Below are positions 1 through 35,490 of a stretch of DNA of 35,490 nucleotides, in pieces (positions within the stretch are counted from its first letter, which is position 1; each line of letters begins with the position of its first letter). This DNA is from Thermoprotei archaeon. Lineage in GTDB: Archaea > Thermoproteota > Thermoprotei > Thermofilales > B20-G17. The notes beneath the pieces were generated by a model. The model was not told the origin of the DNA and ran no database searches. It worked only from the letters and a program-made list of their open reading frames with translations. Position numbers and translations under genes: made by a program. Location: contig QMRH01000018.1 of assembly GCA_003650675.1 (NCBI GenBank), positions 1 through 35,490 of the forward strand. The letters run 5' to 3'.

Positions 1-1664
1 GTAAATGTTCCGTCTTCCTCTAGCTTCACTTCAGCCCTAAAGTTATTTGCTTTGACTGTGAATTCGATTTCACCTTCACCAGCGGTCTTCCATTTTTCAG
101 CGTATATGGGTAGAATAGGGAGAATGTCTTCGCCGTGGAATAGAAGGGTGCCTATAAAAGAGTGCTTAAAAACAAGTTTGAGCTTCACTTTGGAAATCCT
201 TTCTACGAGACATTGTATTTTAGGGACCGTCTCTCTGGCATCTATCTCCTTTTTAAGTAATCTCTTTTGGTCTCCTGGAATCTTCTTCCATCTCCATAAA
301 TGGTATTTAAGCCACTCCTCTTCTAGGTTTAAGCGTTTCTTGAACCTCCGGAGATAATTTTCCCAGCTTGTCCATAAATCAGGGTGTTTTGCCGCGACAA
401 GCTCGAATTCAGCTATTTCCGAAGCAGGGCATAGCCAGCATCCCAGCCTATCAAACCCTTCGTAATATAATTCATTCACCTTAACGTTCATTAAATATAG
501 GTATGCCCAAACCTCTAGTGCCGTCCACTCCTGTATAGGAGTTGTTGATATTATTCCTGGAAGCCATCGGTTAACCCAAACTGTCGGAGAAAATGCACGC
601 GCTATAGACTCATACTTTCGTTGCCCCACTATACTTAGTACAGGCTTTTCACCAAATCTCCTTCTAACAGCCTCTAGTATTGGTGCAAGCTTAACCACTT
701 TGCAGCACCATCTAAAATCTCTTGCAGGCGGACCGAAAACATCCAAGTATTTAAAAAACTTCCCATCTCCAGCTGCATATATTAACTCTAAACCATATTC
801 CTTAGCAAAGTTTTTAACGTATTCCACGGTCTCCGGAAGCTCAATCCCTGTATCGTTAAATAACACGGGTATTTTACCGAATGCTTTCAGTGAAATAAGG
901 AGTGTTACTAAACTGTCTTTTCCACCTGAAAAAGAGACAAATATTCTACTTGGAGGAATCCTATACTTCGCAGATACCCTTTTAAGATGCTCTATTGCAT
1001 GTTCCTCATTTTCCAGAATGTACGGCTTGTTCTCTTCTAGAAAACGATACCAAGAGTTGACTTTACCTAAACGAAAAAGACGCATCTTCTTCCATGACTT
1101 TAGTATCTTTATTCTACCTCCCCTGACGGCTAAACCTAAACCCTGATAAAGTCCATTACGTGTTTCCAAGGCAACATATTCACCGGCTTTAGGAGGCATA
1201 TTCGATTCGACTATATCATTTCTATGGACAATATACAATCTCTTTATTCGTGGGAGATCAACTATGGCATAAAATCCTATTTTGTCCTCGAGAATACGTG
1301 ACACCCCTGCATAAAGTGGTTTAAACCTCCACCTTAAACTATTTAAATCGAAGAAACGGTGCCCGATAACCTGCCCTTCGACGATTATTTCATCTGCAAG
1401 GTCAGGATAGGGTATCTTATTCAACAGAATTATTTCTTGATCTGGGGGCAGAAACTTATCAACGGATTTCTCGTCTCCAAAATATTCTACAATTACTTTT
1501 CTGATGAGCTTTAAATCCAAACCCATTGCTGGACGAAGGTCGCACGGAGGTGTGGCTTTAATTAAAATATTAACTCCATTCCCATGTTTTTCGCTGAAAA
1601 CCGGTATATTTTCATCTAGATTCCAGTATATTTTAGCGCTTATTTTACTTAATGCCCTGAACAT
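1..1664 (-). CDS. PAPS-reductase-like PP-loop protein (3' end beyond window)
   Basis: The reverse strand stays open from about 1670 to base 1, about 554 codons, with the C-terminus cut off by the window edge. The PP-loop SGGKDS lies near residues 246-251. It is followed by RWCCKVVK near 317, a GQRKYES segment, and GCWLCP near 408, the layout of PAPS reductase/adenylyl-hydrolase-fold enzymes (COG0175). About 240 residues precede the PP-loop, including a small beta-rich stretch (GVSRILEDKIGFYAIVDL) that resembles the PUA-type domain of archaeal members. The ATG at 1664 is preferred over one at 1670 because GGGAAGG sits 6 nt upstream. Such archaeal fusions need not reduce sulfate; a nucleotidyl or thiolation role is possible. 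No other sulfate-assimilation gene is nearby. The fold is secure, the reaction is not. Confidence 0.85.
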   Translation of the reverse strand, partial: MFRALSKISAKIYWNLDENIPVFSEKHGNGVNILIKATPPCDLRPAMGLDLKLIRKVIVEYFGDEKSVDKFLPPDQEIILLNKIPYPDLADEIIVEGQVIGHRFFDLNSLRWRFKPLYAGVSRILEDKIGFYAIVDLPRIKRLYIVHRNDIVESNMPPKAGEYVALETRNGLYQGLGLAVRGGRIKILKSWKKMRLFRLGKVNSWYRFLEENKPYILENEEHAIEHLKRVSAKYRIPPSRIFVSFSGGKDSLVTLLISLKAFGKIPVLFNDTGIELPETVEYVKNFAKEYGLELIYAAGDGKFFKYLDVFGPPARDFRWCCKVVKLAPILEAVRRRFGEKPVLSIVGQRKYESIARAFSPTVWVNRWLPGIISTTPIQEWTALEVWAYLYLMNVKVNELYYEGFDRLGCWLCPASEIAEFELVAAKHPDLWTSWENYLRRFKKRLNLEEEWLKYHLWRWKKIPGDQKRLLKKEIDARETVPKIQCLVERISKVKLKLVFKHSFIGTLLFHGEDILPILPIYAEKWKTAGEGEIEFTVKANNFRAEVKLEEDGTF

Positions 1665-1802
1665 AACCATCCTTCCCTAAAAGAGGCTCTCCGTCACAAG
1701 AACCCTTCTTCATCAATCAATGCGCGAAACCCCGATCATCGCCTTATGTGATGGTTTCAATCTTCAAGACACCAACAAGTATATATAGGTTTTTATGAAC
1801 AC

Positions 1803-1820
1803 TAGTGGTTGCCCGTGCAT
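1803..1820 (-). repeat. 18-bp repeat, copy 1
   Basis: The reverse strand reads ATGCACGGGCAACCACTA, identical to 29817-29834 on the plus strand. The match ends exactly at 18 bp on both sides, though AT-rich bases upstream (AAAATRAC...) are loosely similar. Both copies lie in non-coding DNA near opposite ends of the window and in inverse orientation. Confidence 0.6.
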
Positions 1821-1897
1821 CTAAATGTCATTTTATTAAATAAATGTTCAATGAAACGAGGATTTAACGTGCTTGGAGAGATTATTTTACACGTTTA

Positions 1898-1931
1898 AGA
1901 TATTATTTAGATAATATCTGGATAATATCTG
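1898..1931. promoter_or_regulatory. Palindrome plus tandem 11-bp repeat upstream of 1941
   Basis: AGATATTAT (1898-1906) and ATAATATCT (1911-1919) form a perfect 9-bp inverted repeat with a 4-nt loop. The right arm belongs to GATAATATCTG, which is repeated head to tail at 1910-1920 and 1921-1931. The second copy ends 9 nt before the ATG at 1941. This could be an operator, a transcript-start hairpin, or simple AT-rich sequence. Confidence 0.4.
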
Positions 1932-1940
1932 TGGGTTTCG

Positions 1941-2207
1941 ATGAAAAGCTCTAAAATGATTAAGGCGGTTATTAAAGGGATATCTAATTATGTTAAAATT
2001 TATTTATATATAAATTTATTTATATCACTTTATTCTATAGGTAAGGGCTATATTAATCCGATACGTGATTACTGGAAGATGATAAATTTTTCAATGCTAT
2101 TACTAAAAATCTCCGCTCCCGTTCTTTTAATATGCCTCGTCCTTGAAATGATAAATGCACTTAAATCGAGGAGAAAGCAGGTAATCTATAGAAAGGTTAT
2201 TTTCTAG
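1941..2207 (+). CDS. Small membrane protein, unknown
   Basis: The product is 88 aa with a basic N-terminus (MKSSKMIKAV) and two hydrophobic stretches, roughly residues 18-36 and 49-68. A basic tail (KSRRKQVIYRKVIF) follows. It is probably a two-helix inner-membrane protein. It lies 25 bp upstream of the DUF1512 gene, which also starts with a membrane helix, so the two may be co-transcribed and may act together. No family is recognised. The upstream GTGGG is a weak ribosome site. Confidence 0.5.
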   Translation: MKSSKMIKAVIKGISNYVKIYLYINLFISLYSIGKGYINPIRDYWKMINFSMLLLKISAPVLLICLVLEMINALKSRRKQVIYRKVIF

Positions 2208-2232
2208 ACCATTTTTTCGGAAAAAGATAAAA

Positions 2233-3393
2233 ATGTTGTTTTATTTTTTCTCGCTTGTAGTATGTGTGGTGTGTCTCATGGATGGCGGAACATTCTATGA
2301 TTTCATAATGTGGTTCATATTTTTAACATTCTTCGCCTACATTACGAGAGAGTTAGAGATCTGGAGGATCATAAAAGACGTGGAACGCTACATTATTCTT
2401 TATAAAGGTATGAGAGATAAGGCGCTTTTAACGACATTAAATGCATTTAAAGAAGTAGCTGCACGCAGTAAAAGTAAATTGGATATAAAAACACTTGAAG
2501 ACCGTGTGATGAGTCTCGTAGAGTCCGTCCTCATAGAACCAGAGACCATGGATCCTTATGGAGTTGTATCGAAGCTAAAGCATATAGTTGTTACCGGCGA
2601 GGAAACTACCACACGGGAGGTTAGACGGTTAATACCTAGTGCCAGCGAAGTTGAAGTTGAGAATTTAAAAGACTTAATTGCGGCTTCACGTAGCATGAAC
2701 ATGGTTTACAAAGCCGTTGACCACATATACAGGCTTGGACGGAAATTCAAAAGTATTTGGCTTTTATATCAGCTTCAGGCTCTTCTACCATTTCTTACAG
2801 AGGAGATGAAATCCCTTGAAAGTTCGCTTGAAGCATTTACAAATGGTTTTCCCATAGGGGATAGTGCTGGACCCCTCCTAGCAGCCAAATTTATTAGAAA
2901 ACATGCAACGGAAATCCGTATAGAAGAACCGGCCAAAGAAACGATCGCCGTAGAGGTACCATTTAAAAACAGGAGAATAATTGTTGTAAAGGCTAAGGGT
3001 CCTAGCGGGGTAACAGGGCGTCTGGACGACGCCCTAGAAGAACTTCTTGTAAAAAGGAGATTGCCAGCAAAACTCATAATAACTGTAGACGCTGCATTGA
3101 AGTTTGAGGGCGAGAAAACAGGCACTATCGCCCAAGGAGTAGGCGTAGCCATAGGCGGTATGGGTGTAGAGAAATTTAACATAGAAAAAATTGCCACTGA
3201 GCTGGGTATACCCCTCTACGCTATTTTAATAAAAATGTCGGGAACTGATGCTCTAGCAATAATGTGTAAGGAAGTTTATGAAGCAGTAGATAAAGCTTTA
3301 CTCATAGTGGAAAGAATAATAGAAGAATATAGCGAGGAGGGGGATACAATAATATTAATAGGCGTGGGTAATACAGTTGGAATTTACCCTTAA
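2233..3393 (+). CDS. DUF1512 family protein
   Basis: The 386-aa product begins with a hydrophobic segment (about residues 1-36) followed by a long soluble part. The C-terminal third (GPSGVTGRLDDALEELL, AQGVGVAIGGMGVEK, and a final GVGNTVGIYP) matches my memory of the archaeal DUF1512 family, whose members are about 370 residues long. The function is unknown. The glycine-rich GVGVAIGGMGVEK stretch and a conserved Asp-rich segment suggest a ligand-binding or hydrolase fold, but this is inference. The protein is probably attached to the membrane by its N-terminal helices. The next gene starts 12 bp downstream, which suggests an operon. Confidence 0.75.
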   Translation: MLFYFFSLVVCVVCLMDGGTFYDFIMWFIFLTFFAYITRELEIWRIIKDVERYIILYKGMRDKALLTTLNAFKEVAARSKSKLDIKTLEDRVMSLVESVLIEPETMDPYGVVSKLKHIVVTGEETTTREVRRLIPSASEVEVENLKDLIAASRSMNMVYKAVDHIYRLGRKFKSIWLLYQLQALLPFLTEEMKSLESSLEAFTNGFPIGDSAGPLLAAKFIRKHATEIRIEEPAKETIAVEVPFKNRRIIVVKAKGPSGVTGRLDDALEELLVKRRLPAKLIITVDAALKFEGEKTGTIAQGVGVAIGGMGVEKFNIEKIATELGIPLYAILIKMSGTDALAIMCKEVYEAVDKALLIVERIIEEYSEEGDTIILIGVGNTVGIYP

Positions 3394-3405
3394 TCGGTGG
3401 GAAAA

Positions 3406-3801
3406 ATGACTGCAGATCTAAAGAAGAAACGTTTACAGGCATTAATCTTCTATACAGTACTCTTCATACTTTCCGTAATAGGTATTATAGTGACAACCTT
3501 CATAGGATTAACCTTGAATCCGGAGTCTCCCGAAGTACCCAATTTAATGGTCTTTCAAGCAATGATGTTCATACTCGCCTTTTTCACCGGTATGGAGGCC
3601 TGGAAGTATTATAATATTAAGATACCGGAAATACGGTTAATTGAATTGATAAAATGCTCTGGCTGTGGATACGTGGAAACGCGTATGCCGAAGAAAGGTG
3701 ACTATGTATTCAAAAAGGTCGGTAAATGTTTAAAGTGTGGTGGAGAACTTTATATTGAAAGCATTTTAAGGGAGGTTAAAAACGTTAAAGCCGGTAGATG
3801 A
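3406..3801 (+). CDS. Two-helix membrane protein with C-terminal zinc ribbon
   Basis: The ATG at 3406 is preferred to an in-frame GTG at 3397, because GGTGGG lies just upstream of the ATG and nothing resembling a ribosome site precedes the GTG. The product is 131 aa. Two hydrophobic segments (about residues 13-34 and 47-65) are followed by a cytoplasmic-looking tail with CSGCGY and CLKCGG, a two-CxxC zinc ribbon. It directly follows the DUF1512 gene and is likely part of the same membrane-associated unit. The family is not recognised beyond this architecture. Confidence 0.65.
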   Translation: MTADLKKKRLQALIFYTVLFILSVIGIIVTTFIGLTLNPESPEVPNLMVFQAMMFILAFFTGMEAWKYYNIKIPEIRLIELIKCSGCGYVETRMPKKGDYVFKKVGKCLKCGGELYIESILREVKNVKAGR

Positions 3802-3946
3802 GCCTCAGAAAGTTTTCAAACATAAAATGACGTTGTTACAGCTATATTGTTATGTTATGGGAGTATTTTCTAGGAAATTGAAAGGAATAATTCAATTTAT
3901 AAGTTGTTTGAGAAAAGACTGGTGCATTTAATTGGGAGGATTTCTT

Positions 3947-4717
3947 GTGTCTAGAAAAAATAGTGTTGAGGAAATAAAGGAGAAATATGGTTTTAAAACA
4001 ATAGAAGATCTCACGCTCGACGAATTATATGAAATAAAGGGGAGCATCGTTAGAAACCCCTATGGAAAAGCAATAGGATATATTCTAAAGATCATAGCAG
4101 ACCGCCGAAACAAGAGAGCGGAGAAGATAGTCATTAAAATACTTAGAGAGGAAGATGATTTAATTGTTAGAGAAAAAATAATTGAGGTACGTCCAAACAA
4201 CGTAGTTTTGCTGGAAGGATACCTCTTTTTAGTCAAAAATCTTAATGAATACTATGTAAATAAGATCATTAGGAAAGGTTTACCCAACGTTCTTTCAGAA
4301 ATAAACCTGGTGTCTACAAAGGAAGGTGTATCTCTTCCTGAGGTGCCTACAGGAGCAGGTAAAAACCTCGTGACAAAACACGAAACACAGATCATACAAA
4401 CCCCTGAGGTTCTAAAATCCTTTAGTACACAGGACACAGGCTACAGAAACCCTTTAAAAGAACTTAGAGTGAAGAACGTCGGATATAGTAGAGAAGACCG
4501 AGAAAGAATCGCAGAGACCCTAGAGACCCTCAAGGAAAAATATAGGAATCTGAGACTCCGTGCCCAAGACTTAACCCAAAAATGGTTTAAAGGTCTAGTG
4601 GAACTTGACGACTACATTGCAGAAAAGGAAAGGATTTTGAAGGAAATTGATGAAGTAAAGAGACTTATAGCCGGATTCACTGGAGATTTTTCATATTACC
4701 ATAGCAACCTACAGTAA
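3947..4717 (+). CDS. Helical protein with C-terminal coiled coil, unknown
   Basis: The GTG at 3947 is chosen because GGGAGGA ends 6 nt upstream; an in-frame TTG at 3932 overlaps that ribosome site. The product is about 256 aa. The N-terminal half is helical with pairs resembling HEAT repeats (KAIGYILKIIADRRNK, EKIVIKILREEDD). A low-complexity linker follows (about residues 130-185). The last 70 residues (YSREDRERIAETLETL to EIDEVKRLIAGF) are a predicted coiled coil. No enzyme motif is seen. It is probably a scaffold or interaction protein. It stands alone, with about 130 bp of AT-rich DNA upstream. Confidence 0.55.
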   Translation: MSRKNSVEEIKEKYGFKTIEDLTLDELYEIKGSIVRNPYGKAIGYILKIIADRRNKRAEKIVIKILREEDDLIVREKIIEVRPNNVVLLEGYLFLVKNLNEYYVNKIIRKGLPNVLSEINLVSTKEGVSLPEVPTGAGKNLVTKHETQIIQTPEVLKSFSTQDTGYRNPLKELRVKNVGYSREDRERIAETLETLKEKYRNLRLRAQDLTQKWFKGLVELDDYIAEKERILKEIDEVKRLIAGFTGDFSYYHSNLQ

Positions 4718-4834
4718 TTTTAACGCATGTCACATTACAGTTTAAAATACTATTTTTTACAAGTCGCTGGTTAAATCTATTGGTTAACAAATTTCCAGAA
4801 GATTTTATTCGTTTAACGGGAGGACCCCACAAGG

Positions 4835-4844
4835 AATAAATATA
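4835..4844 (+). promoter_or_regulatory. TATA-like box upstream of cysS
   Basis: AATAAATATA precedes the GTG start at 4882 by about 38 bp. This would place transcription start near 4868 and give a short leader. It fits archaeal TATA spacing, but it is called by eye only. Confidence 0.4.
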
Positions 4845-4881
4845 AGTTTTCTCTCTACAATACTCCTGGTGTCTAAAGTTT

Positions 4882-6372
4882 GTGTTAAAGGTATCCGACA
4901 CCCTGAAAAACACAAAAAGAGAATTCAAACCCTATGACAATAAAAATGTAAAAATATATGTTTGTGGGCCAACCGTATATGATAATACACATGTAGGTCA
5001 TGCGCGAACATATCTCGCCTTCGATGTCATTGTAAGATACCTTAGATACAAAGGATATAAAGTAAAATATGTTGTAAACATTACTGACATAGACGACAAA
5101 ATAATAAATAAAGCCAATAGGCTTGGCGTCTCCTACCGAGAGATAGCTAGTAAGTACGAGAGAGATTTCTTTGAGTGCCTCAGAAGACTCAATATTGCAC
5201 CTGCAGACTATTATCCACGTGCCACAGAACACATCGAAGATATGATAAAAATAATCACACGCCTTATTGAGAAAGGCTATGCGTATGTAGTTGACGGCGA
5301 TGTATACTTTAATGTACCCAAGTATACAGATTATGGAAAGCTATCAAAACAAAAGATCGAGAAACTTATTGCAGGGGCGAGAGTCGAAGTCAATTCGAAC
5401 AAAAGAAACCCCCTCGACTTTGCTTTATGGAAGAAGGCCAAACCTAAGGAACCTTCATGGCCTAGCCCATGGGGGCCGGGAAGGCCAGGATGGCATATAG
5501 AGTGTACTGCTATGTCTGTTAAATATTTGGGTGAACAAATAGATATACACGGGGGAGGAGCCGACCTAATCTTCCCTCACCATGAAAACGAGCTTGCACA
5601 AACCGAGGCATTTACCGGTAAAAAACCATTTGTCAAGTATTGGCTTCATACAGGGCTGCTTCAAATCCAAGGAGAGAAGATGTCGAAATCCTTAGGAAAT
5701 ATTGTTACAGTAAAAGAATTCCTCTCCAAGTATCAACCAGACGTGCTTAGATACCTTGTATTGTCGTCTCATTATAGAAGTCCAATTAACCTTTCCGAGA
5801 AAAAGGTAAAAGAATGCCGAGAAGCTGTAGAGCGCTTACATATGTTTATGGAAAAAACCCGTTTATTAACCTATAATGTAAGGGAGGAAGTTGATCCTAG
5901 TATACTTGATGAAACTTCTCGTCAACTGTATTTAGAAGCCTTGAAAACTGTCCAAAAATTTGAAAACTCCATGGACAATGATTTCCATACACCAGGAGCT
6001 TTAGCCGCAATCTTTGAACTTGTGGGAAAAGTTGAGCCATTATTATATAAACCGAAAATCGCCATCGATCCCAAGGTACTAAAAGTGATTTACGATATAA
6101 TGGATAAGCTACTTCGAAAAACCCTTGGATTCATTTTGCCGAAAGTATTTCCAAACTACATAACTGTGGTTATTGAAGCGTTGCTTAAAGCAAGAGAAGA
6201 GTTCAGGCATCAGAAAAAATGGAAGATGGCAGACTATATTAGAGATAGCCTTAGAAAAATAGGAATAATAGTAGAGGATACTGCTGAAGGACCGGTTTGG
6301 AAGATAAGTAGCGAGAAGCTTAGGGAAGCCTATTCTGCTTCGGCATCATCTTCATATTTTAGTATTTCATGA
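4882..6372 (+). CDS. cysS: Cysteinyl-tRNA synthetase
   Basis: This class I synthetase charges tRNA-Cys in the cytoplasm. Its 496 aa carry CGPTVYD (zinc ligand Cys28), the HIGH signature as HVGH (37-40), ITDIDDKI, the zinc-site pieces ECTAMS and HHENE, and KMSKS near residue 266. The C-terminal helical anticodon-binding part is present, and the length is normal for the family. The start is GTG (GTG TTA AAG); upstream sequence gives only a weak ribosome site, so a short leader may apply. Its 3' end overlaps, tail to tail, a small zinc-ribbon gene on the other strand by 43 bp. Having cysS suggests that direct charging is used here; the SepRS/SepCysS route was not seen in this window. Confidence 0.97.
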   Translation: MLKVSDTLKNTKREFKPYDNKNVKIYVCGPTVYDNTHVGHARTYLAFDVIVRYLRYKGYKVKYVVNITDIDDKIINKANRLGVSYREIASKYERDFFECLRRLNIAPADYYPRATEHIEDMIKIITRLIEKGYAYVVDGDVYFNVPKYTDYGKLSKQKIEKLIAGARVEVNSNKRNPLDFALWKKAKPKEPSWPSPWGPGRPGWHIECTAMSVKYLGEQIDIHGGGADLIFPHHENELAQTEAFTGKKPFVKYWLHTGLLQIQGEKMSKSLGNIVTVKEFLSKYQPDVLRYLVLSSHYRSPINLSEKKVKECREAVERLHMFMEKTRLLTYNVREEVDPSILDETSRQLYLEALKTVQKFENSMDNDFHTPGALAAIFELVGKVEPLLYKPKIAIDPKVLKVIYDIMDKLLRKTLGFILPKVFPNYITVVIEALLKAREEFRHQKKWKMADYIRDSLRKIGIIVEDTAEGPVWKISSEKLREAYSASASSSYFSIS

Positions 6373-6491
6373 AAAGTATTTTTTCTACACTTGGCACAAT
6401 AAACGTAGATTTGTTTTTCTTCACTAAGGTCATAGCCAACATATAATTTACGTATTTTACCACAATTTTTACACCTTAAAATCCATGGCAT
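6330..6491 (-). CDS. Small two-CxxC zinc-ribbon protein (53 aa)
   Basis: This short gene runs from an ATG at 6491 to a TAG at 6330. AGGTGA lies 7 nt before the ATG, a good ribosome site. The product starts MPWILRCKNCGK and continues to YCAKCRKNTFHEIL, a zinc ribbon with CxxC pairs about 24 residues apart, then an acidic tail. The fold resembles small archaeal Zn-ribbon proteins linked to transcription or ribosomes. The last 43 bp overlap the cysS 3' end on the opposite strand. A 20-codon leader ORF ends at its ribosome site. The function is unknown. Confidence 0.75.
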   Translation of the reverse strand: MPWILRCKNCGKIRKLYVGYDLSEEKQIYVYCAKCRKNTFHEILKYEDDAEAE

Positions 6492-6498
6492 GAAAATG

Positions 6499-6561
6499 TC
6501 ACCTGACAATCAGTGGCTGCTCGCTCATCTCATCTTTCGAGCTCGTCTCTTCCATCATCAT
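6499..6561 (-). CDS. Possible 20-aa leader ORF
   Basis: Three consecutive ATGs start a peptide that includes MSEQPLIVR and stops at 6499-6501. The stop TGA overlaps the AGGTGA ribosome site of the downstream zinc-ribbon gene. A TATA-like AAAAATTTAAG lies about 20-25 bp upstream of the first ATG, so transcription could be leaderless. It may be a translational leader or a chance ORF. Alternatively, its end is the true N-terminus of the zinc-ribbon protein, separated by a frameshift. Confidence 0.25.
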   Translation of the reverse strand: MMMEETSSKDEMSEQPLIVR

Positions 6562-6598
6562 CTATCTTCAAAATACGCTTAAATTTTTAAGTTTTCCC

Positions 6599-7492
6599 CT
6601 ACTTTTTAAGCTTCATTAGAAAATGCTCCGCTAGAAGCCGAGGAATATCTATACCAGTAGCTTTCATCAGCCCCTCGAAGTCCGGGCTACTATTTACTTC
6701 CAGTACATAGAACCTGCCATTTTCTTCGGCTATATCTACTCCAGCATACTCCAGATTCATCGCCTGCATCGACCTAATTGCGAGTTCCTCAACCTCCGGT
6801 TCGAGACTGGTCTTTACCCCTATAGCTCCTTGGGCTATGTTTGTTTTCCAGCATCCATTCGAGTATCGATACATGGAGGCCACAACTCTATCACCTATAA
6901 CAAACGCCCTTATGTCTCGTTGGGGTATATGCACGAATCTCTGTACAAGAGGAGGAATATTATTTTGTAGAAGAAGACTCGCGATCTGATAAAACACGTC
7001 TGGATCCTTTAAAAGCGTTGTACCGTATCCTCTTGAACCTGTTATCGGCTTCAAAACGAATTCCTTCAACCCTTTTTCTCTTAGAACCGTATAGAGGTAT
7101 TTTATATTCTCTGAGCTAAAAGTAAACGGAACTGGTATGCCTTTATGATAAAGCCTTACCAAAGTTTCAAGTTTGTTGCGTGATATTATTAAAAAGTCGA
7201 GCGGGTTCATTAAATAAGTTCCCTTTAGTTCTAGAAAACGAAGGAAAGCTATCCTCATGTAGAACTGCCCTATCGTTGAAATCATCCCCAATCCTCTTAC
7301 TATTCCCCCATCTAACTCGATCTCTTTATCTCCTATTTGTAGGGAAAAGCTTCCTTCGCCGACAGATAAACCGATAAACTGTAGAGGTAGGTACTTTACT
7401 TCCACCCCCTTATCCTTCAGTGCTCTTATTATTAAACGACTGCTTTTAGGGGGAACGGGGTAAACATTTATTACAGCCACTCTCAATACCAT
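6599..7492 (-). CDS. RimK-family ATP-grasp ligase
   Basis: The 297-aa protein has the order of RimK/LysX/MptN/CofF ATP-grasp ligases, which form glutamate-type amide bonds on proteins or cofactors. The N-terminal pre-ATP domain ends with SRNKLETLVRLYHKGIPVP. The ATP-binding lid is KPITGSRGYGTTLL. It is followed by QRFVHIPQRDIRAFVIGD and the metal-binding VLEVNSSPDFEG. Candidate substrates are a pterin or F420-type cofactor, or a ribosomal or carrier protein; the neighbours do not decide. The start is an ATG at 7492 without a strong ribosome site, so it may be leaderless. Length is normal for the family. Confidence 0.85.
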   Translation of the reverse strand: MVLRVAVINVYPVPPKSSRLIIRALKDKGVEVKYLPLQFIGLSVGEGSFSLQIGDKEIELDGGIVRGLGMISTIGQFYMRIAFLRFLELKGTYLMNPLDFLIISRNKLETLVRLYHKGIPVPFTFSSENIKYLYTVLREKGLKEFVLKPITGSRGYGTTLLKDPDVFYQIASLLLQNNIPPLVQRFVHIPQRDIRAFVIGDRVVASMYRYSNGCWKTNIAQGAIGVKTSLEPEVEELAIRSMQAMNLEYAGVDIAEENGRFYVLEVNSSPDFEGLMKATGIDIPRLLAEHFLMKLKK

Positions 7493-7629
7493 ATAGATCT
7501 CTATTATTAGATATCCTATGAATGCTTAAAATATGTTCACCGCTGGAAACTACATGTTCCACGGCTACAAAGCTTAATAATTTTAATAAACTAACTAAAC
7601 ATTGTTTTTAGATAAAATATGGAGGTAAA

Positions 7630-8403
7630 TTGGGGGACGATTTTATGCCTATTGAAAGAATAAAATCCGGAATACCTGGTTTAGACGAGATACTCCACGG
7701 TGGGATACCATTCAGAAATGTTATATTATTATCTGGGGGGCCTGGCACTGGCAAGAGTATTTTTGGTCAACAATTTCTGTATAGTGGTTTGACTTTAAGG
7801 GAGCCAGGTGTCCTAGTGGCATTGGAGGAACATCCAGCCCAAATTAGACGCAATATGGCCCAATTTGGCTGGGATGTAGCAGAATATGAGAAAAGAAACA
7901 TGTTCACAATCGTAGACGCCTTTACAGGCGGTATAGGCGAGTATGCTAAAAGAGAAAAATACGTCGTGAAAAGCGTAGATGATGTACGTGAACTTACAGA
8001 AATACTGAGGCAGGCTATCATAGATTTAAATGCAAAAAGAGTTGTCATAGATTCAGTCACGACACTTTATATAACTAGACCCGCTGTAGCACGCGGCGTG
8101 GTAATGCAATTAAAACGAGTTTTATCAGGTCTAGGTTGTACTTCTATACTCGTATCGCAGGTAAGCGTAACCGAAAGGGGCTTCGGTGGCCCTGGAGTAG
8201 AACATGCCGCAGACGGCATCATACGTTTAGATCTAGATGAAGTTGAGGGAGAATTGAGGAGAAGTATTCTAGTTTGGAAAATGCGAGGTACCAGCCATAG
8301 CATGAAAAGACACCCCTTCAAGATAACCGATAAAGGTATACTAATAGAATTCCATAAAGTGCTTAAATTGAAGGGAGGAGCATACTTAGAGATACAAGCC
8401 TAG
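7630..8403 (+). CDS. KaiC-like/RadA-type RecA-fold ATPase
   Basis: This is a single-domain archaeal KaiC homologue. It has [15 protein letters not shown], Walker A GGPGTGKS (residues 36-43), the catalytic Glu pair in LEEHP, Walker B RVVIDSVT, and a C-terminal [10 protein letters not shown] segment. Such proteins form ATPase rings; known relatives regulate signalling or repair rather than a clock. GGAGGT sits 3 nt before a TTG at 7630; an ATG at 7645 gives the more usual family start (MPIERIKSG), so the first five residues are uncertain. A TATA-like TTTAATAA lies near 7581. It heads an operon with the methyltransferase (9-bp gap) and the hydrolase. Confidence 0.9.
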
Positions 8404-8412
8404 GAAACTGGA

Positions 8413-9297
8413 ATGAACAAATATATTTTTAAAGTAAAGAATATTCCCCTTCTCACACTCCAAGAGATTGAATATATTCTCTCGCAGATACCTAAAATGG
8501 AATCCAATAACATAAGGGTCTCTCTTTCCCTAGGTATAGATTTCGAAGAAATTACAGCCACCCCCGAAAAAGTAATTTTTAGGGGAAAGGAGGTTTCTAT
8601 TAATTTTTTACTAGATTTAAAGGAAAAATTGGATGAACGTACTATTATTGGTATATTCGATGACGATTTCAATAAAATAGCTTGGTATAGTGATGGAAAA
8701 TACTATAAACTCTGCAATACAGGTTTTAGGAAAGCTCCTACACTGGAGATCAGTGGTATACACATGCATAGGGTTACAGGCATCGATCCATGGAAGGATT
8801 CAGCCTTGAAAGTGAAATTACTGAAAGTTCCCCGAGACGGAAAAATACTGGATATATGTACTGGATTGGGGTACACGGCCATAAACATGGTTATTAATGG
8901 TGCACGTTTAGTCTACACCATCGAGAAGGACATCAACGTCCTTCAAATGGCCGAACTTAACCCCTGGTCCCGTAGATTATCCGATCCCCGAATACACGTA
9001 ATTCTCGGTGATGCAACTGAGGTTTTAGGTAAATTCCCTAACAATTATTTCGACAGAATATTACATGACCCTCCCCGTTTTGCTTTAGCCCCTGAACTTT
9101 ACACGAGATCATTTTACGAAGAACTATATCGTATTTTAAAGCCTGGAGGAAGACTTGTACATTACACTGGTTCGCCAGGTAGCAAGTATAGGCGAATTGA
9201 TATAGCCAGAGGAGTAATAAAGAAACTAAAAGAAATAGGCTTTAAGGCCTATAGAGAGAAAAGAATACAAGGAGTTATAGCACTAAAGAAAAGGTGA
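8413..9297 (+). CDS. Archaeal SAM-dependent methyltransferase, COG2521 type
   Basis: The C-terminal part is a Rossmann methyltransferase. Motif I is DICTGLGYTAI (about residue 146), and the acidic motif II is YTIEKD. NPWSRRL, the catalytic-loop HDPPRFALAPELY and RILKPGGRLVHYTGSPG follow. HDPPRF together with NPWS is characteristic of the COG2521 archaeal group, whose substrate is unknown but is thought to be RNA or protein. About 130 N-terminal residues form an extra domain of mixed alpha/beta character. It lies 9 bp after the KaiC-like gene, and its stop codon supplies the ribosome site of the next gene. Confidence 0.88.
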   Translation: MNKYIFKVKNIPLLTLQEIEYILSQIPKMESNNIRVSLSLGIDFEEITATPEKVIFRGKEVSINFLLDLKEKLDERTIIGIFDDDFNKIAWYSDGKYYKLCNTGFRKAPTLEISGIHMHRVTGIDPWKDSALKVKLLKVPRDGKILDICTGLGYTAINMVINGARLVYTIEKDINVLQMAELNPWSRRLSDPRIHVILGDATEVLGKFPNNYFDRILHDPPRFALAPELYTRSFYEELYRILKPGGRLVHYTGSPGSKYRRIDIARGVIKKLKEIGFKAYREKRIQGVIALKKR

Positions 9298-9303
9298 GTT
9301 GCA

Positions 9304-9954
9304 TTGCAAAACATATGGAAAAATGTTTACGTGGAGACTCATACATCAAGGTACTCGTCAAACACCTATATTATAGATAATGAAGATGAAGTTATCGTAA
9401 TTGACCCTGGATTTAAGGATCTTTCAGACTCTTTGATTAAATTCTTAGCGTCCCATAGAAAAATAAACATAATACATACTCACATGCACTATGATCATAT
9501 AGCTGCAACAACAGTACTTAGAAAAATGTTCAAAGAGAAGGTAAAAGTATATCACCATATACTTGAATCAGAATACCTTGAAAAGGGAGATTCTATCTAC
9601 ACGCTCGCCACCCTGTTTGGCGACCACATTGAACCAATTACCGTAAATGAGAAAATAAAGGAAGGGGAAATAGTCTCCATTAAGACGCCGTTAAGGGTCA
9701 TTCACACACCCGGTCACACAATAGGTAGTATATGTATAATATACGAAAAAATAGTATTTACTGGTGATACTCTATTTAGTAATGGACAGGTAGGGGCATC
9801 AAATCTGCCTACGGGTAATCGCCTGGATCTAATGAGTTCACTTTTAAAACTTGAGAAAATTGAGGGAGAAATCATCGCACCAGGTCATGGTCCTGTGGCA
9901 TTTCATCCTCTAAAAGAATTAGTTAAGGAAGCTTTATTGCTGTTAGGCCCTTAA
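9304..9954 (+). CDS. Metallo-beta-lactamase-fold hydrolase
   Basis: The 216-aa product has the metal-ligand motif HTHMHYDH, a third ligand in HTPGHT, Asp in FTGDTLF and the final APGHGP histidine, the glyoxalase II-like arrangement for two metal ions. Likely activities are hydrolysis of a thioester or phosphoester; the substrate is unknown. The start is TTG at 9304, supported by AGGTGA formed by the last codons of the preceding methyltransferase. It ends the three-gene plus-strand operon. Confidence 0.9.
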   Translation: MQNIWKNVYVETHTSRYSSNTYIIDNEDEVIVIDPGFKDLSDSLIKFLASHRKINIIHTHMHYDHIAATTVLRKMFKEKVKVYHHILESEYLEKGDSIYTLATLFGDHIEPITVNEKIKEGEIVSIKTPLRVIHTPGHTIGSICIIYEKIVFTGDTLFSNGQVGASNLPTGNRLDLMSSLLKLEKIEGEIIAPGHGPVAFHPLKELVKEALLLLGP

Positions 9955-9981
9955 ACAAACCAATTAAGTATTACATTATTA

Positions 9982-11595
9982 TCATAAACACATTTTTAAG
10001 CCAAAACTATTGATCCTGGAACTGGGTTTTGTTAGCAAGATAAAAAGAGGCTCTCCTTTCCTAAATGAAACATCTATGAACGCACTGTTTTTTCTCCAAT
10101 TAGGGATTATTCTTACAGGTTTCTCCTTTCCTGTTTTAATAAAAATCGAAAAACATCGTACAGTAGGAGTGATGTATATTCTTGCGGAGGGTAGCCCGCT
10201 GGGGAAAGCTATGAAGGTTTTTACACCGTTTTTCTCGCCTATGTATAGTATTCGACAAGCCTTCGAAAACATTCCGACCGCAGGTTTACGTTGAAAAATC
10301 GGGTTAATGTTTAGGAGGAAAACGGTTTTGTAGGCCTCTTCACTTAAACGTTCACAATAAATATGATTTAATTCTACGGTTTTCTCTCCAAATAATATGG
10401 GTAATGTGGCTAGGATGGTGCATTTTTCCCATGTTAATGACCCTGATGTAACCTGAGACCCCAAATAAGCCTTCAATGCTGGTATAATGTTTTCTGAAAA
10501 AGGGGTAATAGGGGTTTTCTCTACACTAGCTACGACAAGAGCCTTAAACAACGTGGCGAAATAGACATCGCTACCTTGAATTAAGAGCTGTTGATCTACA
10601 GGTGGTATTTCCTTGAAGGATTCTTCTTTTTCGTGCATTTTAAAACATTTTTCCATTAGCTGAATTACACTCTTATCTTCAGCAATTTTTCTCCTTAAGT
10701 CTTCAAATATATCGCTAAATTTAGAGGGAGAATAAAACTTTTGAAGAGAAGAAAAAGCCAAAAAGTATTCTAGTCGAGGGAAAATATCTGCTATTTTTTC
10801 ATAAAATGTATTTTCAAGGTTTTTGATAACGAGAACATTTTCCAGTAAACGCCCTAAGTGGAGAGGTGAAGGGTTTAATATGTACTTTGTGAGGCTGATT
10901 TTTAGCGAGATTAAAGGAGAAAAATTTGTGTTTAGTAGACCACCCGCTTTAAGCATCCTTTCTTCAATTTTTTCGGGAAATGCTTCTTTTAGGAAAATGT
11001 TTTTTGGCCACTTTTCTAGTCCTCGTGAAATACTTCCTGAAAAAGTTAGAAAAATCTCCGTCGCGGTATTAAGTTTTAAAGGCTCTTTCGGAATAAAACC
11101 AAGAAATATTTTTGACGCATCCGAAAATATCCTTAGATACGTGAAACGATCATGGTTGACTACAACCCCATCTTCAACAGCCATAAGAGACGGAGGATTT
11201 AATGTTAACTCCATTCCTCTAAAGCAAATCCTTATCCCTGATCCATGCGAAAAAACAGCATGCTCGATAACTCTTCTTATATCCTGGTTTTTGAAGATCT
11301 CGGACATAAAATCTTTCCCAAAGAAAAGGATTAACGGTGAATAAACACCTGTTATTGAGATCCTTCGATAGGCTTTTAACTTGATCATATATGAGAATAG
11401 ATTTTCACTTAGAAGAACGTCCACAAAACCTTTAAAATCCATCACCTTAAAGAAAACAAAATTTTCGTAGAAACCATCCACCTTTACGGTATTTGCTTTT
11501 TGTACGGCTTGTGGAGAGAAATCTAGTGTAGGTATAATTTTTATCAGCTCCTCGCCTTTATACCTAATCGTTAGATACCCGTCTTTAAACTCCAA
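9982..11595 (-). CDS. Large protein of unknown function (537 aa)
   Basis: No family is recognised. Residues 1-210 look beta-rich (DGYLTIRYKGEELIKIIPTLDF, RICFRGMELTLNPPSLM). Residues about 215-400 are mostly helical (LISLKISLTKYILNPSPLHLGRLLENV, DIFEDLRRKIAEDKSVIQLMEKC). The last 120 residues return to strands (RILYIGEKNGVKTFIAFPSG, IFIKTGKEKPVRIIP). There is no signal peptide, membrane helix, P-loop or obvious metal motif. It is divergent from the unknown gene at 11688 with about 90 bp between. The beta-helix-beta design could suit a binding or structural protein; this is inference only. Confidence 0.6.
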   Translation of the reverse strand: MEFKDGYLTIRYKGEELIKIIPTLDFSPQAVQKANTVKVDGFYENFVFFKVMDFKGFVDVLLSENLFSYMIKLKAYRRISITGVYSPLILFFGKDFMSEIFKNQDIRRVIEHAVFSHGSGIRICFRGMELTLNPPSLMAVEDGVVVNHDRFTYLRIFSDASKIFLGFIPKEPLKLNTATEIFLTFSGSISRGLEKWPKNIFLKEAFPEKIEERMLKAGGLLNTNFSPLISLKISLTKYILNPSPLHLGRLLENVLVIKNLENTFYEKIADIFPRLEYFLAFSSLQKFYSPSKFSDIFEDLRRKIAEDKSVIQLMEKCFKMHEKEESFKEIPPVDQQLLIQGSDVYFATLFKALVVASVEKTPITPFSENIIPALKAYLGSQVTSGSLTWEKCTILATLPILFGEKTVELNHIYCERLSEEAYKTVFLLNINPIFQRKPAVGMFSKACRILYIGEKNGVKTFIAFPSGLPSARIYITPTVRCFSIFIKTGKEKPVRIIPNWRKNSAFIDVSFRKGEPLFILLTKPSSRINSFGLKMCL

Positions 11596-11687
11596 TATAG
11601 CCCCCAGCCCTTCCCATATAGGTGGAATAGAAGAACCTTAAATAATGTAGGTAGTCTTATTTATCTTAAAGGGAGGTAGGCTGGAAG

Positions 11688-12362
11688 ATGATGGGATCAG
11701 TGATGGATTTCATTAAAAAAACCTTAGAAGACAGGTTTGAGGAATGGAAGAGCGTGAAGGGAATGTTATACGGCAGAACCAAAGCCGCTTCCTTTGATGA
11801 ACTATTCGTATACATGAAGCCTATCGGTATCTTTGAATACAAATATATTTTCTCTGCGATGATAAACCTGGTACCAACAAACCTAATGAACGAGAAATAT
11901 GCAGAAGTATATAGGAGACTAAAATCCTTTGAATGCGATTTAAATGTAAAGGGAATCTTTAGGAAACAGTACTCATTTATACCACGTAAGGACCTAAACG
12001 ACCTCGCAAAGCTTATTGAAGGATTTCAACCAAGCGATTTACTTGCACAAAACTTAAACAGGGATGAAAATGTAATGGAGTGCATAAGGAGACTTGGAGC
12101 TGTAGAATTTAACATACGTCTAAAGTCTGTTTCAGAACTTTATGCTCCATTTATAGCAAACAAAGAGGCGATGCTTCAAGCCGAGAAAGCCTTCTACGAA
12201 AATCCTGAGGACGTCGTATGGGTGCTCTCATTAACCACTTTACTTTCCCATAGCCCGGGGCTTAAAAAGAAGATAAGAAACATCTATAACGCGTTGGAAA
12301 CAATATCGGCTAAAATACGTGAGATATCTTCTGAAATAACAGAGAATATTGAAAAAGAATAA
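11688..12362 (+). CDS. Helical cytoplasmic protein, unknown
   Basis: The 224-aa product is almost entirely helical with many charged residues and no membrane segment. Stretches such as DFIKKTLEDRFEEWKSVK and NIYNALETISAKIREISSEI are amphipathic and may form a coiled coil at the C-terminus. GGGAGGT lies about 11-12 bp upstream of the first ATG; several Met codons (MMGSVM) leave the exact start open. Its end overlaps the small winged-helix gene by 14 bp, and the recombinase follows, so all three are probably one transcript. No family is recognised. Confidence 0.55.
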   Translation: MMGSVMDFIKKTLEDRFEEWKSVKGMLYGRTKAASFDELFVYMKPIGIFEYKYIFSAMINLVPTNLMNEKYAEVYRRLKSFECDLNVKGIFRKQYSFIPRKDLNDLAKLIEGFQPSDLLAQNLNRDENVMECIRRLGAVEFNIRLKSVSELYAPFIANKEAMLQAEKAFYENPEDVVWVLSLTTLLSHSPGLKKKIRNIYNALETISAKIREISSEITENIEKE

Positions 12363-12606
12363 GGGAAGGTGTATAGAAATAGGAAGAAAACTTTCACCTG
12401 AAAGAAAGGCACTTGAAGATAAAATATACAAATTATTGACGACCTCAAAAGGTCTTACAACGAAGGATCTTTATTACATTTTAATAAAAGAAGATCTTAA
12501 CGTTGACTATTCAAAAATTTATCAGTGCTTAAGAAAGCTTTTTCATAAAGGTTTAATAAAAGAAGAGCTAGAGGAAAGGAGGCATTTTGGAAACCGGTGT
12601 AATTGA
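12349..12606 (+). CDS. Small winged-helix-like protein
   Basis: The 85-aa product contains LEDKIYKLLTTSKGLTTKDLYYIL and YSKIYQCLRKLFHKGLIKEE, a typical winged-helix pattern (helix, recognition helix, wing). The only ordinary in-frame start is TTG at 12349, inside the preceding gene. A GGAAGGTG near 12364 would instead suit a start a few codons later, but only an ATA is available. The gene sits between an unknown helical protein and the tyrosine recombinase and could regulate that unit. Confidence 0.6.
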   Translation: MKKNKGRCIEIGRKLSPERKALEDKIYKLLTTSKGLTTKDLYYILIKEDLNVDYSKIYQCLRKLFHKGLIKEELEERRHFGNRCN

Positions 12607-12615
12607 TACTTTAAG

Positions 12616-13671
12616 GTGCTTGATGGAATGTCTGAACCTTCAGAGGAAACTATATCTTCACTTATAGCCCGGTATAGAGGATACATGGATGAGGATAACT
12701 ATGTTTTATTCGAATCTTTCATGTCGTGGCTTGCTAATCAAGGTTTAAGGCCTTCAACACGATATCGATATGCTGGAATCATAGGATACTTCCTAGCATG
12801 GCTGTCCTCTAGGAATATAAAGATTTCAGATCTAAAGGTAAAGGATATCGATTTATATTTAAGCAGTGTTCACGGAAAGGGTTTAAAACACAGCACAGTT
12901 CACTGGTATGTTGTGGGCGTGAAGAAACTACTTCGATACCTGTATTATATAACAGATGATGAAAAATACAAGAAACTTTACAAGAAGATAAAGACACCTA
13001 GGTTAAACAAAAGCCTACCCGAAATCCTTTCACCCGAAGAAGTTTTAAAGATAATAACGAACTTCAGTTCACTGAAATACAAAGCACTCTATGCATTAAT
13101 TTATGAAACCGGTTGTCGAATAGGTGAAGCCTTGAACCTTAAAATAAAGCATTTAGTAGAAGATGAATATGGTTTTAAAGTATTCTTTAGCCGGAGTAAA
13201 AGCGAGGCAAGAGCTGTAAGATTAGTAGTATTTGCTGGCTTGATTAAAAAATGGTTAAGTATCCACCCGGAAAGGGATAATCCAGAAGCATACCTGTTCT
13301 TTGGAAGACACCCTCTCAAAAAAATGTCCCGTAGTGCTGCATTAAAAAACCTTAAAAAAGCTGCTTTAAAAGCAGGTATAAAAAAGAATGTTCATCCCCA
13401 CATTTTTAGACACACTAGAGCTACTGAACTTTATAGAATGTTTAAAGAACTTGAATTAATGAAATGGTTTGGATGGAAAACCCGGCGCATGATAGACGTT
13501 TACAGTAAGATAACACAGGAAGAGGTTGAAACCGTATATGTTAAAAATATTTTGAACGAGAAAAAGCATTCCCTTAGTGAAGAAGAAAAAACTGGAAAAA
13601 CTTGTCCAAAGTGCGGTAGAATTAGCACATTTTCCTCGAAATATTGTCATTTCTGTGGAACTCCCCTGTAG
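12616..13671 (+). CDS. Tyrosine recombinase/integrase with C-terminal zinc ribbon
   Basis: The 351-aa protein has an N-terminal SAM-like core-binding domain (about residues 13-125) and a catalytic domain with Arg168 (ETGCRIGEAL), Lys195 (SKSEARA), His262-x-x-Arg265 (HIFRHTRATEL), Trp287 (MKWFGWKTRR) and nucleophile Tyr296 (IDVYSKIT). A zinc ribbon (C330/C333, C344/C347) closes it. The set is complete, so it should be active in DNA strand exchange. Start candidates are GTG 12616 and ATG 12628. It could be a XerA-like chromosome recombinase or an element integrase; the odd neighbours and the zinc ribbon favour a resident element. No tRNA attachment site is visible. Confidence 0.92.
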   Translation: MLDGMSEPSEETISSLIARYRGYMDEDNYVLFESFMSWLANQGLRPSTRYRYAGIIGYFLAWLSSRNIKISDLKVKDIDLYLSSVHGKGLKHSTVHWYVVGVKKLLRYLYYITDDEKYKKLYKKIKTPRLNKSLPEILSPEEVLKIITNFSSLKYKALYALIYETGCRIGEALNLKIKHLVEDEYGFKVFFSRSKSEARAVRLVVFAGLIKKWLSIHPERDNPEAYLFFGRHPLKKMSRSAALKNLKKAALKAGIKKNVHPHIFRHTRATELYRMFKELELMKWFGWKTRRMIDVYSKITQEEVETVYVKNILNEKKHSLSEEEKTGKTCPKCGRISTFSSKYCHFCGTPL

Positions 13672-13728
13672 CTACTCTAATTTTCACCTACCCTTATAGC
13701 CAATAACCTTATTTAGAAAATTGGGGAT

Positions 13729-13965
13729 TCACAACTCTTTATCCAGTCCCGTATGTTTTGCCATTCTCTCCTCGAGGTGGTTTAGGGGGGATAAATAATA
13801 ACATTTAAGCACGTTGGGGAGTTCTCCTGTTCCGTCTGGCTTTATGAGCCAGACTTCGTCAGGGAGTGTTCGCGGGGAACGGGGCTCCACACATCCTGAC
13901 TTAAACAGATAATGTTCCTTGATACACTTTAATGTTACGCAGATCGAAAACTGTTGCGAGCCCAA
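13729..13965 (-). pseudogene. Doubtful 78-aa ORF, possible transposon-derived remnant
   Basis: The frame begins 3 bp after the protease stop codon. It reads through the GC-rich block as GCVEPRSPRTLPDEV and KPDGTGELPN, then continues to YYLSPLNHLEERM. Low-complexity Pro/Arg/Gly text like this is common at the C-terminus of IS200/IS605 TnpB proteins, where the DNA also encodes the guide RNA scaffold. I cannot confirm that family from memory. It may be a decayed tnpB 3' end or a chance reading of an RNA element. Confidence 0.3.
13813..13893. repeat. GC-rich hairpin element, copy A
   Basis: A perfect 8-bp hairpin GTCTGGCT/AGCCAGAC with a TTATG loop (13834-13854) is enclosed by the paired arms GTTCC (13829-13833)/GGAAC (13876-13880) and GGAG (13818-13821)/CTCC (13885-13888). 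The distal end (GGGGCTCCACACATCC) matches 14 of 16 bases at the right end of the window (35474-35489). The nested helices and the GC jump suggest a structured RNA or a transposon end. Confidence 0.5.
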
Positions 13966-13968
13966 TTT

Positions 13969-14883
13969 TCAGTCGGATACTAAAAAGTATTTCAATGCTT
14001 CTTGAATTGAACCGACTTCATATATAGTTATGTTGTAGCCCTCCCTCCTTAATGCTTCCTCTAAAGGCACTTCTTTGTAACCCTTGATAAATGTGATTGT
14101 AATGCCTGAACCTATCTTCTTAGATACTATCACCGGTTCGAGGATCTTTCCCTGGCCCTTAGGTACAAGAAATATTTTTATACCCCTAGCCGCTGCAGCT
14201 TTAGCCTTTTCTAGGACTCCGCCAACTGGTCCGATACTTCCGTCGGGTAGTATGGTTCCAGTCATACATACATCTTTCCTAGTTTCTATACCTAGGATAC
14301 GTGCTATCATAAGAACCGTTAAAACACCTCCCGCTGAAGGTCCGTCAACAACGTTTATTTCCCTATCTGCCTTAATGACAATATAACTATCGTATCTTAT
14401 TGTGGAGTTTGTGTAGTTCATTGCTACTTTAAGTGCCGTGGACGCAGACTCTTGGAGGTCTATACCTATCCGCGGAGATGTGGCGATAAACACCCTTCCT
14501 TCACCGGGAATAACACTAACGTATACTTTCATTACTATTCCCTTGATTTCGTAGTCGAAAAATCCTTTAGGAACCATGTGGACAGCTACAATATAAGCCC
14601 AGTCATAATTTCCTTCCAGGTTTTGAGATAAAGAAGTCTGGTTGGAGATTGTCCTTAAAATGGATTCAAGACTGTTTTTTAACAGGAAGTTTTCCTGTTT
14701 AAGGACCTCTATTTCCTTTTTTAGATTTATGTTTTCTGTACTCAACTCAGAGATTTTCTCTGCAAGTTCTTTGTTAATGGCTTTTATGTTCTCATTTTCC
14801 ACATACTGTGTATAAAGTACAACGCCTAAGAAGGCATTAAGGACAATGCTCACCAGGAAAGCTACTTCAAGAACCTTTTTCAT
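13969..14883 (-). CDS. Membrane-anchored S16 (Lon-like) serine protease
   Basis: The product is 304 aa. An N-terminal membrane helix (about residues 6-26) and a coiled coil (about 30-75) precede the S16 proteolytic domain. Ser183 in GPSAGG and Lys226 in GGVLEKAKAA form the Ser/Lys dyad, spaced 43 residues as in Lon. There is no AAA+ module, so this is the stand-alone archaeal type (COG1750), probably processing membrane or extracytoplasmic peptides. The gene starts inside the end of the cyclo-ligase gene (17-bp overlap), so the two are co-transcribed. Confidence 0.9.
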   Translation of the reverse strand: MKKVLEVAFLVSIVLNAFLGVVLYTQYVENENIKAINKELAEKISELSTENINLKKEIEVLKQENFLLKNSLESILRTISNQTSLSQNLEGNYDWAYIVAVHMVPKGFFDYEIKGIVMKVYVSVIPGEGRVFIATSPRIGIDLQESASTALKVAMNYTNSTIRYDSYIVIKADREINVVDGPSAGGVLTVLMIARILGIETRKDVCMTGTILPDGSIGPVGGVLEKAKAAAARGIKIFLVPKGQGKILEPVIVSKKIGSGITITFIKGYKEVPLEEALRREGYNITIYEVGSIQEALKYFLVSD

Positions 14884-15610
14884 GACCCTTCATCTCCCAA
14901 AGATACTTTAGTGTCGGAATCTGTGCTATTTTATTTCCTTCTAAATAGCACCAATATATTCCCTTCGGTTTAGGATAAATTGGGTTTACTGATCGCCGTC
15001 CTCTAGGGGTATATATCTCGTCTACTGGTACATCATGTTTCAGCATAGGTATGTAATCGACCACCTGCAATTCATGAACAGTAGTTATGACCGGTGTCGT
15101 CTCGTCTATCAGACCAGCCTCTCTTAGTATAGCATATTCGAGGTCAGAGAAGCCTCCTCCCTTACCAAGCCGTGCGCCATTTAAAGTAACGGCAACACTA
15201 CCTGTGATCTTCAAGTCTATTCTAAGCCTTGGAAGCAGAACTTTTTTACCGTACTTAAATGCTCCTCTTATAGTCGATGCGTATCTCTCTTTACCTAAAG
15301 GAACAGACCCCGCCTCTATGACCAAAAATCCTTCCCTTAACTTAGGCGTTGGCATAACAAGGTTTTTACGTTCACGTATAGCTTCCTCTCTAATAGGACG
15401 TTGAGGAGCGTCAGGGTTGACGAAAACATTTTTCGTTTCTCGGAAAAGCGTGGAAGATGTGATGTAGGTTGCTGCCGTTATATTACCCTTGAAGTTGGGT
15501 ATACGATTGAAACATGGTCTAGGAAATGTAACTATATTTTTCTCCTCTAATAGACGCCATATTTTCAACCTAAGTTCTCTTTTATATTCACTAGGAGATC
15601 TTTTCTTCAT
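14867..15610 (-). CDS. 5-formyltetrahydrofolate cyclo-ligase family protein
   Basis: The 247-aa product belongs to the MTHFS family (COG0212), which converts 5-formyl-THF to methenyl-THF with ATP. Visible features are an N-terminal helical part, PTPKLREGFLVIEAG, the phosphate-binding GARLGKGGGFSDLEYAILREAG, and TTVHELQVVD. The GKGGGFSDLE motif is the family signature. Archaeal members may serve a modified folate or another substrate, so the exact reaction is inferred. It is the first gene of a pair with the S16 protease. Upstream is a divergent spacer shared with a ribbon-helix-helix regulator. Confidence 0.85.
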   Translation of the reverse strand: MKKRSPSEYKRELRLKIWRLLEEKNIVTFPRPCFNRIPNFKGNITAATYITSSTLFRETKNVFVNPDAPQRPIREEAIRERKNLVMPTPKLREGFLVIEAGSVPLGKERYASTIRGAFKYGKKVLLPRLRIDLKITGSVAVTLNGARLGKGGGFSDLEYAILREAGLIDETTPVITTVHELQVVDYIPMLKHDVPVDEIYTPRGRRSVNPIYPKPKGIYWCYLEGNKIAQIPTLKYLWEMKGHEKGS

Positions 15611-15741
15611 ATCTCTTCAACTCTATGAGACTATGCGAAAAACATAAGATAATACTTTTGCCCATCTCCCTCCTCCATGTTCTCCTTGACATGCTGGACA
15701 AAAATTATAAACTCTTAAGAAAAATATTTTTTAAAATCTAA

Positions 15742-15772
15742 AATAACATTTTTTCGCAACATTAATGTTATT
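15742..15772. promoter_or_regulatory. Perfect 9-bp inverted repeat in divergent promoter
   Basis: AATAACATT (15742-15750) and AATGTTATT (15764-15772) are perfect inverted copies 13 bp apart. They lie about 80 bp upstream of the ribbon-helix-helix gene and about 130 bp upstream of the cyclo-ligase start. A palindromic site beside an RHH repressor fits autoregulation. The same core occurs upstream of fen (18811-18850). Confidence 0.35.
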
Positions 15773-15852
15773 AGGTAATACATTGAAATAAAGATCTTTG
15801 TAAGATCGACTAATAAGCCCGAAACTAATAGATAATAAGACAGGTGGTTCTC

Positions 15853-16071
15853 TTGAGACGTAAAGAAGGCGAAAAAATGAGGCTGATAACCGTACATTTA
15901 CCAATTGCATATATTAATGCTCTTAGAAGTCTCGTCCGTATAGGTTTATATCCTAATGTCTCGGAGGCGATAAGAGTCGCCATAAGAGACTTCATTCACA
16001 AAGAAATGTCGAGAGTAAATGAGAGTTATAGTGGTATTTCACGTGGAAGAAACGATCTATTCTTAAGCTAA
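15853..16071 (+). CDS. Ribbon-helix-helix transcriptional regulator
   Basis: The short protein (about 72 aa from TTG 15853) has the RHH signature: a strand (MRLITVHLPIAYINAL), helix 1, and SEAIRVAIRDFIHKE as helix 2. Such proteins bind palindromic operators as dimers. AGGTGG ends 5 nt before TTG 15853; the ATG at 15877 is an alternative that removes the basic prefix. The C-terminal tail is short and polar. A perfect inverted repeat lies upstream. Confidence 0.8.
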   Translation: MRRKEGEKMRLITVHLPIAYINALRSLVRIGLYPNVSEAIRVAIRDFIHKEMSRVNESYSGISRGRNDLFLS

Positions 16072-16156
16072 GTCTTTTAACAAAACATAGGGTAACTTGT
16101 TTTCTATGTAAACATCAAATAAATAGCTTTGTCCTACTAATAACTTGGTTAAATTA

Positions 16157-17725
16157 ATGGAGCCCATAAGAGAAACTACCATAACTGTAAAGGAAATGCG
16201 CGTCATAGAGGAAAATGCTGTATTTTTAGGTGTATCAGGACTGCTTATGATGGAGAATGCTGGGCGATCTATAGCAGATTTAGTACTCCAGTTTACCCGA
16301 AAAATAAAGAGAAAAGCTAAAGTCGTTGTAGTGGCTGGCTTAGGAAACAATGGAGGAGATGGCCTGGTAGCTGCCCGCCACTTAGCATCACAGGGATTCC
16401 CAGTTACAGTTATCATGGCTGATGACCCGCGATTGATGAAGAGAGAAGAGGTGATTAGAAACTTCGATATAATCAAGCAAATGCGTCTCTCAGTAAAACT
16501 ATTGGTTTACAGGAAAAACATGGATGCGGTTAAAGAAGCTATAGAGAATGCAGATATAATAATAGATGCTCTACTGGGCATAGGGCTTCAGGGTAGGGTC
16601 CGTGAACCCTATGCCTCGCTCATCCAGTTAATCAATAATTCTAAGGGAATCAAGGTCTCAGTTGATGTGCCTTCCGGTCTTGATGCAGACAGCGGGAATC
16701 CGTTAGGCCCGTGTGTAAAGGCAGATTATACTATTACATTTCATAAAATGAAGCAGGGTCTTGTGAACAATGAATATGCAGGAAGAATACATGTCGCCGA
16801 TATAGGTATTCCGCTTGAAGCCGAGATGATTGTGGGCCCAGGGGACCTAAAATATTGTTTACAAAAAAGGCCTGGGGAATCCAAGAAAGGAGATTATGGT
16901 AGAATAATTATTATAGGTGGATCAGCCGAATACAGTGGAGCCCCGGCTTTAACGGCTTTGGCGGCGTTACGTACAGGTGCGGATATCGTTACAGTTCTGG
17001 TACCAGAGAGAATAGAGGTTCCTGTAAGAAGTTTCTCTCCAAACCTTATCGTAAAGAGTTACCCTAGCGATCACCTTAACCGTTCAGCTTTAAAAGAGAA
17101 CATTAACTTAATAGAGAAACACGATGTAATTGCAGTGGGTCCTGGCTTGGGCTTAAACGAAGACACAATATTGGCTGTGAAAGAGATGCTAAGACTATTC
17201 GATAAACCTATGGTAATAGATGCTGATGGCTTAAAGGCCATCAAAGGTTCACTTGATTTAATCTACGGCAAAAAAGCCGTGTTAACTCCGCATGCAGGTG
17301 AATTTAAAATACTATTTAACGCGGAGCCTCCAAGGAATCTAGAGGAAAGAATGAAAAAAGTTAAGGAGTTAGCAGGAAAATACTCGACAACGATTCTACT
17401 TAAAGGGCATATAGATGTAATTTCAAACGGGATCAAGGTGAAAGCTAATCCTACAGGTAATCCCGCTATGACTGTAGGTGGTACTGGTGATGTACTAACT
17501 GGAATAGCTGCAACGTTTCTCGCACACACCGAAGATCCCTTATATTCTGCGGCGGGAGCAGCCTTCCTAAACGGCTTAATTGGAGACTATGTTTCTTCAT
17601 TTAAGGGAGCACATATAACGGCAACAGATATAATTGATTACATCCCCGTAATCTTATCTCGCGTCTCTAAAGAAGTCGATATACCCACACTATCCCAAAA
17701 ATACATTCAAAAGCTGGGTCTTTAA
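16157..17725 (+). CDS. nnr: Bifunctional NAD(P)H-hydrate epimerase/ADP-dependent dehydratase
   Basis: This repairs damaged NADHX/NADPHX. The N-terminal epimerase domain (about residues 1-215) has GLGNNGGDGLVAARHL, DALLGIGLQGRV and DVPSGLDADSG. The C-terminal ribokinase-like dehydratase (about 230-505) has GRIIIIGGSAEYSGAP, GPGLG, DADGLKAI, LTPHAGEF and the catalytic GGTGDVLTGI. Both halves are full length and all key motifs are present. ATG 16157 is preferred; an in-frame TTG at 16145 would add four residues. A TATA-like AAATAAAT lies about 35-40 bp upstream, so the mRNA may have almost no leader. Confidence 0.95.
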   Translation: MEPIRETTITVKEMRVIEENAVFLGVSGLLMMENAGRSIADLVLQFTRKIKRKAKVVVVAGLGNNGGDGLVAARHLASQGFPVTVIMADDPRLMKREEVIRNFDIIKQMRLSVKLLVYRKNMDAVKEAIENADIIIDALLGIGLQGRVREPYASLIQLINNSKGIKVSVDVPSGLDADSGNPLGPCVKADYTITFHKMKQGLVNNEYAGRIHVADIGIPLEAEMIVGPGDLKYCLQKRPGESKKGDYGRIIIIGGSAEYSGAPALTALAALRTGADIVTVLVPERIEVPVRSFSPNLIVKSYPSDHLNRSALKENINLIEKHDVIAVGPGLGLNEDTILAVKEMLRLFDKPMVIDADGLKAIKGSLDLIYGKKAVLTPHAGEFKILFNAEPPRNLEERMKKVKELAGKYSTTILLKGHIDVISNGIKVKANPTGNPAMTVGGTGDVLTGIAATFLAHTEDPLYSAAGAAFLNGLIGDYVSSFKGAHITATDIIDYIPVILSRVSKEVDIPTLSQKYIQKLGL

Positions 17726-17777
17726 AACTAGAACATCGAGTTCACCTGTTATATAATGTTTTTATAACTGGATCGAT

Positions 17778-17799
17778 GAAGGAATACATTTATTCCTTC
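17778..17799. terminator. Hairpin between convergent genes
   Basis: GAAGGAATA (17778-17786) and TATTCCTTC (17791-17799) form a perfect 9-bp stem with loop CATT, touching the stop codon of the minus-strand regulator and lying 50 bp after the NAD(P)HX gene. It is a plausible two-way terminator or 3' RNA stabiliser; there is no long T tract. Confidence 0.45.
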
Positions 17800-18781
17800 A
17801 GAAATCTAAGATCCAGCGGTATCTTCTATAAAACTCGTAGGGTATTATTTTACGTTCCTTTATAGGCTCGAGAATAACGCTTAAATCTAGATCCATTAGT
17901 CGGGTCTTATAGAGGGCTTTTCGAATAACGCTATTTAATGTACATATATAGTCTATAGGTGTCTTTATTAAGATGTGTATAATATTATCACCTAAACTAT
18001 TAAATACTATTAATGAACTAGGTGTTTTAAGTATTTCTTCTATGCAGTTTTTAACGGCCTCTAATTCAGTAAACTTTATATTAATTAAAAAAGTTATACA
18101 TGATCTCCATCTCCTGAAATTGATTCTAAAACCTCTTATCAGCTTTTCTTTTACATGCCTCTGGTAATGATAGCGGATAACGCTCTCCCTTTCATCCAAC
18201 TTGTTAGCTACTTTTGTAAGTGGAAGCCAGCCGTCTTCCTCAAGTAGAGCTACAATAGAAACATCAAGTGCATCTACCTTGGAACTTACTTTAACTTCCT
18301 TCCCTGCCTCCTTCATCCATTCTAAGTAAAACTGTTTTGTACATGAAGGAAGGGGATTTGAAATATAGTGGGGATCAGAAAGCAAAAAGATCAAAGGTTT
18401 TTCCATGTCTTTATGGTATAGGTCTTCCCAATACTCATAAATTTTAAGCACTCCCTCCTCAGGCAACGTTAGAATAAAAACGCTTCCCTTCAATTTACCT
18501 ATACTTCTACCTGAAATCAGAATATACCGTGACTTTTTAAAGAAAACTGCTTTACGTAAATATTTTTGAGGGACTATAATTAAAAGCGGGACAAGGCCCA
18601 TCGAAGAGTACCTAGGCACCGCGTGTATACTTAAGATACCTCCTTGCCTCATTTTTCTTATACGACTATAGAAAAGGTTCAACGGTAATCCTGTCTCTCC
18701 GGCAACCTGTTTTAAGTTACGGGGATCATCGCTCTTAACTAGAGAGCAAACAATTCTCATGTCTATCTCATCTAGCCTCAT
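17798..18781 (-). CDS. Lrp/AsnC-type regulator with two winged-helix domains
   Basis: From the ATG at 18781 (GTGGG ends 6 nt upstream) the protein is about 327 aa. Residues 1-55 (LDEIDMRIVCSLVKSDDPRNL and LFYSRIRKMRQGGIL) are an AsnC-like winged helix. A second one begins near 170 (DALDVSIVALLEEDGW, ESVIRYHYQRHVKEKLIRGF). Each is followed by an alpha/beta part resembling the RAM ligand domain, so it looks like a duplicated Lrp unit in one chain. It is divergent from fen, with an inverted repeat in the shared promoter. The ligand is unknown. Confidence 0.75.
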   Translation of the reverse strand: MRLDEIDMRIVCSLVKSDDPRNLKQVAGETGLPLNLFYSRIRKMRQGGILSIHAVPRYSSMGLVPLLIIVPQKYLRKAVFFKKSRYILISGRSIGKLKGSVFILTLPEEGVLKIYEYWEDLYHKDMEKPLIFLLSDPHYISNPLPSCTKQFYLEWMKEAGKEVKVSSKVDALDVSIVALLEEDGWLPLTKVANKLDERESVIRYHYQRHVKEKLIRGFRINFRRWRSCITFLINIKFTELEAVKNCIEEILKTPSSLIVFNSLGDNIIHILIKTPIDYICTLNSVIRKALYKTRLMDLDLSVILEPIKERKIIPYEFYRRYRWILDF

Positions 18782-18810
18782 CCACATCCCACAGGATATA
18801 CAGTTTGTTA

Positions 18811-18850
18811 AATGTTATTTTAGCTTTGGTAATCGATAAAATATAACATT
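18811..18850. promoter_or_regulatory. Divergent promoter with inverted repeat
   Basis: AATGTTAT (18811-18818) and ATAACATT (18843-18850) are perfect inverted copies separated by 24 bp, between the double-winged-helix regulator and fen. GATAAAATATAA (about 18835-18846), a TATA-like box for fen, overlaps the right arm, so a protein bound there would block fen. Archaeal Lrp proteins often bind such sites in their own promoters. Confidence 0.4.
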
Positions 18851-18882
18851 AGGCTTTCCCAGAAAATATCTAGTGTAACACG

Positions 18883-19908
18883 ATGGGCGTTCTCCTAACC
18901 CCCATAATACCTCGTAAAATCCTTAGGTTAGAGCATTTAAAGGGCAAAGTATTCGCAGTGGATGCTAATAATATGTTGTACCAGTTTCTAGCGTTAATAA
19001 GAACACCTGACGGGCAGCCCTTAAGGTCTCCGAATGGAGAGATTACGTCACATCTGGTTGGCCTAGCTTTCAGAACCACGAGGTTAATAGCCGATTACGA
19101 AATGAGATTCATATTTGTCTTTGATGGCCCACCTCATCCACTTAAACTTCAAGAAATCGAGAAAAGGAGAATACAACGTAGAAAAGCGTTTCAGGAATGG
19201 AGAAAAGCCATTGAAAGAGGAGACTACGAAACCGCTTTTTCCAAGGCTGTTGTAATGTCCACGCTTAATAGGGAGATGATCAAGGACGCTAAACACCTTC
19301 TCGACCTACTTGGCATACCTTGGATACAAGCACCTTCAGACGCAGAGGCCCAAGCCGCTTTCATGGCCTCCCGTGGCGACGTATGGGCCGTAAATAGTAG
19401 AGACTACGATTCACTTCTTTATGGTACTCCAAAACTAGTGCGTTACCTAACAATCTCAGGTACAGAGTTTCTTCCTAGTAAGGGTCTAGCTAGACCCCTT
19501 TTACCTGAGTTAATTGAACTAAACACTGTCCTTAGCCACCTGCAGTTGACAAGAGAACAATTGATTGATGTAGCTATTCTTATAGGAACAGATTTTAATC
19601 CTGGAGTAAAGAACATTGGGCCTAAAAAGGCCTTAAAGCTAATTAAGATATATGGTAAACTTGAAAAACTCCCCTTAAACATACAAAGGCAACTGCCCTC
19701 CAACTACGAGGAAATACGGGAAATTTTCCTGAATCCACCGGTATTGAGAAAATATAAAATAGTCTTTAGGCCGCTCGACGAAGATGGCTTAATCGACTTC
19801 CTTTGTGGAAAGAAGGGGTTTTCGCGGAGAAGAGTGAAAACATTACTAGAAAGGATGAAAAGAGTGTATTTAAGATCCCGAAGCCGTATCCTAGATGAGT
19901 GGATCTGA
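18883..19908 (+). CDS. fen: Flap endonuclease 1 (FEN-1)
   Basis: This structure-specific nuclease removes 5' flaps during Okazaki-fragment maturation. The 341-aa chain has the N-region KVFAVDANNMLYQFL, FVFDGPPHPLK, the I-region acidic cluster APSDAEAQAAF and NSRDYDSLLYG, and the helix-hairpin-helix GTDFNPGVKNIGPKKAL. The two-metal carboxylates are all present. The start is ATG 18883 with no ribosome site, probably near-leaderless. The C-terminus ends LDEWI instead of the usual Q-x-x-L-x-x-W/F-F, so the PCNA-binding PIP box looks degenerate (no Gln, last aromatic replaced by Ile). Confidence 0.95.
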   Translation: MGVLLTPIIPRKILRLEHLKGKVFAVDANNMLYQFLALIRTPDGQPLRSPNGEITSHLVGLAFRTTRLIADYEMRFIFVFDGPPHPLKLQEIEKRRIQRRKAFQEWRKAIERGDYETAFSKAVVMSTLNREMIKDAKHLLDLLGIPWIQAPSDAEAQAAFMASRGDVWAVNSRDYDSLLYGTPKLVRYLTISGTEFLPSKGLARPLLPELIELNTVLSHLQLTREQLIDVAILIGTDFNPGVKNIGPKKALKLIKIYGKLEKLPLNIQRQLPSNYEEIREIFLNPPVLRKYKIVFRPLDEDGLIDFLCGKKGFSRRRVKTLLERMKRVYLRSRSRILDEWI

Positions 19909-19977
19909 AAAATCCATGAAATCTCAAACGTAAACTGTAGAATTCTACTATAGTGTGATAAATGAAAAATTTAGCGG

Positions 19978-20036
19978 AAATCAGCGGCTACCATTCAGGT
20001 CATTTAATCCCTAGCGGTCAAGTTCATCATCGCCAT
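19978..20036 (-). ncRNA. Candidate C/D-box guide RNA
   Basis: On the minus strand an exact box C (ATGATGA, 20030-20024) and a box D (CTGA, 19984-19981) are 39 nt apart, a usual archaeal spacing. A partial box C' (ATGACCT, 20003-19997) leaves exactly 12 nt (GAATGGTAGCCG) before box D, the normal guide length. Box D' is poor (CTAG), and I could not place the guide on an rRNA target. Terminal pairing is weak, so this stays a candidate. Confidence 0.28.
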
Positions 20037-20144
20037 GTTTCATTTTAAAAATACTTATTTTTAAAGATTCGGTAGAAAATATATGTTATTTCGCGTACAT
20101 CGGATTAGATACCCTTCGGAATCCTTTTAAGGTAGTGATTTACC

Positions 20145-20191
20145 TAAATATTTTGCAATGCATTTATAAGTCCTGCTTATAAATATTTTGC
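20145..20191 (+). promoter_or_regulatory. tbp promoter: TATA palindrome and direct repeat
   Basis: ATTTATAAG (20162-20170) and CTTATAAAT (20176-20184) are a perfect 9-bp inverted repeat with a TCCTG spacer, so a TATA box is present in both directions. TAAATATTTTGC occurs at 20145-20156 and again at 20180-20191, the second copy overlapping the right arm. The ATG of tbp is at 20207. Several adjacent TATA-like sites upstream of the TBP gene itself suggest autoregulation by TBP binding. Confidence 0.55.
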
Positions 20192-20206
20192 TTAACGGGT
20201 GTAAGC

Positions 20207-20761
20207 ATGGTTATTAACAGGAAACCCAAATATAGGATAGAGAACGTCGTTGCCTCTGTAACATTCAATAGACACATAGACTTAAACCTCATAGCAGAAA
20301 AAGTTCCATACACTGAATATGATCCAGACCAGTTTCCCGGGCTGGTGTTACGTATAAATAAACCAAAAACGGCTCTACTGATATTCTCCACAGGAAAAAT
20401 GGTATGCACTGGGGCTAAATCGGAAAATGAAGTATATAAGGCCGTCGACAAAGTGGTTAAGCTACTGGCTAAATACGGAATTGACCTAGGTGAACCCGAA
20501 ATCACCATCCAGAATATAGTGGCTTCAGGGTCATTAAATGGAACCGTTGACCTTGAGAGAGCCGCCCTTCTTCTAGAAAATACAATGTATGAGCCCGAAC
20601 AGTTTCCAGGGCTAATATATAGAATGGGCGACCCACGGGTTGTGATTCTAGTTTTTTCAAGTGGAAAATGCGTGTGTACAGGTGCTAAGAAGGAAAAGGA
20701 TGTTGAGGTGGCTATAAATAAACTTTATAATAAACTTATGGAACTTGAGGTATTAAAGTGA
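20207..20761 (+). CDS. tbp: TATA-box-binding protein
   Basis: This is the general transcription factor that binds promoter TATA boxes and recruits TFB and RNA polymerase. The 184-aa chain is two imperfect repeats. IENVVASVTFN, EYDPDQFPGLVLRI and IFSTGKMVCTGAKSE (about residues 10-95) are mirrored by IQNIVASGSLN, MYEPEQFPGLIYRM and VFSSGKCVCTGAKKE (about 98-184). The length is typical and there is no acidic tail. The stop overlaps the GTG start of the DUF123 gene by 4 bp, so they are translationally coupled. Confidence 0.97.
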   Translation: MVINRKPKYRIENVVASVTFNRHIDLNLIAEKVPYTEYDPDQFPGLVLRINKPKTALLIFSTGKMVCTGAKSENEVYKAVDKVVKLLAKYGIDLGEPEITIQNIVASGSLNGTVDLERAALLLENTMYEPEQFPGLIYRMGDPRVVILVFSSGKCVCTGAKKEKDVEVAINKLYNKLMELEVLK

Positions 20762-21303
20762 AAGTAAAAAAAGATGTTTTTATTTCAACTATTTCCAATG
20801 CTTCTGACAGATATTTAAGCTATAATGGAGGAGTATACACTTTAATTTTGAAAGCCGAAAAAGGTAATAGAATAAGGGTTGGTAGAAGAAAAATAGTGGA
20901 TGTTGTACCTGGCTATTACATATACGTGGGCTCAGCTTTGAAAAATCTAGCCTATCGTCTAAATAGGTACATCGCCTTAACAAGAGAAGATAGAAGAAAA
21001 CACTGGCACATAGATTATATTCTAGCCTCCCAAAGTGTTTTTCTATGCAGCATAGTATATGCTTTTACACAACATAAAGTTGAGCCTACAGTAGCCTTAG
21101 CCCTCATTGGAAAGGGATTTAAGGTGGTCCGTGAAGGTATAGGTTCCTCAGAATATCACTGGAAAGGATACTCACATTTTTTAAAAGCTCCATCCCAGGC
21201 CAGTTTTAATAAAATATTGTCTTCACTGAAGGAGGTGTTTTTAAGTATCGGTCTAAAACCTTACTATGTTATTTTTCCAGATACTATGGTTTCTTGTCTT
21301 TGA
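20758..21303 (+). CDS. DUF123 (Uri-superfamily, GIY-YIG-like) protein
   Basis: GGVYTLILKAE, RIRVGRRKIVDVVPGYYIYVGSA, RLNRYIA and HWHIDYILA are the core of the DUF123/COG1833 fold, related to GIY-YIG nucleases. In the family the C-terminal region normally carries a Cys-containing G-S-S-D-C-x-C-x-S-H-L motif. Here the matching segment is GSSEYHWKGYSHFLK, which keeps the Ser-His but lacks both cysteines. It is translationally coupled to tbp, an unusual partner, and could be a DNA-repair nuclease or a non-catalytic binder. Its last 51 bp overlap the convergent gene at 21253. Confidence 0.8.
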   Translation: MKVKKDVFISTISNASDRYLSYNGGVYTLILKAEKGNRIRVGRRKIVDVVPGYYIYVGSALKNLAYRLNRYIALTREDRRKHWHIDYILASQSVFLCSIVYAFTQHKVEPTVALALIGKGFKVVREGIGSSEYHWKGYSHFLKAPSQASFNKILSSLKEVFLSIGLKPYYVIFPDTMVSCL

Positions 21304-21840
21304 CTCACGACACCTACGCATATTCAAGTATAATATTTTACAAGCGGGGTTTATCCTGTTTACCATGTTTTTAAGTTCTCTAACTTTTTCTTCGTCAAGA
21401 TAATTTTTCTCATCGAATATTATAAACAGGCTTGAAACCCTCTTTTTCCGTAGATCCTTGGCAAGAACGTTGAAACGTTTAGCGTAGTCGAGAATTCCGT
21501 AAGCTCGTTCCCCGCTATGCTCGCGCTTTCTCCCCCAAATTCTTTCTCTAGCGTGTCTAGCCTTCAACCCTTTAGGGATAAGTCTAACTTTTATTAACAA
21601 TATGTCAGTTGGAGTTAAGAGAGCGATATCGGGATACTTTTTCTTCCTCTCGTTTATGGCTCCCTGGGAAATACGGTTTAACTGTATCATATTCATGTTG
21701 TCTTCGTTCACCTCTTTTATTAAAAAATGTGTTAGAAAAGCTATCGCCTCCTCGGTGGTATATAAAACATAGCCTATGTCTACTAGTTTCTCCACCATCC
21801 TTTTTACAGCGTTAAACACAGTCTCCTCTAAGTAGTCCAT
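21253..21840 (-). CDS. Unknown basic protein
   Basis: The 195-aa product has an acidic helical N-terminus, then KKYPDIALLTPTDILLIKVRL, a highly basic loop (HARERIWGRKREHSGERAYG), and SSLFIIFDEKNYLDEEKVREL. The strand-loop-strand with PD and a downstream Lys faintly resembles a PD-(D/E)xK nuclease core, but the second acidic residue is not evident, so I do not assign it. GAAGGA precedes the ATG. The gene is convergent with the DUF123 gene, overlapping its 3' end by 51 bp. Confidence 0.5.
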   Translation of the reverse strand: MDYLEETVFNAVKRMVEKLVDIGYVLYTTEEAIAFLTHFLIKEVNEDNMNMIQLNRISQGAINERKKKYPDIALLTPTDILLIKVRLIPKGLKARHARERIWGRKREHSGERAYGILDYAKRFNVLAKDLRKKRVSSLFIIFDEKNYLDEEKVRELKNMVNRINPACKILYLNMRRCRESKTRNHSIWKNNIVRF

Positions 21841-21971
21841 TATCCTTCAATGAATCTTATTATCTAATGTTTTTGAAAGGTTTTGCCCAAGAAAAAATAG
21901 ACTTAAAGCAGGTAATATAGCGATATATATCTATTTAAAGAAAAAAGGTCATTAAAACACATTATATAGTT

Positions 21972-22250
21972 TCACTCTTGATATTCCAAGACTATTTCTA
22001 TGGTAGAAACGGTCCTCCTCTTGTCGGGCTCGCCTACCTCCTCACTACCGATCTTTACTTCGGCTACCTCGACTTTTTCTGGAAAGGATCTTTTAACCAG
22101 CTCAGCAGCATCTACAGCACGTTTAATGGCTCTTCCCCTAGCCTTTATCACCACTCTTTTGACCCCTTGGTTGAATTGCGTAGCTATAGCTAGAACGTAA
22201 TTTGGTGTCGGTTTGTTGCCTATATACACTATCCCTTCTGATGTCGCCAA
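21972..22250 (-). CDS. albA: Alba chromatin/RNA-binding protein
   Basis: Alba coats DNA and RNA as dimers. The core [39 protein letters not shown] and [11 protein letters not shown] are unmistakable. I place the start at a TTG (22250): GGAGGTG ends 7 nt upstream and the product [11 protein letters not shown] has the normal 92 aa. Starts at ATG 22256 (1 nt from that ribosome site) or ATG 22355 would give extra residues atypical of the family; the latter frame overlaps the end of the PAC2 gene. It follows PAC2 by 82 bp on the same strand. Confidence 0.93.
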
Positions 22251-22332
22251 CTCCATGCACCTCCATGAAGCTATGTTGGTATCAGAATAAAATCCACTCA
22301 ATCTTAAATAGGTTTCGACCAACTTTTCTACA

Positions 22333-23106
22333 TTATATATAATACCATGGCTCACGTCTCTCGGCTTCCTTTCGTGTTTCTATCCTCTCTCTTTCCTGTA
22401 TCTTCTTTAGGATCTCCGCCTTCCTGCGCATGTCTTCTATTATTTGGTCTATATGAGAGTAATCTAGGTTCAGTTTTAGGATGTTATCTAAAACCTGTAG
22501 AACAGCCTTGGCGGCGGATGGGTCTGGATAAATCTGGCCTACAGCCCCCATCAACGATATGCCTGGAATATTGTAAAGTTTTGCTAATCCGGGTAGAAGC
22601 CCACAGGCGCCTGTTACTGAACCTTCACTAGAAATCTGCAAACCATATTTTTTAGAGTACTCCCCCAGGAGCTTGTCGTCGTTGGCTGCGATGTAAACCT
22701 TGCCCTCCATCCCTCTTGCTACTGTACCGCATACGGCTATAACCAATTTGAGACCAAATTTATTCTTTAAGAAGTTTAGCACACTTTCTGCTATTTCGTA
22801 CTGCGCCCAAGATACTGGCTGAGTGTTGCCCGTCAAAAATACGACGTCATGGAGTTCTGTTTTAGTGTAGAAGAATTCGTAGCGGGGAAGCTCCTCAACA
22901 CCATACATGTTAACGATTACCCCCGCCTTTCCGTCTGGAAGCATGAGGCTATTGGAGTATAGCTCGGCAAACTTACTTGGATTCTTTTCGACAATGATAT
23001 AGTCTATAGCTATTTTACCTACTAGCCCCAGACCTGGAAGCCCCTGAACTAGGATTACATCCTTTATTTCTGGTTGAGCATACTCTATTATTTTCGTCCA
23101 ACCCAT
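22333..23106 (-). CDS. PAC2-family protein (proteasome assembly chaperone-like)
   Basis: The family (COG2047) is the archaeal relative of proteasome assembly chaperone PAC2. Diagnostic pieces are [20 protein letters not shown] near the N-terminus, [20 protein letters not shown], and [22 protein letters not shown]. The C-terminal 45 residues are a charged helix. ATG 23106 is chosen because GGTGAT, made from the final codons of the upstream gene, lies 4 nt before it; a TTG at 23118 would overlap that site. It sits in a minus-strand operon after the Cys-patterned repeat gene. Confidence 0.88.
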
Positions 23107-23107
23107 T

Positions 23108-23413
23108 TTAATCACCAAATACCCTGAAATTTCTGGGGCAGATACTACGCGCCTTTTTACAGTACTCTTCCCCCTTTTCGATTAATCCCTTCTCATAATA
23201 TGTAGCGGCAGTATAACAATATTTTGATTCAAGCTTGCATAATGGATGAGGTTTTTTTATGCAAAAAGATGATACGAACTTACAAATTTGGGCGGCATTC
23301 TTATAGTCTCCTTTAGCGTAAAGATTTAGCGCCGTCTGGCATAACAGCATCGCGGTGTTACAGTAGAATGGCGATACCAGTATTTCAAGCTTTTGGCTCA
23401 TTAAACCCCGCAT
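23108..23413 (-). CDS. Small protein of two C-x6-C-x18-C-x6-C repeats
   Basis: From ATG 23413 (AGAGGT 4 nt upstream) the product is 101 aa. It contains eight cysteines in two copies of the same spacing, C-x6-C-x18-C-x6-C, starting at about residues 18 and 59 (period 41). Each unit reads as a helical hairpin resembling a TPR (TALNLYAKGDYKNAA; TAATYYEKGLIEKGE). Cysteines seven apart lie on one helix face, so each hairpin could be locked by two disulfides or bind metal. There is no signal peptide. A longer in-frame ORF reaches 23539 but overlaps the next gene. Its stop overlaps the PAC2 ribosome site, so the two are coupled. No family is recognised. Confidence 0.7.
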   Translation of the reverse strand: MRGLMSQKLEILVSPFYCNTAMLLCQTALNLYAKGDYKNAAQICKFVSSFCIKKPHPLCKLESKYCYTAATYYEKGLIEKGEEYCKKARSICPRNFRVFGD

Positions 23414-23523
23414 AATAACCTCTCTTCTCCAATAATAACGTTTCCCTTTCTCACATAATGTACGGAAAATATCTAACGTAAATGTTAAATTAACCTGGAC
23501 ATTATTCTTGCCATGGGGAGGAT

Positions 23524-24243
23524 ATGTCAACTCCAACAAACGTAACGAAGTTGCTGGAGGATTATGTTTCTAAAGGTATAAAGGTTATTCCCGTATATGA
23601 CTCGAAGAGAATTATTAGGGAATACGGGATCCCTGTAACAGAGATGGTTCTAGCCCGTAATCTGGAGGAAGCCGTTCAAGCATCTAAAAAGCTGGGCTTC
23701 CCGTTGGTGATGAAAATATCGTCGCCGGATGTAGTCCATAAAACGGATATCGGTGGCGTTATCCTAGGGATAAGTAGTTTAGAGGAGCTGGAGAACGCCT
23801 ACAAAAAGATCATCGAGAATGTAAGAAAAAAAGTGCCCCACGCTAGGATAGAGGGAGTAGTCCTAGAAGAAATGGTAGAAAAACACTATGAAGTGATTGT
23901 AGGCGGTGTGCGCGACCCACAGTTTGGGCCCACTATTATGTTCGGTATGGGGGGAGTTTTTGTGGAAGTATTTAAAGATGTAGCCTTCGGTATTGCACCT
24001 CTTACAAAAGAGGAGGCTATGGAATTAATAGACTCGACAAAAGCTAGTAAAATCTTAAAGGGGTATCGTGGGGGATTTACAGGCGATATAGACGCTTTAG
24101 CGGATGTACTAGTTAAAACATCAAAAATGATGTGGGATCTTAAAGAATACATCAAGGAGATGGATCTAAACCCGGTAGCTGTTCTAGAGGATAAAAAAGG
24201 TATAAAGGTGCTTGATGCACGTATAGTACTAGAGAAAATCTAA
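23524..24243 (+). CDS. ADP-forming acetyl/acyl-CoA synthetase, beta (ATP-grasp) subunit
   Basis: The 239-aa protein is the ATP-grasp_5 domain that makes ATP from acyl-phosphate and ADP. Motifs are YGIPVTEMVLARNLEEAV, FPLVMKISSPDVVHKTDIGGV, the phosphate-site MFGMGGVFVEVFKDV and MDLNPVAV. The length equals stand-alone archaeal AcdB. The alpha (CoA-binding) subunit is not in this window, so the partner must be encoded elsewhere. ATG 23524 has GGGGAGG only 2 nt upstream. The gene is divergent from the repeat/PAC2/Alba operon. Confidence 0.92.
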   Translation: MSTPTNVTKLLEDYVSKGIKVIPVYDSKRIIREYGIPVTEMVLARNLEEAVQASKKLGFPLVMKISSPDVVHKTDIGGVILGISSLEELENAYKKIIENVRKKVPHARIEGVVLEEMVEKHYEVIVGGVRDPQFGPTIMFGMGGVFVEVFKDVAFGIAPLTKEEAMELIDSTKASKILKGYRGGFTGDIDALADVLVKTSKMMWDLKEYIKEMDLNPVAVLEDKKGIKVLDARIVLEKI

Positions 24244-24296
24244 AGACCCAATAAGATGCTCTTTAAAACTTTTTAAACGAATAACCGGATATACGG

Positions 24297-25556
24297 TTAG
24301 GGTACTAGCCTGTGAATGTCCCTTACAAATAAGATAACTTCCCTTATGTTCTCGGCTCTTAGCATTTTCATTAGAAGTCTTTCAACTCCGAGACCGAAGC
24401 CTCCATGAGGCGGCATACCGTATTTAAATGCATCAAGATAAAAGTTGAAATCCTCGGGATTCAATCCCTTTACCTTCATGTTTTCAATCAACCTATCGTA
24501 CCTATGTTCTCTTTGCCCGCCAGAACATATTTCAATACCACGGTAGTCCAGGTCGAAGGATCTACTCAATTCAGCTCCTTCACGCATTACATAAAATGGT
24601 TTAATAGCCCATGGGTAGTTTGTGATAAAGTAGAGTTCATACCCTTTTTCTAGCATTATTTCACCCAGCTTCTTTTCATCTCTATCGCTTAAATCGAGAC
24701 CCCATTTCACTTGGCAACCTTCCTTTTCCAGAAGATTTAAAGCCTCCTCATACGAGATTCTTGGAACAGGTGTGCGAGGAACGGTCAGGTCAACTCCAAG
24801 TTGCTCTAGTTCCTCCGAACATTCATTTCTCACGTTTTTTATCACGTATATAACAAGCTCCTCAAGAACCTTCATAACATCCTCCATCCCCTCTATGAAA
24901 CCCATCTCAACGTCTATCCCCCAACTTTCGTTTAGATGCCTTGTTGTATGATGTTGCTCCGCACGGAAATACGGTGTTATTTCATAAACCCCCGTTAGCG
25001 AAGACATAAGCATCTGCTTATATAATTGAGGGCTTTGCGCTAGGAAAGCCTGTCTACCAAAGTAATCTAATTTGAAGAGGGTTGCCCCTCCCTCGGCTCC
25101 TGCCCCAACAATCTTAGGTGTCTGTACCTCCAGAAAACCTTTCTCCTCTAGAAAACGGCGAGCGTATTTAAGTAATGTAGCTCTAATCCTAAATAGCGCT
25201 CTTTCTTTGGGTGTACGAAGCATCAAGTACCTGTATTTTATCTTTGTGTCGAAGAGGACCGGTGTCTTACCTAGCGGATCATACGGCAATGCATCCCTAG
25301 GGGTCGATAACACCTCTATACAGGAAGGTATAAACTCTATTCCTCTCTTACTCTTCCCTTCTAAAACATATTCTCCGTAAACTCTGACGGCTGAACCGAC
25401 TTTAATCCTTTTTGCTATCTTCCAAGCCTCTGGATTCTCCGATTTTTTTATAACCACAGTAACTGGCTTAATCGAGACACTTGGGATAACTTCCAGAAAC
25501 ACTATTCCGCCAACAATTCTCCTCGCATTAACCCATCCCTTTACCTCTGTACTCAT
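24297..25556 (-). CDS. aspS: Aspartyl-tRNA synthetase, archaeal type
   Basis: This class IIb synthetase has an N-terminal OB-fold anticodon domain (about residues 1-110), motif 2 PYFRAEQHHTTRHLNE and motif 3 GFGLGVERLLMKML. The active-site QSPQLYKQM is also present. From ATG 25556 the protein is 419 aa; GGTGG 4 nt upstream supports this over an ATG at 25589, which would add 11 residues. Whether it is discriminating or also charges tRNA-Asn cannot be decided here, and no Asp-tRNA(Asn) amidotransferase is in the window. Confidence 0.95.
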   Translation of the reverse strand: MSTEVKGWVNARRIVGGIVFLEVIPSVSIKPVTVVIKKSENPEAWKIAKRIKVGSAVRVYGEYVLEGKSKRGIEFIPSCIEVLSTPRDALPYDPLGKTPVLFDTKIKYRYLMLRTPKERALFRIRATLLKYARRFLEEKGFLEVQTPKIVGAGAEGGATLFKLDYFGRQAFLAQSPQLYKQMLMSSLTGVYEITPYFRAEQHHTTRHLNESWGIDVEMGFIEGMEDVMKVLEELVIYVIKNVRNECSEELEQLGVDLTVPRTPVPRISYEEALNLLEKEGCQVKWGLDLSDRDEKKLGEIMLEKGYELYFITNYPWAIKPFYVMREGAELSRSFDLDYRGIEICSGGQREHRYDRLIENMKVKGLNPEDFNFYLDAFKYGMPPHGGFGLGVERLLMKMLRAENIREVILFVRDIHRLVP

Positions 25557-25770
25557 AATTCCACCATCAATCCCAGTAACTTTATTCAAAAAGTATGTTC
25601 TAATTTAAAACGATTCCGTAGCTTCAAAATATAAAATGGAATCCAAAATGCTAGCCGTGTAAACTCGTTCGAAAATAGAAAACCTCAAGTTAACTAATCC
25701 TAAGAGGTAAAATTTTAGGTTATGAAGGTTGAGATTAACCTGTTAAAATTAAACCTAGAGTTTTTGTTGT

Positions 25771-27069
25771 TCATCCAGTTGGAGGGGTCCAGGAGAAGTG
25801 AACTACCTCGTCTGCTTTATCAGCATGCATTTTATACCAGTAATACAGATCCTGGTTTACATAACTTGCTTCCTTGACTACATGAAGCTTCGGGCGGGCT
25901 TCAACATATACATCATTACTTGAAACTTGATACGTAAATGTGAAACCTAGGTTAAGAGTGGTGCCAGCATACTGGAGGGGAGCTGAAAGAGTTAAGCCTA
26001 TACTAAAGGAGAGAGATGCACTCCATGCAGTAGCCCCGCTACCGGAACCCAGTTTTATTACTGTATCCTGCCGTCCAGCCTCTATTTTACCGGCATAATT
26101 TGAAGGTGTGGAGCCCCCACATATACTGCAGGAAAATGTTTTACTAGAAGCCCAGTAACCCGTCAACCTTAAGGGTATCATGAATATAGCGAAGTCAGCT
26201 ACTTGGTCGAGGGGGTATTCTATACACTGCATATCGTATTCATAGTAGACTCTACCTATAATATACTTACATTCGCCCCCACTAGCTGATGAAGTGTAGC
26301 CTGCAACAGCTATATCTGTTAATACCTTTCCTAGAACAGTTGGCTGACTCCATTGTAGATTATTTAAGTCATAGTCACCATCCCTATATTTCATGTAGTC
26401 TTCACCGCTTATGGATGCATATCTGGAATACATTTCGATACGTATTTGTCTATAGAGATCCTCTGAGGTGAATCCCCAGCTCACCTTAATACCAGGAATA
26501 GAGTGTATTTCACCTATTTTAATATTCTGAAAGTTATATGTTGTTCCCATAAGGTAACTTTCTATATCCCCTTGTATAGCCATGGTTCGGGGGATGGGAG
26601 TTGCGTTGAAAACTTTAAAACGTGTGTATGTTATGCTGGTTATTGGATCTTTAGGCTCGACTATTAAACTGGCTACATATATTTTATCCTTAGATCTTAT
26701 GTAGACTGCATATGCTTGTTCATGATATTTGATCTTCAATGTATCATTAACTAAAAACCTTTCTTCAGGAATCCTATAAACCTTGAATACAAGTTGAATG
26801 GGGCTTCCTTGACTCCAGTCTGAATAAAGCACCCTAGGAGCCTTTTCGCTCCAAGGAACTGTATAATTAAACACGATTACATAAAATGGACCTTTATCTG
26901 GAACCATAAGCCCGATCTTAAGTAGGCCGCTAGGCCTACCTTGAAGCCAGTCGAGGAAAAGACTATAAAGGCTACTTGAAGGCACGCCTGTAAAAATAGG
27001 TGGAACTAAAAGAGACGAGAAAACTACCAGAATGAGAGGTGTTAAAAATCTATGTTCACCCTTTGTCAA
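25771..27069 (-). CDS. Secreted protein of unknown function
   Basis: The 432-aa protein has a Sec-type signal (basic MTKGEHR, then hydrophobic LTPLILVVFSSLLVPPIF), cleaved probably near residue 30. The rest is rich in Tyr, Ser, Thr and Gly and looks beta-stranded (ASLSFSIGLTLSAPLQYAGTTLNLGFTF). Cysteines in GGECKY, MQCIEY and FSCSICGG could form disulfides. No catalytic motif is seen. It is probably an extracellular or surface protein. It stands alone between aspS and an AT-rich spacer. Confidence 0.65.
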   Translation of the reverse strand: MTKGEHRFLTPLILVVFSSLLVPPIFTGVPSSSLYSLFLDWLQGRPSGLLKIGLMVPDKGPFYVIVFNYTVPWSEKAPRVLYSDWSQGSPIQLVFKVYRIPEERFLVNDTLKIKYHEQAYAVYIRSKDKIYVASLIVEPKDPITSITYTRFKVFNATPIPRTMAIQGDIESYLMGTTYNFQNIKIGEIHSIPGIKVSWGFTSEDLYRQIRIEMYSRYASISGEDYMKYRDGDYDLNNLQWSQPTVLGKVLTDIAVAGYTSSASGGECKYIIGRVYYEYDMQCIEYPLDQVADFAIFMIPLRLTGYWASSKTFSCSICGGSTPSNYAGKIEAGRQDTVIKLGSGSGATAWSASLSFSIGLTLSAPLQYAGTTLNLGFTFTYQVSSNDVYVEARPKLHVVKEASYVNQDLYYWYKMHADKADEVVHFSWTPPTG

Positions 27070-27274
27070 TATGCCTTCCCCATGATATATCTGTTTTCAC
27101 TCATTAAAAAAAATTTCGCAAACATCTAATAATGTTTAGTAAATAATATAATCAATAATGTAAGTAACAAAATAAATGATGTAAAACAGCTGATATCAGG
27201 AACCAAGGACAAATAATAGCTAATAGTTTCATTCGAGAAAATATTTTAATCGTCTTGTTGACCTATAGAAGATA

Positions 27275-28171
27275 TTGGGAGATGGATTGCCCCATTATCT
27301 TCGTTTATTTGATCCATGGAAAAATCCGCTGTGCACTTGTCCTCCTAAATATTCCCTTCAACCCTATACCGGTTGCAGTCATAAGTGTCTCTACTGTTAC
27401 GCTTCATCTTATATAGGATACAGAGACAGTCTTCCTAAAAAAGATTTCATCAAAAAGCTTTTGAGGGATCTTAGAAAGGCTGATAAAAATCTACCTGTAA
27501 GTATAAGTAACAGTAGTGACCCGTATCCACCCATGGAGAAGGAAATCAAGCTTACAAGACAAGCTCTTAAGCTACTCTTGAACCTTGGTTTCAAGGTGTT
27601 AATAGTAACTAAATCGAACCTCGTATTAAGGGACGTCGACCTGCTTTCCAGTGGAAATGCGAGTATAAGTTTAACTATAACTACATTAAATGAGGCTTTA
27701 GCGAAACGCATGGAACCGCACGCCCCGCCGCCGAGCGCTAGACTTACCGCCATAAAGAAACTGTGTGAAGAAGGGATTCCTGTCTCTGTCAGAATCGACC
27801 CGATTATACCTGGAATAAATGATGATCCAGCTGAACTGGAAGAATTGGTGAGTAGGGTTGCGGATAAAGGAGCCCTTCATATAGTAGCTTCCACCTATAA
27901 AGTTAAATTGGATAATTTAGGTAGAATGTCAAGGGCGTTCCCGGAGAAAGCTGTGGAATGGAGGAAACTTTACCTTAAATATGGGGCTAGAATAAAGGGA
28001 TATTGGTATCTTCCGGAAAGATTGAGGAAAAGGCTTCTTGAACCCGTTTTAAAGCAGGCCAGGAAAGAGAGGATTTCGTATGCTGTTTGTAGAGAAGGAT
28101 TTCGTTCTAAAGATTTCTTTAATGCACCGTCTTGTGACGGAAGCCATTTAATACCTTTACGGATTCTCTAA
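27275..28171 (+). CDS. Radical SAM protein (SplB-related)
   Basis: The 298-aa product carries the cluster motif C34-x3-C38-x2-C41 in GCSHKCLYCYA. The TIM-barrel pieces SISNSSDPYPPMEKE, LIVTKSNLVLRDVDLL and VSVRIDPIIPGINDD match COG1533 (spore photoproduct lyase-like). Archaeal members have no assigned substrate. The start is uncertain: TTG 27275 or TTG 27287. The next gene, taw3, follows 5 bp later, so a role in RNA modification is possible but not shown. Confidence 0.88.
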   Translation: MGDGLPHYLRLFDPWKNPLCTCPPKYSLQPYTGCSHKCLYCYASSYIGYRDSLPKKDFIKKLLRDLRKADKNLPVSISNSSDPYPPMEKEIKLTRQALKLLLNLGFKVLIVTKSNLVLRDVDLLSSGNASISLTITTLNEALAKRMEPHAPPPSARLTAIKKLCEEGIPVSVRIDPIIPGINDDPAELEELVSRVADKGALHIVASTYKVKLDNLGRMSRAFPEKAVEWRKLYLKYGARIKGYWYLPERLRKRLLEPVLKQARKERISYAVCREGFRSKDFFNAPSCDGSHLIPLRIL

Positions 28172-28176
28172 ATACT

Positions 28177-28764
28177 ATGAGCGAGTGGCATGAAAGGAAA
28201 AAATACTTTACAAGGAGGCTGTTTCAAGAGTTTGAGGCTGGACGCGTTGACCATGATCTAAAAGATTTATTGAATTTGATAAATAGTCTAGACGACTATT
28301 ACACTACCAGTAGTTGCAGTGGCAGGATTCAGATAGCTGAGGTTAGGCTTCCGGGAGAAAAATTCGATATAAAGGTTCTCGGTAAATGGCACTGGAAGGT
28401 GGACCCTGAAACAATAAAAAATATTGTTCTGGGAGACTGGAGCTACCTGTGGCTTATGGTTCAAGGACCTATACTTCATGTAGTAGCACGTAATCTAGAA
28501 TGCGCGATGAAGCTACTTGATATAGCCCGTAAATGCGGCTTCAAACACAGTGGTATACAGGTTACCAAAAAAGAAAGAATATTATTGGAGATCGTTGGAA
28601 GCGAGGAGATGACTGTCCCCCTCAAGTGGAAGGGAAGATACCTAGTTAACCCGGAAGAAATATCCATGCTTGTTCAAGTGTCAAACGAACTCCTTGAAGT
28701 CTCGAAACAGAAACTCGCCAGGTTTAAGAATAAAATTGTTGAAGAATTCACCGTGGAAGCGTAA
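28177..28764 (+). CDS. taw3: tRNA wybutosine-synthesis methyltransferase Taw3
   Basis: The protein methylates an intermediate of wyosine-type bases at position 37 of tRNA-Phe. The hallmark TTSSCSGRI occurs near residue 46. WHWKV, LVQGPILHVVARNLECA and GFKHSGIQV follow, all typical of the TYW3 family. The length of 195 aa is normal. The ATG lies 5 bp after the radical SAM gene. Its end overlaps the convergent dcd gene by 17 bp. Taw1 and Taw2 are not in this window. Confidence 0.93.
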   Translation: MSEWHERKKYFTRRLFQEFEAGRVDHDLKDLLNLINSLDDYYTTSSCSGRIQIAEVRLPGEKFDIKVLGKWHWKVDPETIKNIVLGDWSYLWLMVQGPILHVVARNLECAMKLLDIARKCGFKHSGIQVTKKERILLEIVGSEEMTVPLKWKGRYLVNPEEISMLVQVSNELLEVSKQKLARFKNKIVEEFTVEA

Positions 28765-29269
28765 CTCCCCTTTGCCCCTGATATCTTCCCTTGTAGGGTA
28801 TCGGTTGACCTTCAATCCTAAAGAAAACTACATGGGCAAACCTCATACCCCGTTTAAGGACCACGGGGAATGCTCCCCCATGAACCTCAAGGGTTATTTG
28901 TCCCTCAAACCCGGCATCAATCACAGTGGGGGGAATACTTAACCCGAGCCGTGCAAACGTGCTTCTCAGCTCTACAAGAGCAGCTATGTCCGCAGGCATA
29001 CTTATGTACTCTAAGGTGGATAAAAGTACCTTCATGTAGGGTTGAAGTACAAAGGAACTATCCAACCTAAGAATTTTATAATATTCCCTTAGATCCACGG
29101 ACTTCAAGTTATCTGGATCCAATGGAGCTGGATTATTCAAAAGAACCGCAACCTCGTTTCCTATCCGCAGGTCAACACCATTCTCCCTTATAGTGGCTTC
29201 ATCGAAAGGTTCTATCCTAAGCTTCTTTTCCTTTATAAGCTGGATGATCCGGTTACCTGAAAGTATCAT
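28748..29269 (-). CDS. dcd: dCTP deaminase
   Basis: The 173-aa trimer-forming enzyme converts dCTP to dUTP. The motifs are MILSGNRI, ENGVDLRIG, ELRSTFARLGL (Arg102 and Ser103) and VIDAGFEGQITLEV with catalytic Glu122. A bifunctional dCTP deaminase/dUTPase is possible in archaea and cannot be excluded by sequence here. It is convergent with taw3, overlapping by 17 bp, with the gene-poor stretch upstream. Confidence 0.95.
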   Translation of the reverse strand: MILSGNRIIQLIKEKKLRIEPFDEATIRENGVDLRIGNEVAVLLNNPAPLDPDNLKSVDLREYYKILRLDSSFVLQPYMKVLLSTLEYISMPADIAALVELRSTFARLGLSIPPTVIDAGFEGQITLEVHGGAFPVVLKRGMRFAHVVFFRIEGQPIPYKGRYQGQRGVTLPR

Positions 29270-29396
29270 CGCCTACCAACATTTACCTTGTCTTAATCCA
29301 CTATATTTTTCTATCATTTACCATTTAAACTGGAAAGATCTATTAAATATAGACGGAACCTTTTATCGGCGCCATCTAGAATCCGGTTTTACCAAC

Positions 29397-29410
29397 TCTA
29401 AAATTTTAGA
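29397..29410. promoter_or_regulatory. 14-bp perfect palindrome
   Basis: TCTAAAATTTTAGA reads the same on both strands. It lies 127 bp upstream of the dcd start and 14 bp from the long inverted repeat, a possible operator for the dcd promoter. Confidence 0.3.
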
Positions 29411-29424
29411 CAATTACTGTTATC

Positions 29425-29498
29425 AAACCGTTTGTCTCTACCGCAGATACAAAAAGCTATAGTTTTAAATAGAATGAAGCGGTAGAGACAAACGGTTT
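29425..29498. repeat. Perfect 20-bp inverted repeat with 34-nt spacer
   Basis: AAACCGTTTGTCTCTACCGC (29425-29444) is followed by its exact reverse complement at 29479-29498. The 34-nt spacer carries a TATA-like TTTTAAAT (29463-29470). The arms are GC-richer than their surroundings. It could be a long RNA hairpin, an operator pair around a promoter, or a tiny MITE-like element. Confidence 0.65.
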
Positions 29499-29600
29499 TC
29501 TAAGAAGATACATAAGGATGCCTTCTTCTTTGGAGGGCTTCTTTTAATCCCCGCTATGTTTGCATTAATCGTGGGACTGATTGTTTATTTGAGTATTTAG
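29479..29600 (+). pseudogene. Start-less hydrophobic reading frame
   Basis: One frame encodes a basic segment then a membrane helix (DAFFFGGLLLIPAMFALIVG and LIVYLSI) and stops at 29598. It has no ATG, GTG or TTG before the helix; an ATG at 29474 is in another frame and stops after three codons. It resembles a small tail-anchored protein gene broken by a one-base change, but nothing proves it. Confidence 0.25.
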
Positions 29601-29639
29601 GGTGTTTTGGAAATTATGGGAGCTCGAAGCCTTATGTAT

Positions 29640-29790
29640 GGTGTTTTATCTACTCGCCTTAGATGCCGTCAGGCTTAGCCGATGGCGGCGCTCCCCGGCA
29701 ACCCGCACCCTGTGGTGGCGGTCAATGTAGCCCCCGATAAACCACCAACTAGAGGTGAGGCGGCTGAGGGAGAAACCCACACAAGTTCCC
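29640..29790 (+). other. GC-rich island, candidate structured RNA or transposon remnant
   Basis: The GC content rises sharply (for example GATGGCGGCGCTCCCCGGCA) compared with AT-rich flanks. In AT-rich thermophile genomes such islands usually mark stable RNAs. I could not match tRNA, 5S, SRP or RNase P signatures. One frame reads GNPHPVVAVNVAPDKPPTRG and GEAAEGETHTSSH, low-complexity text like a TnpB C-terminus, so a decayed IS200/IS605 end is the alternative. The strand is uncertain. Repeat copy 2 follows. Confidence 0.35.
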
Positions 29791-29816
29791 ATAATATCAA
29801 AAATAACCTAAATACC

Positions 29817-29834
29817 ATGCACGGGCAACCACTA
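29817..29834 (+). repeat. 18-bp repeat, copy 2
   Basis: ATGCACGGGCAACCACTA is identical to the minus strand at 1803-1820. This copy directly follows the GC-rich island and could be the boundary of the same element. Confidence 0.6.
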
Positions 29835-30159
29835 ATGAATATACTTCTCTTGTATCTAGGGATACCTTATAGAGTCAGGCTTGGAGTGTATGAATATTAT
29901 AAATACCCTTAGCTACATTTACCGTTTCGGGTTTGTTCCTAATACCTATATCATTGAGCTTGCTGAAAGCATCAGCTCCTAATCTATCGCTTCTGGAGCT
30001 TTTAATCTACCAATGGTATTTACTTTTTCTCCTTTCAAGAACAGGCGAGTTAAAAAATGGCATATATCCTTACAGCGATCGTGGCGTACTGATACTGCTT
30101 TCACAAATAATATTTTAGAACACTGCCAGTTAAAACTAGCATTGTTATTATAAACTTAA

Positions 30160-31260
30160 TTACCCTGGAGAAATATTTTCCTTAAAGAAGTTTATTATTT
30201 CATCGGCGTCTTTGAATATCCTGGTTGTATAATATTCGAAGAATGGGCTTACTTCATATGGGAAGAAGGCATATACTTCCTTATTGTGTGTGTAAGCATA
30301 GTTTATTTCGCTCAGAACGCCGGGAGAAAGCATATGTGTGGGATAGTATACTATGATCATATCAGCCTGATCTATTAGCTGGTAGTCCCTTACCACGACC
30401 TGCTCGATCATGTCCTCCTTTGCTTCATATATTTCTTCTATAGGAATATTATATGAATGCCCATTCGCATCCACTTCAACCGAGGGCTCCCCGTTTTGGG
30501 AGGCCTTAGCCGCCATTGAAAGGAGATCAAGTTCTTCGACAGCCATTGGATCAAATATTATTATACCTATCTCCTCAAGTTTTTCCTTAAATTTCTCCTT
30601 TCTCTCAAACCATTTTTCGTCTTGGCGCATGAACGTTATGGGATAGCTTATGTATGCTTTCGGTGCAGGTTCTTTGCCTTCTTTTTTCCTTCTTTCAACC
30701 CTGTAAACTATATCAAAAAAGGTTTTTGCTCCCATGTTTTTGGCTAGAACATAATGGGGCTTGTTTTGGTACTGGGCAAGCATGCTTGTTATGAAAATTT
30801 CCTCATCTCGCCATGTTATAATATCTTTTAGGGAGAGTTTACCCTTCCATTGAGGATTCATCTCCAACCTGACTTTTATTGAGTGGATGTTGTCGACCAC
30901 CGTTATGTAAATATCGGGGTTAAGTCTGTTAAGGTAATAGAAGTTGAATCCGGGAACTAGATGTCTTTTCCATCGGAAACATGCATGAGAACTTATTATT
31001 AGATCTTTTTCGCTTAATCCTCTATATGCGTCCGCTTCCTTTAATATTTCCTCGAAGATAGCTGCCCGAAGGTAATTTAATGCAAAATGGTCTAAGTCCA
31101 GTATCTTATCTTCTTTTATTTTTATGCCTAGAAATTTAGATTTCTCGAACATCATGGATCCTATGTCGTACACTTTAATGCGTTCACCAGCTAACTTAGC
31201 TACCTCGTTGACGTAATCTAGACGTCCACTTCCGCTTATACCTGTAACTAATATTATCAT
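30160..31260 (-). CDS. P-loop kinase-like protein fused to nucleoside deoxyribosyltransferase-like domain
   Basis: The 366-aa protein starts with an adenylate-kinase-like domain (about residues 1-195), whose P-loop is GISGSGRLDY; the usual Lys is Arg and the Ser/Thr is Leu. It includes LIISSHACFRW, TVVDN and MNPQWKGK. The second domain (about 203-362) has AYISYPITFM, IFDPMAVEELDL, RDYQLIDQADMIIVYYPT and SPGVLSEINYAY, like nucleoside 2-deoxyribosyltransferases. GGAGG precedes the ATG. A role in nucleotide salvage or sensing is likely but inferred. Confidence 0.75.
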   Translation of the reverse strand: MIILVTGISGSGRLDYVNEVAKLAGERIKVYDIGSMMFEKSKFLGIKIKEDKILDLDHFALNYLRAAIFEEILKEADAYRGLSEKDLIISSHACFRWKRHLVPGFNFYYLNRLNPDIYITVVDNIHSIKVRLEMNPQWKGKLSLKDIITWRDEEIFITSMLAQYQNKPHYVLAKNMGAKTFFDIVYRVERRKKEGKEPAPKAYISYPITFMRQDEKWFERKEKFKEKLEEIGIIIFDPMAVEELDLLSMAAKASQNGEPSVEVDANGHSYNIPIEEIYEAKEDMIEQVVVRDYQLIDQADMIIVYYPTHMLSPGVLSEINYAYTHNKEVYAFFPYEVSPFFEYYTTRIFKDADEIINFFKENISPG

Positions 31261-31531
31261 AAAACCTCCTGCAAAATATATGGAATGATGATTAAAATAA
31301 TTTCTCAGCTTCCTCCAATCAGGAGCTTTCCGCCGTCCCTTACATCTCTAGAAGGATATTTCGTTAATGGTCATCCATTGTTTTTCTATTATTTTCAGCC
31401 AGCATTCCGATAGCATTTTTAGTAGGAATAATATATTCTCGACATGTTATCCTCAGCTTGTCGGAGTACTCTCTAGGAGCAACATGCAATAATGTTACAG
31501 GCTATATGGTATAATGTAGGTTGGTGATAAG
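31261..31531. other. Intergenic region, nothing assigned
   Basis: This divergent spacer carries promoters for the fusion gene and the glutaredoxin-like gene. An ATGATGA near 31287 looks like a box C, but no box D follows at usual spacing. No RNA or ORF is supported. Confidence 0.5.
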
Positions 31532-31783
31532 ATGGTCAAAAATCCGGAAGTATATCTTTTTGTAGAGAAGAATAACAATGAATGCTTAAAGGCGGAGGAA
31601 TTATTAAGATCTTTAAACATTCCTTTTATCTTAATAGATGTTGATAAAAACGGGGTTAGAGGGTGGATGCTAAAAGATTTTGGCACAATGGAAGTGCCTT
31701 TACTAGCTACTCAAAATGCTGTGGTTATAGGACTTAAGAACATTGAGAATTTCGTGAAAAATAATATTATAAAGCCACTATAG
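31532..31783 (+). CDS. Glutaredoxin/thioredoxin-fold small protein
   Basis: The 83-aa product follows the glutaredoxin pattern: a strand (EVYLFVEK), an active-site helix (ECLKAEELLRSLNIPF), then IDVDKNGV, the cis-proline MEVPLL, and AVVIGLKNIENFV. The usual CxxC is reduced to one Cys (NNNECLKA), so it may be monothiol or a non-redox binder. GGTGAT precedes the ATG by 4 nt. It is convergent with the PBP4-type gene, 3 bp apart. Confidence 0.7.
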   Translation: MVKNPEVYLFVEKNNNECLKAEELLRSLNIPFILIDVDKNGVRGWMLKDFGTMEVPLLATQNAVVIGLKNIENFVKNNIIKPL

Positions 31784-31786
31784 TAT

Positions 31787-33115
31787 TTAATATTTTTTAA
31801 CTATGTTTACACAAATTTTGTCTATTATTTTTCTAACATCTTCTATGGGAATCTCGAAGTTATTTACCATTATCGAAAAAACTAGTTCCCGGCCACTTAA
31901 TGTTTTTATATATCCTGATAAGGTACAGGCATTGCTTAATGTACCGGTTTTTGCAATTACCCTTCTTTCAGCAGGTGTATTCCTCATTCTCTTTCTCAGT
32001 GTACCATCTACTCCGGCCACTGGAAGAGCATTATAAAAGTACTTGAAAAGACTGCTTTTTCTCATCGCCAAAAGTAATTCCACAATTTTCCAGGGTGTTA
32101 GTTTATTTGACTTCGAAAGACCGGAACCATCAAATATCCTTATGTTATCATCGTCTAGGTTTAAACCGATATCACCTAAAGTTCTCTTTAAACAGTTTAT
32201 ACCGTTAGCCCAGCTTCCTTTACCGTACCTGTAGTAACCCATGGTCTTTAGAAGGCATTCGGCAACAAGGTTGTCGCTGTGCTTTAGTAATTTCTTGACG
32301 ATTTCAGTTAAAGGATTCGAAACAATATAGTCCAACAAGACCCCATCTTCGAGAAAACCCTCCTCAACATTTCCTTCTACACTAACACCATTTTTAATCA
32401 ACCCACTTTTAAAGAGGGAACCCGTGTATAAATGGGGGTTTTCGATAGGTTTTTTCACATCAACTGGATACGCGTCTTCTTCGATAGTCCCCTCAACTAT
32501 GAAAACGTTTTCTCCCTTCTTTTTAGTTACATTAATTTTCGTCGCAAAGCCTTTTTTAACGGTAATTGCCTTGTTAATTATTCTGATTTCATCCTGTATA
32601 GGATGTATCTCTAGAAGCGGTTTTTCGCCTGGTTGGGTCGGCTGGACAATAATGTTTATACAACCTTCATTTACCGTTAAAGCTGATACTCTTGGGGCAT
32701 ACGGGTGTTGAAGATAATTTTCATCCCACCTCTTATTTACAAATTCTCTATCAAAGACACTTGTATCAACAATTATATTTCCCTTAACTTGTTTTAGGAC
32801 CCGTGATAATTTGATGGAAACTTTATCAATATCTGTGCTTTTAAGAAGAGGATCCCCTGAGCCTCTAACAACAATATTGCCTTTTAATGTTCCGCCATCT
32901 AGACTGCCTGTATAGTATATTCCTGTGAAATACCGGAAGTTGGGACGAAGATATAGAAGGGCTGCGGCAGCAGTAAATAATTTCATGTTGGAGGCGGGTA
33001 TAAATGGGTTATCAGGGTTGATTTCAATTAATTTATTTTGGTTTTCATCAGCAACCACTATACCTACATCTGCTCCCTTAAGATCATCAATTAAGGGTTT
33101 TAACCAGATGCTCAT
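31787..33115 (-). CDS. PBP4-type (S13) D-Ala-D-Ala carboxypeptidase-like protein
   Basis: The 442-aa protein has all three penicillin-binding motifs: S42-x-x-K45 (PASNMKLFTAAAAL), SDN (KHSDNLVAECLL) and KTG (VIAKTGTLSN). The large insert between the first two is typical of PBP4/S13 peptidases (DacB). In bacteria these enzymes trim peptidoglycan outside the cell. Here the chain begins MSIWLKPLIDDLKGADVGIV with no signal peptide, so it looks cytoplasmic. Archaea lack murein, so it probably acts on another D-amino-acid or small peptide. The start is ATG 33115 (or TTG 33121). Horizontal transfer is likely. Confidence 0.9.
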   Translation of the reverse strand: MSIWLKPLIDDLKGADVGIVVADENQNKLIEINPDNPFIPASNMKLFTAAAALLYLRPNFRYFTGIYYTGSLDGGTLKGNIVVRGSGDPLLKSTDIDKVSIKLSRVLKQVKGNIIVDTSVFDREFVNKRWDENYLQHPYAPRVSALTVNEGCINIIVQPTQPGEKPLLEIHPIQDEIRIINKAITVKKGFATKINVTKKKGENVFIVEGTIEEDAYPVDVKKPIENPHLYTGSLFKSGLIKNGVSVEGNVEEGFLEDGVLLDYIVSNPLTEIVKKLLKHSDNLVAECLLKTMGYYRYGKGSWANGINCLKRTLGDIGLNLDDDNIRIFDGSGLSKSNKLTPWKIVELLLAMRKSSLFKYFYNALPVAGVDGTLRKRMRNTPAERRVIAKTGTLSNACTLSGYIKTLSGRELVFSIMVNNFEIPIEDVRKIIDKICVNIVKKY

Positions 33116-33155
33116 AGACAATAATACTGGAAATAAAAATAATTATTTTAATATT

Positions 33156-33629
33156 TTAGGAGAGTATTGAAATAACTTCCTCCAATTTTTTCTTCGCATT
33201 TTCTATTTTAGATGAAAGCTCCTTTATTCTATCCTCACTTTCCTCTAGCTTCTTTTCCAGCTCCTTTATCTTTCCTGGGGTTATCGTCTCCTCGAGAAAA
33301 GGTATGTCGATTCTTACTCCCTCTTTAATAAATTTACTATATGTCTCTTGGACTAATTTTCCAGCCTCTGTTTTCCCCTGAAGATGATTTCTTATAGTGG
33401 CTTCACTTCTCCCCAGCTCTTCCGCTATTTCAGGTACAGTATATCCAGCTCTTTGTCTAGCTAATGCACCTGCGGCGACGGCTAACGAATCTATCCAAGT
33501 TAACCTATCTTCAGGATTCCTTATTTTATCTAGAAGGTCGCTTCTCAATAGAGTTGCTATCATGAGCGCTGTTTCAAGTCTATGAACATCGCTTTTCGTC
33601 AATGGTTTTAACGGTATTTCCTCGCCCAT
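33156..33629 (-). CDS. HTH protein with C-terminal coiled coil
   Basis: From ATG 33629 (AGGTGAT 4 nt upstream) the product is about 157 aa. An N-terminal helical region (LTKSDVHRLETALMIATLLR, EDRLTWIDSLAVAAGALARQ) is followed by a helix-turn-helix (YTVPEIAEELGRSEATIRNHL). A coiled coil (EKKLEESEDRIKELSSKIE) closes it. The conserved N-terminus recalls an archaeal regulator family, but I cannot name it. It lies 40 bp upstream of the PBP4-type gene on the same strand. Confidence 0.75.
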   Translation of the reverse strand: MGEEIPLKPLTKSDVHRLETALMIATLLRSDLLDKIRNPEDRLTWIDSLAVAAGALARQRAGYTVPEIAEELGRSEATIRNHLQGKTEAGKLVQETYSKFIKEGVRIDIPFLEETITPGKIKELEKKLEESEDRIKELSSKIENAKKKLEEVISILS

Positions 33630-33715
33630 AGTAATCACCTCTCAGTTATTCCGTATTTGGTATTTCAGCAAAAATAGTTTCACAATTATTTTATTAGCTG
33701 TCATACAATATATTC

Positions 33716-34237
33716 TTACCGTTTTTCGAAGTCCCTTGCCAGCGGAGGGGTTCTTTGTTCATCGACTGTCAAGAGACAGAGAAGAGTGTTTGTATGTTCG
33801 ACCTCCTCCAATCCGGCTAAATATTCTATTAGAAAACGGGATATCTCCTCCCAGTTTTTAGCCCTAACTTTAAGTAGAATATCGTACTCACCTGTTATTA
33901 TATGGGCTTCCTCAACCCAAGGTAAATTCTCCCTCATACTACTCTCCTCTAGGATCCTTTTTGCAAGAGAAACTTGTGTAGAGGATACTCTTACTCCACC
34001 TCCCCTTCGTACACGAACCAGTACAAAGGCTAGGAAAATGTATCCTAGGTTCTGGTATCCAGGTATTATTGTAAACTTCCTTACGATACCGTTTTTTATC
34101 AATCTTTCAACGCGATTTATTATTGTGGTTCTAGGAACTTTGAGGATTTTAGATAGCTTACTAAAGCTCGTTCTAGAATCTTTGAATAGTTCTGAGAGAA
34201 GCCGGATATCGAGTTTATCTAATGTCTTACCACTCAA
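33716..34237 (-). CDS. Lrp/AsnC family transcriptional regulator
   Basis: The 173-aa protein has an N-terminal winged helix (LDKLDIRLLSELFKDSRTSF, TTIINRVERLIKNGIVRKF) and a C-terminal RAM domain (YIFLAFVLVRV, ITGEYDILLKVRAKNWEEI). The start is TTG 34237, with GGAGGTG 6 nt upstream inside the end of the amidotransferase gene; the two overlap by 4 bp. An amino-acid effector is usual for the family, which suits a neighbour that handles glutamine-type amides. Confidence 0.9.
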   Translation of the reverse strand: MSGKTLDKLDIRLLSELFKDSRTSFSKLSKILKVPRTTIINRVERLIKNGIVRKFTIIPGYQNLGYIFLAFVLVRVRRGGGVRVSSTQVSLAKRILEESSMRENLPWVEEAHIITGEYDILLKVRAKNWEEISRFLIEYLAGLEEVEHTNTLLCLLTVDEQRTPPLARDFEKR

Positions 34238-34968
34238 GTCTCACACCTCCGGCTAGCTGCTTCAACAAGCGCTTTAAAAAGTCGTAGTTGGAGGTCATCC
34301 AACATGGTTTCAGGATGCCATTGTACTCCTAGGATGAAGACCTTCTTGTCTTTTGATTCAACAGCCTCTATTATACCATCCTCAGTCCATGCTACAGGAC
34401 GCAGAACCTCAGCCACATTTTTAACAGCCTGGTGATGAAAGCTGTTCGTTTTTAATCGAGACACCCCAAGAATCTCATAGAGCCTTGAAGTTCGATCTAT
34501 TTCAACAAAGTGAACCCGATAATCTTTACCCCCTTCCCTAAAGTTATGTGGGATAACCGGGTCCACCTCACTGTCTATATCCTGGATTAATGTTCCTCCT
34601 AGTGCCACGTTGATCACTTGTATTCCCCTACAGACACCTAAAACCGGTTTTCCTCTATCAATCGTTTTTCTAGTAAGTTCCAACTCGAAAATATCACGTG
34701 TAATGTTAATGTAGCGTGTTTTGAAATGCGGTTTTTCTCCGTATAGCCAAGGATCAATGTCGCCGCCGCCTGTAATTAACACTCCATCGACTATATCTAT
34801 TAAGTCGTCGATAAAATCCGGTTCTGGTGGAAGAACGATCGGTATGCCTCCGGCTTTTTTAACTGCTTTAATATAGTCTAGGGAAAGGTACAGGTAGTCT
34901 GTTTCAGAGCCAAATCCCAGCTTAAATCCCTTGCTAAAACCGCAGGTTACACCTATTTTCGGCTTCAT
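34234..34968 (-). CDS. Class I glutamine amidotransferase, peptidase C26 type
   Basis: The 244-aa protein resembles gamma-glutamyl-GABA hydrolase (PuuD). It has DGVLITGGGDIDPWLYGE, nucleophile Cys113 in GVCRGIQVINVALGGTLIQD, and the triad partners His218 and Glu220 in QWHPE. NSFHHQAV is typical of the family. It probably cleaves a gamma-glutamyl amide; the substrate is unknown. GGGAG lies 7 nt before the ATG. It is the first gene of an operon with the Lrp regulator. Confidence 0.9.
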   Translation of the reverse strand: MKPKIGVTCGFSKGFKLGFGSETDYLYLSLDYIKAVKKAGGIPIVLPPEPDFIDDLIDIVDGVLITGGGDIDPWLYGEKPHFKTRYINITRDIFELELTRKTIDRGKPVLGVCRGIQVINVALGGTLIQDIDSEVDPVIPHNFREGGKDYRVHFVEIDRTSRLYEILGVSRLKTNSFHHQAVKNVAEVLRPVAWTEDGIIEAVESKDKKVFILGVQWHPETMLDDLQLRLFKALVEAASRRCET

Positions 34969-35065
34969 ATCGCGCTCCCTTCCATCAATCTATATACAGA
35001 TTGTATTAGAAGAAAAGATAATTTAAACTTCCTTAGGAAAGGATATTGCGGTGTAGTTGCTGGAA

Positions 35066-35421
35066 ATGAAAAACTTTGTAATATTCATGGAACCGGCGGA
35101 GCAGGGAAAACCAGCCTCGCAGCGTCGTTTGGAAAGTGGATAATCAAGCACCAGGATTTGAAAGTATCATTTATAAATCTCGATCCAGGTGTAGAGGAGC
35201 TTCCTTATACTCCTCAAACAGATGTTAGAGAATACGTTAATGTTAGAGATGTTATGAGGAGGTATGGTCTAGGCCCGAATGGGGCGCTCATTAAAAGCAT
35301 AGACACGTTGCTTTAGTACAAGGATTTAATTAAAGAAAAGATAGGGAAAATGGACGCCGACTATATAATGGTAGATACCGTTCTGGCTCTCCGCTACTTT
35401 CATTGTTTTTGATGCATGTGT
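35066..35421 (+). pseudogene. Broken GPN-loop GTPase gene
   Basis: GPN-loop GTPases (XAB1/Gpn family) are dimeric and conserved in archaea. Here the ATG at 35066 (MKNFVIF) shifts frame near 35086, after which GTGGAGKTSLAASFGKW, NLDPGVEELPY, DVRDVMRRYGLGPNGALIKS (with the GPN motif) and DADYIMVDT follow in the second frame. This is broken by TAG at 35314. Another frame change and loss of the PGQ-containing segment precede FIVFDAC. The fragment then stops at a GC-rich element. It is either a true pseudogene or a poor-quality contig end. Confidence 0.75.
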
Positions 35422-35423
35422 AG

Positions 35424-35489
35424 TGGAGGGTCTTCCTGTCTCAGGGTTCATTGACGGGCTTTCTGGGGGGGACGGGACTCCCCACATCC
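35424..35489. repeat. GC-rich hairpin element, copy B
   Basis: The last 66 bp (TGGAGGGTCTTCCTGTCTC to GGGACTCCCCACATCC) align with copy A. GGAG/CTCC pairs are kept, and GTCTC pairs with GGGAC where copy A has GTTCC with GGAAC; one position changes from T-A to C-G, a compensatory change. The element lies inside the broken GTPase gene and is cut by the window edge. Confidence 0.5.
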
Positions 35490-35490
35490 A

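Follow-up and report, generated by a model that had tools for sequence, protein, structure and literature searches.

Miniature IS607-type elements with TnpB guide-RNA-like ends in a Thermoprotei archaeon

Introduction

The closest described counterparts of the sequences considered here are IS607 family elements that encode a TnpA serine recombinase and TnpB. ISXfa1 has a GG crossover, a fixed right-flank base that lies within the scaffold and a pseudoknot that is required for activity (PMC10711439). GG junctions, a reRNA that extends from the 3' end of tnpB to the right-end boundary and a scaffold pseudoknot are common to ISXfa1 and ISFba1 (PMC10711439, PMC11061315), and these properties recur in two short sequences, copies A and B, of a 35,490-nt stretch of DNA from a Thermoprotei archaeon (the window, meaning the whole stretch that was analysed). 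Unlike ISXfa1 and ISFba1, the window copies carry neither tnpA nor tnpB, and they are of thermophilic archaeal origin and show no Rfam match.

Short repeats related to IS607 elements have been reported earlier for Staphylothermus marinus, and the accessible portion of the 2009 paper records 14 MITEs of about 260 nt together with five IS607 elements and describes no guide RNA for the MITEs (PMC2678158). Further parallels are provided by the Haloquadratum PATEs, which are transposase-free, lack terminal inverted repeats, carry palindromes near their ends and in some cases arose by core deletion of tnpB-carrying elements, but which are of the IS605 type, whereas A and B are of the IS607 type with GG junctions (PMC3119063). 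The Sulfolobus elements SMN1 and SM3A are likewise short, non-autonomous Thermoproteota elements that are mobilised in trans; they differ in being linked to ISC1733 and ISC1058, and no reRNA is reported for them in the part of that article available to us (PMC3718332). In the portion of the literature that was covered we found no account of miniature IS607 elements that bear guide RNAs. Gene-less copies are reportedly mentioned in studies of the guide RNAs used by TnpB in IS605-type systems. The novelty here lies in recognising that miniature IS607 repeats, themselves known since 2009, appear to bear TnpB guide-RNA scaffolds, which would explain a class of small Thermoproteota repeats as scaffold carriers and connect such mobile repeats with RNA-guided nucleases.

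Copies A and B in the window

Copy A (13761-13962, minus strand) is a complete miniature IS607-type element of 202 bp, including a GG at each end, and its sense (minus) strand begins with GGCTCGCAAC and ends with GAGAATGG. The boundaries were set by the copies on contigs C35 and C12 of the host genome and by a short element on contig C103 of genome G023. TnpA and TnpB are absent from copy A and, since no stop-free run exceeds 67 codons, the copy must be a derivative and not an autonomous IS607 member. Its left end (13898-13962, minus strand), presumed to be the promoter side, is common to the C35 and C12 copies and is homologous to the left end of an IS607 element on G023:C159. The right end (13761-13897, minus strand) constitutes a reRNA (omegaRNA)-like scaffold region, the RNA of which would be read from the minus strand. 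Over 85 nt it has 88% identity to the right end of the G023:C103 element; it also matches the 3' terminus of tnpB on G023:C159 with 78% identity over 142 nt (BLASTN) and is matched by model R2 with E = 4e-45, copy A itself being among the input sequences of that model. Just upstream of copy A, at 12616-13671 of the window, lies a gene for a tyrosine recombinase-like protein with a zinc-finger motif (CPKCG...CHFCG) at its C-terminus.

Copy B (35378-35490, minus strand) consists of the right half of a miniature element of the B type, the contig terminating within the element. Its right end is a reRNA-like scaffold, again with the sense on the minus strand and with the junction GG at 35378. The start of B, CCGTTCTGGCTCTCC, is identical in four copies of the host genome that have unrelated left flanks. 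B-type left halves, beginning with GGGGGCAGAAACATA, occur on host contigs C68 and C47, and a 35-base overlap of 94% between the halves on C71 and C68, two separate contigs, suggests a full length of about 270 bp in the host. Copy B lies within a pseudogene of a GPN-loop GTPase (35086-35379, plus strand), the PF03029 match of which (E = 2.1e-24) contains a TAG and ends at 35379, at the element boundary. An intact paralogue is present at C15:32267-32980, and the homology breaks after ...MVDT, where the paralogue continues with PGQ; on this comparison the pseudogene is interrupted by B.

A sequence-only reading of the window had assigned the two copies to 13813-13893 and 35424-35489, extents that prove too small. 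The order of motifs that it gave, with GGAG, TCCT, an arm, a loop, the partner arm, GGGG or GGGA, CTCC and CACATCC, is found at both sites. Its count of two copies is correct within the window and fails for the genome. There are five A-type copies (C18, which is the window contig, C35, C106, C47 and C12), of which that on C35 is also complete (201 bp), together with a remnant on C9. The B type is represented by right-end halves on C18, C71, C45 and C9 and left-end halves on C68 and C47, amounting to at least four copies, and the four B-bearing contigs all terminate within the repeat or shortly past it. Both types are dispersed among unrelated flanks. The A copies on C106 and C47 (L053 and L054) end with GAACT followed by GTG, lacking the terminal GG, and both adjoin CACAG on the plus strand.

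A covariance model built exclusively from A-type copies recovered copy B of the window (E = 3.2e-7) as well as the sister of B on C71 (E = 8.7e-10), and a model built exclusively from B-type copies found the A-type copies of G023 with E = 4e-11; as measured by these searches, the likeness of A and B is beyond chance. Bacterial matches to a 20-base pattern were discarded as chance. Rfam yielded no relevant match in the window or in four related loci. TnpB RNAs are only partly represented in Rfam, and a missing match is therefore not a defining failure.

Relatives at the 3' end of tnpB

The same sequence constitutes the 3' end of tnpB at six loci in other genomes (L034, L051, L102, L138, L148 and L150), and at three of these (L034, L138 and L148) the tnpB terminus is a B-type right end. 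L034, from the MAG AUK061, is a decayed tnpB with the B-type stretch at its end. The element on G023:C159, from a Thermofilaceae MAG, encodes a truncated serine recombinase and a 407-residue TnpB and has A-type ends, with tnpB extending into the A-type stretch. The coding direction of tnpB in these relatives establishes that the RNA sense corresponds to the minus strand of the window, and not to the plus strand on which the motifs had originally been described. The stretch thus occupies the location of a reRNA: it lies on the coding strand of tnpB, at the 3' end of the gene, and reaches up to the right-end boundary. The earlier suggestion of a structured RNA or the 3' end of an IS200/IS605 tnpB was therefore correct in kind, given six tnpB-linked loci, and incorrect as to the family, which is IS607. 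The expectation of tnpB upstream of other copies is borne out in the relatives but not for the host copies, which are miniature deletion derivatives without tnpB.

A class-wide model search revealed B-like matches in 10 of 81 genomes, 31 of the matches being in G029 alone, and in a sample of the phylum matches occurred in 27 of 398 genomes. G029 carries tnpB-linked copies in addition to many short ones. At one of its loci (L067, G029:C4) tnpB is preceded by the HTH part alone of an IS607 TnpA (about 77 residues), the recombinase domain having been lost.

In the fragmented host assembly no A- or B-type tnpB was found and, because of the fragmentation, this absence is weak evidence. The two tnpB matches of the host (C27 and C98) are both of other types, and its IS607 genes comprise TnpA and TnpB on C27, within an element with other ends, and TnpA on C6. 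The latter lies in a 1000-bp IS607-like element (L058, C6:31417-32416) with an intact-looking TnpA and no tnpB, which ends with a P3-like hairpin (see below) followed by AAACGG. The left end of this TnpA-only element reads GGGGAAGAAAC, compared with GGGGCAGAAAC, and it could possibly be the mobiliser of A and B.

RNA structure of the right end

The scaffold comprises stem P2, the 3'-terminal hairpin P3 and a pseudoknot formed between the final six bases of the element and a hexamer in the first loop, with the pairings CCGTTC/GAACGG, CCGTTG/CAACGG and GGGTTC/GAACCC occurring in different members. Since the pseudoknot uses the last six bases, the terminal GG is part of both the junction and the scaffold. 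As in reRNAs, stem-loops and a pseudoknot adjoin the position of the predicted guide.

In copy A, all features being on the minus strand, the pseudoknot 3' strand GAATGG (13761-13766) is the element terminus and its 5' strand CCGTTC (13877-13882) lies within the P1 loop; all six pairs can form, one of them being G.U. Stem P2 extends over 13824-13866 (strands 13860-13866 and 13824-13829) and encloses a hairpin at 13834-13854 (GTCTGGC/GCCAGAC), and P3 covers 13768-13821 (strands 13809-13821 and 13768-13780) and is degenerate relative to G023. In copy B, also on the minus strand, GAACGG (35378-35383) is the terminus, including the junction GG, and forms five of six pairs with CCGTCC (35470-35475). 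Its P2 lies at 35435-35458 (strands 35453-35458 and 35435-35440) and is compensated, with CCCGTC/GACAGG in the window against CCCTCC/GGAGGG in L034. P3 of copy B (35389-35428, strands 35420-35428 and 35389-35397) has a nine-pair core with one A.C mismatch in the window copy and none in the C71 copy. In most A-, B- and CAGAACCC-type members P3 stops 7 nt before the terminus, and in the CACAACGG-type copies of G029 it is shorter or unclear.

A MAFFT alignment of A and B misplaced their differing hairpins, and a model-fitted alignment, made from 45 matches, contained too many gaps. As neither was usable, the strands were examined by a swap test in which, for 26 representatives, pairing with the own partner strand was compared with pairing to the partner strands of other sequences. 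The energies were -6.1 (own) versus -4.2 kcal/mol (others) for the pseudoknot, -8.4 versus -5.8 kcal/mol for P2 and -13.7 versus -5.9 kcal/mol for P3, the observed value being reached in 0 of 5000 shuffles in each case, the shuffles taking no account of kinship among the sequences. The pseudoknot, P2 and P3 covary across the 26 representatives. Nature thus offers a series of strongly covarying scaffolds in which the pseudoknot is built on the terminal bases of the transposon itself. The helix that had been proposed from the two window copies, GTTCC/GGAAC in A and GTCTC/GGGAC in B, is not among the conserved pairings. On the sense strand it has a C.A mismatch in B, and three of five pairs are possible in L034 and two of five in L118; throughout the B-type and more distant relatives only two to four of the five are held, so that the arms vary with loss of pairing, the outcome that the sequence-only reading had itself named as refuting.

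Folding of the sense strand compared with shuffled sequences gave z-scores of -1.3 and -2.0 for the window copies and of -6.3 and -4.9 for tnpB-linked relatives; the folds of single window copies are uninformative because these copies have decayed, and P3 carries mismatches in both. Among distinct P3 and pseudoknot stems on the sense strand, 33 A.C mismatches were counted against 13 G.U pairs (about 20 against 11 by a rough count of independent events). This excess is opposite to that expected from RNA selection and may have only decay and shared ancestry as its cause. The near-shuffle folding and the A.C excess together give no sign that the short copies are maintained as RNA. An RNA from the plus strand was also considered, since the plus strand of B folds better (z = -2.3) and A.C exceeds G.U on the sense strand, and it was ruled out by the linkage to tnpB.

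Mobility of related elements in complete genomes

The complete, single-contig genome G119 contains nine strong B-type matches. One is an IS607-type element of 1835 bp (L138) with B-type ends. It encodes TnpB and, in an intact-looking frame of some 213 residues, a TnpA that has HTH and serine recombinase parts. The other eight, giving a ratio of autonomous to short copies of 1:8, are 255-288 bp long and align to about positions 1-50, 1598-1654 and 1724-1835 of the 1835-bp element, such that they are made up of the two ends of that element and, between these, a short remnant of the zinc-finger region of TnpB. GG is present at both ends in all nine, as it is in the A copies on C18 and C35.

For each of the nine sites the two flanks were joined and used to search G213, a sister genome of the same genus, where five of the sites, among them the one that holds the autonomous element in G119, are unoccupied. 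The junctions of these sites show 0-3 base differences, with an extra 17-base gap at one. A GG lies at the junction or next to it, and the sites are compatible with a GG target dinucleotide or, at two of them, with AG, as in an IS607 crossover that leaves no longer target duplication. The G119 elements therefore move, the presence/absence variation having been observed in this genome pair and not in the genome of the window. The short copies share with MITEs and PATEs that they are short and gene-less, have ends as in an autonomous element and vary in presence between G119 and G213. The terminal inverted repeats of strict MITEs are absent; the ends, GGCAGAAAC... and ...CCAGAACGG on the same strand, show a direct-like resemblance.

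At a sixth site (L139, G119:C1:784 kb, compared with L162/L164 of G213), about 180 bp of a gene is missing in G119. The loss extends from one GG position to another, as if two GG targets had recombined, and the gene that is broken by the miniature element in G119 is continuous in G213.

Origin and possible function

We consider it highly probable that A and B are miniature, non-autonomous IS607 transposons that retain the guide-RNA scaffold end of tnpB. On the comparative evidence, the A/B-type elements are mobile, gene-less derivatives with a predicted TnpB guide-RNA scaffold. They most probably originated by an internal deletion that removed tnpA and most of tnpB and retained the left end, the GG junctions and the scaffold right end, and an IS607 TnpA would mobilise them in trans. 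Copies with intact scaffolds may be transcribed from a promoter in the left end, where TATA-like motifs, TTTATAAA and TTTAAATA, were recognised by eye in L027 and L045. The transcript would then serve as a guide RNA, with the DNA flanking the copy as guide, and cleavage of the unoccupied allele by TnpB supplied in trans could help to retain the copy.

Both window copies look decayed. There is good support for their having arisen from mobile elements in the past, but it is doubtful that they act as guides at present, in view of the five of six pseudoknot pairs in B, the P3 mismatches in both copies and the near-shuffle folding.

The strongest competing interpretation, to which we assign an even chance, is that the short copies are decaying MITE remnants, moved by TnpA alone, with a functionless reRNA-like structure inherited from tnpB; it shares its origin with the guide-RNA interpretation and differs on function only. 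It accords with the decayed pairing of the window copies, with A.C mismatches at least as common as G.U pairs, with the failure to find a cognate TnpB in the host assembly and with the two A copies lacking the terminal GG. It is less easily reconciled with the short copies of G119, six of eight of which retain a perfect 6-bp pseudoknot, with five of six pairs in the other two, or with the retention of P3 in many short G029 copies.

That A and B might be the ends of full-length tnpB elements which failed to assemble is improbable. Several contigs do break within the repeat, as multi-copy insertion sequences often cause; however, copy A is complete within its contig, as is the C35 copy, which refutes this reading for A, the length implied by the C71/C68 overlap resembles that of the complete G119 copies, and neither type of tnpB was found in the assembly. 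Still less likely is the original proposal of IS200/IS605-type ends, with an HUH transposase and single-strand hairpins. Fragments of Y1 transposases do occur on C22 and, beside a tnpB fragment, on C98, but copy and model searches of the host contigs revealed no A or B copy on C98, the junctions are GG, and the autonomous relatives carry serine recombinases with HTH domains. A host regulatory RNA or riboswitch family unconnected with transposons, which strong conserved structure in several copies might have indicated, has almost nothing to recommend it given the unrelated flanks, the insertion into a gene and the lack of an Rfam match, and is refuted by the unoccupied sites in the sister genome and the linkage to tnpB.

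Returning to the guide-RNA interpretation, a more speculative extension, which we advance tentatively, is that gene-less miniatures of hyperthermophilic archaea constitute dispersed guide-RNA genes with their own promoters, such that a single TnpB acting in trans could defend many insertions. The pairs of occupied and unoccupied sites in two complete genomes provide a testbed for the retention of non-autonomous copies by TnpB in trans.

Relation to the repeats of Staphylothermus marinus

The miniature repeats of G213, which we presume to be S. marinus, follow the same plan as A and B, with P2, ATGAA, P3 and a short terminal pairing. They differ in sequence and in their left end, AGACTATTTGCTTATTTGG, and right end, ...GCACGGGCAACCAC, and bear a greater likeness to the host IS607 element on C27. 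The TnpA- and TnpB-encoding element on C27 (L059) has left and right ends as in the G213 repeats (L171-L175) and, on the basis of these shared ends, the MITEs reported for S. marinus in 2009 probably belong to the IS607 group of C27.
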